Assembly: GCA_023138875.1 (NCBI GenBank)
Contig: JAGLOO010000033.1
Location: 1 to 60,067 of the forward strand
Source: Bacteroidales bacterium
Lineage (GTDB): Bacteria; Bacteroidota; Bacteroidia; Bacteroidales; GCA-2748055
Direction: 5' to 3'
Length of the DNA stretch: 60,067 nt
Position 1 is the first letter of the stretch. Every line of letters begins with the position of its first letter. This document shows, piece after piece, positions 1-60,067 of this stretch. A program made the translations under genes and the position numbers. The notes under the pieces were generated by a model. It searched no databases and was not told the DNA's origin. It saw only the letters and a list, made by a program, of their open reading frames with translations.

Positions 1-74
1 CAGTGAAAGGCACATGAATCACCGGAATCATGAAAGCTGAAGCGACTTACCGGAATCAATCTGTAACAAGGTTT

Positions 75-246
75 ATTGATACCACGGATTGATACCACGG
101 ATTGATACCACGGATTGATGCATGGACGATCTGGTATTTCAAGAAGCGTTTATTAGCTGTTAAAGCCCCTATTACCCGGGATAGCATTGGTCTTTCTGAG
201 GTGCAGGAGTTGGAGCAAGGGCTGGAGCAAGGGCTGGAGCTGGAGC
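75..246. repeat. short tandem repeats at the window edge
   Basis: Two tandem repeat tracts are visible. A 13-base unit (ATTGATACCACGG) occurs three times in a row at 75-113, followed by a partial copy. A 12-base unit (TGGAGCAAGGGC) occurs twice at 211-234 and then shortens to TGGAGC twice up to 246. The second tract is in frame within a possible 71-residue plus-strand reading frame at 102-317, where it would encode Leu-Glu-Gln-Gly repeats. That frame has no recognisable family and starts inside the first repeat, so I do not call it a gene. The rest of bases 1-343 shows nothing else I can support. Confidence 0.7.
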
Positions 247-343
247 TGGTGGACAAAATCCCAGGCAACAAACCCAGTCAAAAATTCTGTGAAAAACTGG
301 TCAGGGTGTCCCGATGACGAAAACAGGACAGCTGAAAATTGAA

Positions 344-691
344 TTAATCCAAATCTAGTACAATCCTCAGATTCTCCCTGGTGGTATTAACTACGGAATC
401 AGGCAATTTACCTATCTTCTTTATGAGCCGCCTGTTATCAATGGCTCTTAACTGATCGATCAGTATACCGCACTCCTGGTGAAGATTGGCCATTCCTTTC
501 TTTAAATGGACCCTTAACACTTCTGATTTTTTAAATACTTTCGAGGTGATTGGACAAATAAGTGTTGAAGGATGGGGGATCTTATTGAGAAGGTCGGTTT
601 GGACTACGATAACCGGTCTGGTTTTTCCGGATTTAGTTCCGATTCGGGGATTTAAATCTGCCAACCAGATCTCATACTGTTTAATCTCCAT
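344..691 (-). CDS. PemK/MazF-family mRNA interferase toxin
   Basis: A 115-residue protein of the PemK/MazF fold, whose members cut mRNA at short sequences and are held inactive by a bound antitoxin. The N-terminus (MEIKQYEIWLADL) and the GKTRPVIVVQ segment are typical of the family; the Arg-Pro in this loop is part of the active-site region, and a PITS motif follows. The start at 691 is preferred over an upstream in-frame start at 706 because a GAGGAG ribosome site lies just before it. The start codon overlaps the end of the upstream antitoxin gene by 11 bases, implying translational coupling. Family call is firm; cleavage specificity is unknown. Confidence 0.85.
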   Translation of the reverse strand: MEIKQYEIWLADLNPRIGTKSGKTRPVIVVQTDLLNKIPHPSTLICPITSKVFKKSEVLRVHLKKGMANLHQECGILIDQLRAIDNRRLIKKIGKLPDSVVNTTRENLRIVLDLD

Positions 692-911
692 AGTCGATCT
701 CCTCAAAATCTCTAAGAATGTTCATGGAATCCTCTTTTACAATGCCCGATTCCTTCTGAAGTTGACGCTCAAGCATCAGTCTCTTATGATGTTTGTTGTA
801 AAAATCAATCGCCTCATTAATATACCTGTTCCTTGGTTTTTTCATCAATGCAACGATTCTCTCAGTTTCACTGAAGATGTATTCATCTATATTTAGTGAT
901 ATAACTTTCAT
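681..911 (-). CDS. antitoxin partner of the PemK/MazF toxin (ribbon-helix-helix-like)
   Basis: A 76-residue protein directly upstream of the toxin and overlapping it by 11 bases. The first ~45 residues have the pattern of a ribbon-helix-helix DNA-binding domain: a short strand (KVISLNIDEY), then a helix, a basic turn (KKPRNRY) and a second helix (INEAIDFYN). The acidic C-terminus (DFEEIDYGD) would be the disordered segment that blocks the toxin, as in other type II antitoxins. Neutralisation and autoregulation are inferred from context. Its promoter would lie within the decayed LacI sequence immediately upstream. Confidence 0.75.
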   Translation of the reverse strand: MKVISLNIDEYIFSETERIVALMKKPRNRYINEAIDFYNKHHKRLMLERQLQKESGIVKEDSMNILRDFEEIDYGD

Positions 912-931
912 ATGGTCGGTTGAAAGGTTAT

Positions 932-1065
932 TCAGGAACGTGTGGAGGACTCCCGAATCACCAGTTTGGTGTTCATTTCTACCTGCCCGGGAAACAGTGG
1001 AGATAGAAGCATTCAGTTCCTTTGCCTGATCTTTTAAAGAGATATGTCTTTTGTGCTTTCAGCAT
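932..1065 (-). pseudogene. remnant of a LacI-family regulator (helix-turn-helix joined to the C-terminal tail)
   Basis: On the minus strand this non-coding stretch encodes ISLKDQAKELNASISTVSRA (from about 1043), which is the DNA-binding helix-turn-helix start of a LacI regulator. About 15 bases later, in another frame, comes QVEMNTKLVIRESS, the conserved end of the same family, followed by a TGA at 932. The whole ligand-binding domain (about 270 residues) is missing, and a second frame change lies just before the helix-turn-helix. The gene has collapsed by a large internal deletion plus frameshifts. It sits upstream of the sugar kinase genes and may once have controlled them. Confidence 0.8.
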
Positions 1066-1141
1066 GTAGTGGTGAAAAAGAGGCGGCGAAACCAAATATC
1101 CTCTTCATTTTTGCTTTAAATAGCTGAGTTTCGTGCGCTAT

Positions 1142-1174
1142 TTTGCTGTTTTTTCACCAGGCATTGTAACTTTG
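1142..1174 (+). promoter_or_regulatory. candidate Bacteroidota-type promoter of the sugar kinase genes
   Basis: A TTTG at 1142-1145 and a TAACTTTG at 1167-1174 are separated by 21 bases. This matches the Bacteroidota consensus (TTTG near -33, TAnnTTTG near -7). The start codon at 1203 gives a short leader. The call rests on motif match only. Confidence 0.55.
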
Positions 1175-1202
1175 GCTTTTAATAATTATCAAATCCTTTG
1201 TT

Positions 1203-2303
1203 ATGGGCAAATTTGTCATCAAAAAGCTTCAGGAATGCAGGTATGCCTGTGTGTCACTTGGCGAAGTAATGCTGCGACTGGATCCGGGTGAAGCACGGAT
1301 CAATACTGCACGGAATTTCCGGGCCTGGGAAGGAGGCGGTGAGTACAATGTGGCACGTGGACTCAGGAAATGTTTCGGACTCCCGACTGCTGTGGTAACA
1401 GCATTTGCGGATAATGCGGTCGGTCGTCTGGTGGAGGATTTTATTATGCAGGGTGGAGTGGATGTGGACCATATCAAATGGATCCCGTATGATGGCATTG
1501 GCCGGAGTGTGAGGAATGGATTGAATTTCACGGAACGTGGATTCGGGATCCGGGGTGCATTGGGTGTATCAGACCGTGGACTTACAGCTGCAAGCAAGTT
1601 GAAAAGGGGAGATATAGATTGGGATCATATATTCGATGAACTTGGATCTCAGTGGTTCCATACGGGTGGGATTTTTGCTGCTCTGTCTGAAACCACTCCG
1701 GAAGTTATTGAAGAGGCCATGATCTCAGCGAAGGAACATGGTACGGTTATTTCTTACGACCTGAACTATCGTCCATCTCTATGGAAGGCCATAGGTGGAA
1801 TTGAAAAGGCACAGGAGGTGAACCGCCGGCTGGCCAAATATGTAGATGTGATGATCGGAAACGAGGAGGATTTTACAGCCTGTCTTGGATTTAAAGTGGA
1901 AGGGGTGGATAAGAACCTGTCTAACCTGGAATCGGATAGTTATAAAAACATGATCCTGAATGTGGTAAAGTCATACCCCAGTTTTTTGGCAGTTGCTACC
2001 ACCCTTAGAACAGTGAAGACAGCTACTGTGAACTCCTGGGGGGGGATATGCTATTATGATGGAGCGTTTTATGAAGCCACCCATCGTCCCGACCTGGAGA
2101 TCCTTGACAGGGTTGGTGGAGGTGACAGTTTTGCTTCAGGACTCATTTACGGATTTATGTCCACAGGTGATGCGAAAGAAGCTGTGGAATATGGAGCTGC
2201 CCATGGTGCTTTGGCCATGACCACTCCCGGCGATACCAGCATGGCTACACTGGCTGAAGTGGAAAAGGTAAAAGGAGGAGGATCGGCCAGGGTAGACAGG
2301 TAG
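1203..2303 (+). CDS. kdgK: PfkB-family sugar kinase, probable 2-keto-3-deoxygluconate kinase
   Basis: A 366-residue ribokinase-fold kinase. The N-terminal SLGEVMLRLDPGE and GGGEYNVARGL segments are the substrate-side motifs of 2-keto-3-deoxygluconate kinases. The C-terminal DRVGGGDSFASGL carries the anion hole and catalytic Asp (about residue 308). It would phosphorylate KDG to KDPG in the cytoplasm, which matches the KDPG aldolase and KduI/KduD genes elsewhere in the window. It is followed 89 bases later by a paralogous kinase on the same strand. The start at 1203 fits the promoter spacing. The kinase family is certain; KDG as substrate is inferred from family resemblance and context. Confidence 0.85.
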   Translation: MGKFVIKKLQECRYACVSLGEVMLRLDPGEARINTARNFRAWEGGGEYNVARGLRKCFGLPTAVVTAFADNAVGRLVEDFIMQGGVDVDHIKWIPYDGIGRSVRNGLNFTERGFGIRGALGVSDRGLTAASKLKRGDIDWDHIFDELGSQWFHTGGIFAALSETTPEVIEEAMISAKEHGTVISYDLNYRPSLWKAIGGIEKAQEVNRRLAKYVDVMIGNEEDFTACLGFKVEGVDKNLSNLESDSYKNMILNVVKSYPSFLAVATTLRTVKTATVNSWGGICYYDGAFYEATHRPDLEILDRVGGGDSFASGLIYGFMSTGDAKEAVEYGAAHGALAMTTPGDTSMATLAEVEKVKGGGSARVDR

Positions 2304-2392
2304 AGAGAATGTTAGAAAGAGTATTGGGAAGAAAGTTATAATGTTAGAAGGATAGATCTGAAATAGAACAAAGAATTTAAGAGGAAATAAAA

Positions 2393-3466
2393 ATGAAATT
2401 AAGAAAAAATGTAAAATATGCCATGGTGATACCCACCAGTATGGGAATCAGGATCACACCTGTAAATGGCCAACCCGTTCACAGCAGCGATATGTTCAAA
2501 ATGCAGGCCACCAGTGCCGAATCCAATGTGGGGAGTGTTTCGTCGTACCTGGGATTACCTGTAAAGATACTGACCACTTTTGTGAAGGATAGCCCTATCG
2601 CTCGATTAATCAAAGACAACCTGTCCAGCCGGCATATGGATTATGATGGCAAAGAGGTTGAACAGGGAGATCCCTGGGGGTACAGGCACCAGATCAACAT
2701 TGCAGACAGCGGTTATGGATCCCGCGGACCCCGTGTGCAAAATGACAGGGCAGGTGAAGTAGGACGGACATTGAATGTAAATGATTTTGACCTGGATCGC
2801 ATCTTTGGCACTGAAGGAGCTCAAATCGTGCACCTGTCGGGATTGATTGCAGCGCTTTCACCGGAAACCGGTAAGTTTTGCCTTGAAATTGCCAGGGCTG
2901 CCAAAAAGCATGATACCAGGATCTCCTTTGACCTGAACCACCGGGCCTCATTCTGGGCGGGAAGAGAGCAGGAATTGCATGAAATATTTAAGGAGATAGC
3001 ATCAGTTTCTGATATACTGATCGGAAATGAAGAGGATTTCCAGCTATGCCTGGGGATTGAAGGCCCGGAAGCAGGGGGGGAAGACCTGGCTGCCAAGATT
3101 GAAGGGTTTAAGGGAATGATCAATCGGGCAAAAAATGCCTTCCCCGGGGTATCAGTATTTACGACCACCCTTCGACAGGTGATCAGTACAAACCAGCATA
3201 TGTGGGGAGGCATTATTTCTGAGGGAAATCACTGGCATGTAGTGGAGCCCCGGGATATCTATGTGTATGACAGAATCGGAGGCGGAGACGGATTTGTAAG
3301 CGGGATGCTCTATGCCATTCTGAAAGGATGGGAGCCGGAAAAATGGATTCAGTTCGGTTGGGCCAGCGGAGCTTTGGTTACCACTCTGGAAACGGATTAT
3401 GCCCAGCCGGCCGATGAAGACCAGATCTGGAGCATCTGGCAGGGGAATGCCAGGGTAAAACGTTAA
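2393..3466 (+). CDS. second PfkB-family sugar kinase, paralogue of the upstream gene
   Basis: A 357-residue paralogue of the preceding kinase. It keeps the C-terminal DRIGGGDGFVSGM with the catalytic Asp (about residue 299), so it should be active. The sugar-side residues differ: GGGEYNVARGL in the neighbour becomes SAESNVGSVSSYL here, and the segment after the second strand reads SGYGSRGPR. That suggests a different ligand, perhaps another keto-deoxy sugar acid or an epimer. A good ribosome site (AAGAGGAAA) precedes the ATG. Most likely co-transcribed with the first kinase. Substrate unknown. Confidence 0.8.
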   Translation: MKLRKNVKYAMVIPTSMGIRITPVNGQPVHSSDMFKMQATSAESNVGSVSSYLGLPVKILTTFVKDSPIARLIKDNLSSRHMDYDGKEVEQGDPWGYRHQINIADSGYGSRGPRVQNDRAGEVGRTLNVNDFDLDRIFGTEGAQIVHLSGLIAALSPETGKFCLEIARAAKKHDTRISFDLNHRASFWAGREQELHEIFKEIASVSDILIGNEEDFQLCLGIEGPEAGGEDLAAKIEGFKGMINRAKNAFPGVSVFTTTLRQVISTNQHMWGGIISEGNHWHVVEPRDIYVYDRIGGGDGFVSGMLYAILKGWEPEKWIQFGWASGALVTTLETDYAQPADEDQIWSIWQGNARVKR

Positions 3467-3535
3467 AGGGATGCAAGGGCATTCGATAAAGGCTGACTAT
3501 TTTCATATCTGATTTTCCTCATATGATACACAAGT

Positions 3536-4015
3536 TTATATTATCGTATGTTTCTTAAGATAGTTAATACATAACTTGTAGAACTCCGCTAATTTCTTTT
3601 TTGAATTGAAAAGGCTGTTTAATGCAACAACGGCTTCTTCATCAACCATAGGGTATTCATGAGATACTTCATTTCTGAGTTTTCTAAGATAAAGCCATTT
3701 TGTTTTATCCGGAAGAACCTCAAGTTGTTCTAATTTATTAAGAATATCAATAAAGGCCAAGGATTCTATCTTCTCTTCAACTGATTCTAATATCATGCGA
3801 AATAGCTTTTCTCCCATGATATCCTGAATTTTTGAAAAACGGAATATGTACTGGTCAATAAAACTGATCTGTTCGGCTTCAAGGTTTGTAATTCTTGATG
3901 CATTAAAAGGAAGGAGTAATTCAATCCTCGAGTATGCATAATCAAGTCTCTCGAAGTTTATTTCGAGCAATTTCAGGATCTTATTCAGTTTATCGACATT
4001 ATCTTCGTCTAACAT
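3536..4015 (-). CDS. HEPN-domain protein, probable toxin of the first HEPN/MNT module
   Basis: A 159-residue, largely helical protein with the sequence RNEVSHEY near residues 113-120. This is the RX4HxY motif of HEPN ribonucleases, where Arg and His form the RNase site and Tyr is the residue modified by MntA-type partners. Its start overlaps the end of the upstream nucleotidyltransferase gene by 7 bases, the usual arrangement of HEPN/MNT toxin-antitoxin pairs. It is longer than the typical 110-140 residue HepT, with extra N-terminal helices. RNase activity is inferred from the motif. Confidence 0.75.
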   Translation of the reverse strand: MLDEDNVDKLNKILKLLEINFERLDYAYSRIELLLPFNASRITNLEAEQISFIDQYIFRFSKIQDIMGEKLFRMILESVEEKIESLAFIDILNKLEQLEVLPDKTKWLYLRKLRNEVSHEYPMVDEEAVVALNSLFNSKKKLAEFYKLCINYLKKHTII

Positions 4016-4314
4016 ATTGCTATTCCTTTTTCTCCGGCTGTTTTAACGATAGTCCTTTTGTCATCAGGTTGTTGAAGCAGCAGATCGATGTTTTGCTCAC
4101 CCAGTTGCTGCTCGATCTCAATAAGCATAATTATTTTCTTATGCAACATTTCCTCCATTGAGGCCTGGATCCCCGGTTTAACCAGCAGGTCTATATCTCC
4201 TCCTTTTCTTCCATCAATCGTTCTGGATCCAAATAATATAACGTGGGTATTTTCGCCGAACTTATCTTTCGCGCATGATACAATCACTTCTCTTTCATAT
4301 TCACTTAATCGCAT
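4009..4314 (-). CDS. MNT-type minimal nucleotidyltransferase, probable antitoxin
   Basis: A 101-residue nucleotidyltransferase-fold protein. The signature GSR followed by GGDIDLLV (residues ~29-45) gives the Gly-Ser and the two metal-binding Asp of the MNT family; a third acidic position is likely the Asp of NIDLLL. In known HepT/MntA systems this enzyme adds AMP to the Tyr of the HEPN partner and so silences it. Gene overlap with the downstream HEPN gene supports that role. A TAAATTTG sequence on the minus strand at 4338-4345 is a possible -7 element for this pair, though I found no clear -33 partner. Confidence 0.8.
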   Translation of the reverse strand: MRLSEYEREVIVSCAKDKFGENTHVILFGSRTIDGRKGGDIDLLVKPGIQASMEEMLHKKIIMLIEIEQQLGEQNIDLLLQQPDDKRTIVKTAGEKGIAIC

Positions 4315-4400
4315 ATCTGAGTAATTCCATTTTCAAACAAATTTAGGGATTTAATTTAAAACAGTCTGCATGAAGGAACTGACCAAGCACAATCGGGTAA

Positions 4401-4748
4401 TTAAAATTCATTCTTCAAAATCGTCTCAATACGTTGCTTTAATTCAGGCAGATCTTTTACGATTATATTCCATACGGCTTCAAGTTTAATTTGAAAATAC
4501 ACATGGGATATCAAATTCCTGAATGCCCTTACTTTATGCCACGGATACTCATATTTACTGAGTAAATCTTCTTCAACGTGAATTAGTGCTTCACCTATGA
4601 CACTAAACTGGAACAGGACTGCACTTACTATGAGTTGATTATTCAGGAAAGCCTCTTTGTTAATATCACGACTGAATGCTTCAATCATATTGATTGCCTT
4701 CTGAATATGGGCTAATCTTTCGTAACTATCAACTCTTTGGTTTCTCAT
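4401..4748 (-). CDS. HepT-like HEPN toxin of the second HEPN/MNT module
   Basis: A 115-residue HEPN protein of normal HepT size. It carries RNLISHVY near residues 77-84, an intact RX4HxY motif with the modifiable Tyr. The preceding AFRN context and GEAL segment are typical of the HepT (DUF86) family. Its start overlaps the end of the upstream XRE-nucleotidyltransferase gene by 20 bases. Together they form a second HEPN/MNT module, 86 bases from the first one and in the same orientation. The two HEPN proteins are clearly different in sequence, so this is not a recent duplication. Confidence 0.8.
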   Translation of the reverse strand: MRNQRVDSYERLAHIQKAINMIEAFSRDINKEAFLNNQLIVSAVLFQFSVIGEALIHVEEDLLSKYEYPWHKVRAFRNLISHVYFQIKLEAVWNIIVKDLPELKQRIETILKNEF

Positions 4749-5325
4749 ATATAAGTTTTAAGTCCTTCTTTACATTTTCAAGTATATTCGGTCTGAATGA
4801 ATCGATAAAACCAATGTCGATTTTGCGGTTCAATGCAGTTTCTAATTGAAATTGTATATCGGCAAGGTCGAAGTAACTAAACCCTTGATTTGTTTTCACA
4901 GCTATATCAATGTCACTTCCGGGCCCGTCGTCTTTCCTTGAAAAGGAACCGTACATCCAAGCCTTGCTAACTTCTGGATATTCCTTTAGTATTTTTGCAA
5001 TCCTATTGATGATCTTATTTCTGTCCGGCAGTTTGAAAGTCTTGTAATCTATCTTTTCTTCCGCAACCTTCAGGGCTTCTTTTGCATATTCCTCATTACC
5101 AATTTCATAAATAATCATATCGCTCAGATATGTAATCAACATCTTTTTTTCATTGTAGTTAAAGAACCTGGCAAGTTTAACAACCTGCTCTTTTTTAATC
5201 TTTCTTTGTCCCCGTTCAATTTTACTTAATATAGCCTGGTCAATATCCAGAATGGCAGCTACCTTTCTTAATGGGTATCCTCCTCTCACCCTTAAGGCCC
5301 TTATTAAGTTTCCAATGTTTTGCAT
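4729..5325 (-). CDS. XRE helix-turn-helix fused to an MNT nucleotidyltransferase, probable antitoxin
   Basis: A 198-residue two-domain protein. Residues ~5-60 form an XRE/Cro-type helix-turn-helix (PLRKVAAILDIDQAILSKIERG). Residues ~95-195 form a minimal nucleotidyltransferase with GSFSRKDDGPGSDIDIAV, which holds the catalytic Gly-Ser and Asp-x-Asp. The fusion combines the expected enzymatic antitoxin with a DNA-binding repressor, so the module probably regulates itself. An inverted repeat that encloses a candidate -7 element lies 15 bases upstream of the start. The partner HEPN toxin gene overlaps its 3' end. Activity is inferred from motifs. Confidence 0.82.
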   Translation of the reverse strand: MQNIGNLIRALRVRGGYPLRKVAAILDIDQAILSKIERGQRKIKKEQVVKLARFFNYNEKKMLITYLSDMIIYEIGNEEYAKEALKVAEEKIDYKTFKLPDRNKIINRIAKILKEYPEVSKAWMYGSFSRKDDGPGSDIDIAVKTNQGFSYFDLADIQFQLETALNRKIDIGFIDSFRPNILENVKKDLKLIYEKPKS

Positions 5326-5339
5326 TTTGAAAATATCGT

Positions 5340-5358
5340 TTTGACAAATATAGTCAAA
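5340..5358 (-). promoter_or_regulatory. inverted repeat enclosing a candidate -7 element, probable operator of the XRE-MNT gene
   Basis: Perfect 6-base arms TTTGAC and GTCAAA flank a 7-base spacer. Read on the minus strand, the sequence TATATTTG (5345-5352) matches the Bacteroidota -7 consensus and lies between the arms. It is 15 bases upstream of the XRE-MNT start, so a dimeric XRE repressor bound here would block its own promoter. Function is inferred. Confidence 0.5.
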
Positions 5359-5408
5359 TTCTTCATCTATTGAGTGAAACTTTAAGACAGGATAAGGAAT
5401 AACTTGTT

Positions 5409-6887
5409 ATGCAAGCACTAAATGCCAATTACAAATGCCGAAAAAGAATAAATCGCAAAAATGATAGGTATCTTATCATCAATGTTCGGGATATGACTTT
5501 AATTGATATTTTTAATCACATGAATTCTAGCTCTCGAACTGATCCCTACATAGTAGATGAGAAATCCATCTTACCAGCCCCTCTTAAATTCAGACAGAGA
5601 TTGAAGTTCCTTGGACCCGGATTTATCCTCTCAGCCTCCGTGGTGGGCTCCGGGGAACTTATCGCCACCACTGCCCTTGGAGCAAAGGCCGGTTTTGTAA
5701 CCCTCTGGGTGATCCTGGTAAGTTGCCTGGTGAAGATTGTTTTACAGCTGGAGTTTGGCCGTCAGTCCATTATCAGGGGCGTATCGGCCATGAATATGAT
5801 GAATGAGCTTCCAGGACCCAGGTTCGGAAAGAGAAAGACCAGCTGGGGTGTGTGGGCATGGTTGGTCCTATGGGTGGTTAAACCGCTTCAACTGGGAGGC
5901 ATTATCGGGGGTGTGGCGATTATACTGAACATGGCCATTCCATCCCTATCCGTTGCTTCCTGGACGGTGTTAACAGCCCTGGTGGTGATATCTGTGATGC
6001 TGTTTGGTTATTATGGATTGGTAGAGAAGATCTCGCTTGTTTTTATGGGCCTGTTCACCCTGTTTACCCTGTTGGCTTTGATCATGGTTCAGAAAACCGG
6101 TTTTGCAATAACCATGCCCGATATTGCGGAAGGATTATCCTTTAAATTACCCAAAGGTACGGTAGGTTTTGCTATTGCAGCCTTTGGTCTTACAGGGGTA
6201 GGAGGGGATGAGATTCTATCCTATAATTATTGGTGCATTGAGAAAGGCTATGCCAGGTTTGCGGGACCACGTGAAGGAGATGAGGGATGGGCTAAACGGG
6301 CTCGTGGCTGGATCAGGGTAATGTACATGGATGCATTTTTATCAATGATCGTTTATACCACAGTCACTGCAGCATTCTTCCTGCTGGGTGCCTCCATTTT
6401 ATATCAACGTGGTGAAGTGCCTGAAGGATACCAGATGATTGAGACCATTTCCCGGATTTATACGGATTCTGTGGGCCCTACTGCGAAAAATATTTTCCTT
6501 ATCGGTTCTTTTGTTGTCCTGTTTTCCACACTGTTTGCCGCATTGGCTATCCGAACCAGGGTCTTTTCGGATCTGTTCGGGGTATTAAAGTGGATCGATT
6601 TTAACAACCTCAGAATCCGGTTGCGAACCATCAGGATCCTGGCCATAGTTTTTCCGGTATTGTGGACTATTGCTTTCCTGGTGATCAAACTGCCAGTACT
6701 GATGGTTACCATCGGAGGGATCGCCACATTTATCATGCTGATCATCGTTGTAATTGCCGGTGTTTATTTCAGGTTTGGTTCAAAGGACCAGGCCCTCCCT
6801 CCGGGAAAATTCTACAACATTGCCCTTATCATTTGCTGCCTGGCCATTATAATGGTAGGGGTATATGGAGTGGTTAAACTGTTTTAA
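5409..6887 (+). CDS. divergent Nramp-fold membrane transporter
   Basis: A 492-residue protein with about eleven hydrophobic helices and overall similarity to the Nramp transporter family (FLGPGFILSASVVGSGELIATT at the first helix; AFGLTGVGGDEILSY in the helix-6 region). The DPGN motif that binds metal in Mn/Fe-transporting Nramps is replaced by GSGE, and the helix-6 MPH motif is absent. It is therefore an Nramp relative whose substrate may not be Mn or Fe. The first ~55 residues are hydrophilic and atypical; in-frame ATGs at 5493 and 5520 are alternative starts. It lies divergent to the toxin-antitoxin modules and beside the sugar block, but no context proves a sugar link. Confidence 0.75.
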   Translation: MQALNANYKCRKRINRKNDRYLIINVRDMTLIDIFNHMNSSSRTDPYIVDEKSILPAPLKFRQRLKFLGPGFILSASVVGSGELIATTALGAKAGFVTLWVILVSCLVKIVLQLEFGRQSIIRGVSAMNMMNELPGPRFGKRKTSWGVWAWLVLWVVKPLQLGGIIGGVAIILNMAIPSLSVASWTVLTALVVISVMLFGYYGLVEKISLVFMGLFTLFTLLALIMVQKTGFAITMPDIAEGLSFKLPKGTVGFAIAAFGLTGVGGDEILSYNYWCIEKGYARFAGPREGDEGWAKRARGWIRVMYMDAFLSMIVYTTVTAAFFLLGASILYQRGEVPEGYQMIETISRIYTDSVGPTAKNIFLIGSFVVLFSTLFAALAIRTRVFSDLFGVLKWIDFNNLRIRLRTIRILAIVFPVLWTIAFLVIKLPVLMVTIGGIATFIMLIIVVIAGVYFRFGSKDQALPPGKFYNIALIICCLAIIMVGVYGVVKLF

Positions 6888-7073
6888 TTTATATCCTGCC
6901 TATATTAGCCCCAATTAAATGTAAGCAGATGAAATTCTTAAATATTTCTTAAATATGCAGGAAGAAACATGTGCAAAAATGGCAGAGAGAGTCAAAAGTC
7001 GTAGAATAAGCAAGAATCAAAAAACCGGAATAGTTCTGATGATTTTCCAGCAGAAAAAATCCATTGGCGATTT

Positions 7074-8237
7074 TCAATCGATAAACAAGATGCAGGCCGG
7101 AGCGGGAACGTTGATGGTATGTTCGGTGGATGTCAACAAACCTGTCTTCCGGTCAATCCGGTACAATTGGATCTCATCTGATCTTTGCCCGGCAACCAGG
7201 AGGAAACTGCCATCCGGTTCAATATTAAAATCCCGGGGCCATTCCGGAACATCTTTTACAACCTGGATCCTGGTTGCAGCTCCATCATTTTCTACCCGAA
7301 ATACTGCGATGCTGCTGAAATCACCCCGGGTTGAGGCATACACATATTTGCCATTGGGATGCATGCGTACGGCAGCCGGGTATTTACTGCCTGTGTACGA
7401 ATCAGCTTCTGTACTTTCCGTATTTAATGCGGTCAGGATTCCATTATCCATGTCATAGCTACAGGCGGTCAAAGTTGAATTGAGTTCATTGACCACATAA
7501 ACAAATTTTCCGGTTGGGTGGAAGGCCAGGTGGCGCGGACCAGATCCAGGCTTCAGTTTGAAGAAGTTCTGCTCAGGATTCGGCGTCAGGATCCCTGAAT
7601 CATGATCAAATTTATAAACCAGTACCTTATCTGAACCCAGGTCGGGAGATAACAGGTAATTCTCTTCAGGGTCAAGGGAAACGTAATGCGTATGCGGTCC
7701 TTTTTGCCTGCTTTCAACAGGTCCCGAACCGGTGCTCTGGACCGCACTGGAGGCCTGCTGGATCATTCCATTTTCCGAAATCGGGAATGCAACCACATTT
7801 CCACTCGTATAGTTGGCTGTGAACAGGAAAGTGCCCTCTTTGCTGCAATGCACGTGGCAGGGTCCTGCTCCCTCACTGGACTGGCTGTTCATCAGTTCCA
7901 GTTTATTGTTGTCCTGGTCAACCTTAAAAGAACTTACGGTCTTGTGATTTGTGGCCGGATCTGAAACTTCATTGTTGATCGCGTAGAGGTATTTTCTGTC
8001 AGGCGAAAATGCCAGGTAGGAAGGACCTCTCGCCCCGGCAAAGGAATCAATAACCACAAACTGACTTGATCTGAGGTCCAGTTCACAAAGAAAAATGGAA
8101 TATTCCAGGCTTCCATCTGATGAACCCACATAAAACTTGATGTTGTCCGTGTCTTCGGTTGAACCAGTACAATTAATAACCAACAGTGCCGATAGCAAGA
8201 TGAAGGTCGAGCTATAAAATGTTTTTAGTATCCTCAT
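7074..8237 (-). CDS. lactonase-type seven-bladed beta-propeller lipoprotein
   Basis: A 387-residue protein of the 6-phosphogluconolactonase (YbhE/Pgl) propeller family. Repeated motifs such as GPSYLAFSPDRKYLYA, GPRHLAFHPTGKFVYVVNE and RMHPNGKYVYAS mark the blades. A signal peptide ending in LLVINC gives a lipoprotein Cys at residue 23, so it should be anchored outside the cytoplasm. That is unlike the cytoplasmic Pgl, so an exported lactone such as an aldonolactone is a more likely substrate than 6-phosphogluconolactone. It is the last gene of the xylose/uronate block, 65 bases after xylA. The family is clear; the reaction is inferred. Confidence 0.8.
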   Translation of the reverse strand: MRILKTFYSSTFILLSALLVINCTGSTEDTDNIKFYVGSSDGSLEYSIFLCELDLRSSQFVVIDSFAGARGPSYLAFSPDRKYLYAINNEVSDPATNHKTVSSFKVDQDNNKLELMNSQSSEGAGPCHVHCSKEGTFLFTANYTSGNVVAFPISENGMIQQASSAVQSTGSGPVESRQKGPHTHYVSLDPEENYLLSPDLGSDKVLVYKFDHDSGILTPNPEQNFFKLKPGSGPRHLAFHPTGKFVYVVNELNSTLTACSYDMDNGILTALNTESTEADSYTGSKYPAAVRMHPNGKYVYASTRGDFSSIAVFRVENDGAATRIQVVKDVPEWPRDFNIEPDGSFLLVAGQRSDEIQLYRIDRKTGLLTSTEHTINVPAPACILFID

Positions 8238-8302
8238 GACTTTCTAAATTTTTACTTTTTATTTTTCCAACTTTGGTCTTTCGGAGTGTTGTCCATCCTG
8301 AT

Positions 8303-9634
8303 CTATTTTATGTATTGATTGATAATGGCTTCATAGAGCTCCTGTTTTCCGGAGATCTGCCTGGGTTCTCCCTGGGATTTTGCCAGTTCGCTCAGTTCTT
8401 CGAGGGATAACGCTCCATTCTCAAACTTTGCTCCATGACCGGAATCGAAGGAGGCGTAGCGATCGGCTTTTATCTTTTTGTAGGATGATTTCTTAAGCAG
8501 ATCCAGGGTGATCTCAAAGGCCCTGGCAAATATATCCATACCGGCAATATGGGCGATAAAGATATCCTCCATATCGGTGCTGTTGCGCCTGGTTTTTGCA
8601 TCAAAATTGATGCCCCCGGATGTGAATCCACCACCATCCACAATGACCAGCATGGATTCAATCAATTCGTAGAGGTTGATGGGGAACTGGTCCGTATCCC
8701 ATCCATTCTGGTAATCGCCCCTGTTGGCATCAATGGAACAGAAAAGGTCATTGTCAACCGCAACCTGAAGTTCGTGCTGGAAGGTGTGCCCTGCCAGGGT
8801 GGCATGGTTCACTTCAATATTCATCTTGAAATCTCCGGCCAGACCATACTTATTCAGGAATCCAATCACTGTAGCCGTGTCGAAATCATACTGGTGTTTG
8901 GTGGGCTCCATGGGTTTTGGTTCAATCAGGAATGGCCCTGTGAAACCTTTGCTGCGCGCATAATCTTTGGCCATATGGAGGAACTGTGCCAGGTGCTCCT
9001 GCTCGCGCTTCATGTTGGTATTGAGCAGGGACATGTATCCTTCACGACCACCCCAGAATACATAGTTTTCACCGTCCAATGCAATGGTAGCATCCAGGGC
9101 ATTCTTCACCTGTGTGGCCACCCAGGGTAGTACGTTGAAGTCTGGATTTGTGGCTGCTCCGTTCATATAACGCGGATTGGAAAAGACATTGGCAGTACCC
9201 CATAACAGCTTCACTCCTGAATCAGACTGTTTCTTTTTAGCGAATTCCACCATGGTCTGCATATTGGATTCATACTCACCCACGGAATTACCTTCTGAGA
9301 TCACATCGATATCATGGAAGCAGTAGTAGGGAGCTCCTACCTTGGTGATGAACTCGAAGGCCGCATCCATCTTATTCTTTGCCCGCTCTATGTCATTGTT
9401 GCCTGTGGCCCATGGAAAAATCTGTGTGCCCGGTCCAAAAGGATCTTCTCCGGTTCCGCAGAAAGTGTGCCAGTAGGCAATAGCAAAACGCATGTGTTCC
9501 TTCATGGTCTTTCCGGCAACCACTTTATCCTCATCATAGAATTTAAAGGCCAGTGGATTGTCTGAATCCCTGCCTTCATATTTGATCTTTCCGACCCCCG
9601 GGAAATACTCTTTGTTTCCTATTAGATATTCCAT
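8303..9634 (-). CDS. xylA: xylose isomerase
   Basis: A 443-residue xylose isomerase converting D-xylose to D-xylulose in the cytoplasm. The start at 9634 is chosen because [20 protein letters not shown] is the conserved N-terminus and a longer frame would run into xylB. The catalytic His-Asp pair lies in CFHDID (H107, D110). The metal-binding Glu/Asp/His residues are seen in [30 protein letters not shown] and SIDANRGD. It lies 28 bases downstream of xylB, so the two are almost certainly co-transcribed. Length and motifs match family norms. Confidence 0.96.
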
Positions 9635-9662
9635 TGCATATAAATCTATAGTTGTTTGTTTT

Positions 9663-11156
9663 CTAACTCTTTTTAATGCAAAGCTCCAGCACTTTCTTCC
9701 AGTGATGGAATGCTTCAGAGTATTGCTCACTGTTTTTTCCACTGGGTTCCACAACCATCATTTTGTTAAGGTTTTCGAATGCCTCTTCGAATGAGCCAAA
9801 GGTGCCCGATCCGATCCCTGCGCCGTTAGCCGCTCCGATGGAACCATCCGTATCATACAGTTCTATGGTAGCTCCTGAGATCTCTGCAAGGGTATCCCTG
9901 AAAACCGGACTCAGAAACATGTTGGCAAGACCTGCTCTGATCACCGTTGGATGGATTCCGATCTCTCTCATGATCTCCATTCCGTAATGCATGGCAAAAG
10001 CAACACCCTCCTGGGCTGCCCGCACCAGGTGTGCACTGCTGTGGATGTTAAAATTGATGTTTGTTACAGTAGCACCCACATTCAGATTTCCCAGCATTCG
10101 TTCAGCTCCGTTACCAAAGGGAAGCATGAGCAGTCCTTCTGAGCCGATGGAGGCTTCCATTGCCAGGTCATTGAGGGCGGGATAATTCATCTCCTGCTGG
10201 GCCAGATGCTGTTTAAGCCAGGAATACTGAATACCAGTTCCGTTGATGCAAAGCAGCACACCAAGCCTGTTTAGCTCGGGACTGTGATTTACATGGGCAA
10301 AGGTATTGACCCTGCTGTGGGGATCATACTTTACTTCATCGCTTACCCCGTAGACAACACCTGAAGTGCCTGCAGTAGCTGCGATCTCGCCGGGTTTGAG
10401 CACATTCAGTGAAAAGGCATTGTTGGGCTGATCACCCGCCCTGTATGAAATCTGGATCCCGGGTACGAGCCCAAGTTCTTCAGCCGCATCTGAAGAGAGC
10501 CTTCCCTGCTCAGAAAAAGTGGGAACAATATCAGGGATCAGGTGTTCATGGATCCCGTAATATTCAAACAGGAAATTAGCAATGGAATTTTCCTGGAAAT
10601 CCCACATAATTCCTTCAGATAGTCCCGATATGGTAGTATTGATTTCACCTGTAAGCTTCATGGCGATATAATCTCCCGGCAACATGAATTTATAGGCTTT
10701 TTCATAGATCTCCGGTTCATTCATGATTACCCAACTCAGCTTGGAGGCGGTAAAATTCCCCGGTGAGTTAAGCAGGTGGGAGAGACACTTTTCTTCACCA
10801 ATGGATTTCATTGCGTGATCTCCATGGCCAACAGCCCTTGAGTCGCACCAGATAATGGAAGATCGGAGCAGTTTATGATCTTTATCCACCAGCACCAGGC
10901 CATGCATCTGGTAAGCAATACCGATGGCCTTGATAGAAGAAGGGTCAATCTCAGCGGACTGCAGAACATCATTGGTGGCCAGGATCAGGTTGGCCCACCA
11001 CTGTTCGGGATTCTGTTCGGCCCAATCTGGCCTGGGGGCATCGATCTTCATCTCTTTTTTGGGATGGAAAGCTGAAGCGATGGATCGACCGGTTTCCACG
11101 TCGATCAAACTTGCTTTTACTGACGAACTTCCCACATCATAACCCAGTAAATACAT
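9663..11156 (-). CDS. xylB: xylulokinase
   Basis: A 497-residue FGGY-family kinase that phosphorylates D-xylulose to xylulose 5-phosphate. The N-terminal phosphate-binding segment is [17 protein letters not shown]. The substrate region MHGLVLVD and the C-terminal ATP-site stretch ([14 protein letters not shown] and GAANGAG) are typical of XylB. The start at 11156 gives the conserved N-terminus; an earlier in-frame start would add seven residues. The gene is followed closely by xylA. A perfect 12-base palindrome overlapping a TAACTTTG -7-like element lies 36 bases upstream, so the xylB-xylA pair may have its own promoter inside the larger block. Confidence 0.93.
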
Positions 11157-11187
11157 AGTCAAATAGTTTAAAATCAAAAGTTAGAAA

Positions 11188-11203
11188 CAAAGTTAACGTT
11201 AAC
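11188..11203 (-). promoter_or_regulatory. candidate xylB promoter element overlapping a 12-bp palindrome
   Basis: The perfect palindrome GTTAACGTTAAC (11192-11203) with a central CG is typical in form of LacI-family operators. On the minus strand it overlaps TAACTTTG (11188-11195), a match to the Bacteroidota -7 consensus. It lies in the 57-base gap between the histidine kinase gene and xylB. It differs from the 18-bp sites upstream of the kdu and aldolase genes, so a different regulator is implied. No convincing -33 element was found. Confidence 0.45.
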
Positions 11204-11213
11204 AATATGCTAA

Positions 11214-12455
11214 CTATACGGGTGAGGGCAGAGTAATGATAAAGGTGGATCCGGCTCCTGGAAGGCTTGTTACCCGGATTTTGCCATTATTCAATATCAG
11301 GAATTCCTGGCATACCAGCAAACCAAGACCGGTCCCCGTTTCTCCTGCTGTACCGGCTGTGCTTTTACTCTTCTCAAAGGAAAACAGTGCTTTTATCTTA
11401 TCCTCCGGAATACCAACTCCTGAGTCTTTGATACTGATGTCAACAAATCCATTCTGTTTGATTGCAGAAAATGTGACCTGGCCTCTCTCGCCTGTAAATT
11501 TGATGGCATTGTTGACCAGATTCCTGAGAATTGTGTGGAGCATTCTCTGGTCTGTATAAACCTCCAATCCAGGATCAATCCTGTTTTCAAATTGGATCTG
11601 TTTATTTTTAGCCTGGAGAGAAAGAAGCTCTATAATCTCAGAGATCAGATCTGCAATCCCAATGGTGACCGGATCAATTTTAATGATTTTGATCTGTGCC
11701 CTGGCCCATTCAAGAAGATTGAAGAGGAGATCATATGCAGATGTTGATGAACTATGGATGAGTTCAAGGTATTCCTGGACTTGTATGTCCTCGAGGTTCT
11801 TATAATCATCCTTTAGCAAATCGGAGAATCCAATGATGGATTGAAAGGGGTTTTTCAAGTCATGAGCAATGATCGAAAAGAGCCGGTCTTTCCTGGCGTT
11901 TAGCTTCCGCAGTTGATCACGCTGGGATTCCAGCTTATACTTCTGTTGCTTGATCTGGAGATCTGCCTTTTTTAACCCGGTGATATCAGAATCGATCAGG
12001 AAGAGCGAACTTATCTCCCCATCCTCTGCAAGAATAGGTGTGATGTTGGTTTGATACCAGACATCATTCCCTTCGGTATCCAGGGTCCTTGAACTATACG
12101 TATAGGGTTTTCTGGTATTATTGATCTGTTCCAGGATTTCAACTATGTTTTCGTTTGAAGAGTTTTCCCTCAGGTTTACACCATTTTTATCGACAAACTC
12201 TTTCATAGTACCACCATACCTCACCTCAAATCCCCTGTTCACCCATTCAAAATTCCCGTTCCCGTTCATGATAACCACCACGTTTTCAGTTCCGCTGGCC
12301 ACCTTTGAAAGCTGTTCAAGGCGCTTTTTATTTGCCTTCTGACTTGTAATATCCCGGCCGTAAAGGATTGACATTATCAGCAGGCCAATAACAGCCATGG
12401 CCATAAGCAACCAGGGAAACCAGAAGGAGAATTGCAGGGCAACTACAAACAGCAT
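11214..12455 (-). CDS. membrane PAS-domain sensor histidine kinase (orphan)
   Basis: A 413-residue kinase. Residues ~8-32 form a membrane segment, ~45-160 a PAS domain (NGNGNFEWVNRGFEVRYGG; IDSDITGLKKAD), then a coiled coil and a HisKA domain with the phospho-acceptor His in SIIAHDLKNPFQ (H198). The ATPase domain has the N box (NLVNNAIKF), DSGVGIP and GTGLGL. All catalytic motifs look intact. No response regulator gene is in the window. It sits 20 bases after the TRAP large permease gene and 57 bases before xylB. Its ligand is unknown; a role in sensing the transported substrate is only suggested by position. Confidence 0.88.
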   Translation of the reverse strand: MLFVVALQFSFWFPWLLMAMAVIGLLIMSILYGRDITSQKANKKRLEQLSKVASGTENVVVIMNGNGNFEWVNRGFEVRYGGTMKEFVDKNGVNLRENSSNENIVEILEQINNTRKPYTYSSRTLDTEGNDVWYQTNITPILAEDGEISSLFLIDSDITGLKKADLQIKQQKYKLESQRDQLRKLNARKDRLFSIIAHDLKNPFQSIIGFSDLLKDDYKNLEDIQVQEYLELIHSSSTSAYDLLFNLLEWARAQIKIIKIDPVTIGIADLISEIIELLSLQAKNKQIQFENRIDPGLEVYTDQRMLHTILRNLVNNAIKFTGERGQVTFSAIKQNGFVDISIKDSGVGIPEDKIKALFSFEKSKSTAGTAGETGTGLGLLVCQEFLILNNGKIRVTSLPGAGSTFIITLPSPV

Positions 12456-12475
12456 ATGCTAAAAATAGTAATTTA

Positions 12476-13933
12476 TTATTTCATCAACAGATTTGGAAGC
12501 CAGAGACTGATGGACGGTATGTAGGTTACCAGCATTAACACAATGATCATGACCAGGAACATGGGGAGCAACGGTCTGATAACCTGTTCAATCTTTAGTT
12601 TTGCAATGCTGCATCCAATGAAAAGGACTGAACCTACCGGTGGTGTACACAGCCCCACACAAAGGTTAAGCACCATGATGATCCCGAAATGAATGGGATC
12701 CATGCCCAGCTGTGTGGTCACGATGGGCAGAAAGATCGGGGTAAAGATCAATACAGCAGGTGTCATGTCCATGAAAATTCCCACAAACAGAAGAATGAAG
12801 TTGATGATTAGCAGGATCACAAAAGGATTATCGCTCAGGCTTATTAACCCGGCGCTTACATCCTGGGGGATGTTTTCATAGGCCAAGATCCATGACATGC
12901 CTATGCTGGTTGCAACAAGTAACAAAACCATGCAGGTAGTTCTGATCGATCTCAGAATGATGGTGGGTAAATCCCTCAGTGTGATCTCCTTGTAGATCAG
13001 GGCCAGTATCAGTGCGTACAGAACTGCTACAGCGGATGCCTCAGTGGCAGTGAAGTAACCGGCCACGATCCCGCCGATGACGATAACGAGCATCAGCAAT
13101 GAAGGAAAGGCATCGATGAATTTTCTGAAGGCAAACTTAAAGTAGTCCCAGTTTTTAGCTGATTTGTAGATTGCACCAGCCAGTGCCAGGCTGAGCAGAC
13201 CATATACCACCGATGTAAATAGGGTAGTGGAGGCATTGGTATGTAACGCTTTGAGTCCGATCCCGGCACCCAGAAGTATCAGTGATAGCAACAGGATTTT
13301 ACCAAGGGTTTTTAATAGGCCTGTAATTCCTTTGTTTTTGAAAACCATCATGGACATGGCTACCAGCATGATGCTAACTCCGGTAAGGATACCGGGGATA
13401 TATCCAGCCAGGAACAGGGCAGTGATGGATGCGCCGCCGCTGGCCAGTGAATAGATGATCAGGATGTTACTGGGGGGGATGGTCAGTCCGGTGGTGGCCG
13501 ATGTTATATTCACTGCAGCACTGAATCTTTCATCGTATCCTTCTTTTTTCATCTCCGGCCCCATAATGCTTCCTATGGCGGAGGTTGCGGCAGCAGCGGA
13601 ACCTGAAATGGCGCCAAACAACATGTTGGCAATGACATTTACAAATGCCAGACCTGCAGGCAGCCTTCCCACAAGAACACGTGCAAAATTAATCAGTCTC
13701 TGTGCAATACCACCGCTGTTCATAATGAATCCCGCCAGTACAAAAAACGGAATGGCAAGGAGTGCAAAACTATCGAGACCTGTTGCCATGCGGTGGGCAT
13801 AGGTTGTAAACGCCGGAAGAGCATCTATGGACATGAGCATGGTGAGGATCCCGGCGATACCGATACTGAAAGCAATGGGAACTCCTATAACCAGAAGGAT
13901 GATAAAACTGAGGACGAGGACAAGGACTTCCAT
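12476..13933 (-). CDS. dctM: TRAP transporter large permease subunit, enlarged by an internal insertion
   Basis: A 485-residue DctM-type subunit that forms the Na+-coupled channel of a tripartite TRAP importer. Family motifs are GAISGSAAAATSAIGSIMGPEM, TGLTIPPSNILIIYS and the C-terminal GLCTPPVGSVLF. Usual DctM length is about 425-430 residues. The excess is a ~60-residue hydrophobic insertion between the two halves (about residues 205-265) that could add two membrane helices. The gene begins one base after the DctQ stop codon. It would import a sugar acid, consistent with the adjoining KDPG aldolase and kdu genes; the exact substrate is inferred. Confidence 0.92.
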   Translation of the reverse strand: MEVLVLVLSFIILLVIGVPIAFSIGIAGILTMLMSIDALPAFTTYAHRMATGLDSFALLAIPFFVLAGFIMNSGGIAQRLINFARVLVGRLPAGLAFVNVIANMLFGAISGSAAAATSAIGSIMGPEMKKEGYDERFSAAVNITSATTGLTIPPSNILIIYSLASGGASITALFLAGYIPGILTGVSIMLVAMSMMVFKNKGITGLLKTLGKILLLSLILLGAGIGLKALHTNASTTLFTSVVYGLLSLALAGAIYKSAKNWDYFKFAFRKFIDAFPSLLMLVIVIGGIVAGYFTATEASAVAVLYALILALIYKEITLRDLPTIILRSIRTTCMVLLLVATSIGMSWILAYENIPQDVSAGLISLSDNPFVILLIINFILLFVGIFMDMTPAVLIFTPIFLPIVTTQLGMDPIHFGIIMVLNLCVGLCTPPVGSVLFIGCSIAKLKIEQVIRPLLPMFLVMIIVLMLVTYIPSISLWLPNLLMK

Positions 13934-13934
13934 T

Positions 13935-14408
13935 CTATCTGGATTTGTTTATTTCGACCATATGGAATACTTCGTAAAACATGATGATCAGTCCGCTTAT
14001 GGGGAGAACGATATACACATATCCCAGGGGTAATTGAAGTGCGACTGATTTCACCTGCAATACAAACCGGGTGTACATCAGGATTACTCCTCCAATGACC
14101 ATGACGAAAAGTGCAAATAGAAATACAAGGGTATGGATGATATATTGTAATCGCTTTTGTCTTGCGGGAGGTGATCGTTGCAACAGGATGTCAATGGCCA
14201 GGTGCTCTTTCTTTCCTGATACATATGCAGCTCCAAGCACTCCAACCCAGATCAGGAGGAAGCCAGCCAGTTCATCGGTAAAAGAGCTGGGGGAGCTAAG
14301 GAGATAACGGCTGAAGACCTGCCAGAGCACATCAATGACCAGAACGGACATCAGGATTACCATGGTGACCTCCAGGACCTTGTTCAATGTATGCTGAAAT
14401 TTTATCAT
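13935..14408 (-). CDS. dctQ: TRAP transporter small permease subunit
   Basis: A 157-residue, four-helix DctQ protein, the scaffold subunit that pairs with DctM. Typical segments are QVFSRYLLSSPSSFTDELAG and the AAYVSGKKEHLAID stretch between helices 2 and 3. The ATG at 14408, preceded by GGAAAG, is preferred to a GTG five codons upstream. It lies between dctP and dctM with almost no spacing, giving a complete dctPQM set. Confidence 0.92.
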   Translation of the reverse strand: MIKFQHTLNKVLEVTMVILMSVLVIDVLWQVFSRYLLSSPSSFTDELAGFLLIWVGVLGAAYVSGKKEHLAIDILLQRSPPARQKRLQYIIHTLVFLFALFVMVIGGVILMYTRFVLQVKSVALQLPLGYVYIVLPISGLIIMFYEVFHMVEINKSR

Positions 14409-14429
14409 AATTTGACTTTCCACTTTTGA

Positions 14430-15407
14430 CTATTCCACCGCTCTGATCCGGATGATTAAATCATAAATACTTTCATTGTCCCTGTAGGACTCAATCAGTG
14501 GTTCTACCTTTTTTGCAAAGGGTTCTTTATCTGGATAGGTAACAGATACACCGGCCTGCTCTACGATCTCCAGGGATTCCTTTTCGGATTCAGCCCACAA
14601 TTTGCGCTGCACGGGAACAGATTCGTCAGCGGCCTGTTGCAGCCATTCTCTTTCCTGGTCTGTGAGTTTTTGCCATACCTTCTGACTGACAATCAGTACA
14701 TCCGGTACCATGGTATGTTCGTTCAGGCTGTAGTACTTGCAAACCTCATAGTGATGGCTGGTACAGAAACTGGGAGGATTGTTCTCAGCTCCGTCCACCA
14801 CACCGCTTTGAAGGGCCGTATAGAGTTCTCCCCAGGAGATAGGGGTGGGTCCCCCTCCCTGGGCTTTTACCATTTCCATGGCTGTGATGCTTTTCATAAC
14901 CCTGATTTTCAGTCCTTTCAGGTCGTCAGGATGGTTTACCGGCCGGTCAATGGTATAGAAACTTCTACTACCGGCATCGTAAAAACACAATCCCCTGATC
15001 CAGAAAGGTATTGTACGCAGTAGCAGGTCATCTCCGATCTCACCATCGAGCACCTTGAAGGCATGCTCCTTTGAACGAAATACATAGGGTAATCCCAGGA
15101 CCTTGAAATCTTCGATAAAACTCTCCAATACTGCTGCCGAAACCTTGGTGATGGCCAGACTCCCGATCTGTAGCAACTCCACGCATTGTTGTTCGGAGCC
15201 CAGCTGGCCGCTGGGATAGATATCAATGGTCAGTGCGCCGTCCGATATTTCTTTGCATCGGTCGGTCATGAATACCATGGCATTATGAACTGGATGGGAA
15301 GGATCAAGGCTATGTGCCAGTTTCAGGACACGACCCTGTTGCTGTTGCCTGCAGCTAATGAGCAGCAATGCAGATAAAAAGAAAATTAGAATGGATCTGA
15401 TATTCAT
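14430..15407 (-). CDS. dctP: TRAP transporter solute-binding lipoprotein
   Basis: A 325-residue DctP-family binding protein. The signal peptide ends in LLLISC, so the mature protein is lipid-anchored at Cys19 rather than freely soluble in the periplasm. The family motifs are LKLAHSLDPSHPVHNAM at the N-terminus and LKGLKIRVMKSITAMEMVKAQGGGPTP in the middle, where the Arg of KIRV normally pairs with the substrate carboxylate. That points to an organic or sugar acid as ligand. It is placed 14 bases after the KDPG aldolase gene, so a uronate or keto-deoxy sugar acid is likely. Confidence 0.92.
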   Translation of the reverse strand: MNIRSILIFFLSALLLISCRQQQQGRVLKLAHSLDPSHPVHNAMVFMTDRCKEISDGALTIDIYPSGQLGSEQQCVELLQIGSLAITKVSAAVLESFIEDFKVLGLPYVFRSKEHAFKVLDGEIGDDLLLRTIPFWIRGLCFYDAGSRSFYTIDRPVNHPDDLKGLKIRVMKSITAMEMVKAQGGGPTPISWGELYTALQSGVVDGAENNPPSFCTSHHYEVCKYYSLNEHTMVPDVLIVSQKVWQKLTDQEREWLQQAADESVPVQRKLWAESEKESLEIVEQAGVSVTYPDKEPFAKKVEPLIESYRDNESIYDLIIRIRAVE

Positions 15408-15421
15408 CGGTTCGGATGGGA

Positions 15422-16084
15422 TTAGCTTCTGATTTCCAGGATGATCTCCAGGGATTCCCTGGATACCTGTTCAAGCTTCATAAAATCCCTGGTTTCTATG
15501 ATCTCTTTTGAAATGAGCTGGGATCCCATTCCTACACAGAAAGCTCCGGCATTGAACCATTCAGTCAGGTTCTCTACAGTGGGCGATACACCACCCGATG
15601 GCATGATGTTGGACCAGGGACAGGGACCCAGGAAAGCTTTCAGGAATTTGGCCCCCCCCACGGTTGGTCCGGGAAATAGTTTAACTACTTCTGCACCCAA
15701 CTCCTCAGCTTTGTTGATTTCAGAAGCAGTGGCGCATCCAGGGATCCAGAGAACTTTCCTCCGGTTGCAAACTTTTGCCATATCTTCATTGAGCAAGGGA
15801 GATACGATAAATTTTGCGCCCATCTGGATGTAAATGGAGCTTGTCCCTGCGTCCACAACAGTCCCAACACCCAGATCAAGGTCAGGTAATGTTTCCCGGC
15901 TCCATTTAACAAGCTCAGCAAAGAGCTCATGAGCAAAGTCCCCCCGGTTGGTGAATTCAAATAATTTCATTCCACCCCTGTAACAAGCTGAGATGACCTC
16001 TTTACAAATTTCAATATCTGGGTGGTAATAGAGTGGGATTGCCCCAATTTCCCTCATTTTCAGTGCTATGTCCAGTCTTTTCAT
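15422..16084 (-). CDS. eda: KDPG/KHG-type aldolase
   Basis: A 220-residue class I aldolase that splits 2-keto-3-deoxy-6-phosphogluconate into pyruvate and glyceraldehyde 3-phosphate. The Schiff-base Lys is in AEVVKLFPGP (K135) and the general acid/base Glu in LFEFTNRGD (E43). The start at 16084 is preferred; another ATG lies two codons upstream. It heads the run of genes eda-dctP-dctQ-dctM-histidine kinase. An 18-bp palindrome identical to that upstream of the LacI-kdu operon lies 8 bases before the start codon, so the same regulator should control both. A TATCTTTA on the minus strand (16118-16125) is a possible -7 element. Confidence 0.93.
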   Translation of the reverse strand: MKRLDIALKMREIGAIPLYYHPDIEICKEVISACYRGGMKLFEFTNRGDFAHELFAELVKWSRETLPDLDLGVGTVVDAGTSSIYIQMGAKFIVSPLLNEDMAKVCNRRKVLWIPGCATASEINKAEELGAEVVKLFPGPTVGGAKFLKAFLGPCPWSNIMPSGGVSPTVENLTEWFNAGAFCVGMGSQLISKEIIETRDFMKLEQVSRESLEIILEIRS

Positions 16085-16091
16085 GTGCATA

Positions 16092-16109
16092 TGTACAATC
16101 GATTGCGCA
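16092..16109. promoter_or_regulatory. 18-bp palindromic LacI-type operator upstream of the KDPG aldolase gene
   Basis: The sequence TGTACAATCGATTGCGCA has a central CG and nearly symmetric halves, the form of LacI-family operators. It is identical, base for base, to the site at 20603-20620 upstream of the LacI gene. It lies between a candidate -7 element (16118-16125, minus strand) and the aldolase start codon at 16084, a position that would block transcription start or clearance. Confidence 0.75.
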
Positions 16110-16220
16110 GTTAAAAGTAAAGATAATTTAATAAAGATTAAAGATAAATTATTAATCCTGATTGATGCCTGTTCTATTAAAAACGAAATGAAGTTGGCTG
16201 GACCAGTAAGGTTTAGATTA

Positions 16221-17471
16221 TCAGGGTAGCCGTTCGATGATGACAGACTGGGCCCAGCGGTCTGCCTCGATTTTTAAGAATTCCGTGACCATTTCAAGCG
16301 AGGCCCATCTGGGATCTTCTTTTTCCCACAGTGCATAAAACCTGTAGGGAACAGGTTGATCTGGCTGCGCATCAAGCATCACAAAATAGGTTTGGGTAAT
16401 ACCATCACCTCTCTCTTTTGTTTCACCGTATTCTTTCAGATAACCGGTGGGAACGACCAAAGCCATGGCCAATAGTGTGGTATCTTCTGCCTGGTAGTCG
16501 TGGGTCATCAAACCAGTAAAATGATCGTTCAAGTTCAGAACATACATGGTATCGCTTTTCATATTCACGATACCCGGGACCAGGGCTAAATTCATATCAG
16601 TACCAGAATAGGTTACTGAACTCTGGTAGCAATGTCTGCCAGCGACGATTTCGATCTGATGGACTACATCCAGTGTGGTTTCGCCAACCCGCCAGTTTTG
16701 ATATGAGAGGTTGAACCTGCTGCGCTGGGAACCTTCAAACTGGACATCATAGGATCCAGATCCATTGTCACCCACCCTGTAGATGGAATCGTTGAGCATG
16801 TATCCGATAGCTCCAGCACCCAGGCTGGTTCCAACCTTAAGTACATCCATTCCCCACTCATCCGGATCATGATAACTCTGTCTTCCGGCTACTCCCACGC
16901 TGTCAAGGACCATGGCCCTGGTTAGTTTCCCGAATATATCCATCCCATTTCTCTGGTCCATGTAATTCCTGAAACCAACCATATCACTCTCCCAGGCCGG
17001 ACCTTCCATTTGGAATGCTGCTCCGGTACGGCCGGAGTAGTTATGGTAAGCTACCCCTTCCAGCCGTTTTGCATTTTGAAGCTCAGGATATCCTGGTTGG
17101 TTGGCACCCAGTCTCAGGTTTGTCCGTGCATCAAATGATGGAAATTTCTCCGAAGAGATAAACGTAAGGAGAAGGGTCATTTGACTGGATGGACCCATAT
17201 CGGTCAGAGCAAATAGCTCATTCCATTCACCGTCTCCATTCAGATCATCAACCTGACAGGGAATATGAACTCCATCCTCATTCTTGAGAATGGGTAATAG
17301 GTCCATTGGGATATCGGTCCATTTTGCTATTGCACCCCTGGAGAGAAGGATGGTAGCATCATTCCGCTGCTGGTCCAGTGGATTGAAGACTTGCAGACGG
17401 ATCTCATCTCCCGGATTACATGATACAGTGACAAGAGAAACAATGAAAAGGATGATTGCTCGGGTTTTCAT
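16221..17471 (-). CDS. DUF4861-family lipoprotein
   Basis: A 416-residue exported protein. The signal peptide ends in LVTVSC, giving a lipoprotein Cys at residue 18. The rest resembles the DUF4861 family, which is often encoded beside pectin and uronate genes in Bacteroidota; I recognise it from general sequence character (KRLEGVAYHNYSGRTGAAFQMEGPAWESD and the GVAGRQSYHDPDEWGMDVLKVG stretch) and context. Many His, Asp and Trp residues suggest carbohydrate contact. Its function is not established here; a role in handling polyuronate oligosaccharides outside the cytoplasm is likely. It follows kduD by 45 bases. Confidence 0.65.
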   Translation of the reverse strand: MKTRAIILFIVSLVTVSCNPGDEIRLQVFNPLDQQRNDATILLSRGAIAKWTDIPMDLLPILKNEDGVHIPCQVDDLNGDGEWNELFALTDMGPSSQMTLLLTFISSEKFPSFDARTNLRLGANQPGYPELQNAKRLEGVAYHNYSGRTGAAFQMEGPAWESDMVGFRNYMDQRNGMDIFGKLTRAMVLDSVGVAGRQSYHDPDEWGMDVLKVGTSLGAGAIGYMLNDSIYRVGDNGSGSYDVQFEGSQRSRFNLSYQNWRVGETTLDVVHQIEIVAGRHCYQSSVTYSGTDMNLALVPGIVNMKSDTMYVLNLNDHFTGLMTHDYQAEDTTLLAMALVVPTGYLKEYGETKERGDGITQTYFVMLDAQPDQPVPYRFYALWEKEDPRWASLEMVTEFLKIEADRWAQSVIIERLP

Positions 17472-17516
17472 AACACGGATTTTTAATATATGAGATGATT
17501 TTAATGAAAGTATGCT

Positions 17517-18308
17517 TTAATCTTCATTGGCAGGTTTTCCGATGGTGGCAAGGATCCCTCCGTCTACATACACCACCTGTCCGTTTACAAAATCGGATGC
17601 CTTTGAAGCAAGGAAAACGGCTGTACCTGCCAGGTCTTCCGGATCACCCCACCTTCCTGCAGGGGTCCGGTTTAAAATAAAGTCATTGAAAGGATGTCCG
17701 TCCACACGGACGGGTGCTGTCTGGGTGGTGGCAAAATAGCCTGGACCGATGCCATTGATCTGGATGTTGTATTTAGCCCATTCAGTGGCCATGTTCCTGG
17801 TAAGCATCTTCAGTCCACCTTTGGCTGCTGCATAAGCCGACACAGTATTCCTTCCAAGTTCGCTCATCATGGAACATATGTTGATAATCTTGCCATAACC
17901 GCGCTTAACCATACCTTTTGCCACTGCTTTTGAAACGATAAAAGGGCCGGTAAGATCCACATCAATCACCTGCCGGAACTCTTCCGCCTTCATCTCGAGA
18001 ATGGGGATCCTCTTGATGATCCCTGCATTGTTTACCAGGATATCAATGGGTCCCACCTCTTTTTCTATGATGGGGATTGTTTGGTCCACAGCGTCCTCGT
18101 CTGTTACATCCAGGACATAGGTATGAACGGTGATACCATTTTCTGCATACTCCTTCTTGGCTGTTTCCAGTTTTTCAGAGAATACATCGTTGATGATGAG
18201 GGTTGCTCCAGCATGGGCCAATCCGGTGGCAATGGCCATTCCCAGACCATGTGTGCCGCCAGTAACCAGGGCGGTCTTTCCCGTTAGGTCAAATAGTTTT
18301 ACAGACAT
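17517..18308 (-). CDS. kduD: short-chain dehydrogenase, probable 2-dehydro-3-deoxygluconate 5-dehydrogenase
   Basis: A 263-residue classical SDR. It has the cofactor motif VTGGTHGLG, the NNAG motif (LVNNAGI) and the catalytic Tyr-x3-Lys in SAYAAAKGG. Placement directly after kduI and the KdgF-like cupin identifies it as KduD, reducing 3-deoxy-D-glycero-2,5-hexodiulosonate to 2-keto-3-deoxygluconate with NAD(P)H. Gluconate 5-dehydrogenases are close relatives and cannot be separated by sequence alone. The start at 18308 leaves 20 bases after the cupin stop. Confidence 0.87.
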   Translation of the reverse strand: MSVKLFDLTGKTALVTGGTHGLGMAIATGLAHAGATLIINDVFSEKLETAKKEYAENGITVHTYVLDVTDEDAVDQTIPIIEKEVGPIDILVNNAGIIKRIPILEMKAEEFRQVIDVDLTGPFIVSKAVAKGMVKRGYGKIINICSMMSELGRNTVSAYAAAKGGLKMLTRNMATEWAKYNIQINGIGPGYFATTQTAPVRVDGHPFNDFILNRTPAGRWGDPEDLAGTAVFLASKASDFVNGQVVYVDGGILATIGKPANED

Positions 18309-18328
18309 AATGATAGATAAATTATGGA

Positions 18329-18667
18329 TTAAACGAATTCTTCCCGGATGGGGGTGAAGCTGTCTATAATCCTCACCACCGGTGTGAGTGTCTGAACTGT
18401 ATGGGGGATTCCCGACGGTATCGCAAAAAGATCGCCTTTCTGAAGCTTTTGCTCTCCTACACCTTTGATAAAAAGTATGAGTTCGCCTTCTGCAATATAA
18501 GATACCTGTTCATGGGGATGGTCATGAAAGGGGACCTCAGCAGGTCCGTTGGTGAACTCCACAACAACCATCATCAGGTGATTGGTATGGATCAGTTTTC
18601 GTCTTAATCCTGGTGCCAGATCGGTCCAGTCAGACTTGTCATTGATTAGAATGTGGTCATTTATCAT
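18329..18667 (-). CDS. kdgF: KdgF-like cupin, probable unsaturated-uronate ring opener
   Basis: A 112-residue single-domain cupin. The metal site pattern is FHDHPHEQ (H48, H50, Q54) with a later His in SGIPHTV (H89), the arrangement known for KdgF. KdgF speeds the conversion of 4,5-unsaturated uronates, the monomers made by pectate or alginate lyases, to the linear keto form used by KduI. Placement between kduI and kduD with gaps of 11 and 20 bases fits exactly. Other small cupins share this pattern, so the assignment depends partly on context. Confidence 0.8.
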   Translation of the reverse strand: MINDHILINDKSDWTDLAPGLRRKLIHTNHLMMVVVEFTNGPAEVPFHDHPHEQVSYIAEGELILFIKGVGEQKLQKGDLFAIPSGIPHTVQTLTPVVRIIDSFTPIREEFV

Positions 18668-18678
18668 AGTTCAGAATT

Positions 18679-19521
18679 CTAACGCAGTTCATTGGGTTGA
18701 AATAGATCCATATCCCCATAATCCAGGTTTTCGCCTGCCATACCCCAGATAAAAATATAATTGCTGGTTCCGGCTGCTGAGTGGATGGACCATGGGGGCG
18801 AGATGACGGCCTGTTCGTTCTGCATCCAGATGTGCCTGGTCTCTTTTGGATCACCCATAAAATGACAGATGGCCTGTCCCTCAGGGACCTCAAAGTAGAA
18901 ATAGGCTTCCATTCTCCTGCTGTGCAGGTGTGGAGGCATGGTATTCCAGACACTCCCCGGCTTCAGCTCGGTCATACCCATCTGAAGCTGGCAGGTTTCC
19001 ACCACAGAATTCACCAGCAACTTGTTGATCTTTCTTGCATTGGACTGCTCAAGGGCACCCAGTTCCATCACATCAGCGTCTGCAAGGGTAACCCGTTTAC
19101 AGGGATAGGATTGATGGGCCGGAGCTGAATTGAAATAGAGGTGTGCCGGTAGGTCTCCATTCTTGCTGATCAATGTGATATGTTTTGAACCGGCACCAAC
19201 ATACAGGGCATCCTTATAATCAAGGTCGTAGTCCACGTCATCCACCTGGATGCTGGCATCACCACCTACATTAATAATGCCAAGTTCACGTCGATCACAG
19301 AAGTATTCTGATTTTAATGGATCGATGGTGGTCAGTTCAAGTTTCTCTGCTACCGGTACTGCGCCACCCACAATATACCGGTCGTTCATTGAATATACCA
19401 GGTTGATTTCACCGTGTACCATCAGGGTTTCCACAAGGAATTCCCTGCGCAGCTTTTCTGTTCCATACTGCCTGGCATCCTCTGGATGGTTGGAGAAACG
19501 GACTTCATAATTAATTGCCAT
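18679..19521 (-). CDS. kduI: 5-dehydro-4-deoxy-D-glucuronate isomerase
   Basis: A 280-residue KduI, the length and N-terminus (YEVRFSNHPEDARQYGTEKLR) typical of the family. It isomerises 5-keto-4-deoxyuronate to 3-deoxy-D-glycero-2,5-hexodiulosonate. The metal-binding cupin signature is PPHLHSRRMEAYFYF (His-x-His-x4-Glu). It begins 11 bases after the stop of the LacI gene, so regulator and enzymes form one operon. Its presence shows that the cell uses unsaturated uronates from lyase-cleaved pectin-like or other polyuronide chains. Confidence 0.95.
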   Translation of the reverse strand: MAINYEVRFSNHPEDARQYGTEKLRREFLVETLMVHGEINLVYSMNDRYIVGGAVPVAEKLELTTIDPLKSEYFCDRRELGIINVGGDASIQVDDVDYDLDYKDALYVGAGSKHITLISKNGDLPAHLYFNSAPAHQSYPCKRVTLADADVMELGALEQSNARKINKLLVNSVVETCQLQMGMTELKPGSVWNTMPPHLHSRRMEAYFYFEVPEGQAICHFMGDPKETRHIWMQNEQAVISPPWSIHSAAGTSNYIFIWGMAGENLDYGDMDLFQPNELR

Positions 19522-19532
19522 TGTTATAGTAT

Positions 19533-20558
19533 TTATTTGTTTAGTATTGAGCTATTTCGTACGATTAGTTCCGGCTTCAGGACGATTTTTTCACAATCGG
19601 CCTGTTCAGAGCTTCTTTCAGCACATTGCAGGAACATTTCTGCCACGATCTTGCCCATCTCACCACCCCGCTGGTCTACCGTAGTAAGGGAAGGATTCAG
19701 GAATGCAGTAAATGGTTCATTGGCAAATCCGCTAATTCCCAGGTCGTCAGGTATTGTGAGTCCTCTCTTTCGGGCAGCCTGCATGACTCCCAGCGCGGCA
19801 AAATCTCCAGCGCAGAAATAGGCATCGGGCTTTGTGGATAATTCCAATCCTTTGAGAAATGCCGATTCACCACCTTCCTGTATCAGGGACCTTTCCATGA
19901 TCCAACCCGGGGGTACATCGATTCCTGCTTCAGCCATAGCGTCAATGTACCCTTCTTTCCGTGCCCTGAAAATGGTGATGTGATCAGCACCGGCTACATG
20001 CATGATATTTCTGTAACCCTGTTCAAGGAGGTGTTTCACATTCATGTAAGCACCAAGCCGGTCGTCGATCACAACCGAGCCAGCATTAATGCCTTCGAAA
20101 ATACGGTCGAAGAAGAAAAGGTGAATACCCTTATCAATGAGTGTTTGGATATGTTCTTTGTCAGTGGTTTCGAGAGAGATGGAGAGAATGATTGCATCCA
20201 CGCGGGCATTAACAAGCGTTTTTATAGCCGAAATCTCATTTTCAAGTTGCTCGTGTGTCTGGCAAATCATAAGGTGATAATCCGAAGCGGCAAGGACCTC
20301 TTCCATCCCTCCAATTACATTGGCGAAAAAATTCCGGTTGATTCGTGGAACAATCACACCCACAGTTCTGCTCTGCCCCTTTCTCAGTGAAGAAGCCATC
20401 ACATTTGGCTGGTAGTTATAACTGGTTGCCAGCTGCTGTACTGCATCGCGGGTGGACTGACTGATGCGGGGATGGTTATGCAGGGCACGTGAAACCGTTG
20501 ATGCAGAAATATTCAGCTCCCTGGCAATATCATGGATGGTTATGTGCTGTTTTTTCAT
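19533..20558 (-). CDS. LacI-family transcriptional regulator of the kdu operon
   Basis: A 341-residue regulator with the N-terminal helix-turn-helix TIHDIARELNISASTVSRAL and hinge helix (ASSLRKGQ), followed by a periplasmic-binding-protein-like ligand domain. It is the first gene of the kdu operon. An 18-bp palindrome lies 44 bases upstream of its start, between a candidate -33 TTTG (20619-20622) and -7 TAACTTTG (20588-20595, both minus strand; spacing 23). The identical palindrome lies before the KDPG aldolase gene. Repression relieved by a pathway intermediate such as KDG is inferred. Confidence 0.92.
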   Translation of the reverse strand: MKKQHITIHDIARELNISASTVSRALHNHPRISQSTRDAVQQLATSYNYQPNVMASSLRKGQSRTVGVIVPRINRNFFANVIGGMEEVLAASDYHLMICQTHEQLENEISAIKTLVNARVDAIILSISLETTDKEHIQTLIDKGIHLFFFDRIFEGINAGSVVIDDRLGAYMNVKHLLEQGYRNIMHVAGADHITIFRARKEGYIDAMAEAGIDVPPGWIMERSLIQEGGESAFLKGLELSTKPDAYFCAGDFAALGVMQAARKRGLTIPDDLGISGFANEPFTAFLNPSLTTVDQRGGEMGKIVAEMFLQCAERSSEQADCEKIVLKPELIVRNSSILNK

Positions 20559-20587
20559 ATACCAAGTTTCATGTCATGACACAATGG

Positions 20588-20622
20588 CAAAGTTAATAAA
20601 ACTGTACAATCGATTGCGCAAA
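20588..20622 (-). promoter_or_regulatory. promoter and 18-bp operator of the LacI-kdu operon
   Basis: The palindrome TGTACAATCGATTGCGCA (20603-20620) sits between TTTG (20619-20622, read on the minus strand) and TAACTTTG (20588-20595). A spacing of 23 is slightly longer than the usual 19-21. A repressor bound here would exclude polymerase, so the LacI gene is probably autoregulated. An identical site is at 16092-16109. Confidence 0.7.
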
Positions 20623-20668
20623 GTTTCAAAAAAAATAGAAAGTTCAGTTATTGACAGGTGTCACGATG

Positions 20669-21529
20669 TTAATGGATGGGCTCGACATGGATGGTGGCTT
20701 CAATGTTCATCTCTTCTCTGAGTGCTTCTTCAATCGTGCTTGCAATTCCATGTCCCGTTTCTACATCCAGACTTCCCTGTATCATAATATGAAATGTCAA
20801 TTCCCTGTGATCACCATAAGTGTGGATGTGAAAGTGGTGGGGACAGATTTTCTGATCGGTAATCCGGTTGATCAGTTGTTTAACCTCCTCTATCAGGGGG
20901 TCATTGGGGTGCTCTCCAAGCAGTTTATCAACCGAGTTGCGGATGATTTCAAAGACAGCATAAAATAGCATCAGGCTGATGAGGAAGCTCAGTACACTGT
21001 CCATCCACCAAAAATGATTTCCAAGAAGGATACCAATGAGGACAACCAGGGACGAAATGGCATCACTGCGGTGGTGCCAGCCATCGGCCCTCAGGATTTC
21101 GAGACCTGTCTTCCGGAATGTCCAGAAGGCATACTGTGCAAGTCCTTCCTTGACGAGGACTGAAATGGCAGTAACCACAATTGCAAGTGTCCCGAATTGG
21201 GTAGATTCGTGCTGACTAAACTTTTCTATGGAACCAGTGAGAAATTCGTAAGCCACGATTCCAAGCAGAAAGGCAATAAAGATGGAAGCAATCTGTTGAT
21301 AGCGTCCGTGTCCGAAGGGATGCCTGCTATCAGCTTTCCTGGATGAGAGTCTCACGCTTCCTACCACGATCAAAGAACTGGCCGAGTCCGAGAGGGTATG
21401 CCATGCATCGGCAATCAGTGCCAGGGATCCGGTAACGACACCTGCCCAGTATTTCAGCCCAAAGAGTACCAGGTTGGCCACAATGCCAATAATTCCTTCC
21501 ATGTACCCGTATCTGTTCTTTTTATCCAT
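20669..21529 (-). CDS. cation diffusion facilitator (CDF) family metal exporter
   Basis: A 286-residue CDF protein with six predicted membrane helices. Metal-site residues are visible in SLALIADAWHTLSDSASS (helix 2, Asp-His-Asp type) and DGWHHRSDAISS (helix 5, His/Asp). A C-terminal cytoplasmic domain rich in His (CPHHFHIHTYGDHRELTFH) is the usual metal-sensing dimer domain. Likely exports Zn2+ or another divalent ion by proton antiport. The start at 21529 (MDKKNRYGYMEG) is preferred over one seven codons upstream. Metal specificity is unknown. Confidence 0.9.
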   Translation of the reverse strand: MDKKNRYGYMEGIIGIVANLVLFGLKYWAGVVTGSLALIADAWHTLSDSASSLIVVGSVRLSSRKADSRHPFGHGRYQQIASIFIAFLLGIVAYEFLTGSIEKFSQHESTQFGTLAIVVTAISVLVKEGLAQYAFWTFRKTGLEILRADGWHHRSDAISSLVVLIGILLGNHFWWMDSVLSFLISLMLFYAVFEIIRNSVDKLLGEHPNDPLIEEVKQLINRITDQKICPHHFHIHTYGDHRELTFHIMIQGSLDVETGHGIASTIEEALREEMNIEATIHVEPIH

Positions 21530-21610
21530 GAATCGGATCAGCTGGAACAAATTTACAAATTACTTCCAAGAAACCATTTTGCTATATTTGCCTGACTAAA
21601 ACTACACAAC

Positions 21611-22288
21611 ATGCAAAAACGCACCTCTGTTTTACTGCATCTCCTGCTGGTGATTATTGTATTTGTTGAACTGGCGGGCAGGTTTACGAATAACATTTCC
21701 CTTGAGTACCCGGTGAAACCGCTGATTATGATCTGGATGGCGGCCTATTTTTTAATTTTCAGGAAGAAAAAGCAATTTACTGTTGCTGTACTGGTGGCTT
21801 TCTTCTTTTCCTGGGTCGGGGACAATTTCCTGATGTTTTCCGGTAAGAATGAGCTCTTTTTCTATGCCGGTGTGGGAAGTTTCTTTTTTGCACAGTTGAC
21901 ATACATCTATACGTTTGCCAGGTACAGTGAAACAGGAGGCCGGGGATTCCTGCAAAAGCATCTGATCACCGGATTTCTTTTTATTGTTTATGTGGCCGGA
22001 ATCTATTATCTCCTTTATCCGAATCTGGAAGGGATGATGAGGCCCATCATCTTTATTTATGCCCTTTCCCTGATCGTGATGTCCATGATGGCACTGAACA
22101 GGCATGGCAGGGTGAATTATCCAAGCTATTTGCTGGTATTCATAGGCTCGGTGCTCTTTGTGATCTCAGATAGCATGATTGCCCTTAATAAATTTTACAT
22201 GGAGATCCCGCTGGCTGGTTTCTGGATCATGATTACCTATATCTCCGCCCAATACCTGATCTTGCGTGGCCTGATCCTGGAACGCTGA
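21611..22288 (+). CDS. YhhN/TMEM86-family membrane protein, possible lysoplasmalogenase
   Basis: A 225-residue protein with about eight hydrophobic segments. FSWVGDNFLMF and VLFVISDSMIALNKF contain the two conserved Asp positions (GD and SDS) of the YhhN family, whose eukaryotic member TMEM86B hydrolyses the vinyl-ether bond of lysoplasmalogens. A TATATTTG at 21583-21590 is a possible -7 element 20 bases before the ATG. Enzymatic function in bacteria is an extrapolation. It is convergent with the next gene. Confidence 0.8.
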   Translation: MQKRTSVLLHLLLVIIVFVELAGRFTNNISLEYPVKPLIMIWMAAYFLIFRKKKQFTVAVLVAFFFSWVGDNFLMFSGKNELFFYAGVGSFFFAQLTYIYTFARYSETGGRGFLQKHLITGFLFIVYVAGIYYLLYPNLEGMMRPIIFIYALSLIVMSMMALNRHGRVNYPSYLLVFIGSVLFVISDSMIALNKFYMEIPLAGFWIMITYISAQYLILRGLILER

Positions 22289-22304
22289 ATTCATTAGTGA
22301 GGTA

Positions 22305-23573
22305 TTATTCCCGGTCATGGTTCCTGATGGCTTCCAGCGCAGGATCTATTCCATTCATGAAATCCTTAAAGTATAGTAAGGCTTCAATCTCAGGAACGAT
22401 GGATGAGGGATCTTCTTCTATTACTTTAAAATATTTACTGGAATAGCTGACCACCAGTTTTGATTCAGGCAGGACAAACCTTTTGACCTCTCCGTAATGA
22501 TTGGGCCGGCCCCCGGTTCCTTCCCCCACGATCACAGCATCGGTATTTTTCAGGAAATCCAATGTGTTGAGGATTGCCGAAGAAAATGTATGTCTCCCGA
22601 CAATGACAAAGATCTTTCCTGCACCGTTGAGTTTTGTATTACTCAGCTTCTCTATGAATTTTGTTCCCTGGTATGAATTGCCGCCACTATTGAAGCGCAT
22701 ATCAAAAACCAGTCTGTCAATATCCTGCTTCCTGATGGAATGAAACACCTGTTTTTCGAATTCCCTGAAGGAGGGCATAAATAGTGCGCTGGCACCCGAA
22801 CCAAATTTCTCTTCTGCTTCACGACTCCAACATTTGTTGTACTGTATGTAATAGATCTTTTCATCAGGTAAGTACTGATCCCGGAAGAATGATTTCCTGT
22901 CCTGCCATCCCAGTGGAAGTTCTATGGGCCTGATCGATACAGTCTCACTCTCTTTCGCCGGCAAATGAATATAATGCTTCAGGGCCTGTCCGTGTTCATC
23001 CTCAAGCTCCAGTTCAAGACCATTCCGGTCAGCGAAACCAAAATGTTCCAGCAACTGGATCCAGGGAATCATACTGGGTAACTCAGCTTTTAGCAGGAAT
23101 GGATTATCATCTACGATAAGCGTGGCCAGGGAATCAATGACCCGGGCCAGGGGATATCCATTGATGGCGGTGAGCCTTTTTCCGAGAACATCCTGATGCT
23201 CCCTCTTTGTCTTCAGTATATAGATTCCTTCTTCAAACCAGTAGCACTCAAGAGGGAGAATGGAAGCTCGATCAATATTAAAGTGGTAATTGATGCGGGT
23301 ATGGGCGTCTCCCATTGCGGCCAGTACCTGTTGCAGTTGAACGGAGACATGGAAAAGGGAATTCCCGCTCGCCTGGGCAGCTATGTGATCCAGGGCATCG
23401 AAGAATTCAATCGAATCGGTTTGAAAAAAGAGGTTTTTATGCTTCTGTGCAAGTTCCTTTCCCAGCAGGTCGATTTCATACTTCCAGTCAATGTTTTGAT
23501 CCTGCTGTGCGCAGAGTGGGCCATGGGACAATAGAAAGAAAAGAAGAAAGAGAGTGGGCCTTGAACCTGCCAT
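22305..23573 (-). CDS. exported S41-like (tail-specific protease family) protein
   Basis: A 422-residue protein with a signal peptide (MAGSRPTLFLLFFLLSHGPLCAQ). The C-terminal half resembles S41 peptidases: the strand LVFDMRFNSGGNS, the nucleophile region VGRHTFSSAILN with the candidate Ser, and a later EGTGGRPNHYG loop. The usual PDZ domain is weak (LGKRLTAINGYPL may be part of it). The start at 23573 is preferred since the longer frame would overlap the upstream receptor gene and place the signal peptide internally. Substrate unknown. It follows the TonB receptor gene by 59 bases. Confidence 0.75.
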   Translation of the reverse strand: MAGSRPTLFLLFFLLSHGPLCAQQDQNIDWKYEIDLLGKELAQKHKNLFFQTDSIEFFDALDHIAAQASGNSLFHVSVQLQQVLAAMGDAHTRINYHFNIDRASILPLECYWFEEGIYILKTKREHQDVLGKRLTAINGYPLARVIDSLATLIVDDNPFLLKAELPSMIPWIQLLEHFGFADRNGLELELEDEHGQALKHYIHLPAKESETVSIRPIELPLGWQDRKSFFRDQYLPDEKIYYIQYNKCWSREAEEKFGSGASALFMPSFREFEKQVFHSIRKQDIDRLVFDMRFNSGGNSYQGTKFIEKLSNTKLNGAGKIFVIVGRHTFSSAILNTLDFLKNTDAVIVGEGTGGRPNHYGEVKRFVLPESKLVVSYSSKYFKVIEEDPSSIVPEIEALLYFKDFMNGIDPALEAIRNHDRE

Positions 23574-23632
23574 GAGCTTTTCATTAAGGCTCAAATATAG
23601 GTAAATTCCCTCTTTCTTCTTTTGTGCTGTAA

Positions 23633-26164
23633 TCAGTTGATCCTGAATCGAATGCCTGTGTATAGCTTTCGTCCGAATATGGGTCCCCATATCAATGAAC
23701 TATCGAAAAAGGGTCCGAATGGATCGTCGCTGGCAATGATCGGGTCCTCCTGTCTGAAATCAAACAGGTTCTCCACACCTGCATATATCTCCATTCGCTT
23801 GGCAAAGGTTTTGCCTATCTGGAGGTTTATCAATGAGAATGCAGGGGAGAAAGTTTTCAGCTGGTAAGGTTCCGGATTGGATTCAGTTCCGGGTATCCGT
23901 TTGCTATCCTGCCCGTTCCATGTTATATCAAACGTCCACTCACTCATCGTGGTATACCCCATGTTAATGAATACACGGTGCTTTGAAGTAAGCGGTTTGG
24001 GAAGTAATTCGCCACCAAATGTGGATTTCACATCATTAAACCGGTACGCAATCCTGATATCATACCTGGCCAACGGCTCCACATCCAACTGGAATTGGAA
24101 GCTGTTGGAATAGGATTGTCCCTCCAGGTTATAGAAGTGGACCTCGTGGGGATCCTGGTCCAGGTCTGCAATAATCTGGTTGGTAAATCTGGTATGGTAA
24201 TAGTCTGCGTTGAGAACTGCATCTCCGCTTCCAAGTTTGAATCCATGGGAAAAGTTCAAGCCATAACTCCAGGCCACCTCCGCATCAAGTCCGTAAGGTT
24301 TACCCGGTTCCGTTCCATCAATGGAGATCATCCTGGAAGAAGCAAAAATACCGATGTTTTCAGCAAATATACTGGCTGTTTTCTGACCCCTGCCGGCTGA
24401 AGCCCGGAACACGGTCTTTTCAACAGGCTCAAACCTGAGATGCAATCGCGGGGTCATGAAGGTGCCGTAATTGTTGTGGTGGTCAGCTCGCAGACCAGCC
24501 ACCAGTGTGAACAGGTCCATGTGGTTGAAAGTGTATTCAACAAAAACTCCCGGCACCCATTCCAGCCTGTCATAATACCCAATGGTAAGGGATTCATCGC
24601 AATGATCCAACTGGAAACTCATACCAGCCCGGTACTGGTGATTGGTGTTGCCCAGGATGGACTGGTAGATCAGGTTGGAATAAAGGCTTTGTTGATCGGC
24701 CAGATAATCGGTGAGTCCAAAATATGCATCTTGCTGATGGACAAGGCCCGAGAACTGGAATCCGATACTGGTATAGGGTCTGTCTTCAAACACTTTACCC
24801 ACTTTGGCCCAGGTTTCAATACGGCGGGTGTTCATCTGTGAGCCCCAGAAATCCTGCTCGTCACGGGGAGTTTCAGGATCGAAACCTACCTGTCCACCTG
24901 CCTGGTCCAGGTAGGTCACCTTTACGCCCAGCTGACTCTCAAGTCCGTTTTCACCTGAATATTTGAATCGTTTCAGAACAATGAACTGATTACCTGTAGG
25001 ATGATCCATGAAGCCATCGCCATTGTGGTCGAGCTTAAATGGTCTTGTGTTCCCATGGACCAGCAGGCCTCCGTGCCATTCATTATTCAGGGCATACGAG
25101 GTGTTGATATTGGCTTCCATCCGACCAGCACTGTTCCCATAAAGGTTCAAATAGAACTTTTCACTATTCTCCGGCTTTTTCAATTCTACATTGATCTGGC
25201 CTGTGATGCTCTCAAATCCGTTGACCACCGATCCTGCCCCCATGTTCAATTGTATCCCCTGGATCCAGGGTCCCGGTGTATAGGTTAGTCCGTAAAGCGC
25301 TGACAATCCCCTTACATCGGGCATGTTCTCCCGGGTGATCTGCACATAGGGTCCTGCCAGTCCCAGCATTTCGATCTTCCGGGTTCCGGTAACAGCATCT
25401 GTAAATGATACATCTACCGACGGATTGGTCTCGAAGCTCTCTGAAAGGTTGCAACAGGCAGCCTTGGTCAATTCTTTTTCGCTGATATTCTGAACTTTGT
25501 AAGCACTGCTGAAAGAGAAGGAAGTGGGCTTTATTCTGTGTATCACACTGACCTCATCCAGCATCAATGCTTTTGAGAATCCAACTTCCACTTCAGCAGG
25601 ATCATGAAGGTGTATAGTATCATTTCCATATCCTACAAAACTGACGATCAGCATATGGGCACCCTCCTGCAGTTCAATGGAGAACATTCCCTGTTCATCG
25701 GTGATGGTTCCTGATGTGGTCCCCATCCAGTATATGTTGGCTCCGGCAAGAGGAGTCTTTCCTCCATTCTCGCCTGTTTCAAAGACAGATCCCGTTACTT
25801 TACCTGCGTCATCTGTTTTGAAGTCTCTGTATTTGCAGCACAGAGGCAGTGCATCATAGACTGGATCGGGAGCAAGCAGTTGCTCTGTATCATGGCCCAC
25901 ACTTGCAATGTTGTAATGGAGTCTCCGTTCTTTGAATTTACCTGGGTCCAGGCTTAGTGAAAGCATGCGGTTTTCACCATTCCAGGATGCAGTATTGACC
26001 CCCCTGGTCTTGAGCGCAACCTCCTCAATACGGTTTTTACACATCTCGCATAATCCATTGACCCATACTGAGAGGGTATCACCCTCCTGGATGGATTGTC
26101 CGTTTATTGGAGAGCTGTATGCCATATATGCCACACACAGTAAAATCCATGTTTTTATTTTCAT
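23633..26164 (-). CDS. TonB-dependent receptor with HMA-like metal domain
   Basis: An 843-residue outer-membrane receptor. A signal peptide (1-22) is followed by a heavy-metal-associated-like domain with GLCEMCKNRIEEV (C39, C42), then a carboxypeptidase-regulatory-like domain (LAGANIYWMGTTSGTITDEQGMFS), a plug (~210-330) and the barrel ending in FRIN. A Cys pair (KAACCNLSE) lies at the start of the plug. The HMA-like domain and the adjoining Cys/His-rich peptide gene suggest transport of a soft metal such as copper or a metal complex rather than a glycan. No SusD partner is present. Family is clear; substrate is inferred. Confidence 0.88.
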   Translation of the reverse strand: MKIKTWILLCVAYMAYSSPINGQSIQEGDTLSVWVNGLCEMCKNRIEEVALKTRGVNTASWNGENRMLSLSLDPGKFKERRLHYNIASVGHDTEQLLAPDPVYDALPLCCKYRDFKTDDAGKVTGSVFETGENGGKTPLAGANIYWMGTTSGTITDEQGMFSIELQEGAHMLIVSFVGYGNDTIHLHDPAEVEVGFSKALMLDEVSVIHRIKPTSFSFSSAYKVQNISEKELTKAACCNLSESFETNPSVDVSFTDAVTGTRKIEMLGLAGPYVQITRENMPDVRGLSALYGLTYTPGPWIQGIQLNMGAGSVVNGFESITGQINVELKKPENSEKFYLNLYGNSAGRMEANINTSYALNNEWHGGLLVHGNTRPFKLDHNGDGFMDHPTGNQFIVLKRFKYSGENGLESQLGVKVTYLDQAGGQVGFDPETPRDEQDFWGSQMNTRRIETWAKVGKVFEDRPYTSIGFQFSGLVHQQDAYFGLTDYLADQQSLYSNLIYQSILGNTNHQYRAGMSFQLDHCDESLTIGYYDRLEWVPGVFVEYTFNHMDLFTLVAGLRADHHNNYGTFMTPRLHLRFEPVEKTVFRASAGRGQKTASIFAENIGIFASSRMISIDGTEPGKPYGLDAEVAWSYGLNFSHGFKLGSGDAVLNADYYHTRFTNQIIADLDQDPHEVHFYNLEGQSYSNSFQFQLDVEPLARYDIRIAYRFNDVKSTFGGELLPKPLTSKHRVFINMGYTTMSEWTFDITWNGQDSKRIPGTESNPEPYQLKTFSPAFSLINLQIGKTFAKRMEIYAGVENLFDFRQEDPIIASDDPFGPFFDSSLIWGPIFGRKLYTGIRFRIN

Positions 26165-26213
26165 AGTAATTTGATTTTGGTGAACTGAAAATGATCTTCT
26201 TGAAAAATCTCAG

Positions 26214-26555
26214 TTAACCGAGACGGGGTGGCTGGAAAAGCGGTGTATAATAATCGAAGAAATAATTATTGAAATATGATCCATAATGGCAGGATTGATA
26301 CTCCACATCGGACATGGTGAGAAATCTATATTCAATGGCCATAATGTGAAAGCAACAATCGCAGTCACAGCCGGATGGACAGGTGTGATCATGCTCCTGA
26401 CCCTCTTGCTCCTGTTCACAATCATCATGCGAAGCACAGCAATCCATCTCACAGGTTAATTCCGTCTGGAGCCTGCCAGGCTCCATAACTTCCATAAACC
26501 AGTTGATGCCAAGGAATATCAGGCTGAATACAATTATGTGTGCCGTTATTTTCAT
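26214..26555 (-). CDS. small Cys/His-rich exported protein, possible metal-binding partner of the TonB receptor
   Basis: A 113-residue protein with an N-terminal hydrophobic segment (IIVFSLIFLGINWFM), then a dense cluster of metal ligands: CEMDCCASHDDC, HDHTCPSGCDCDCCFH, with acidic residues between. It ends in PLFQPPRLG. The combination of Cys clusters and a C-terminal Pro-Pro-Arg-Leu resembles small proteins that precede metal-related TonB receptors in Bacteroidota. It lies 49 bases upstream of the HMA-containing receptor and is probably co-transcribed. Exact family not assigned; metal binding is inferred from composition. Confidence 0.7.
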   Translation of the reverse strand: MKITAHIIVFSLIFLGINWFMEVMEPGRLQTELTCEMDCCASHDDCEQEQEGQEHDHTCPSGCDCDCCFHIMAIEYRFLTMSDVEYQSCHYGSYFNNYFFDYYTPLFQPPRLG

Positions 26556-26592
26556 TTCCGGTACAAGTATAACAATAATCGGTCAATGATAT

Positions 26593-29214
26593 TTAAAACC
26601 TGAAGTTGATTTTTACCCCGAATCCTTTGTAACTCCAATTCTGAAATCCAACATAGACACCTATGTCAGCCAGGAAGAACAACTCATTCAGGCTGTAACC
26701 CAGTTGCACATAATGGGGAATGTGCGGAGTATAGAGATAAGAGATTCCAATGGATTCTTTCCAGAGCCGTTCACTGAACCAGGGAAGGAATTTAACCAGC
26801 AGGTAAGAGGAAGTAAGTGTTGTCTGTAAGCTGGTCCAGTATTCATCTGTACTGGCTTCATAATAATTCAACAGCATAAATGCACGGTCAAATCCTGCCA
26901 TATCGATTAGCAACGGGCTGGTTTTAAAGTGTTTAAAATCCGAGAAATGAATGGATTCTGAGCCCGTGAAATAGCCCGATTCAACGGACCAATCAAGTTC
27001 TGATAACAATCCCACCTTAAGGATTTGTCCGATACCCACTTCAACCAAACTGAAATCTGACCAGCCAGTCTCCTCCAGGGGAATGGCTTGCCTGTATGCC
27101 AGAGAAAAGGTAGGCCATTTTGATTTGCGCATGGACTTTCTGAAATTACGTATCACATAATAATGCCTGGGGGTAAATTCAAGACTGATTTGGGCTGCCA
27201 GCCGCTGATGGTTGCCCAGAACCGGATCATCGGGTTGCAGATCTGCCGGTGTATTTGCGGTAAAATCCTTCTTTTTTCTGAGAAGGAATGAAAAATCGCT
27301 GTGATTGGTCAGGCTATTTTGGACACCGTAGGAGGCAGAGGTGGTCAGGACCAGTCCGTTTGCCACGTCGATGCGGTTATAGAGGGTGGCGTCAATCTGT
27401 TCGTACATCTTTCGGTAGTTTTCTCTGAGGAACAGTGTGTAAACCAGGTTCGTGGCTGTGGGGATCCCTGTAGATCCATTGAAATCGGAAGAGGTGTAAT
27501 TGAGGTAGATCGCCACTTTTCCTCTTGCCATGGGTGCATACAGGAGGTCTGAATTCCAGGAGATCATGGGTGCCTTACGGTGAAAGGCATATCCTGCCAG
27601 CAGGCTTGACCTGAGGGTATGGATGCTGTCGGGTTTCCAGTTCAGTCGGAAATCCTGACCGTAGTACAATCCGTCCACCGTATTATAACCAAGCACACTT
27701 ATGTCGATCAGTCCCCCGTGGGTAAAACGAAACCGTCCCAGGTCTCCTCTGTAGGTTTTACCCAGCAAAATGTTTCTGACCGGTTTGCCCCTTCGGCTGG
27801 CCATCCGAACCGAATCGGTTTTCGTGCCGACAGCTCTGGAACCAATGATTGAATCCCTTACCTGCAGTGTCACGTGTTCTTCCGGTGTAAGGGGGATTGG
27901 ACGAACTCTGTTCCAATATAGCGAGTCGTTTTTTACAGCATTTTTAGCCACAGAAAAAGTTGTGCCGGTCTGGTTCAGCTCTTCACCATCTTTACCGGTA
28001 TCGGCCTTTGCCGCCTCTTTTTCCATCAATTTTGAGAGCCGGGTCACATCCCGGTTGCTCAACTCCTCCTTTTTCAGAAGTTCATTGATCTTCTCCTGTT
28101 CCTTTGAGATGGGTTTTTGTTCCCCGGCAGTTGCCCCGGGCTCCTTCTTAAGGTCATTCATGGCTGTGAAGTATGCCTCAGGGAGGTTGGGATTCAGTGT
28201 CACATCAGCATACTTTAAAGAGGAAACATAGGTCACATTGCCCTTTACTCCGGCTATCTCCACATTGGCCTGCAACTTGTGATTGACAGGCAACCAGGCA
28301 TCCATAATGATATTGGCATACAGTTGTTGAAGGAAAAGGGTTCCTGCAATGGTATGTACAGACAGGTCTGAAGAGTGCAGACACCACAGGTCTTCTACAA
28401 TATAGAGGTAGCCTTCGCACAATTGCTGGCTTTTTCGTTTGGGGATGACCTTGATCTTGTTAACGATGTTTATACCTTCCAGGAAAGTGCCCTCAAAACT
28501 ATACCTGTAGTACGAAAATGCGTTTCGCGCCAGGGGTGAAACAAAGGATTCGATCTGCTGCTGGTACAGACTCGCATTGATATAATCCATTGGATTCACA
28601 TTCTGCGTATACCCTGGCAGGGTATTTTGCGAGGCAATCACCTGCATCTCGTATTTGTCCGGCGCAGTATATTGAACCTGGTTTAAAGATTCCAGCATGT
28701 ATACTTCATCTTCCTTCACCTTGATCTCACTGACTTGGATCCTGCGTGCGATGGCCCTGGGCATTTTCTCAATGTAGGCGGTTCCTTTGATATAGATTTC
28801 CGCATCATAATTGGACACTTCGTGAAGGTGATAGTTGGCCAGGCCAATGGTCTTTCTCATGATCCAGTAGGCAGGATCTTCCCCGCTGGCACTGATCCTG
28901 ACTTCAGGGATCATGTAGGTTTGAGGCGGAAGCTGAATTGCCAGCTCTATGTATTCGTCCAGGACTTCTATTGTCTTTGAAACCTCGGTATAGCCCAGGC
29001 TGCGGAAAAAGATGGTGTATTCACCTTTGGGCAGTGGCAGGGAAAAAAGGCCCAGTGCATTGCAAGTGGTTCCACGGGTCAGTTCTTTGATGAAGATGGC
29101 AGCATAGGGCACAGGTTCATCGTTCATATCCCTTATCTCTCCACGAATTCCCTGTGACAGAGTCACCGGAAGGATCCCGAACAGGAAAATCAGTATAATA
29201 AAAGGTTTTCGCAT
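26593..29214 (-). CDS. DUF5686-family outer-membrane protein with carboxypeptidase-regulatory-like domain
   Basis: An 873-residue exported protein. After a signal peptide comes a carboxypeptidase-regulatory-like domain (IRGEIRDMNDEPVPYAAI, LGLFSLPLPKGEYTIFF), then a long DUF5686 region predicted as mainly beta and ending in an aromatic strand (GFGVKINFRF) like an outer-membrane barrel. A charged Lys/Glu-rich linker lies near residues 370-420. Function is unknown in the family. An alternative ATG is four codons upstream at 29226. It precedes the metal-related genes by 37 bases and may belong with them. Confidence 0.8.
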   Translation of the reverse strand: MRKPFIILIFLFGILPVTLSQGIRGEIRDMNDEPVPYAAIFIKELTRGTTCNALGLFSLPLPKGEYTIFFRSLGYTEVSKTIEVLDEYIELAIQLPPQTYMIPEVRISASGEDPAYWIMRKTIGLANYHLHEVSNYDAEIYIKGTAYIEKMPRAIARRIQVSEIKVKEDEVYMLESLNQVQYTAPDKYEMQVIASQNTLPGYTQNVNPMDYINASLYQQQIESFVSPLARNAFSYYRYSFEGTFLEGINIVNKIKVIPKRKSQQLCEGYLYIVEDLWCLHSSDLSVHTIAGTLFLQQLYANIIMDAWLPVNHKLQANVEIAGVKGNVTYVSSLKYADVTLNPNLPEAYFTAMNDLKKEPGATAGEQKPISKEQEKINELLKKEELSNRDVTRLSKLMEKEAAKADTGKDGEELNQTGTTFSVAKNAVKNDSLYWNRVRPIPLTPEEHVTLQVRDSIIGSRAVGTKTDSVRMASRRGKPVRNILLGKTYRGDLGRFRFTHGGLIDISVLGYNTVDGLYYGQDFRLNWKPDSIHTLRSSLLAGYAFHRKAPMISWNSDLLYAPMARGKVAIYLNYTSSDFNGSTGIPTATNLVYTLFLRENYRKMYEQIDATLYNRIDVANGLVLTTSASYGVQNSLTNHSDFSFLLRKKKDFTANTPADLQPDDPVLGNHQRLAAQISLEFTPRHYYVIRNFRKSMRKSKWPTFSLAYRQAIPLEETGWSDFSLVEVGIGQILKVGLLSELDWSVESGYFTGSESIHFSDFKHFKTSPLLIDMAGFDRAFMLLNYYEASTDEYWTSLQTTLTSSYLLVKFLPWFSERLWKESIGISYLYTPHIPHYVQLGYSLNELFFLADIGVYVGFQNWSYKGFGVKINFRF

Positions 29215-29288
29215 GGACTGATGCATCAGTTCCGTATAAAATTACAATTATTAAACGGCAAAGGGATGCTTTTACGTATCGGGTTCTA

Positions 29289-30689
29289 TTAAAATCCGAA
29301 ATAGTTTTTTGCGTTGAAATAGCAAATATTCTTGACCAGTTTTTCAAGCAGGCCCTGGTCATTGGGAAGTTCCCCATTCTCTACGTCAGTACCAACCAGA
29401 TTGCAGAGGATCCTTCGGAAGTATTCGTGCCTGGGGTAGGAAAGGAAACTTCTGGAATCAGTGAGCATTCCCACAAACCTGCTGAGCATTCCCAGGGAAG
29501 AGAGGGTATTTATCTGGTCGATCATGCCGAATTTTTGATCCATGAACCACCATCCTGAACCAAATTGCATTTTCCCCCGGGTGATCCCGTCGTTGAAATT
29601 ATTGGTCATGGTAACCATGAGTGCGTTGTCAACGGGATTGAGGTTATAAAGAATGGTTTTGGCCAGTTGATGACGCTGATCCAGTTTATCAAGAAAATTT
29701 GACAGGGAATGAGCCATATCAAAATCCCCAATTGAATCAAAACCTGTATCCGGACCCAGCTCGTGGAATCGTCGGGTATTGTTATTGCGGATGGCCCCTA
29801 CATGGAATTGCTGGGCCCAATCCTTTTCATAGTCCATAACGGCCAATTCGATCAACAGGGCTGATTTGAAATGCCGTATCTCCTGAATATTAAGGATACG
29901 GCCTGACCGGACTTTGAGAAAAATCTTTTCGATTTCCAGGTGATCAAACTCCTCTGCATAGAAGGTTTCTATCCCATGATCGGATATTCTGCAGCCCATT
30001 TCATGGAAGAACTCATGACGTATACTGAGGGCTGTCAACAGGTCCATATAGGTTGAAATGGAGGTATTGGAGGCTTCTTCAAGCTTTTCAAGGTAATGGT
30101 TATAGGCAGCCGGATCTTCCACACCCAGTGCTTTGTCAGCCCGCCATGCAGGAAGCACCTTCGTCTCAAATCCATCCTCTTTGATTTTCTGATGATGTTC
30201 CAGGGAATCCACAGGATCGTCTGTTGTACAGATGACCTCCACATTCATTTTCCGGATCAGGTTCCTTACACTGAAAGCTTCTGTAGCCAGCATCTCGCTG
30301 GCTTGATCGTAGATCATTTTAGCAGACCCGGGGGCCAGCAGATCATTGATGCCGAAATAGCGCTGAAGCTCAAGATGAGTCCAGTGATAGAGGGGGTTTC
30401 GCAGCGTGTCAGGAACAGTCTCGGCCCATTTCATGAATTTCTCTTCATCGGTCGCCTCCCCTGTACAATACATCTCATCCACCCCATTGGCCCTCATGGC
30501 CCGCCATTTATAATGGTCACCGGCGAGCCAGATCTGAGTCAGGTTCTCAAATTTGATGTCCCCTGCAATCTGTTCCGGTATAAGGTGACAGTGGTAGTCG
30601 ATGATCGGCATCTGACTGGCATACTCATGATAGAGCCGGCTGGCAGTGTCGTTGTCCAGCAGGAAATCCCTGTCGAGAAATTTTTTCAT
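29289..30689 (-). CDS. uxaC: uronate isomerase
   Basis: A 466-residue uronate isomerase of the amidohydrolase-like TIM-barrel fold, normal family length. It interconverts D-glucuronate/D-fructuronate and D-galacturonate/D-tagaturonate. The metal-site motif IIDYHCHL (H33, H35) follows the conserved N-terminus MKKFLDRDFLL. The start at 30689 is chosen because of that N-terminus; a longer frame overlaps the upstream gene. It is 16 bases downstream of the tagaturonate epimerase-like gene, its metabolic neighbour. Confidence 0.95.
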   Translation of the reverse strand: MKKFLDRDFLLDNDTASRLYHEYASQMPIIDYHCHLIPEQIAGDIKFENLTQIWLAGDHYKWRAMRANGVDEMYCTGEATDEEKFMKWAETVPDTLRNPLYHWTHLELQRYFGINDLLAPGSAKMIYDQASEMLATEAFSVRNLIRKMNVEVICTTDDPVDSLEHHQKIKEDGFETKVLPAWRADKALGVEDPAAYNHYLEKLEEASNTSISTYMDLLTALSIRHEFFHEMGCRISDHGIETFYAEEFDHLEIEKIFLKVRSGRILNIQEIRHFKSALLIELAVMDYEKDWAQQFHVGAIRNNNTRRFHELGPDTGFDSIGDFDMAHSLSNFLDKLDQRHQLAKTILYNLNPVDNALMVTMTNNFNDGITRGKMQFGSGWWFMDQKFGMIDQINTLSSLGMLSRFVGMLTDSRSFLSYPRHEYFRRILCNLVGTDVENGELPNDQGLLEKLVKNICYFNAKNYFGF

Positions 30690-30705
30690 ATTTGTTGCAT
30701 TATTA

Positions 30706-31953
30706 TTAAATATCAAACAACCTTCTGATGTGCCTGTCATAAATATTGGTCATCACCTGTTCTCCCACCACTACACTATTTTGCCTGACCATGGTAAGGA
30801 ATTCATCTTCCATTTCTGCAGCCACTTTGTAGCCCACATGGATCAGCTGTCTGAATCCGGGATGGTAATCGGGATGACCCGGAATATGTCTCAGTGTGTT
30901 TGCAAATTTCTCACCGTCCCATTCACTAACTTCAGTGGGGGAAGGTAATGTTTCAGGGTCAATATTGATCACTGTGAAATAGGGTCCGCACAATTCTTCC
31001 TGGCGACCATAAGCATTGGAATAGATGATTCTGGCCATTTGAAGCGCATCCCCTCCGGCCAGGGCCAGGCCGATTACTTCCTCAAGCCACGTGGTGCCGG
31101 CGGTCTTCACATGGATCCCTTTATCATATTTCAAAATGAGTTCGCCCATGATGGGATAGATGGTGAATTTATCACTGCCTGAATGCACACTCAATTTAAG
31201 ATTGCCAGGCAGGCCAAAGGAGTTTATGGCATGTTCAATGACCAGCAAGTCCTGCTCGAACTCCTTTTTGAATTGATCCACATTGCCGGCGTAATCAACA
31301 CCTTTGTTAAACCTGCCGGTGAATTTAGGGGCAATGGTCTGGGCCGGGATCCCATAGTGTTTGATCATCAGAAGGATAAAGAAAAGCTCCACTGGAGTCT
31401 GGGGATTTTCGACCTCATCCATGGAGACTTCAGCAATGAAGTTATCAGCCCCTTTGTTGGATGCAATATGGTTATATATGGCAGCGGCCTCCCTGACGGC
31501 TCCCAGGAAAGTCTTTGCAATCCGGACCAGGTCTTCCCTGGTGATCCGGAAAGGATCCTGAATCCCTGGTATCTCCAATGATCCAATATACGGGGAGCTG
31601 ATTCCAAGAAATGTATCTATTTCTTTTCCTGAAACTGCTGCACCGATATAATCGGCCACATCCAGGGTGAAGAAGTTGGAGTGGTCCAGAAATGAATCAA
31701 CGGTTCTCAGGTTGATATGGTCCGCATCCACATAGTAAGGGTCCTTCCAGTTGAGCTTAAGGACAGCTGCATCGGCTTCAATCCTGGTATCTTCCGGTGA
31801 AGAATTGATGATCTGGTGTTCCCGGTTGGATTTGTTCCACACAGGTACAATATCAATTCCGTTATCTTTTGCTTTTATAATTGCATTTAATTGTGCTTCA
31901 CCCTGTTGGGCGAACCTGTCTCCAATCCCGAATGAATACTTCTCTAATACCAT
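30706..31953 (-). CDS. uxaE: tagaturonate epimerase-like protein (UxaE family)
   Basis: A 415-residue protein resembling the tagaturonate epimerase family, which turns D-tagaturonate into D-fructuronate so that galacturonate and glucuronate share one route. The motif IHVKTAGTTWLEEVIGLA and the segment HSGSDKFTIYPIMGELI are the parts I recognise; conserved Glu, His and Asp residues suggest a metal-dependent TIM-barrel epimerase. Co-transcription with uxaC and absence of a tagaturonate reductase (UxaB) nearby fit this. Assignment is by memory of the family and context. A promoter with a palindromic site lies directly upstream. Confidence 0.75.
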   Translation of the reverse strand: MVLEKYSFGIGDRFAQQGEAQLNAIIKAKDNGIDIVPVWNKSNREHQIINSSPEDTRIEADAAVLKLNWKDPYYVDADHINLRTVDSFLDHSNFFTLDVADYIGAAVSGKEIDTFLGISSPYIGSLEIPGIQDPFRITREDLVRIAKTFLGAVREAAAIYNHIASNKGADNFIAEVSMDEVENPQTPVELFFILLMIKHYGIPAQTIAPKFTGRFNKGVDYAGNVDQFKKEFEQDLLVIEHAINSFGLPGNLKLSVHSGSDKFTIYPIMGELILKYDKGIHVKTAGTTWLEEVIGLALAGGDALQMARIIYSNAYGRQEELCGPYFTVINIDPETLPSPTEVSEWDGEKFANTLRHIPGHPDYHPGFRQLIHVGYKVAAEMEDEFLTMVRQNSVVVGEQVMTNIYDRHIRRLFDI

Positions 31954-31969
31954 AATATGTTTGATTTAC

Positions 31970-32013
31970 CGTGTGCGAACACGAAATTAGGAATTTTCAT
32001 GCGTAATTACAAA
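31970..32013 (-). promoter_or_regulatory. candidate uxaE-uxaC promoter with palindromic operator
   Basis: On the minus strand, TTTG (32010-32013) and TAATTTCG (31982-31989) are 20 bases apart, close to the Bacteroidota consensus (one mismatch in the -7 box). Overlapping the -7 box and extending toward the start codon is CGTGTTCGCACACG (31970-31983), an imperfect palindrome with a central CG as in LacI-family sites. The likely binder is the divergently encoded LacI regulator. Inference from sequence form and position. Confidence 0.55.
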
Positions 32014-32041
32014 ATATTTTGCTTAATTTTACAAAAGATGT

Positions 32042-32057
32042 TTGCAGGTATATGCAA
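32042..32057. promoter_or_regulatory. inverted repeat upstream of the second LacI gene
   Basis: Arms TTGCA and TGCAA are separated by six bases, 38 bases before the LacI start codon. A TTTG at 32041-32044 could be a -33 element, but no good -7 match follows. It is a possible regulatory site, with limited support from short arms. Confidence 0.3.
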
Positions 32058-32094
32058 TACATTATACTCGTAAACCTCTAAGGTTAAATAAAAT

Positions 32095-33144
32095 ATGGGT
32101 AAGATACGAATCAAGGATATTGCTGAAATTGCCAATGTTTCCATCGGTACGGTGGACCGGGTGATCCATAACCGTGGTGAAGTCTCCCAGGCCACCCGTG
32201 AGAGGATACAGAATTTGCTGGATGAGTACCATTATAAGCCGGATATTATCGCCAGTTCACTGGCATTGAAGCGACAGGTCCACCTTGCTGTGGTGATGCC
32301 ACGCCTCGTTAACGAACACGAATTCTGGAAATTGCCACAGTCCGGTATACAAAAGGCCCTGGATGAATTGTCCCATTACAAGATCTCCGTTGATACTTTC
32401 TACTTTGACCAGTTCAACAGGGATGATTTTGTCCGCCAGGTAAAACATTTCCCCTATCCCCAGGTGGATGGAGTATTGTTTGCACCCGTCTTTCAGGAGG
32501 AGTCCATCGCCTTTATCAGGAGGTGTGAAAAAGAAATGGTACCCGTAATACTTTTTAATTCCCTGCTCGACGATCCCTCCATCAGGAGTTTTGTTGGCCA
32601 GGATGCCTATCACAGTGGATATGTGGCAGCCAAACTGATTAATTATGGGATGGAACCCAGAAGGGATGTGGCCATTGTCAATATGTCTGTAAGAAATGAT
32701 CATTATGCCCACATAGTCAGTCGTGAAAAAGGATTCCGGAGCTATTTTGAGGAGCACAGCGATCGCCTGAATCACCTGCTGACCATAGACCTGAACGGGG
32801 TTGATGACCAAAAATTGATGAAGAAACTGGATGAAACCTGTAACAATTATGATATCGCCGGTTTGTTTGTCACCAATTCCAGGGTATATAAGGTGGCTGA
32901 ATTTCTGGCAGAAAGAGGATCTATGAATGTTCGGCTGGTGGGTTATGACCTGTTACCGGGCAGCATTGAATACCTGAAGAGGGATTTTATTGATTTTCTG
33001 ATTTCCCAGAAGCCCGAAGAACAGGCTTTCAGGGGGCTTTCTTCCCTGTTTTACCTGGTGGCATTCAACAGAGAACCTGAAGAGAGACAACTGTTGCCCA
33101 TTGACATCATCACCAGGGAAAACCTGCGTTATTATCAACCTTAA
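32095..33144 (+). CDS. LacI-family regulator of the hexuronate genes
   Basis: A 349-residue regulator. The helix-turn-helix is IKDIAEIANVSIGTVDRVIH, the hinge is ASSLALKRQ, and the rest is a sugar-binding-protein-like ligand domain. The recognition helix (SIGTVDRVI) is of the variant LacI type with Asp after Val. It is encoded divergently from uxaE-uxaC and is followed 12 bases later by the mannonate oxidoreductase gene. It therefore probably controls both directions, in response to a hexuronate intermediate. Target sites are proposed at 31970-31983. Confidence 0.9.
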   Translation: MGKIRIKDIAEIANVSIGTVDRVIHNRGEVSQATRERIQNLLDEYHYKPDIIASSLALKRQVHLAVVMPRLVNEHEFWKLPQSGIQKALDELSHYKISVDTFYFDQFNRDDFVRQVKHFPYPQVDGVLFAPVFQEESIAFIRRCEKEMVPVILFNSLLDDPSIRSFVGQDAYHSGYVAAKLINYGMEPRRDVAIVNMSVRNDHYAHIVSREKGFRSYFEEHSDRLNHLLTIDLNGVDDQKLMKKLDETCNNYDIAGLFVTNSRVYKVAEFLAERGSMNVRLVGYDLLPGSIEYLKRDFIDFLISQKPEEQAFRGLSSLFYLVAFNREPEERQLLPIDIITRENLRYYQP

Positions 33145-33156
33145 TCAATATAATCA

Positions 33157-34008
33157 ATGGAAGATCTATCCTTTAAAGATTTACAGAACAGTGTATGCGT
33201 TATCACAGGCGGCGCCGGAGTGCTTGGCAACTCCATAGCCAGGAGTCTGGCATCTGTCGGAGTGGTCCCTGTCATCCTCGACATCAATGAGGAAGCTGCC
33301 AGGCAGGTGGCAGAAGATATTTCCTCCGAATTCGGAGTGAAATGTTACGGGTATAAAACCAACGTCCTTGACAAAGGCTCCCTGGAAGATGTCCACAGGC
33401 AGATCCTTTCAGAAGTGGGTGAGATTGATATGCTGATTAACGGAGCAGGAGGGAATTCTCCCAAAGCAACCACCAAACTCGAGCAGCTTACAGAAGATGA
33501 TCTGAACGATCTGGAGGATGGTTTCTTTGGACTTGAACTGGAAGGTTTTCAGAAGGTATTTGACCTCAATTTTACTGGTACGCTTTTACCAACCCTGGTA
33601 TTTACAAAGGATATGGTTATCAGGCAACGGGGTGTGGTATTGAATATATCCTCTATGAACTCATACAAGCCTCTGACCAAGATCCCGGCTTATTCCGCTG
33701 CGAAGGCATCGATCAATAATTTCACTGAATGGCTGGCTGTCCATTTTGCAAAGGTAGGGGTAAGGGTCAATGCCTTAGCTCCGGGTTTCTTCCTTACCAA
33801 CCAGAACCGTTTTCTGCTTCTGGATGAGAAGAGCGGTAACCTGACAGCCAGGGGAGAGAAGATCATTGCCAATACGCCCATGGGTGTATTTGGTGAACCG
33901 GATGATCTGAATGGAACTGTACTGTTCCTGCTATCGGATCTCAGTCGGTTTATCACAGGGATATGTATTCCAGTGGATGGAGGCTACAGCGCATTCGGTG
34001 GTGTATAA
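33157..34008 (+). CDS. uxuB: SDR-type D-mannonate oxidoreductase (fructuronate reductase)
   Basis: A 283-residue short-chain dehydrogenase. Cofactor motif VITGGAGVLGNSIA; the region INGAGGNSPKATT replaces the usual NNAG loop and is typical of the mannonate oxidoreductase branch; the catalytic Tyr-x3-Lys is in AYSAAKASINNF. It would reduce D-fructuronate to D-mannonate with NADH. This is not homologous to the E. coli UxuB, but is the form found in Bacillus and Bacteroidota. The symbol is used for function. It shares an operon with the LacI regulator and the LarA-family gene. Confidence 0.87.
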   Translation: MEDLSFKDLQNSVCVITGGAGVLGNSIARSLASVGVVPVILDINEEAARQVAEDISSEFGVKCYGYKTNVLDKGSLEDVHRQILSEVGEIDMLINGAGGNSPKATTKLEQLTEDDLNDLEDGFFGLELEGFQKVFDLNFTGTLLPTLVFTKDMVIRQRGVVLNISSMNSYKPLTKIPAYSAAKASINNFTEWLAVHFAKVGVRVNALAPGFFLTNQNRFLLLDEKSGNLTARGEKIIANTPMGVFGEPDDLNGTVLFLLSDLSRFITGICIPVDGGYSAFGGV

Positions 34009-34034
34009 ACGGAGAAATTCAACGGAGAGAACAA

Positions 34035-35309
34035 ATGATCTATTTCGAAAAAGGCAGTCCCGACACTCTACTCACTGATGAAGATATCAGGGCAGGGCTT
34101 TATATTGCACTGGATAAGATCGGACGGAGAAACAGGGTGCTTGCCATTCCTCCTGACATTACCCGGTACCATAGCAAGGCAGGTCTGCTTACTGAATTTG
34201 CCTGGCAGTATTTCGGAGAGCGACTGACAGATATTTTGCCAGCGCTTGGGACCCATGCATCCATGACAGATCCGGAGGTGCAAAAAATGTTCGGGTCCAC
34301 ACCGATATCCCTTTTCAGGGTGCATGACTGGAGGAAAGATGTAGTCACCCTTGGTGAAGTACCCCCTGAATTCGTGGAAAGCGTATCGGAAGGCAGTGTC
34401 TCATATTCATGGCCGGCACAGGTAAACAGGTTGCTGGTGGAGGGCGGATATGACCTGATCCTGTCCTTTGGTCAGGTGGTGCCGCATGAAGTGATCGGTA
34501 TGGCTAATTATAACAAAAACATTTTCGTCGGTACCGGGGGACTTGAAAGCATTAATAAAAGCCATTTCCTGGGAGCAGTCTTCGGGATGGAGCGTATCAT
34601 GGGAAGGGCTGATACTCCTGTAAGGAAGGTGCTCAATTATGCGTCTGACCATTTTTTAAAAGATATGCCCCTTGTGTATGTCCAGACGGTGATAGGACGG
34701 GATCATGAAGGTAACCTTGTGGTTCGCGGCCTGTATATCGGTGACGATGAAGAGTGTTTCATAAAGGCTTCAGAACTCTCCCTTCAGGTAAATTTCGAAA
34801 TGTTTGAGAAGCCCCTGGATAAAGTTGTGGTGTATCTTGAACCCGAAGAGTTTAAGAGTACATGGCTCGGTAACAAGAGCATTTACAGAACCCGTATGGC
34901 CATTGCTGATGGGGGAGAGCTGGTGGTTTTGGCTCCGGGACTGAAGGAATTTGGGGAAGATGCAGAAATTGACAGACTGATCAGGAAATATGGTTACCGG
35001 AGCGCCACTGAAATTCTGAAAGCGGTTGATGAAAATGACGATCTGAAACAAAACCTTAGTGCGGCAGCTCACCTGATCCATGGATCGACCGAAGGAAGGT
35101 TCAGGGTTACCTATTGTCCCGGATCTATTTCGAAAGAGGAGATAGAATCTGTGAATTACAACCATGCTGATCTTTCTGACATGATGAGAACGTATGATCC
35201 GGACCGGTTGGTGGAAGGATTCAATACACTTCCCGGGGGGGAGGAGGTTTTTTACATATCCAATCCGGCACTGGGTCTCTGGTCATGGAAGGAGAACTTT
35301 AAATTGTAA
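34035..35309 (+). CDS. LarA-family nickel-pincer enzyme, possible sugar-acid C2 epimerase
   Basis: A 424-residue protein of the lactate racemase (LarA) superfamily. PPDITRYHSKAG matches the N-terminal LarA signature. His151, Lys161 and His177 have exactly the spacing (10 and 16) of the His, cofactor-bound Lys and Ni-ligand His of Lactobacillus LarA; LGTH (H74) supplies another catalytic His. The nickel-pincer cofactor should therefore be usable. LarA relatives include a D-gluconate 2-epimerase. Position 26 bases after mannonate oxidoreductase suggests mannonate/gluconate epimerisation. The start at 34035 has a GGAGAG ribosome site. No LarB, LarC or LarE gene is in the window. Substrate is inferred. 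Confidence 0.8.
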   Translation: MIYFEKGSPDTLLTDEDIRAGLYIALDKIGRRNRVLAIPPDITRYHSKAGLLTEFAWQYFGERLTDILPALGTHASMTDPEVQKMFGSTPISLFRVHDWRKDVVTLGEVPPEFVESVSEGSVSYSWPAQVNRLLVEGGYDLILSFGQVVPHEVIGMANYNKNIFVGTGGLESINKSHFLGAVFGMERIMGRADTPVRKVLNYASDHFLKDMPLVYVQTVIGRDHEGNLVVRGLYIGDDEECFIKASELSLQVNFEMFEKPLDKVVVYLEPEEFKSTWLGNKSIYRTRMAIADGGELVVLAPGLKEFGEDAEIDRLIRKYGYRSATEILKAVDENDDLKQNLSAAAHLIHGSTEGRFRVTYCPGSISKEEIESVNYNHADLSDMMRTYDPDRLVEGFNTLPGGEEVFYISNPALGLWSWKENFKL

Positions 35310-35315
35310 TACCCT

Positions 35316-36458
35316 ATGATCCGTATAGTTGCCGATGATAAGATCCCTTTTTTAAAAGGTGCCCTCGAAAGGGTAGCCAGGGTGGATTATCTTCCGGGGG
35401 ATGCGATTTCAAACAAGGATTTGAGCGATGCGGATGGACTGATTATACGAACGCGTACACAATGTGACCGGAACCTGCTGGAGGGAACGAAGGTTCGGTT
35501 CATAGCGACCGCCACTATCGGTTATGATCATATTGACAGGGATTATTGTGAGGCTTCAGGAATCCGTTGGACCAATGCACCTGGATGCAATTCAACCTCG
35601 GTTCAGCAATACCTGGTTTCCACTTTGCTCTTTCTTGCAAACCTGAAAAACCTGGATCTCGGTGAATTAAAGCTGGGTGTGGTGGGCGTGGGTAATGTGG
35701 GAAGCAAAGTATCCATGGCAGCCGAAGCCCTTGGTATGGAAGTGTTACTGAACGATCCTCCGAGGATGCGCAGGGAAGGTGGTCATGCTTTCGTTGAGCT
35801 GGATGAGATGCTGGAGCTGGCAGATATCCTCACCCTTCATGTTCCTTTGAACCGGGGGGGAGTGGATAATACAATTCATATGGTGGACGAGCGATTTATC
35901 CAGCGGGTAAAGAGGGACGCGATACTGATTAATACTTCCCGGGGTGCGGTGGTGGACGAAATTGCCCTGTTTGAGGGGATCAGGACCGGGACGCTGTCTG
36001 ATGTTGTTATGGATGTATTCGAAAATGAGCCAAATATAAATCTGGAACTGCTAAAGGCCACTACAGTGGGTACACCGCATATTGCAGGATACTCGCTGGA
36101 TGGAAAAGCCAACGGGACCACCATGTCTGTAAGGGCTATCAGCCGTTATTTTGATCTGGGCCTTGATGAATGGTCACCCCTTGACATTCCCATGCCCCCG
36201 GAACATTTGCTCTACGGAGACGTTTCAGGTAGCAGTAAAAATGAGTTGCTCTGGGATCTGGTCAGGCAAACTTATGACGTAACATCAGATGATCGGCGAT
36301 TGAGGAGCAATCCTGAAGCGTTTGAGCGTTTAAGAGGGGATTATCCCCTTCGGAGAGAACCTGCTGCCTATTCGGTACGTCTGTTCCAGGGATACACTGA
36401 GGTTACCGTGCTGCTTGAGAAACTTGGGTTTTCGGTGCTTACAGATTATTGTGCATGA
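35316..36458 (+). CDS. pdxB: 4-phosphoerythronate dehydrogenase
   Basis: A 380-residue D-2-hydroxyacid dehydrogenase of the vitamin B6 pathway. The nucleotide motif is GVVGVGNVGSKV; conserved catalytic Arg, Glu and His are in NTSRGAVVDE, DVFENEPN and TPHIAGYS. The C-terminal region (FERLRGDYPLRREPAAY) is the dimerisation domain specific to PdxB and argues against a generic hydroxyacid dehydrogenase. It starts 6 bases after the LarA-family gene, so pyridoxal phosphate synthesis is coupled here to sugar-acid genes by operon position. Why is not evident. Confidence 0.88.
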   Translation: MIRIVADDKIPFLKGALERVARVDYLPGDAISNKDLSDADGLIIRTRTQCDRNLLEGTKVRFIATATIGYDHIDRDYCEASGIRWTNAPGCNSTSVQQYLVSTLLFLANLKNLDLGELKLGVVGVGNVGSKVSMAAEALGMEVLLNDPPRMRREGGHAFVELDEMLELADILTLHVPLNRGGVDNTIHMVDERFIQRVKRDAILINTSRGAVVDEIALFEGIRTGTLSDVVMDVFENEPNINLELLKATTVGTPHIAGYSLDGKANGTTMSVRAISRYFDLGLDEWSPLDIPMPPEHLLYGDVSGSSKNELLWDLVRQTYDVTSDDRRLRSNPEAFERLRGDYPLRREPAAYSVRLFQGYTEVTVLLEKLGFSVLTDYCA

Positions 36459-36513
36459 ACGTCCGTCAATTTTTTTAAGTAAAATTATATCAATTAGTTA
36501 AAATTATTAGTAC

Positions 36514-37968
36514 ATGAAAACAAAAGCTGATATTGGCCTGATAGGCCTTGCCGTGATGGGTGAAAACCTTGTATTGAATATGGAACGGAACGGATATACT
36601 GTGGCTGTCTTTAACCGAACAGTGGAAAAAGTGGATAAATTCATCAATGGCCGGGGAAAGGACAAGAATTTCATAGGAGCCAGGTCCATTGAGGAATTCA
36701 TTGCTTCGCTGGAGCGCCCCAGGAAAGTGATGATGCTTGTGAAAGCCGGTAAACCTGTGGATGATTTCATCGAGCTATTGCTTCCCCACCTGGAGGAAGG
36801 GGACATCATCATTGACGGTGGGAATTCCCATTTTCCGGATTCAATCAGGAGAACCCGTTACCTGGAAAGCAAGGGGCTTCTGTTTGTTGGAACAGGTGTT
36901 TCCGGAGGTGAAGAAGGTGCGCTGCTGGGTCCATCCATCATGCCAGGTGGTTCTACAAATGCATGGCCACACGTGAAAGAGATCTTTCAGGCTATTTCTG
37001 CCAAGGGAGAAGATGGGACACCCTGTTGCGACTGGGTGGGTGACGATGGTGCCGGTCATTTTGTGAAAATGGTACACAACGGTATAGAATATGGGGATAT
37101 GCAGCTGATCAGTGAGGCTTATAATCTGATGAAAAACCTCCTGGGAATGAATGCTGATGAGATGCACGCAATCTTCAAGGAATGGAACGAAGGAGACCTG
37201 GACAGTTACCTGATCGAGATCACCCGGGATATCCTTGGATACAGGGATGAAGACGGTGAACCACTGGTAGAAAAGATACTGGATACGGCGGGACAGAAAG
37301 GAACCGGGAAATGGACCGGAATTGAGGCATTGAACCTGGGGATTCCCCTTACACTGATCGGGGAGTCGGTTTTTGCAAGATGTCTGTCTGCGCTGAAAGA
37401 AGAGCGGGTGGAAGCATCAAAGGTTCTTTCGGGTCCGGTGCCCTCATTTCATGGAGATAAGTCCATTTTTATTGATGAGATCAAAAAAGCACTGTATGCT
37501 TCCAAGATTGTCTCCTACGCACAGGGATATACCCTTTTGAGGGAGGCGGCTAAAGAGTATGGATGGCAATTGAATTATGGCAATATCGCCATGTTATGGA
37601 GGGGTGGATGTATTATCAGGTCAGTATTCCTGGGCAAGATTAAAGAAGCATATGATCAAAACCAGGACCTGCCCAACCTGTTGCTGGATCCGTTCTTCAG
37701 GGAGAAGGTCAAAGCGGCCCAGGAAGGTTGGCGCAAGGTTGTAGCCACAGCTATTGTCAACGGGATCCCGGTTCCGGCCTTTGCGACAGCCCTGAACTAC
37801 TTTGACGGGTATCGCTCCGAACGCCTTCCCGCCAATATGTTACAGGCCCAGCGCGATTACTTTGGTGCTCATACCTATGAGCGAACGGACAAACCCAGGG
37901 GTGAATTTTTTCACACCAACTGGACAGGAAGGGGGGGAGACACCAGCTCTTCAACCTATATTGTTTAG
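36514..37968 (+). CDS. gnd: 6-phosphogluconate dehydrogenase, decarboxylating
   Basis: A 484-residue enzyme of normal length. N-terminal cofactor motif IGLAVMGENLVLNM; catalytic Lys and Asn in GHFVKMVHNGIEYGDMQ; the C-terminal IIRSVFLGKI and HTNWTGRGGDTSSSTY tail are typical. It makes ribulose 5-phosphate, CO2 and NADPH. It lies 55 bases after pdxB on the same strand. Together with the LarA-like and lactonase-like genes it offers a possible path from gluconate to the pentose pool, although no gluconate kinase is in the window. Confidence 0.96.
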   Translation: MKTKADIGLIGLAVMGENLVLNMERNGYTVAVFNRTVEKVDKFINGRGKDKNFIGARSIEEFIASLERPRKVMMLVKAGKPVDDFIELLLPHLEEGDIIIDGGNSHFPDSIRRTRYLESKGLLFVGTGVSGGEEGALLGPSIMPGGSTNAWPHVKEIFQAISAKGEDGTPCCDWVGDDGAGHFVKMVHNGIEYGDMQLISEAYNLMKNLLGMNADEMHAIFKEWNEGDLDSYLIEITRDILGYRDEDGEPLVEKILDTAGQKGTGKWTGIEALNLGIPLTLIGESVFARCLSALKEERVEASKVLSGPVPSFHGDKSIFIDEIKKALYASKIVSYAQGYTLLREAAKEYGWQLNYGNIAMLWRGGCIIRSVFLGKIKEAYDQNQDLPNLLLDPFFREKVKAAQEGWRKVVATAIVNGIPVPAFATALNYFDGYRSERLPANMLQAQRDYFGAHTYERTDKPRGEFFHTNWTGRGGDTSSSTYIV

Positions 37969-38059
37969 CTTATTACCGGGCCTGATTGGATATTGCCGGG
38001 AACCTTTGAGTTTACTGGAAATGTCGGGTCCTGCAGCTATTCCAGGATTCTGAAGGTAT

Positions 38060-38558
38060 TTATTCAGGATAATTCTCCCACCCGGAGAAAGTATGACCTT
38101 CAGCCACTGCTACTACTGTGACGCGGGCTTTCATCGGGAAGAAATTCAACGCTTCGGTTTCAGCATTCTCGCATGCACTGCTGTTTATCCAATCCTGAGC
38201 CATTGGCAGGCATAATGATGAAACCTTCCATAGTACCAATCCAATATGAAAGAAATCTTCAGGTCTTTTGTAATCAACCGGCGCATCTGATCGCAACTGC
38301 CACCATGTGCCTGGGGAACCTAGATTCGTTTCTGATACTGTTCCAGGTCCACTGTTGATAATAAATAAGGGGGAGACTGTTTCAGAGTAGCCTCCGGCTT
38401 TTTCCAGGTCCTGCCATATACCAATCTGGATTCCGAATGAACTATCGGAAGGTTGTTCCAACAACTCAAATCGCATATAAAAATTTCCCCTTTCAAAATC
38501 ATTGGGTGACTTCCAACAGGACTGAGATCAGAATTACCTTGAAAGATCCTTTGGTCAT
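38060..38558 (-). pseudogene. decayed exported protein: signal peptide joined out of frame to a C-terminal domain
   Basis: The 648-base gap after gnd is not empty. On the minus strand, an ATG at 38558 opens MTKGSFKVILISVLLEVTQ, a signal-peptide-like start that stops soon after. In another frame, from about 38513, runs SPNDFERGNFYMRFELLEQP and then about 140 further residues without a stop up to 38060. This looks like real protein (GIWQDL, LGSPGTWWQL, GHTFSGWENY). The arrangement suggests a large deletion that fused the first codons to the last domain and broke the frame. I do not recognise the domain. A separate short gene starting in the second frame cannot be excluded. Confidence 0.5.
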
Positions 38559-38616
38559 TATCCCCGGTTTTTATTGATAATGAAACACAGAACTTTTCTA
38601 GCAGGGATACCTAACC

Positions 38617-38934
38617 CTAACCATTAAAGCCGCCAACCCGTTGGTAGTTCTCCTGGGCGTTGATGTAGAAGGCCTTGTATTTAATATAGTGGTTCCCTTT
38701 CTTGAACTCCCAGTGTACATTCTTGGCTTTGAAGATTTTGCCAATACATGCCTCAAAGATCAGGGAATAGTTGACTCCGGTTATCATTTCAGCTTCCAGG
38801 ATGCTTTTGAACTCAACACTCCTGTCCGCAAAATGTCCGATCACCGGTAGTCCGTATTTTTTCTGTGCTCTTTTCTTTCTTGCTCCCTCATTAATGAGGG
38901 GAAGCCTTCTTGCTTGTGCTGGTTTATCTGACAT
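38617..38934 (-). CDS. small basic protein with a NUMOD1-like DNA-binding motif
   Basis: A 105-residue protein. The N-terminal third is rich in Arg and Lys (ARRLPLINEGARKKRAQKKYG). The middle (KSILEAEMITGVNYSLIFEACIGK with a following WEF) matches the pattern of a NUMOD1-type helix-turn-helix, normally found as an accessory DNA-binding unit in homing endonucleases: Ser, Glu-Ala, then Thr-Gly, Ile, Cys, Gly-Lys and Trp at the expected spacing. No nuclease domain is present here. Function unknown; DNA binding is inferred. Confidence 0.55.
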   Translation of the reverse strand: MSDKPAQARRLPLINEGARKKRAQKKYGLPVIGHFADRSVEFKSILEAEMITGVNYSLIFEACIGKIFKAKNVHWEFKKGNHYIKYKAFYINAQENYQRVGGFNG

Positions 38935-39065
38935 GCAGCGTATTTTTTCTGTAATACGTAAATGTATATCAAATTGTTATGTCTCCGGTAAATTTAAGAA
39001 AAAAAATGGAAAACAAATGGCATCTAATTATTAACATGGAAATAGACTGTATTGTGGTGGTAAAA

Positions 39066-39096
39066 TTTGGAAGGTACCTGAAATAGTGTATTTTTG
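39066..39096 (+). promoter_or_regulatory. candidate Bacteroidota promoter of the flavodoxin-like gene
   Basis: TTTG (39066-39069) and TATTTTTG (39089-39096) are separated by 19 bases, an exact consensus pair. The ATG at 39110 leaves a very short leader. Motif-based only. Confidence 0.6.
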
Positions 39097-39109
39097 ACAC
39101 CAGGGTTTT

Positions 39110-39586
39110 ATGAAGACGCTGATTGCATATTCTACCACACTGGGCTGCACCGAGCAGTGTGCTTCCAAACTGAAGAACGATCTGGGCGCTGATGTGGAGA
39201 TGGTTCGTATCTCACGCAGGCGAAGGTATAACCTGCATAATCATGAAACGATCATCATAGGAGGTTCCATTCATGAAGGAATGATCCAACGATCAGTGTA
39301 TAAATTCTGCGAAAACAACCTGGATGTCTTACTTCAAAAACAGATCGGCCTTTTTGTCTGTTGCATGGATCCGGATGCCAATGAGCAGAAGCTCATTAAA
39401 AGAGCATTTCCTGATCAACTCGTGAAGCATGCGTTGGCCAGTGGGTTTTTCGGTGGTGAGCTGAATATCAAGAAGATGAATCTGCTACAAAAGATCATGA
39501 CCAGAAAAGCTGCCCGGCTACAAAAGGAGCCGGAGATTGATTTCCAGAAGATCCTTGATTTTGCCCGAATGCTACAGGAGAACTGA
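39110..39586 (+). CDS. flavodoxin-fold protein (HemG/protoporphyrinogen oxidase-like)
   Basis: A 158-residue protein with the flavodoxin start KTLIAYSTTLGCTEQCA, where the STTLGCT loop would bind the FMN phosphate, and the second FMN loop IIGGSIHEGMIQ. The IGLFVCCMDPDAN segment matches the central strand of HemG-like flavodoxins. HemG oxidises protoporphyrinogen IX, but this branch is broad, so the role is uncertain. The C-terminal helix is basic. It stands alone with a good promoter and is convergent with dapF. Confidence 0.75.
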   Translation: MKTLIAYSTTLGCTEQCASKLKNDLGADVEMVRISRRRRYNLHNHETIIIGGSIHEGMIQRSVYKFCENNLDVLLQKQIGLFVCCMDPDANEQKLIKRAFPDQLVKHALASGFFGGELNIKKMNLLQKIMTRKAARLQKEPEIDFQKILDFARMLQEN

Positions 39587-40381
39587 TTACCTGTTAATTT
39601 CAATCGATCCGTCATACACATGCGAAGCAGGTCCGGTAAGGTAAATTTCGGAATAGTGGCTGTGGTGTTGAGCCTTAAATGAGACATTCAGGTTACCACC
39701 CATAGTGTGTATATGGTATGAAAAAATGTCAGACTTAAAATGAAAATATGAACAAATGGCAGCCGCAGTGACACCAGTTCCGCATGAAAGTGTTTCAGCT
39801 TCCACCCCCCGTTCATAAGTTCTTACAGATATCCGGTTGGAGCTACTTCCTATCTCCACAAAGTTCACATTCACACCTCCTTTGCCGAAACGGGACTGAT
39901 TTCGGATCTCCTTCCCTTCAACATCCACTTCGATCTGGTCCAGTTGTGAAACAAACTTCACAAAATGAGGTGAACCTGTGTCAAGAAGGTACCCGTCCTC
40001 AACCCACCTGATCCCGTTTACATCCTGCAGCTTAAGGTGTATTTCCCCATTGGGCAGGATGGTGGATGAATGTTTACCATCAATTCCTTTAAAAGTGGCA
40101 TCAAATCTGATGATCCCCAGATGTCGGGCGTAGGCGGTGATACACCTTCCACCGTTCCCGCACATGGTTCCTTCAAAACCATCGGCATTGAAGTAACGCA
40201 TTCTAAAATCGCACTGTTCCTCTTCCTGGAGGATGATCAGACCGTCACTACCAATACCAAACCTGCGGTCACAGATCTGGCGAATCAGATCGGGATCAAA
40301 GTAGGATGTATCCTGGCTCCGTCCATCTATCATAACGAAGTCATTCCCAGTACCGTGATATTTAGAGAAATGAACAATCAT
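39587..40381 (-). CDS. dapF: diaminopimelate epimerase
   Basis: A 264-residue enzyme that converts LL- to meso-diaminopimelate for lysine and peptidoglycan synthesis. Both catalytic Cys residues are visible: CGNGGRC (C74) and SCGTGVTAA (C200). The N-terminus FSKYHGTGNDFVMID is typical. The stop codon abuts the stop of the convergent flavodoxin-like gene. Length is normal. Confidence 0.96.
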   Translation of the reverse strand: MIVHFSKYHGTGNDFVMIDGRSQDTSYFDPDLIRQICDRRFGIGSDGLIILQEEEQCDFRMRYFNADGFEGTMCGNGGRCITAYARHLGIIRFDATFKGIDGKHSSTILPNGEIHLKLQDVNGIRWVEDGYLLDTGSPHFVKFVSQLDQIEVDVEGKEIRNQSRFGKGGVNVNFVEIGSSSNRISVRTYERGVEAETLSCGTGVTAAAICSYFHFKSDIFSYHIHTMGGNLNVSFKAQHHSHYSEIYLTGPASHVYDGSIEINR

Positions 40382-40527
40382 ATCCGGAAGTTCGTTAAAA
40401 AAGGTTAAAACCGGAGTTCATTGTCAATTTTTTTTCAATTTCAGCTGTTATGATAGTAACTTGCTTATATAAAGGCATGAAAATTGATCATCAGATTCGG
40501 AATAGCAAAGGTATTAATTAAAAAAAT

Positions 40528-41967
40528 ATGAAGATGAAAATGAGGAGATTATTCGGATTGTTTGCCGTGACCGCGCTGGGGGCAATGGGAGCGGTTTTTG
40601 TGTATGCACGGTTTTTTCAACCTGAAACCACCATCGTGGAAGTACCCGTTGAAAACAAGATCAGATATGTAAATCTTCCTGGATCCGCTGAGGGTGCATC
40701 TATGGATTTTACCCAGGCAGTGGATCAATCCATCGACGCAGTGGTGCACGTGAAGACCAAGGTATTCCGGGAATATGCCATTAATCCGTTGTATGAATTC
40801 TTTTTTGGAGAGCAGCCCAAAGGTGAACCTACACCGATCCTTGGATTTGGGAGCGGGGTGATTATTTCAAATAAAGGATATATCGTTACAAACAATCACG
40901 TCATTGAGGGTTCGGATGAGATTGTGGTAGTGTTGAATGACAAAAGGGAGTTTAATGCAGAATTAATCGGAGCGGATCCGACAACCGACATTGCATTGTT
41001 GAAGGTGGAGGCTGATGGACTGGTAAATTTGAAATTCGGAAATTCGGATGCCCTGCGGCTGGGTGAATGGGTGTTAGCAATAGGAAATCCCTATAACCTG
41101 ACAAGTACTGTCACTGCCGGAATTGTAAGCGCAAAGGCCAGGAACATCAATATCCTCAGAACCGAATTCAGCATAGAATCCTTCATTCAAACTGATGCAG
41201 CTGTCAATCCGGGGAACAGTGGAGGAGCGCTTATTAATACCAGGGGTGAACTTGTGGGCATCAATACAGCCATTGCATCAAGGACAGGAGCATTTTCGGG
41301 TTATTCATTTGCAGTGCCGGTGAGCATTGTGGAGAAGATAGTGAATGATCTCATTGAATATGGTGCGGTACAGCGTGCTATTCTGGGAGTAATCATCGAG
41401 GATGTTACGGCAGAACTTGCCGAGGAGAAGAATTTTAAGGAGATCGAAGGAGTATATGTGAATGATGTCCGCCCGGAAGGCGCAGCCAAGAATGCAGGTA
41501 TAAAAGTTGGAGATGTTATCATATCCATCAATGACGTTCGCGTGAACAGCGGGGCCGAACTGCAGGAACAGATTTCAAAACACAGACCCAATGATAATGT
41601 AAAGGTGATGATCAGAAGGAACGGAAAACTGAAACAATTTGATGTGGTTTTACGTAATCTTGAAGGTAGTACGGAAATTGTTAAAAGAAATGATGTTTTT
41701 GAAGTTCTGGGCGCCAGTTTTGAACCGGTTTCTGACCGGGACAAGCGTTCACTTGGTATACCTAACGGATTGAAAGTTACCTCGGTGAAGCCTGGTAAGT
41801 TCATGAAAGTGGGTATAAAGGAAGGATTTGTTTTAACTTCTGTAAACAAAAAACCTGTTAACAACGTCAAGGACATTGTAGACATCTTAAAGGAAACAGA
41901 GGGAGGAGTTATCATAGAAGGAGTGGACAGGAATGGTTCAAGGTCCTATTATGCCTTCGGAATGTAA
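40528..41967 (+). CDS. degQ: Do/DegQ-type periplasmic serine protease
   Basis: A 479-residue HtrA-family protease/chaperone. After an N-terminal membrane or signal segment (LFAVTALGAMGAVFVYA) comes the trypsin-like domain with catalytic His (VTNNHV, H124), Asp (TTDIALLKV, D154) and Ser (NPGNSGGAL, S231). Two PDZ domains follow (about 285-375 and 385-475). It would degrade misfolded envelope proteins. It stands upstream of the RpoD gene with its own spacing, so it is probably a separate transcript. Confidence 0.93.
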   Translation: MKMKMRRLFGLFAVTALGAMGAVFVYARFFQPETTIVEVPVENKIRYVNLPGSAEGASMDFTQAVDQSIDAVVHVKTKVFREYAINPLYEFFFGEQPKGEPTPILGFGSGVIISNKGYIVTNNHVIEGSDEIVVVLNDKREFNAELIGADPTTDIALLKVEADGLVNLKFGNSDALRLGEWVLAIGNPYNLTSTVTAGIVSAKARNINILRTEFSIESFIQTDAAVNPGNSGGALINTRGELVGINTAIASRTGAFSGYSFAVPVSIVEKIVNDLIEYGAVQRAILGVIIEDVTAELAEEKNFKEIEGVYVNDVRPEGAAKNAGIKVGDVIISINDVRVNSGAELQEQISKHRPNDNVKVMIRRNGKLKQFDVVLRNLEGSTEIVKRNDVFEVLGASFEPVSDRDKRSLGIPNGLKVTSVKPGKFMKVGIKEGFVLTSVNKKPVNNVKDIVDILKETEGGVIIEGVDRNGSRSYYAFGM

Positions 41968-41997
41968 AATAACTCTCATGCATTCAGGCTAATTTAA

Positions 41998-42029
41998 ATT
42001 GATTATGAATAAATAAGCGAGTAAATTTG
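41998..42029 (+). promoter_or_regulatory. candidate promoter of the RpoD gene
   Basis: ATTG (41998-42001) and TAAATTTG (42022-42029) are 20 bases apart. The -7 element is an exact match and the -33 differs by one base. The start codon is 37 bases downstream, with a GAGGAG ribosome site before it. Confidence 0.6.
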
Positions 42030-42065
42030 CAAGGTTTTTAATAATATGATTTTGAGGAGTAGTAC

Positions 42066-42926
42066 ATGAGACAATTAAAGATCACTAAATCTATTACCAA
42101 CAGGGAAAGTGCTTCGTTGGATAAGTATTTACAGGAGATTGGTAAAGAAGAGTTGATCAATGTTGAGGAAGAGGTTGAATTGGCTCAACGGATCAAAAAG
42201 GGCGACCGTGCTGCCCTTGAAAAACTCACGCGTGCAAATCTGAGGTTTGTCGTTTCTGTGGCAAAGCAGTATCAGAACCAGGGACTTAGTCTTCCCGATC
42301 TTATTAACGAAGGCAACCTGGGTTTGATAAAGGCAGCTGAGAAATTTGATGAAACACGGGGTTTTAAATTCATTTCCTACGCTGTCTGGTGGATCAGACA
42401 ATCGATCCTTCAGGCACTGGCGGAGCAATCAAGAATCGTACGCCTTCCACTGAACCAGGTAGGTTCGCTGAATAAGATTAACAAGGCGTTTTCGAAATTT
42501 GAGCAGGAAAATGAACGCACACCTACACCAGAAGAACTTGCTGAGGCGCTGGAACTTCCCAGGGAGAAAGTGTCTGACACACTCCGCGTATCGGGAAGAC
42601 ATGTTTCTGTTGATGCACCCTTTGTCGATGGTGAAGACAACAGTCTGCTTGATGTACTGGTGAATAATGATTCACCCACTGCAGACAACACACTTATTAA
42701 TGAATCTCTCTCCAAGGAAGTGGACCGTGCACTGGCCACACTTACCGAAAGGGAAAGAGATATTATCAAGCAATTCTTCGGAATTAGCTGCCAGGAGATG
42801 ACACTGGAAGAGATTGGCGAGAAATTCGGACTGACACGCGAACGCGTTCGTCAGATCAAGGAAAAAGCAATACGCAGACTCCGCCACACATCCAGGAGTA
42901 AATTACTAAAGACTTACCTGGGATAA
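42066..42926 (+). CDS. rpoD: primary RNA polymerase sigma factor, RpoD/SigA type
   Basis: A 286-residue sigma-70 factor. Region 1.2 ([15 protein letters not shown]), region 2 (the stretch [20 protein letters not shown] and the -10 recognition part [15 protein letters not shown]), region 3 and region 4 with the helix-turn-helix ([29 protein letters not shown]) are all present. The short N-terminus, without the long region 1.1 of E. coli RpoD, is normal for Bacteroidota. This factor reads the TAnnTTTG promoters seen across the window. Confidence 0.96.
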
Positions 42927-42936
42927 GAAACATATG

Positions 42937-44973
42937 TTATTTACTTTTACCCAGTAACTCCTGGTACGCATACATTTCGTCCCTGAACCTTGCAGCCTCG
43001 ATAAAGTCCAGCTCTTTTGCCGCCTTTTCCATCTGTTTTTTGGCCATATCAATGGCCTTTTCCAATTCCTCTTTCCCCATGTATTTCACCACCGGATCGG
43101 CCGCAATATCTGCCTTCGCCTGATCTGCATAGATACCACTTCGTTTGATGTCATCCCGGTGCTGATCAAAGAATGACACGGTCGATTTTGTGATCTGCAT
43201 CGGGGTGATATGATGTTCTTCATTATACCTGAGCTGTTTCTTGCGCCTTCGGTTGGTTTCATCAATGGTCCTTTGCATGGAGCCGGTGATGCGATCGGCA
43301 TACATGATCACCTTTCCATTCAGATTCCTGGCAGCACGTCCCGCTGTTTGTGTCAGAGACCTTTCAGACCTTAGAAATCCCTCCTTATCTGCATCCAGTA
43401 TGGCCACCAGGGATACCTCAGGAAGGTCAAGCCCCTCCCGTAACAGGTTAATACCTACCAGCACATCAAAAGCCCCTTTTCTGAGGCCATCAAGGATCTC
43501 TACACGTTCCAGCGTATCAATGTCCGAATGGATGTAACGCGTTCGGATATTCAGTTTTATCAGGTAATTGGAAAGCTCTTCCGCCATCCTTTTGGTCAGC
43601 GTGGTCACCAGCACACGTTCTTTGCTCTCAATCCGCTGGTTGATCTCCCCGATCAGGTGATCAATCTGGTTCAGGCTGGGATTGATTTCAATGACCGGGT
43701 CGACCAGACCGGTGGGACGGATCACCTGCTCCACGATAACTCCACCACTCTTACCCAGTTCATAATCGGCAGGAGTAGCACTCACGAAAATGGTCTGACC
43801 TATCATGTTTTCGAATTCATTGAACTTAAGAGGCCTGTTGTCCATTGCCGCTGGCAGCCTGAACCCATATTCCACCAGATTTTTCTTCCTGGAGTAGTCA
43901 CCACCATACATGGCATGGACCTGTGGCAGGGTCACATGGCTTTCATCAATAACAGTAATAAAATCATCGGGGAAATAGTCGAGCAGGCAGAAGGGCCTGG
44001 TACCCGGTGGCCTTCCATCAAAATACCTTGAATAGTTTTCAATTCCGGGACAGAATCCAAGCTCGCGGATCATCTCCAGGTCATATGTTACCCGCTCTTC
44101 AATTCGTTGAGCCTCTATGAGTTTCTGGTCTCCTTTGAAGAATTCGACCTGTTTCATCATGTCATCCTGAATCTCCTCAATGGCTGACTTAACCCGTTTT
44201 TTTGACGTGATGAATATGTTGGCAGGAAAGATGACAATTTCATTCAGTTCCTCCACTGTATGTCCTGAGACAGGGTGGATGGACTTAAGGGATTCAATTT
44301 CATCCCCCCAGAATTCCACTCTGTAGGCCTGGTCTGCATAAGCCAGGTGAATGTCCACCGTATCACCCCTCACGCGGAAGGTGCCAGGTTTAAAATCCAC
44401 TTCATTTCTTGAATAGAGACCATCTACCAGTTTCCTCAGGAAAACATTCCTGCTGATGGTTTCCTCTTTTCTTGCCCTGATGGTGGAATTGTGAAAATCA
44501 GAGGGATTTCCAATGCCATAAAGACAGGAGACGGAGGATACTACGATCACATCCCTTCTGCCCGATAACAGGGATGAGCTAGTACTCAGTCTCAGCTTCT
44601 CAATTTCATCATTGATGGAGAGATCCTTTTCAATAAAGGTGTCGGTAACAGGGAGATAGGCTTCTGGCTGATAGTAATCGTAATAGCTTACAAAATATTC
44701 TACTGCATTTTCAGGGAAAAACTGCTTGAATTCACTGTAGAGCTGTGCTGCCAGCGTTTTATTATGACTGAGCACAAGAACGGGCCGTTCCAGTTCCCGG
44801 ATCACATTGGCTACCGTAAAGGTCTTGCCCGAACCGGTCACACCCAGCAATGTCTGGAACCGGTCATCCGCATTGAATCCTTCCACCAGTTGCTGAATGG
44901 CTTCGGGCTGGTCGCCGGTGGGCTTATAATCAGATGTTAGTTTAAAATTCACCTTACCATGTAAAAACCGCAT
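42937..44973 (-). CDS. uvrB: excinuclease ABC subunit B
   Basis: A 678-residue UvrB helicase of nucleotide excision repair, close to the usual 670-680. Walker A is GVTGSGKT; the beta-hairpin region has YYDYYQPEAYLP; the helicase motifs DESHVTLPQ and QTAGRAARN are intact, and the C-terminal UVR motif (AAKELDFIEAARFRDEM) binds UvrC. The start at 44973 gives the right length; a longer frame would extend 75 bases further into the upstream gene, which it already overlaps by 20 bases. Confidence 0.97.
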   Translation of the reverse strand: MRFLHGKVNFKLTSDYKPTGDQPEAIQQLVEGFNADDRFQTLLGVTGSGKTFTVANVIRELERPVLVLSHNKTLAAQLYSEFKQFFPENAVEYFVSYYDYYQPEAYLPVTDTFIEKDLSINDEIEKLRLSTSSSLLSGRRDVIVVSSVSCLYGIGNPSDFHNSTIRARKEETISRNVFLRKLVDGLYSRNEVDFKPGTFRVRGDTVDIHLAYADQAYRVEFWGDEIESLKSIHPVSGHTVEELNEIVIFPANIFITSKKRVKSAIEEIQDDMMKQVEFFKGDQKLIEAQRIEERVTYDLEMIRELGFCPGIENYSRYFDGRPPGTRPFCLLDYFPDDFITVIDESHVTLPQVHAMYGGDYSRKKNLVEYGFRLPAAMDNRPLKFNEFENMIGQTIFVSATPADYELGKSGGVIVEQVIRPTGLVDPVIEINPSLNQIDHLIGEINQRIESKERVLVTTLTKRMAEELSNYLIKLNIRTRYIHSDIDTLERVEILDGLRKGAFDVLVGINLLREGLDLPEVSLVAILDADKEGFLRSERSLTQTAGRAARNLNGKVIMYADRITGSMQRTIDETNRRRKKQLRYNEEHHITPMQITKSTVSFFDQHRDDIKRSGIYADQAKADIAADPVVKYMGKEELEKAIDMAKKQMEKAAKELDFIEAARFRDEMYAYQELLGKSK

Positions 44974-45982
44974 ATACAGGCAGATGGTCACTCGGTCCGC
45001 CATAATATTCCGGCCCCCCGTAGGTTGAAGATGGGAGACTGGTCCCATATTTTTCGCTGTCGTACATCATCCACTCCTCTTTTAATACCCGGCCACCTTC
45101 AAATCCTGTGGTCAGACCTCGTTTCTGGTTCAAGAGGTTGTAAGAGACGATGATCTGGTCCAGCATGTTCCAGTTGCCCTGGTAGCTATAAGTTCCCTCA
45201 CCCTTGATGTTATGCATGTCATAATGAAGATTGAAATGTTCACCCAGGTGGATGTTTTTACGTTTGTTTGACGCAGATAATCCGTTTATAATGCTCCTGT
45301 TGGTGGGTTCATCATTGAAATCGCCCATGATGATTACCTTGAAATTGGATTCCCGTGATAGAAGCATATCCAGTTGCTTTCTGAGGGTAATGGCTGAAAA
45401 CATGCGTTGTCTTTCTGTTTCATTCTGTCCGCCACTTCTCGATTTCCAGTGATTCATGAATATATGCAGGTTGGATCCGTCAGGACCGGTTCCCTTCACA
45501 TGCAGGATTCCCCTGTAAATATAGTCAGGATCAACAGGGTCCTCAATGGGGATGTATTCGTGTGATTTGTATTTAAAAAGTTCTGGCCTGTAGAGCAGGG
45601 CACACTCTATACCCCTTGGATCTTCACCCTGATCATGAACAATTTCATATCCGCCCCTTCTGATCCCACGGTTGTTTGACAGGTCCTCCAGTACTTTTCT
45701 GTTTTCAACCTCGGCAAGACCAATAATAGCAGGAAGCTCCTTCTCAGGAATGGAGAGGATTACCCTTGCCAGGTCGGTCAACTTTTTATCATACCGTTTA
45801 TACGTCCAGTTTTTTACACCGGCAGGTGTAAAATCATCGTCATTAAATTGTGGCGCATTGACTGTATCAAATAGGTTTTCAACATTATATGAAACAACAA
45901 TAAAAGATCTGTCGTTTTTCTGGGAAAACGCTGGAGATAGTGTAGTCACAATACACAGGAGGAGTACGGTAATATTTTTCAT
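44954..45982 (-). CDS. exported endonuclease/exonuclease/phosphatase-family protein
   Basis: A 342-residue protein with a signal peptide (MKNITVLLLCIVTTLSPAFSQ). The EEP fold is shown by SYNVENLFDT (metal-binding Asn), LAEVENRKVL (Glu), MNHWKSR, IMGDFNDEPTNRS (Asp-x-Asn) and the final GGPSDHLPVYAVF (Ser-Asp-His). All catalytic residues are present. It could be an extracellular or periplasmic nuclease or phosphodiesterase; the substrate is not predictable. Its 3' end overlaps the start of uvrB by 20 bases. Confidence 0.88.
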   Translation of the reverse strand: MKNITVLLLCIVTTLSPAFSQKNDRSFIVVSYNVENLFDTVNAPQFNDDDFTPAGVKNWTYKRYDKKLTDLARVILSIPEKELPAIIGLAEVENRKVLEDLSNNRGIRRGGYEIVHDQGEDPRGIECALLYRPELFKYKSHEYIPIEDPVDPDYIYRGILHVKGTGPDGSNLHIFMNHWKSRSGGQNETERQRMFSAITLRKQLDMLLSRESNFKVIIMGDFNDEPTNRSIINGLSASNKRKNIHLGEHFNLHYDMHNIKGEGTYSYQGNWNMLDQIIVSYNLLNQKRGLTTGFEGGRVLKEEWMMYDSEKYGTSLPSSTYGGPEYYGGPSDHLPVYAVFTW

Positions 45983-46065
45983 CTTACTGAGCTAAGGAAC
46001 ATAGCAAAGATATAAAAACAAAAAAAAATTGAATTACTCCAAAAAAGGAATTATTTTTATTTGAT

Positions 46066-47460
46066 ATGGGAAAGAAACAGGATGAGCTTTTAAAACGGAT
46101 TCAGAAACTGGTAAAGCAGAACCAGAATCTGTTCGACAAGAATGAGAAACTGCAGAAGGCAGTAACTGAACTGTCCGAGCAGAATGAGATGATGAAGCTG
46201 CGCCTGAAAGAGTCGAAAGTTGAAATAAAGGAGGGCGTTCAGCCGGAGGGTGAGGAGCGGGTGAAGAAATACAATATGGCCACCGTACTTTTTGCCTACA
46301 TCGGCGGATTCAAACAATTGACAGAAGAGGAGGAGTCGGAAGCCATCATTGACCAGCTGGACGAGTTACTGATTGAATTCGACAGGATACTAAAGAAGTA
46401 TAAGATCCATAAGATCAAGACCATCGGCGACACTTACATGGCGGCAGGTGGTATTCCTGTAAAAAATATTACCAATCCCATTGATGTGGTGATGGCGGCT
46501 CTGGAAATGAACATGTTTCTTGATCAGCTTCAACAGGGCAGAGTAAAACAGTTTTGGAACATGAGCCTGGGTATTCATACGGGCCCGGTCACCGCCAATG
46601 TATCCGGAAAGAAGAAAATATCATATGATATCAAAGGAGATACGGTTAACGTTGCCCACCGGATGCAGGGGATTGGTGACAGTGGTAAGATCCTGATCTC
46701 CATAATGACTTATGAACTGATCAAGGAATTTTTCATCTGTGAATATTACGGGAAGATGCCCGTGAAGTACAAAGGGGACCTGGAGATGTTCGTGGTGAAC
46801 GGTATCCGGCCGGAATTCTCACAAGACGGCAAAGGAGCCCTTCCGAATGAACTGTTCGATACCAAATTCAAGTTGATCCAGTTTATTGATATCCAGGAAC
46901 TGGTCCTTGACAAACTGGAGCGCGAATTACCGGATTTTCTCTACTATCACAATGTGAAGCACACAGTAGATGTGGTAACAGAGGTGGAGTTAATAGGCTG
47001 GGCCGAGGGACTGGATGATGATGGAATACTCCTTTTGAAGACTGCAGCGCTGTTTCATGATGCCGGACACACAATCGCATATGATGAACATGAGCATCAT
47101 GGAACGGTTCTTGCCCGGGAATTTCTTCCTAAATACGGGTATACCAAGGAGCAGATAGAGATAATTTGTGACATTATTATGGCCACCAGTCTTCCTCCCA
47201 AACCTGGAGATATTTACCAGAAAATCATCTGTGATGCTGACCTGGATTACCTGGGCAGGAGCGATATGATCCCTGTTTCCAATACCCTTTTCCGGGAGAT
47301 GAAAGGGCAGGACAAGATCGGCACACTCAATGACTGGAATAAACTTCAAATTAAATTCATATCCGGGCATTCCTATTTCACCAAAACAGCCAGGAGCCTC
47401 AGGGAAGTAAACAAACAGAAACAGATTGAGCGTATTAAAAAACTGATTACAGACGATTAA
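46066..47460 (+). CDS. class III nucleotide cyclase-like domain fused to an HD phosphohydrolase domain
   Basis: A 464-residue protein. Residues 1-50 form a coiled coil; ~70-245 a class III cyclase domain; ~265-460 an HD domain. In the cyclase, Lys118 and Asp188 (adenine-type recognition), Asp122 (second metal ligand), Asn195 and Arg199 (transition state) are present. The first metal ligand is lost: VLFADI becomes VLFAYI, with Tyr78 replacing Asp. The HD domain keeps its metal ligands (HNVKHT, LFHDAGH, CDADLDYLGR). It may be a nucleotide-binding regulator controlling a phosphohydrolase, or an enzyme with altered metal use. Standing alone upstream of a secreted unknown. Confidence 0.83.
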   Translation: MGKKQDELLKRIQKLVKQNQNLFDKNEKLQKAVTELSEQNEMMKLRLKESKVEIKEGVQPEGEERVKKYNMATVLFAYIGGFKQLTEEEESEAIIDQLDELLIEFDRILKKYKIHKIKTIGDTYMAAGGIPVKNITNPIDVVMAALEMNMFLDQLQQGRVKQFWNMSLGIHTGPVTANVSGKKKISYDIKGDTVNVAHRMQGIGDSGKILISIMTYELIKEFFICEYYGKMPVKYKGDLEMFVVNGIRPEFSQDGKGALPNELFDTKFKLIQFIDIQELVLDKLERELPDFLYYHNVKHTVDVVTEVELIGWAEGLDDDGILLLKTAALFHDAGHTIAYDEHEHHGTVLAREFLPKYGYTKEQIEIICDIIMATSLPPKPGDIYQKIICDADLDYLGRSDMIPVSNTLFREMKGQDKIGTLNDWNKLQIKFISGHSYFTKTARSLREVNKQKQIERIKKLITDD

Positions 47461-47510
47461 TACAGGTTGTGTTAATTTGTTTAATATTGCACAATTGTTT
47501 TAAACCTATT

Positions 47511-48317
47511 ATGAGATTTCCATTTTTCACATTTACTGTTATATCGCTTCTTGCGGTTATTTCGGGCTATTCACAGAGCATCAATCCCGGTGAATCAAAG
47601 AGCGATGATTGGGATCGCACCCAGGAGATTCTAAATTGCGTACCAAAACTTGTTGACCGCAGGGATCTGGTCGAGGATAATTTTAAGCATAGCTATGTTA
47701 CAACTAATCCAAGAGACATAGAAGTAGGCTATTTTTCTGTTGAACCAATTACCTATTTTGAAGAAGGCAGACGGTTTTGTGAGGCTTCACTTCCTGCAGC
47801 TGGTGTTAGTCAGTCTTATTTCAGAGGCACCTACGAAACCACCTATGTCTTGCCGGGAGACCGTGTTTATCATATCAATGTTGAGTCAAATGCCCTTATT
47901 TTTAACAACGGGATCAGGATTATCAATGCCCAGAACACTGTTGCGGAAATTGAGGCTTCACACAGATTGCAGATCATTGCGGATACATCGTTGAATCCTT
48001 CGGTTTCAACAGATCCAAATTCATCAACCAGCAAGGCCTACACCTGGGAGGTGGAGATTGACGAAACAGGTAAATGGCAGGGAAATGTTTGCAATGGTGA
48101 TTGTATTTTGCAGAATGAAGAGATTCCCAGTGGCAATTCAACCATCTCTTTGTCCCGGAAAATCAGAGGTCCGGGTGTAGTTATAGTCAAAGAATCTGTT
48201 ATTTTCCATGTTGATGCACTCTCATCGTATAAGTATGAACTAATTTTCCAGGCAGTATGCCAGTTTAACCTGGAACCCCTCAGTGTTTCAGCAAAACTTC
48301 TGCCGTGCGAAGAGTAG
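47511..48317 (+). CDS. secreted protein of unknown function
   Basis: A 268-residue protein with a clear signal peptide (MRFPFFTFTVISLLAVISGYSQ), starting at 47511; an earlier in-frame start would precede it with a non-signal stretch. The mature part is mainly beta-type and has five or six Cys that could form disulfides (LNCVPK, RFCEAS, NVCNGDC, AVCQFN, LLPCEE). I do not recognise the family. It lies 50 bases after the cyclase-HD gene. Confidence 0.7.
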   Translation: MRFPFFTFTVISLLAVISGYSQSINPGESKSDDWDRTQEILNCVPKLVDRRDLVEDNFKHSYVTTNPRDIEVGYFSVEPITYFEEGRRFCEASLPAAGVSQSYFRGTYETTYVLPGDRVYHINVESNALIFNNGIRIINAQNTVAEIEASHRLQIIADTSLNPSVSTDPNSSTSKAYTWEVEIDETGKWQGNVCNGDCILQNEEIPSGNSTISLSRKIRGPGVVIVKESVIFHVDALSSYKYELIFQAVCQFNLEPLSVSAKLLPCEE

Positions 48318-48353
48318 ATTACTCGCTAAACAGAACACAACAAAATAGCTGAA

Positions 48354-49361
48354 CTATAAATTTCCATGGCTTGTCATATATATCAGGTTGGGCATATCGG
48401 CTCCTGAGATGACTTCACCGAAAAAAACAGCATTAAAGTCCAGCTTTTTGAAAAGGGCTACTTCGCCACCCTCATTGAACATCTCCAGGAAAGCTTTCAG
48501 GAGAATACTTTCGATACGGGCATAGGCCGGCTGATCATGAGCAGCGTCAATATATGCTTTACCGTCTATAAGGTATTGTTCGTCATTATTCAGGATCTGA
48601 GGCAATTCTTCAAATTCCTCCAGCGACTGGAACGGTGAATCACTATCCAGGCTGTAGATCTTTATCTGGTAGTAATCCCGTTCTGAATCCTTCATCTGAT
48701 TGCATGAAGTGAATAGCTCACCAAATGTTTCTCCTGGATAATCTTCTTTGTGATCATCTTCAACACTATTCATATCAGCTGACAACAGAACATGAATATC
48801 CGGATTCAGATGATTGGAATAGTAACACTCATCCTCAATGGTCCACCTTAAAGGGAGTGGGGAGGTAGAAGGATGATTCGGGTCCATAACCAGTACATCA
48901 AATGTTTGATAGGGCGCATGACGTACAAATTTCCCCCCTACCAGTGCCCAGTACCATGGCCATTCCCGCTCGGTGGCATTTGCAGAGTGTATTGCAGCAA
49001 ATCCTTTACCACTTCTAATGAAATCCTGGAAGGCTTTCTTTTGATCCTTAGTATCGAAACCCTCATTGTTAGAGTTTGAAAATATGATCGCATCATATTG
49101 ATCCAGATTTTCGGCTGTAAAAACATCTGGTTGGTCAGAGACATCCGTTGTAATATTCTCTGCAGTGCAAATCTTTTTCAGGGCCGCAACACTGGCAGCA
49201 ATATTTTTATGTACGAAGCCTTCCCCGTTTTTGGTATAAATCAACACACGTTTATCTCTTTCAGAATCACCTGTACAGGATGCTGCATGAAAGAGTAGTA
49301 CAGCTACTACGAATAACATGCTGTTCAGGAATATACGAGTGCATCTTGAAAAGAAGAACAT
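48354..49361 (-). CDS. chimeric lipoprotein: truncated ThuA-like domain joined to a shortened NIPSNAP-like domain
   Basis: A 335-residue open frame with a lipobox (HAASC, Cys29). Residues ~37-213 are ThuA-like (RVLIYTKNGEGFVHKNIAASV; FAAIHSANATEREWPWYWALVGG) but lack the usual C-terminal end. The join GELFTSCNQ (~214-222) reads like the lipobox of another lipoprotein. Then RDYYQIKIYSL begins a NIPSNAP-like part, and EMFNEGGEVALFKKLDFNAVFF is its conserved core. NIPSNAP internal segments and the C-terminal ~60 residues are missing. It looks like a fusion made by deletions that preserved the frame. Whether it is functional is doubtful. Confidence 0.65.
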   Translation of the reverse strand: MFFFSRCTRIFLNSMLFVVAVLLFHAASCTGDSERDKRVLIYTKNGEGFVHKNIAASVAALKKICTAENITTDVSDQPDVFTAENLDQYDAIIFSNSNNEGFDTKDQKKAFQDFIRSGKGFAAIHSANATEREWPWYWALVGGKFVRHAPYQTFDVLVMDPNHPSTSPLPLRWTIEDECYYSNHLNPDIHVLLSADMNSVEDDHKEDYPGETFGELFTSCNQMKDSERDYYQIKIYSLDSDSPFQSLEEFEELPQILNNDEQYLIDGKAYIDAAHDQPAYARIESILLKAFLEMFNEGGEVALFKKLDFNAVFFGEVISGADMPNLIYMTSHGNL

Positions 49362-49536
49362 GGTTTCAGGTGTTTGCTTCTACAAAGATTGAAAAAATAG
49401 TGGTATCATGAACTTCAGGGGGAGATATTTGTTATTTTAATTGCATGATTGGATGTTGGAAATCAAGAGCTTGGAGCCAGCGAAGCCACTGCACTATCCG
49501 CTGATTTTACCCCAAAATAAATTTCTTAGAATAAAA

Positions 49537-49568
49537 TTGAAAATAGGAAAATCAAATATCTATCTTTG
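49537..49568 (+). promoter_or_regulatory. candidate promoter of the polyketide synthase operon
   Basis: TTG (49537-49539) and TATCTTTG (49561-49568) are separated by 21 bases; the -7 element is an exact match. The TTG codon that begins the longest reading frame lies inside this element, so it cannot be the true start. The likely start codons are the ATGs at 49587 or 49602, the latter preceded by AGAGAGAAG. Confidence 0.6.
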
Positions 49569-49601
49569 CCGGACCTTAAATACCAAATGATCAGAGAGAA
49601 G

Positions 49602-52600
49602 ATGGATGGAAAAACGAGAGAGCCTTTAGCAATAGTAGGGATCGGATGCAGATTTCCAGGTAATGTTAGTACTCCCGAAGAGTTCTGGAAATTAATCGTT
49701 GAAAGAGGTGATGCACTGACAGATGTTCCGGCCGATCGCTGGGATGTAAATGCCATGTATGCTCCCGATTTTAAGCAAGCCGGTAAAATTAGTGTCAGAA
49801 GGGGCGGATTCATTAAGGACATTGACAAATTTGATGCATCCTTCTTCGGGATATCACCTATGGAGGCATCTCGTATGGACCCTCAGCAAAGAATGATTCT
49901 TGAGCTCTCTTACGAGGCTGTGGAAAACGCCGGCCTGACTTTAGAAGACCTGGATGGTTCACGTACATCCGTATTCATTGGGATTTCATCTCATGATTAT
50001 GGTGATATCCAAAACGCTCCGGTCGAGCAGGTAAATATAGGAGCACATACCAACCTGGGATCAGCCCTGTGCATTACTGCCAACAGAATTTCATATTTTT
50101 ATAATTTAAAGGGCGTCAGTATGGCCCTTGATACAGCATGTTCATCATCACTAAATGCTGTTCATCTGGCATGCAGAAGTATTTGGGACAAGGACGCTGA
50201 TCTTGCATTCGCGGGTGGTGTCAACTCAATATTAAAACCCGAACCTCAAATGGGTTTTTCCAAAGGGGGATTTCTTTCTCCTGATGGTAAATGTTATGCT
50301 TTTGATTCCCGGGCTAACGGGTATATAAGGAGTGAAGGAGCCGGATTGGTAATCATCAAACCCCTTTCCCGTGCAATAGAGGATAATGACATAATCTATG
50401 CTACTATCAGGGGATCCGGCGTTAATCAGGATGGCACAACAAATGGGATATCAGTCCCCAATTCCATTGCCCAGCAGGAAATGATTCAAATGGCGTATGA
50501 AGATGCCGGGGTAGATACCCAGCATGTAAAATACATTGAAGCCCATGGAACAGGAACCTTTGTTGGTGATCCCATTGAAGCAATCTCTATTGGGAAAATT
50601 GTAGGAGCCAACCGCAAGGAAAAATTCTATATAGGTTCCGTGAAAACCAATATTGGCCACCTGGAGCCTGCATCAGGTATTGCAGGGATTATTAAGCTGG
50701 CCCTTGCCATGCAAAACAGGATCATTCCTCCAAACATACATTATAGAAAGCCAAATCCAAATATTCCTTTCGATGAATTGAAGCTTGATGTGCCTGTTGA
50801 ACCGATGAAATGGGAAAATGAGAAAAATGGAAGTGTCTATGGAGGAGTAAACAACTTCGGTTTTGGCGGTTCTAATGTACATGTTGTGCTGGAAGGAATT
50901 GGGAAAAAAAAGGAGACTGAGCGGGCAACAAAAGACCGACTTCAAATATGTACACTCTCAACCAGGGATACTGAAGCCCTGCGGGAACTGGTGGAATCAT
51001 ATATAACCTATTTTCAGGATAGGAACAACAAGACAGGTCTGAATGATATATGTTATTCATCAGCAGTGCGCAGGACACAGCATAACAACCGTTTGTCTGT
51101 CGTAGCCGGATCAAAGAAGGAGATGGCAGATCATCTTCAAAAGTATCTTGATGGAGAAAATCTCAGCGAAGTCTCAGAAGGACGGAGCAATGAAGTCAAG
51201 GATAAAATAGTTTTTGTTTTTTCAGGCCAGGGACCTCAATGGTGGGCCATGGGCCGGCAATTGCTGGAAAATGAGCCTGTTTTCACGGAAACAGTACACA
51301 AGCTGGATAAGCTTCTCAGTAAACATGCTGATTGGTCTTTGATAGAAGAACTTACAAAAGAGGAGGAGGCATCCCGGATCAGTGAGACAAATATTGCACA
51401 ACCAGCCATATTTGCAATTCAGATCGCTCTCTTTGAGATGTGGAAGACATTGGGTATCAATCCGTCAGCTGTAGTCGGACACAGCATTGGTGAGGTGCCT
51501 GCCGCGTATGTATCCGGGGCTCTGACATTGGAACAGGCTGTACTGCTCATATTCCACAGAAGCCGGGTACAGTTTAAGGCCACTGATAAAGGAAGAATGC
51601 TGGCTGCCGGATTACCCATAGCAGAAGCAACCAGTTTGATTCAGGGTCGTGAGGAAAAAGTTTCCATAGCTGCCGTCAACGGCCCTGCCATGGTTTCCCT
51701 TTCAGGCGACACGGATGTTATTGAGAAAATTTCTGAGGAGCTCGAAAAGAAGGATGTTTTTAACAGGGTGCTGCAGATCAACGTTCCATTTCATTGTCAC
51801 CATATGGAGCCTCTGAAGGAGGAGCTGCTCACCTCCTTGAATTCATTAAAACCTTCAGCTACCAGGATCCCGTTTTATTCCACAGTGACTGGATTGGTTA
51901 TGGATGGCAAGAAACTGGATAACAGGTACTGGTACCGCAACGTAAGGGAAACAGTCAATTTTGCCGGTGCGATTGAGGAATTGATCAATGATGGTTTCGA
52001 TACCTTTATTGAATTGGGGCCTCATCCTATTCATGCCCTGGGGATCAATGACCTGCTTGCTGCAAGGCAGAAAAAGGGACTCGTAATTCCCTCGATCAGG
52101 AGGAATGAAGAGGAGAAACGTATTTTTCTCTCTTCCCTGGGGATGCTCCATACCTGGGGATGTAAAGTGAATTGGAAAGCTTGTTTTGGAGATAATAAGT
52201 TTGTCCGTCTGCCTGCATACCCCTGGCAAAAAGAGCGGTACTGGCTGGAGACTGAAGAAGGAAGACAAGTGCGTCTGGGTTCCTTTGTCCATCCTCATCT
52301 GAAACGGAAAACCATTTCAGCAAGAGAGAACCACAACATCATCTGGGATATCGACCTGGATAAAAGGACCCGTCCATATATAGATGATCATAAAGTACAG
52401 GGACCCATCATATACCCGGGAGCCGGACATGTAGAACTGGCTATCTCGGCGGCATTGGCTTCATTTGGCGAGAAGTTTGAATTCCTTGAAGATCTCAATT
52501 TTGAAAATGCATTGTTCCTTCCTGATTCCGGTGAACCGGTATTTATTCAAATGGATATATCCCATGACGGAGGTGACTATTTTATTTACTCAAAGCCAAG

Positions 52601-55600
52601 AAGTGAAAATGCTTCCTGGACCATGTGTTCCAATGGTAAGATGAATCATATAAAAGATTCATTTAAATCCATTGAGGTTGATTTTAAAGAAGTCCGGAAA
52701 CGGATAACGGTTCCTGTTCCGGTAAAGGCTCTGCATGATGAACTTCTCGAAAGCGGACTCTATCTTGGTCCGAGTTTCAGGGCTATCAAACACTTGTGGA
52801 GAAGTGAAAATGAATGGGAATCTTTCAGTGAGATAGAGGTGCATGAAAGCATCCGTTCCGAGTTCTTCCAGTTCAATCTTCACCCGGGAGTTCTGGACAG
52901 TTGCTTCCAGACCGTATTCGGAATATTTAACACCGGTGAGGAATCGGACAGGAAAATGGGTGTCTATATCCCGGTTCATATTGACAGGATAAAGTTCCAT
53001 AAAAAACCCAATTCCTTTAAAATGTTTGTCTATGGCAGGTTGAGGGAATGGACGGATGAATATGCACTGGGCGAATTGGTTATTTTTAATGAAGATGGAG
53101 AGACTATTGCTGAATTCCAGGGCTTCCGCTCACAATATCTGAAAGGGTCCAGGGGAGAGACAGCAGGCGAACAGGAAAAATGGTTTTATGAGTATAACTG
53201 GAGCATGAAATCCAGGTCGGACCAGGAACTTGTCCGTAATCCGGGTGATTACTTACCTTCTCCCAATGCCATCAGGGCGAGCGTTAATGAGACCATCCGG
53301 GAGATAAATGCACTCCCCGAACAGGCTGAGTATTATGAAAATTACGAGCCCCGGCAATACAACCTTACCATAGGATATATCTGCAATTCCCTGAGAGAGA
53401 TGGGAATGCCTTTCATTGCCGGGACTAAAGTCAATATCAGTAACCTTATTAAAGAATTTGGCGTGATCAGCGATCATCACCGCCTGTTTTACCATATATT
53501 CAATTTACTGAAAAAGGCCGGAATTGTGGAGGGCGACCAGGATGATTACGTAGTGATTAAAACTCCTGATTTCAGGGATCTTAAATTATGGATCGATGAA
53601 ATCAATGAACAGTATCCCCAGTTTCGTCATGAAACAACATTGCTGGGCCGTTGCGGACCTGAGATTTCAGGGGTATTGACAGGAGAAGTGGATCCGATCC
53701 AATTGATTTTCCCGGAAGACCAGTGGGATCTGATCGTCAATTACTATGTTGAAGGTTTTGCATTTAAGAAATACAATGATCTTGCTGCCCGTGTTGTTTC
53801 AGAATTGATACATGGTATTCCTGAAGACCAAACACTTCGCATTCTTGAAATAGGTGCAGGCACAGGAGGCATGACACAGGCTGTCCTGTCATTGCTGCCT
53901 TCCGGCCGAACAGAATACTACTATACAGACGTTTCCCATGTTTTCATGCTTAAGGCACAGCAAAGGTTTGCCAGGTATCCCTTCGTACAATATAAATTAT
54001 TGGATATCGAGAAGGATCCGGCTGAACAGGGATTTGACATCAATTCATTTGACCTGGTTATTGCATCTGATGTGATACATGCCACCCGCAATCTTAAAAC
54101 AAGTTTCGGGAATGTGAAACGACTGCTTGCATCCGAAGGAATACTGCTCATGCTGGAGGTAACCAATTCTCCCGTTTACCTCGATTTTATCTTTGGGATG
54201 ACTGAAGGATGGTGGTTATTCGAGGATACGGATATCCGGCCTGATCATGCTACAATGAGTCCAGACAGGTGGAAAAAAGTGCTTGAGCGTGAGGGATTTT
54301 CAGATGTTGCGGCTTACAGTGACTTTAAAAATAATGATTCTTCCTGTCAGAGTGTGATTCTTGCCCGGAATACGAAGCTGGATCTGACCAACAAAGCACT
54401 GGAGGATTCACCAAAGCTTGGCAAGGCAGATTGGCTGGTCTTCGCTGATGATAAGGGTGTGGCTGATATCATACAGTCCAGACTGGCTGCCATTGAGAAA
54501 CAATCTTACATGGTCAGACGTGGCGAGGGTTTTACTAAAATCAAAGAAACTGAGTTTGAGATTGATCCAAAGAGCCAGGATCATGTAAAGAGGTTGATTA
54601 ACCTGGTTGCTGAAAAGGGTAATTTCCAGGGAATCATTTTCTTATGGGGACTGGATTCGGCTGCGAACGAGCAACTTAATATAGATAACATCATTCAGGC
54701 AGAAGACCATTCTTCACTTGCGATGATGAATATAATGAAACAATTGAATGCCACCAATTACGAGAAGAATCCCGAAATCTGGATGATAACTGGTGGTGCA
54801 CAATCGGTTGGGGGAACACCTGAAACAGTTCAGCTGTCCCAGGCCGGACTGAGGGGTGTGAACAGGGTGATTATCAATGAATTTCCTGTTTTCAATTCCA
54901 CCATGGTCGATTTCAGTAATCCTGTGCGGGAGGAAGAGATTGATGCATTTATCGAAGAAATAGTGGCAGGTGATAACGAGGATGAGATCGCTTTCAGGGG
55001 TAAAAAACGTTTTATTAACAGGCTGGAAAGGATCTCCACCGATAATATTGCACAACGTGCTCTGCGAACATTGTCCGCCGGCGATTTGCCATTCACTCTG
55101 ACCATCGATGAGTATGGAGTCCTCGATAACCTGGTAGTCAGGGAAACATCCCGCAGGCTACCCGGTGATGATGAAGTGGAGGTCAGTATCAAAGCATCTG
55201 CTCTTAATTTTCGCGACATCATGCTCTCTATGGGACTGCTTTCAAATGATGCCATCAACAGGGGATTATTCGGAAGGACCATGGGACTGGAATGTGCCGG
55301 AATCGTCACTGCTACAGGAAAGAGTGTTAAGGATGTAAAGGTAGGTGATGAGGTTATGGCAACTGCTCCGTCCTGCCTGGGTAACTTTGCCTATCCAAAG
55401 GCCTGCCATGTTGTTCAGAAACCCGGAAACATAAGCTTCCCCGAAGCCGCAACCTTGCCTGTGGTTTATGTCACCGCGTATTATTCCCTGGTACATCTCT
55501 GTCGCATCAGGAAAGGGGAGAGGATACTTATTCATGCGGCGGCCGGAGGCGTTGGTGTTGCTGCCATACATATTGCCAATGCTGCAGGTGCCGAGATATA

Positions 55601-58010
55601 TGCGACGGTGGGTAGTGAAGAGAAAAAAGCTTACATCGAAAGCATAGGAGTCAGGTCTGATCATATTTTAAACTCCCGTACACTGGAGTTTGCCGACCGC
55701 CTTATGGAACTGACCGGCGGAGAAGGTGTGGATATCGTTCTCAACTCACTTTCAGGAGAAGCTATATTTAAGAGTATCAGATGCTTATCGCCTTACGGAA
55801 GATTTGTAGAGATTGGCAAGACCGATATTTACCGCAACAGCAAGCTTGGACTGCAGCCATTTGGTAATAACCTGTCCTATTTTGGAGTAGATGTAGACAG
55901 ACTTTTCAAACAGAAGGAGAAATTCAGCGGTGAACTGTTCCAGGAAGCCATTGATTTCTTTGTTGATAATACATTCCCTGCACATCCATCCGTAATTTAC
56001 CCGATGTCGGAGATCAAGGATGCTTTCCAGTACATGGCAGGAGCCAGGCACATTGGCAAGATCATTATAAGCATGGAAGATGATGTTAAGGTGGCTCCAC
56101 CCAAGGAAATCCGGTTTAAGGGTAATGCATCATATATGCTGACAGGCGGATGTTCGGGATTTGGACTTGCCGTTGCCGATTGGATGACAACGAAGGGAGC
56201 CAGAAACCTTGTGCTGATGAGCAGGTCAGGTCCCAAGACCGATGATGAGAAAAAGATCATTGACAATATGCGTGAAAGGGGAGTGAACGTGATGATCGCA
56301 AAAGGGGATGTATCCATCCGGGATGATGTGGACCGGATTATGGATCAGGTTAAGCAAGAAATGCCCCCTCTGAAAGGGATTCAGCATGCTGCAATGGTTC
56401 TTGATGATGGCAGCATACCGGAAATTGACCATGATCGTTATTTGAAGGTTTTTATACCAAAAAGTATTGGTTGCTGGCTGCTGCATGAAGCCACCCTGGA
56501 TATGGAGCTGGATCATTTTGTACTCTACTCGTCCATCTCGTCCGTTTATGGTAATCCGGGACAGGTGAGTTATGTTGCAGGGAACAGTTTCCTTGAAAAT
56601 TTCGCGCAGTTCAGGCGTTCACAGGGAATGACTGCAATGACAATTAACTGGGGTGTTTTGGGTGATGTGGGATTTGTTGCAAGAAGCGGAAATGTGGGCG
56701 GATTGCTTTATAAGCAGGGATGGAAAACCTTTACCTTGAAACAATCTACAGATATCCTGGAGCAAATGTTGCTGACCAATCCGGTTCAGCGGGTAGCGAC
56801 TGATTCTGACTGGGAAATGGTGGGTAATTTTTATCCGCATTCCAGTAAAACAAGCCGTTTTGGCCATCTGATCAATGAAAAGGAGATGTCAGCCGTTTCG
56901 GCAGCCGGGGCTGGAGATGGCGGATTGAAAGCTTCTTTAATAGAATTGAGCAAGGAAGAACAATCTGATATTTTAATAACTCATTTAAGGGATACATTTG
57001 CCAGGGTGCTGGGATCTACGGCCGATAAGGTTGATCCTGCAGAACCAGTTACCAAATATGGTCTGGACTCCTTGATGGCAAATCAACTCAGGAACTGGAT
57101 CCAGAGCAGTGTGTCGGTGGATTACTCCATGATGCGAATCATGAAAGGTCCAACCCTTCAGGAAATGACAGAACAGATCCTGGATGAACTCAATGGTCAG
57201 CTCAGTGGCGGGGATGGCCAGGGAGAGGAGAAAGCGGAACTGGATAAATGGGTACAGCGTTCGAAGAAGATTGATAATCCGAGAATGCGACTCTTCTGTC
57301 TTCCCTATTTTGCCGGAGGTGCTTCTGTTTACAGTACCTGGCATGAGTATTTACAGGACGGAATTGAGGTATGTGCCATTCAATACCCGGGGCGCGAAGA
57401 GCGCATGGGTGAAAAACCAATTGACAATTATCTCGATCTGGTCAAAGCGATCTCAGATGTTATCGATCCATTATTAAATTGTCCGGTTGCATTCTATTGC
57501 CATAGTGCCGGGGCAGGCATCGGACTGGAACTGGCGAGATATCTGAGAAGGGAAAAGGGCATTCAACCTGTTAAATTTATCGTTGGCGGATGGCGGTCAC
57601 CTCACCTGGTGAGTCCCTTTAAATTTCTGGATGCCATTGAGGATGATGAGGTTTATATGGATAAGAATATTCCTAATATTCTCAACCACCTGAGATCACT
57701 TGAGATCCCTGAGTCAGTACTTCAGAATGAAGAATTGATCGAAGAGATGCTCCCGGCCCTTCGTGCCGATATACTCCTGGGTAAACGGTATAGATACTAT
57801 GAAGATGAGCCCCTGAATTGTTCACTAACCGCTTTTGCGGGGAAGGACGATACTGTTTTTTCCGCGGAGCAGGTCAAGGAATGGAAGAAACATACCTCAG
57901 GTGAATTCAGGTTCATCAGCGTGAATGGTGGTCATCTTTTCTGCAGGGATAACAAAGAAGAGCTCCTGGCATTAATAACTGAGGAATTAATGGAATATGC
58001 CAATGCCTGA
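49602..58010 (+). CDS. single-module highly reducing type I polyketide synthase (KS-AT-DH-MT-ER-KR-ACP-TE)
   Basis: A 2802-residue synthase (positions from the ATG at 49602). KS ~8-430: Cys180 in DTACSSS, His315, His353. AT ~537-830: Ser628 in GHSIGE. DH ~895-1185: His930 (DDHKVQG) and Asp1099 (HPGVLDS). C-methyltransferase ~1230-1590: LEIGAGTGG. A structural KR-like part, then ER ~1830-2160 with HAAAGGVGVAA. KR ~2170-2390 with TGGCSGFG and Tyr2324. ACP with Ser2490 in GLDSLMAN. TE ~2560-2800 with CHSAG (Ser2635), Asp and His2778. All catalytic residues are intact, so an iterative synthase making a methylated, reduced chain released by the TE is expected. The product is unknown. It overlaps the transferase gene. 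Confidence 0.93.
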   Translation: MDGKTREPLAIVGIGCRFPGNVSTPEEFWKLIVERGDALTDVPADRWDVNAMYAPDFKQAGKISVRRGGFIKDIDKFDASFFGISPMEASRMDPQQRMILELSYEAVENAGLTLEDLDGSRTSVFIGISSHDYGDIQNAPVEQVNIGAHTNLGSALCITANRISYFYNLKGVSMALDTACSSSLNAVHLACRSIWDKDADLAFAGGVNSILKPEPQMGFSKGGFLSPDGKCYAFDSRANGYIRSEGAGLVIIKPLSRAIEDNDIIYATIRGSGVNQDGTTNGISVPNSIAQQEMIQMAYEDAGVDTQHVKYIEAHGTGTFVGDPIEAISIGKIVGANRKEKFYIGSVKTNIGHLEPASGIAGIIKLALAMQNRIIPPNIHYRKPNPNIPFDELKLDVPVEPMKWENEKNGSVYGGVNNFGFGGSNVHVVLEGIGKKKETERATKDRLQICTLSTRDTEALRELVESYITYFQDRNNKTGLNDICYSSAVRRTQHNNRLSVVAGSKKEMADHLQKYLDGENLSEVSEGRSNEVKDKIVFVFSGQGPQWWAMGRQLLENEPVFTETVHKLDKLLSKHADWSLIEELTKEEEASRISETNIAQPAIFAIQIALFEMWKTLGINPSAVVGHSIGEVPAAYVSGALTLEQAVLLIFHRSRVQFKATDKGRMLAAGLPIAEATSLIQGREEKVSIAAVNGPAMVSLSGDTDVIEKISEELEKKDVFNRVLQINVPFHCHHMEPLKEELLTSLNSLKPSATRIPFYSTVTGLVMDGKKLDNRYWYRNVRETVNFAGAIEELINDGFDTFIELGPHPIHALGINDLLAARQKKGLVIPSIRRNEEEKRIFLSSLGMLHTWGCKVNWKACFGDNKFVRLPAYPWQKERYWLETEEGRQVRLGSFVHPHLKRKTISARENHNIIWDIDLDKRTRPYIDDHKVQGPIIYPGAGHVELAISAALASFGEKFEFLEDLNFENALFLPDSGEPVFIQMDISHDGGDYFIYSKPRSENASWTMCSNGKMNHIKDSFKSIEVDFKEVRKRITVPVPVKALHDELLESGLYLGPSFRAIKHLWRSENEWESFSEIEVHESIRSEFFQFNLHPGVLDSCFQTVFGIFNTGEESDRKMGVYIPVHIDRIKFHKKPNSFKMFVYGRLREWTDEYALGELVIFNEDGETIAEFQGFRSQYLKGSRGETAGEQEKWFYEYNWSMKSRSDQELVRNPGDYLPSPNAIRASVNETIREINALPEQAEYYENYEPRQYNLTIGYICNSLREMGMPFIAGTKVNISNLIKEFGVISDHHRLFYHIFNLLKKAGIVEGDQDDYVVIKTPDFRDLKLWIDEINEQYPQFRHETTLLGRCGPEISGVLTGEVDPIQLIFPEDQWDLIVNYYVEGFAFKKYNDLAARVVSELIHGIPEDQTLRILEIGAGTGGMTQAVLSLLPSGRTEYYYTDVSHVFMLKAQQRFARYPFVQYKLLDIEKDPAEQGFDINSFDLVIASDVIHATRNLKTSFGNVKRLLASEGILLMLEVTNSPVYLDFIFGMTEGWWLFEDTDIRPDHATMSPDRWKKVLEREGFSDVAAYSDFKNNDSSCQSVILARNTKLDLTNKALEDSPKLGKADWLVFADDKGVADIIQSRLAAIEKQSYMVRRGEGFTKIKETEFEIDPKSQDHVKRLINLVAEKGNFQGIIFLWGLDSAANEQLNIDNIIQAEDHSSLAMMNIMKQLNATNYEKNPEIWMITGGAQSVGGTPETVQLSQAGLRGVNRVIINEFPVFNSTMVDFSNPVREEEIDAFIEEIVAGDNEDEIAFRGKKRFINRLERISTDNIAQRALRTLSAGDLPFTLTIDEYGVLDNLVVRETSRRLPGDDEVEVSIKASALNFRDIMLSMGLLSNDAINRGLFGRTMGLECAGIVTATGKSVKDVKVGDEVMATAPSCLGNFAYPKACHVVQKPGNISFPEAATLPVVYVTAYYSLVHLCRIRKGERILIHAAAGGVGVAAIHIANAAGAEIYATVGSEEKKAYIESIGVRSDHILNSRTLEFADRLMELTGGEGVDIVLNSLSGEAIFKSIRCLSPYGRFVEIGKTDIYRNSKLGLQPFGNNLSYFGVDVDRLFKQKEKFSGELFQEAIDFFVDNTFPAHPSVIYPMSEIKDAFQYMAGARHIGKIIISMEDDVKVAPPKEIRFKGNASYMLTGGCSGFGLAVADWMTTKGARNLVLMSRSGPKTDDEKKIIDNMRERGVNVMIAKGDVSIRDDVDRIMDQVKQEMPPLKGIQHAAMVLDDGSIPEIDHDRYLKVFIPKSIGCWLLHEATLDMELDHFVLYSSISSVYGNPGQVSYVAGNSFLENFAQFRRSQGMTAMTINWGVLGDVGFVARSGNVGGLLYKQGWKTFTLKQSTDILEQMLLTNPVQRVATDSDWEMVGNFYPHSSKTSRFGHLINEKEMSAVSAAGAGDGGLKASLIELSKEEQSDILITHLRDTFARVLGSTADKVDPAEPVTKYGLDSLMANQLRNWIQSSVSVDYSMMRIMKGPTLQEMTEQILDELNGQLSGGDGQGEEKAELDKWVQRSKKIDNPRMRLFCLPYFAGGASVYSTWHEYLQDGIEVCAIQYPGREERMGEKPIDNYLDLVKAISDVIDPLLNCPVAFYCHSAGAGIGLELARYLRREKGIQPVKFIVGGWRSPHLVSPFKFLDAIEDDEVYMDKNIPNILNHLRSLEIPESVLQNEELIEEMLPALRADILLGKRYRYYEDEPLNCSLTAFAGKDDTVFSAEQVKEWKKHTSGEFRFISVNGGHLFCRDNKEELLALITEELMEYANA

Positions 58011-58743
58011 TGTTCTAATTTTGAATCAACCTGATACAGAGTATTTTCCAAATCTGTTGAAAGGGGATATTCATCTTTGGACCATCTCGCTTGATACTTC
58101 AGAAGATCAGATTGAACGCTTGCGATCAGTTTTGTCTCCCGCAGAAAAAAAGAAAGCATCTTATTACAAATTTGAGCCCATACAGCATCATTATATAGTA
58201 ACCCAGGCTGTTTTAAGGATGCTGCTATCCGCTTATCTGGATATAGGACCTGCGGATATAAAAATGGGAGCTCACAAAAAGGGTAAACCATTCCTTGTGA
58301 ATGATGCTTCAATTTTTTACAATATTTCCAATTCACATGATCTCTGTGTTTATGCATTCTCGCGCGATGGAGAAGTGGGGGTCGATATTGAAAAAATCCG
58401 GGATATGCCTGACATCGACCAGCTGATTGAAAAGAATTTGACAATCCGTGAAAGAAAGTATTTCCAGAAAGATACTGATATCAAGTTAACCAGGTTCTTT
58501 CAATTCTGGACCTTTAAGGAATCTTATCTGAAGGCCATCGGAGAAGGGATGCGACTCACACCGGAAAATCTTGAATTTTCACTGGAGAACGGAACGATCA
58601 GGCTGCGATTTGTTAAGTACGGATTTGATGCCGCAGACTGGCAGTTCAAAGGTTTTACCCGTGAGGGGAACTACACAGGTGCGCTCGCATATACAGGTAA
58701 AGAAACTGTCATCCGGGAAATGAGTATTGCTTTAAAACGTTAA
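57997..58743 (+). CDS. Sfp-type 4'-phosphopantetheinyl transferase
   Basis: A 248-residue transferase that would convert the apo-ACP of the synthase to its active form. The metal-binding motif VGVDIEKIR and the downstream FWTFKESYLKAIGEGM (Trp, Lys-Glu, Lys) are the Sfp signatures. The N-terminal ISLDTSEDQIERLRSVLSPAEKKKASYY also fits the family. The ATG at 57997 overlaps the last 14 bases of the synthase gene (another ATG is two codons later), so the two proteins are translationally coupled. The dedicated partner makes a role in activating this synthase very likely. Confidence 0.93.
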   Translation: MPMPDVLILNQPDTEYFPNLLKGDIHLWTISLDTSEDQIERLRSVLSPAEKKKASYYKFEPIQHHYIVTQAVLRMLLSAYLDIGPADIKMGAHKKGKPFLVNDASIFYNISNSHDLCVYAFSRDGEVGVDIEKIRDMPDIDQLIEKNLTIRERKYFQKDTDIKLTRFFQFWTFKESYLKAIGEGMRLTPENLEFSLENGTIRLRFVKYGFDAADWQFKGFTREGNYTGALAYTGKETVIREMSIALKR

Positions 58744-58981
58744 TTATCTGAACTGCTGAATAGAAAGAGAAATAAGAGTATGCTTTTGGATTGTGAACAC
58801 TCATCCCTTTTATCACTTATCATAAGACGTATCTTACCGTGGGATAACCATGAAATTCACACGCCTCTCACCCTACTTCAGCCAATATCTGCTATAGAAA
58901 TTACATATACCTCAGCTCCACGAATATCAATATGCCAATTTTGTGGCAATAAGTGTATGTTATATTAGAAACGATGAAGGT

Positions 58982-59677
58982 ATGAGTTTACGAAAAGATC
59001 TGTTTTTTCTACTTGGGATCGTAACCTTTTTTCTCCCGTTTTTTGTCTTCAACGAAGTATTTGAAGCTTATTATCAATTCAACCTGGAGCATGGAGTGCT
59101 GATGAGCTTTATCAAGTTTTCCATTCTGGCAACACTGGGCGAAGTCATTGGACTCAGGATTAAGACTGGCAGCTATCATCAAAAAGGATTTGGACTGATC
59201 CCGCGTGCCATTGTTTGGGGATTTCTTGGAGTTACCATTCATATGGCTTTTGCGATTTTCGCAGCCGGAACACCTGTTTTTCTTGAGAAGGTAGGCTTTA
59301 AGGATGCAGGCAGTATACTGCATTCGGATCTGAGCTGGAAGAAAGTACTTGTTTCATTCAGTATTTCTACTGCACTGAATCTTTTCTATGCTCCTGTGAT
59401 GATGACTTTCCATAAAATTACTGATATTCATATTTTGGAAAATGGCGGAATGTTGCAAGGATTTTTTAAGCCTATACATTTTGCCCGGATATTTGAAGAA
59501 ATTAACTGGGATGTTCAATGGAATTTTGTGTTTAAGAAGACCATTCCACTTTTCTGGATCCCTGCACAAACAGTAACATTTTTGTTACCAGAGGAATTCA
59601 GGGTGCTGTTTGCTGCCTTCCTTGGTATAGTTTTGGGTGTGCTGCTTGCTATTGCGGCATTGAAGAATTCTGCATAA
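58982..59677 (+). CDS. membrane protein, possibly Mpv17/PMP22-like
   Basis: A 231-residue protein with four or five hydrophobic segments, starting at 58982 (MSLRKDLFFLLGIV). The C-terminal part (WDVQWNFVFKKTIPLFWIPAQTVTFLLPEEFRVLFAAFLG) resembles the end of the Mpv17/PMP22 family, which has the same Trp, Lys, Pro-x-x-Trp, Asn/Thr-Phe, Pro and Arg order. Resemblance is from memory and the match is loose. It lies 238 bases after the transferase gene, on the same strand; whether it belongs to the polyketide locus, for example in export or membrane response, is not shown. Confidence 0.55.
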   Translation: MSLRKDLFFLLGIVTFFLPFFVFNEVFEAYYQFNLEHGVLMSFIKFSILATLGEVIGLRIKTGSYHQKGFGLIPRAIVWGFLGVTIHMAFAIFAAGTPVFLEKVGFKDAGSILHSDLSWKKVLVSFSISTALNLFYAPVMMTFHKITDIHILENGGMLQGFFKPIHFARIFEEINWDVQWNFVFKKTIPLFWIPAQTVTFLLPEEFRVLFAAFLGIVLGVLLAIAALKNSA

Positions 59678-60067
59678 AAAAATTCCTGATCTATGGGGGT
59701 TCCGCCCGTGTCGGTCGGTCCGGGTTGCGAAACTGTGCGCTGAATTTTCCACACGATCGGGCTTTCCCGGCCGATCAGCCGGTCGGTCGATCCGGACAGA
59801 TCGATAAAACATCGTGCAACCTGGCATTCCGTATGCGGCAGGATCAAATAATCTCATTAATTCAATATGTTCACAAACCCGGTTGTGCATAACGGTGAAA
59901 AATTGTATACTTCTGTCCATAACCTATCCTGGTTCTTACCGAAATCCCGAACAGAACTGAGATCGCTTGTTTTCCTGCGTGTGGGCAAATCGGGCAGAGA
60001 AACACCGTCAGGTCAGAAGATTTTGTAACTACGAGGAAGATCATTAACCCAACTTGCGCTATTGACA
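59678..60067. other. 390-base terminal stretch with no supported gene
   Basis: The first ~100 bases are GC-rich and contain CGGTCGGTC twice (about 59711 and 59780) and the inverted arms GATCGG (59755-59760) and CCGATC (59771-59776). This is unlike the surrounding composition. The remainder up to the window end shows no reading frame with protein-like character that I would defend. It could be a repeat element or the edge of a mobile or intergenic unit that continues outside the window. Confidence 0.4.

What the first reader, a model, noticed from the sequence alone, without database searches (positions are those of the whole stretch)
49537..59677. Fungal-style highly reducing iterative polyketide synthase with in-cis thioesterase in a bacteroidete-type genome
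Seen directly: one reading frame carries KS, AT, DH, C-methyltransferase, ER, KR, ACP and TE with every catalytic residue present, and the Sfp-type transferase gene overlaps its end by 14 bases. Known: this order is that of fungal highly reducing synthases, which work iteratively; bacterial type I modules usually come as multi-module assemblies or lack the MT. Inference: the locus makes a single, reduced, methyl-branched chain such as a lipid or fatty-acid-like polyketide, with no tailoring genes except perhaps the downstream membrane protein. This is the strongest candidate for an undescribed system.
Basis: partly seen in the sequence, partly recalled or inferred. Interest (0 to 1): 0.9.

Follow-up and report, generated by a model that had tools for sequence, protein, structure and literature searches.

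The report
Bacteroidota lone-module branched-lipid synthase cassette
A single giant bacterial enzyme, carrying every part needed to build, methylate, fully reduce and release a fatty-acid-like chain, sits next to the gene for its own activating enzyme and recurs in uncultured Bacteroidota; it is laid out like fungal and mycobacterial lipid synthases but its sequence is bacterial, and its product is unknown.

Summary
One intact frame (2814 aa) carries KS-AT-DH-MT-psiKR-ER-KR-ACP-TE with catalytic residues present; a PPTase gene overlaps its end. It is the only type I PKS found in the genome, so iterative use (or one extension) is inferred. 'Fungal-style' holds for layout only: the closest solved KS, MT and TE sequences are bacterial, with lovastatin LovB well below. 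A tree puts the protein in a 22-row clade (100/100): 18 Bacteroidota rows, one Chitinispirillaceae, one Planctomycetota, two cultured Persicobacteraceae (also Bacteroidota). The Planctomycetota and Persicobacteraceae copies lack the MT. The PPTase neighbour is kept in 22 of 26 loci; the third gene (Mpv17-like) is not. In 8 of 11 sister-group loci an acyl-CoA synthetase follows; in 5 of 11 a PlsC-type acyltransferase is near; neither is near in the window's own subgroup. Most likely it makes a reduced, alpha-methyl-branched fatty acid, released by the TE and re-activated for lipid assembly (inferred; no product known). Mono-modular bacterial PKSs are already known (MAS, SupA, SwfA, PfSgaA), so this is a new variant of a known kind. 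Two cultured relatives make it testable.

The parts
49537..49568 (+). promoter-like site TTG-N21-TATCTTTG (Bacteroidota -33/-7 type, consensus recalled)
   Evidence: 3 matches in window, mean 0.89 expected, 5 of 100 shuffles reach 3; weak
49587..58010 (+). type I PKS gene (likely ATG start; frame from TTG 49566)
49620..51086 (+). KS domain with C-terminal extension; Cys192, His327, His365
51210..52163 (+). AT domain; GHSIGE, VPFH motif (malonyl-type Phe)
52290..53141 (+). DH domain; His942, Asp1111
53319..54308 (+). C-methyltransferase with N-terminal HTH_51 part; closest solved relative CurJ MT; His1505/Glu1531 (catalytic role recalled)
54435..54950 (+). structural (pseudo-)KR part (Beta-ketacyl_N, PF21394; reading as pseudo-KR recalled)
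55164..56069 (+). ER domain; NADPH motif GGVG
56127..56660 (+). KR domain; Lys2299, Ser2322, Tyr2336, Asn2340; LDD motif
56985..57173 (+). ACP; GLDSL, Ser2502
57288..57980 (+). C-terminal thioesterase, RifR-like; Ser2647, Asp2762, His2790
58003..58743 (+). 4'-phosphopantetheinyl transferase (alternative upstream ATG 57997)

Best explanation
It is a self-contained mono-modular, iterative, highly reducing type I PKS of bacterial descent. The overlapping, presumably co-transcribed PPTase loads phosphopantetheine onto the ACP (inferred from adjacency). The AT loads malonyl units (inferred from the VPFH motif), the KS extends, the MT adds alpha-methyl groups, KR/DH/ER reduce (shown: domains and residues present; inferred: which cycles use them), and the cis RifR-like TE hydrolyses the finished chain to a free alpha-methyl-branched fatty acid (inferred). 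In sister-group loci this acid is probably re-activated by a neighbouring acyl-CoA synthetase and put into lipids by a neighbouring acyltransferase (inferred from neighbourhood); the window genome has an acyl-CoA synthetase and its GNAT partner elsewhere. Primer, chain length and methylation pattern are unknown.
For: Domain set and residues. Only type I PKS found in the 4.79-Mb, 99.6% complete genome; the three other hits are FabF-, FabD- and dehydrogenase-sized, so no partner module was seen and ordinary type II FAS enzymes seem to exist alongside. Clade of 22 rows at 100/100 with the same order except for the MT. TE nearest RifR, then other type II-like thioesterases. PPTase next to the PKS in 22 of 26 loci, and PKS and PPTase identities covary (15 of those 22 loci compared, r = 0.67, 0 of 5000 permutations). 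Acyl-CoA synthetase within 3 kb downstream in 8 of 11 sister-group loci with at least 5 kb downstream; PlsC-type acyltransferase near 5 of those 11; GNAT protein near 3 of the 11 and in L005. Window genome: synthetase (53% to the L018 one) and GNAT (58%) adjacent on contig C7.
Against: No product is known for any member seen here. The acyl-CoA synthetase is not near the PKS in the window's subgroup (0 of 5 loci with at least 3.8 kb downstream) nor in L011, L012, L034 (nor L009, 2.6 kb). A match to the window genome's synthetase (E up to 1e-100) occurs in 24 of 28 family genomes, 18 of them without a PKS hit, so it is general lipid metabolism and not PKS-specific. No match to the PlsC neighbour was found in the window genome (the tool warns that such an empty answer by itself shows nothing). 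RifR-type TEs often edit rather than release (recalled). The PPTase is not adjacent in 4 of 26 loci.
Confidence: 0.6

Rival explanations
1. MAS-like chain extender: the synthase takes a long acyl primer made by the type II FAS and adds a few methyl-branched units, rather than building the chain from acetate.
For: Mycobacterial MAS is the best full-length PDB hit (1014 bits); FabF- and FabD-like hits show that a type II FAS is probably present.
Against: MAS lies outside the clade in the KS tree, though on a long branch; MAS reads VASH at the AT motif, a methylmalonyl type, and has neither MT nor cis TE (recalled); the window AT reads VPFH and an MT is present.
Confidence: 0.22
2. Secreted secondary metabolite: a partly reduced polyketide (pyrone, alcohol or lipid antibiotic) released by the TE and exported.
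For: Patchy distribution even within the genus (7 of 18 genomes, many of them incomplete) and shifting genomic sites, as for accessory metabolites; RND efflux genes within 10 kb upstream in L023 (Pfam) and, by clustering with these, L008 and L056; TetR regulators upstream in L018 and L056 (Pfam) and, by clustering, L019.
Against: The reductive domains keep catalytic residues in the clade rows inspected, L024 apart; no tailoring or export gene is recognised next to the PKS in the window; the most frequent neighbours after the PPTase are lipid-activation genes.
Confidence: 0.22
3. Member of an already described mono-modular family (SwfA, WcbR/RkpA, PfSgaA, SupA).
For: Same general idea: single complete module, presumed iterative, linked to unusual lipids.
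Against: SwfA hallmarks are absent: the window has DPQQR, HGTGT, VPFH, GHSIGE and an MT, against DPQ(I/V), HATGT, IAFH, GHSSGE and no MT. An oxoamine-synthase-like query from L104 matched only L104 among the loci searched. The capsule-cluster PKS of L104 falls outside the clade. SupA could not be tested.
Confidence: 0.08
4. Non-functional or decaying gene.
For: One relative, L024, has lost KS Cys, DH His, KR Tyr and ACP Ser and its frame ends early, so decay does occur in the clade.
Against: The window copy is open over 8.4 kb with all residues looked for kept, and orthologues are kept full length at about 63-85% identity.
Confidence: 0.03

Closest known systems
Mycocerosic acid synthase (MAS)
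   Same: mono-modular, iterative, reducing, methyl-branched acyl chains (recalled); best full-length PDB hit
   Different: VASH at the AT motif, no MT or cis TE (recalled); outside the clade in the KS tree
SupA of sponge symbionts
   Same: small mono-modular PKS proposed to make mid-chain-branched fatty acids (passages, passages)
   Different: reported from sponge metagenomes; sequence not available here, relation untested
SwfA of sponge symbionts (PMC3908369)
   Different: KS-AT-DH-ER-KR-ACP without MT or TE, different KS/AT motifs, operon with reductase-sulphotransferase and radical SAM proteins
PfSgaA, P. fluorescens MYb115 (PMC12134224)
   Same: bacterial iterative type I PKS making lipid chains (sphinganines)
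   Different: paired with an oxoamine synthase; the window PKS is paired with a PPTase and ends in a TE
Fungal highly reducing PKS (LovB, 7cpx)
   Same: domain order KS-AT-DH-MT-psiKR-ER-KR-ACP (order recalled)
   Different: low sequence rank for KS and MT; here a RifR-like TE is fused
Animal fatty acid synthase
   Same: similar overall order including C-terminal TE (recalled)
   Different: KS about 300 bits against 446 for PikA1; MT motifs kept here; TE RifR-like, though a medium-chain FAS thioesterase is also hit
Persicobacter psychrovividus and Aureibacter tunicatorum plasmid PKSs (L101, L102)
   Same: same clade, same kind of TE, PPTase next door
   Different: no MT domain; 43.8 and 41.9% identity

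Membership tests
Highly reducing iterative type I PKS (functional class) | one module with KS, AT, DH, MT, ER, KR, ACP | tested here: met
Highly reducing iterative type I PKS (functional class) | iterative use of the module | not testable with these tools
   inferred from finding no other type I PKS in the genome
Fungal HR-PKS (by descent) | KS and MT closest to fungal HR-PKS | tested here: not met
   LovB 29th of 73 for KS; MT closest to CurJ, fungal citrinin PKS second, LovB seventh; no fungal KS could be put in the tree
MAS family | methylmalonyl-type AT motif, no MT | tested here: not met
   VPFH versus VASH in MAS; MT present
SwfA | DPQ(I/V)R, HATGT, IAFH, GHSSGE, no MT | tested here: not met
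   window DPQQR, HGTGT, VPFH, GHSIGE, MT present against features in PMC3908369
PfSgaAB / WcbR-RkpA | oxoamine synthase or capsule genes next to the PKS | tested here: not met
   only the window and held loci were searched
SupA | KS inside the Sup clade | not tested
   no SupA sequence at hand
22-row clade | monophyly | tested here: met
   100/100, SH-aLRT 97 for KS alone
22-row clade | RifR-like TE with Ser-Asp-His | tested here: met
   23 rows inspected: Ser in 21 of 22 rows holding the region (one X), Asp and His in 22 of 22; L024 lacks the region
22-row clade | adjacent PPTase gene | tested here: met
   met in the window; 22 of 26 loci, missing in L009, L012, L023, L056

The most novel reading that the evidence does not exclude
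A transferable two-gene cassette gives Bacteroidota a second, eukaryote-style one-polypeptide fatty acid synthase, complete with its own activating enzyme and release enzyme, that makes alpha-methyl-branched acyl chains for membrane or surface lipids alongside the normal type II pathway; it has moved between orders and phyla, and it exists in MT and MT-free forms that would give branched and straight products from one scaffold.
Probability: 0.3. Interest if true: 0.72.

Novelty: new variant of a known kind. Interest (0 to 1): 0.5.

Why it matters
Which bacteria make methyl-branched acids of this kind, and with what enzymes, is only partly known (recalled); the sponge-symbiont PKSs proposed for such acids come from metagenomes. 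This clade offers a compact enzyme-plus-activator pair with a built-in release step, and two relatives lie on plasmids of named strains (NBRC 101262, NBRC 107587), so a product can be sought directly. The MT-containing and MT-free forms are a natural comparison for how methylation is programmed.

Tried and rejected
Three-gene block: rejected. The Mpv17-like gene has matches in 12 of 28 family genomes, own included. Of the six other PKS-bearing ones, G003, G007, G012 and G013 have it on a contig other than those with PKS pieces, and G002 and G008 have no match. A search of the fetched PKS loci found it only in the window's own. Fragmented contigs limit this.

Chance or assembly artefact: rejected.

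Fungal origin: rejected on PDB ranking. No fungal KS could be put in the tree, because only the top alignments are printed.

Acyl-CoA synthetase as a PKS-specific partner in the window genome: weakened. Matches are in 24 of 28 family genomes, 18 of them with no PKS hit, and a related synthetase is in 32 of 99 phylum genomes.

Structure of the GNAT neighbour: the job was accepted and was not finished in any of the collecting calls (89, 91-94, 96-102); its profile has no PDB sequence match.

Rows dropped: duplicates of the same contigs (L081-L087, L099; L001 is the window) were left out of counts. Of 101 KS domains extracted (at most two per locus), 27 were left out of the KS tree, chosen by eye as near-duplicates or second KSs; L035, a likely clade member, was among them. 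The full-length set was 49 proteins, a chosen part of the loci; L005, L014, L034, L038 and L070 were then left out as truncated or gappy. The search for related loci kept the best 80 of 137 relatives (76 loci), so more distant kin are unseen.

Literature: ten searches of open-licence PMC papers listed no title that describes this clade; subscription papers are not held, so absence from print is not shown. Seen: PMC3908369 (abstract, first fifth, sections 8 and 15, passages); PMC4245539, PMC9864124, PMC12134224 (passages). All others: listing only.

Full report
WHAT IS THERE. The frame at 49566-58010 encodes 2814 aa without a stop. Pfam gives KS-AT-DH-MT-psiKR-ER-KR-ACP-TE. Of 107 NCBIfam models matched, the 25 shown all stay below their cut-offs; the best are type I PKS and mycobacterial lipid PKS models. 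The Pfam list adds two details: an HTH_51 part in front of the MT, and a KR-like structural part between MT and ER. The next gene is a PPTase (best NCBIfam model HetI, below cut-off). The contig ends 2.06 kb after the PKS stop. G+C (0.448 for the two genes against 0.453 upstream) shows no foreign signature.

GENE STARTS. The TTG start lies inside a Bacteroidota-type promoter-like site (49537-49568), so ATG 49587 is more likely; the match is weak statistically (consensus recalled). For the PPTase, ATG 57997 gives the reported 14-base overlap, but ATG 58003 gives 8 bases, the value at the first ATG in L005, L006, L007, L014, L015, L020, L033 and L043; L008 overlaps by 1 (8 of 9 other loci of the subgroup). 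In some of these a TTG lies further upstream.

ONLY ONE. In its own genome (4.79 Mb, 87 contigs, 99.6% complete) the protein matches itself, one FabF-like KS, one FabD-like AT and one dehydrogenase. No second module was seen, so iteration or a single extension is inferred, not shown.

RELATIVES AND SPREAD. A scan of genome contigs gave 137 relatives, best 80 kept as 76 loci. Identity to the window protein over aligned residues: 80.9-88.1% for seven near relatives; 56.2-69.4% for thirteen other Bacteroidota rows (62.9% or more without the decayed L024); 51.1% for a Chitinispirillaceae; 48.4% for a Planctomycetota; 43.8 and 41.9% for two Persicobacteraceae. In whole genomes, hits were found in 7 of 28 of the family, all in the window's genus (7 of 18) and 0 of 10 in other genera; many of these MAGs are incomplete, and among those at least 90% complete and at most 5% contaminated it is 3 of 10. 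In the order sample 3 of 295 hit, of which two (own and G548, 83%) are of this type. In the phylum sample 11 of 395 hit, only the own genome at more than 38% identity. The gene is rare and patchy.

TREE. With KS alone (79 rows, quick method) the window falls in a 22-row clade (SH-aLRT 97), with PikA1, CurL, MAS, Pks13 and the 7zma KS outside; four rows, three of them references, have long branches. With 1916 columns from KS-AT-DH and psiKR-ER-KR (44 rows, careful method, LG+G4) the same 22 rows form a clade at 100/100, with a Ramlibacter MAG protein as sister at 99/99. The program warned that letter make-up differs in many rows. Inside, the place of L023 is weak (80/27). The MT is absent in L056, L101 and L102.

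RESIDUES. Among 23 clade rows inspected: KS Cys in 21 of the 22 rows with the region (Gly in L024); AT Ser, Arg and His in 23 of 23; DH His and KR Tyr in 22 of 23; ACP Ser in 22 of 23; the MT glycine in the 20 rows with an MT. The exceptions are all L024. The Asp aligned at 2280 (LDD motif) is replaced in L024, L056 and L102. The AT reads VPFH in all 24 rows that cover it; Phe at this place goes with malonyl, and CurL reads HAFH and MAS VASH (the rule is recalled, and PMC3908369 uses IAFH in the same way). So methyl groups should come from the MT and not from methylmalonyl-CoA. L024 looks like a decaying copy.

WHERE THE PARTS COME FROM. KS: PikA1 446 bits, CurL 434, Pks13 394, DEBS about 369, MAS 346, LovB 343 (29th of 73), animal FAS about 300; the first-ranked 7zma sums two KS domains of 307 and 339 bits. 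MT: CurJ 245, fungal citrinin PKS 166, DisA 158, AprA 144, LovB 116. TE: RifR 115, other thioesterases of that kind, a medium-chain FAS thioesterase 79. Over the full length MAS leads (1014), then a DEBS-RifR chimera (841), Pks16 (786), other modular constructs, LovB 724, FAS 681. 'Fungal-style' is therefore a matter of layout.

NEIGHBOURS. PPTase next to the PKS: 22 of 26 clade loci that hold the PKS end and at least 450 bases beyond (L007 partial; L017 in two frames; L022 after a 207-base gap); missing in L009, L012, L023, L056. PKS and PPTase identities covary (15 of the 22 loci compared, r = 0.67, 0 of 5000 permutations). An acyl-CoA synthetase (AMP-binding, PF00501 in L018) lies within 3 kb downstream in L010, L013, L016, L017, L018, L019, L021, L022: 8 of 11 sister-group loci with at least 5 kb downstream; misses L011, L012, L034, and L009 with 2.6 kb; 0 of 5 window-subgroup loci with at least 3.8 kb. 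PlsC-type acyltransferase: L010, L013, L016, L021, L022. GNAT-like protein: L005, L017, L018, L019. Chitinispirillaceae L023 has a GH3 gene downstream; a listed abstract (PMC12493201) ties a GH3-like enzyme to ornithine lipids in planctomycetes. The window genome holds a synthetase-GNAT pair on contig C7, with a CrtD-like oxidoreductase next, but matches to this synthetase are in 24 of 28 family genomes, so it is not a PKS marker.

MOBILITY. The order UvrB-endonuclease-cyclase is kept in 11 of 11 relatives' cyclase loci fetched (of 27 relatives), three of which (G003, G008, G012) have the PKS on other contigs. In G011, where no PKS was found, the cyclase and Mpv17 genes are 13 kb apart with other DNA between, which I did not annotate. 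PKS loci of relatives have mostly unshared neighbours, and in the tree MAGs labelled Bacteroidales and Flavobacteriales are intermixed (L011 with L013, 100/100; MAG labels may err). This fits a moved or transferred two-gene unit; no mobility gene was identified, and a clean empty site was not shown.

MECHANISM. Shown: domains, residues, gene pairing, clade. Inferred: co-expression, malonyl use, methylation, full reduction, hydrolytic release, re-activation and lipid assembly.

COMPARISON WITH THE KNOWN. Mono-modular bacterial reducing PKSs are described: SwfA and SupA in sponge symbionts, with WcbR/RkpA as their comparison group, PfSgaA for sphinganines, and MAS (recalled). The window enzyme works like these but fails the tested SwfA, MAS and PfSgaA features; SupA is untested. 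I file it as a new variant of a known kind: a clade with a RifR-like cis TE, in most members an MT, and in most loci a neighbouring PPTase gene.

Noticed in passing
L101, L102: Persicobacter psychrovividus pPP1 (1.07 Mb) and Aureibacter tunicatorum pAT1 (0.62 Mb) carry MT-free members of the clade with an adjacent PPTase: named strains in which the product could be sought.
   Followed up: partly
L024:1371-8789: Flavobacteriales copy that seems to be decaying: KS Cys, DH His, KR Tyr and ACP Ser are replaced and the frame ends within the ACP region.
   Followed up: partly
L052:9917-20064 and L038:9950-18569: Ramlibacter MAG and Nocardia colli PKSs with a similar TE, each followed by an FAD oxidoreductase; the two look alike by eye, and the Ramlibacter one matches tryptophan halogenase in Pfam: possibly a separate family. 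In L038 no full KS domain was found in the DNA held; in L052 the aligned TE Ser is Cys.
   Followed up: partly
L088, L089, L091, L093-L095: Bacteroidota genomes of two families carry frames of about 3400 aa with two KS domains, about 30% identical to the query; not examined further.
   Followed up: no
L113:5884-10340: Window genome contig C7 has a row of acyl-CoA synthetase, GNAT-like protein without a PDB sequence match, and CrtD-like oxidoreductase; relatives of the first two recur next to the PKS in other genomes.
   Followed up: partly
window 46066-47460: Adenylate/guanylate cyclase fused to an HD domain, with matches in 28 of 28 family genomes (E up to 1e-60; in a few genomes only a 41-45% match, perhaps a paralogue).
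   Followed up: no
L061, L029, L042, L044, L055: Planctomycete and verrucomicrobial relatives end in other parts after the ACP: condensation-like (L061), reductase-like (L029, L042) or another thioesterase type (L044, L055), read by eye; a similar lone-module core seems to be paired with different release parts.
   Followed up: no
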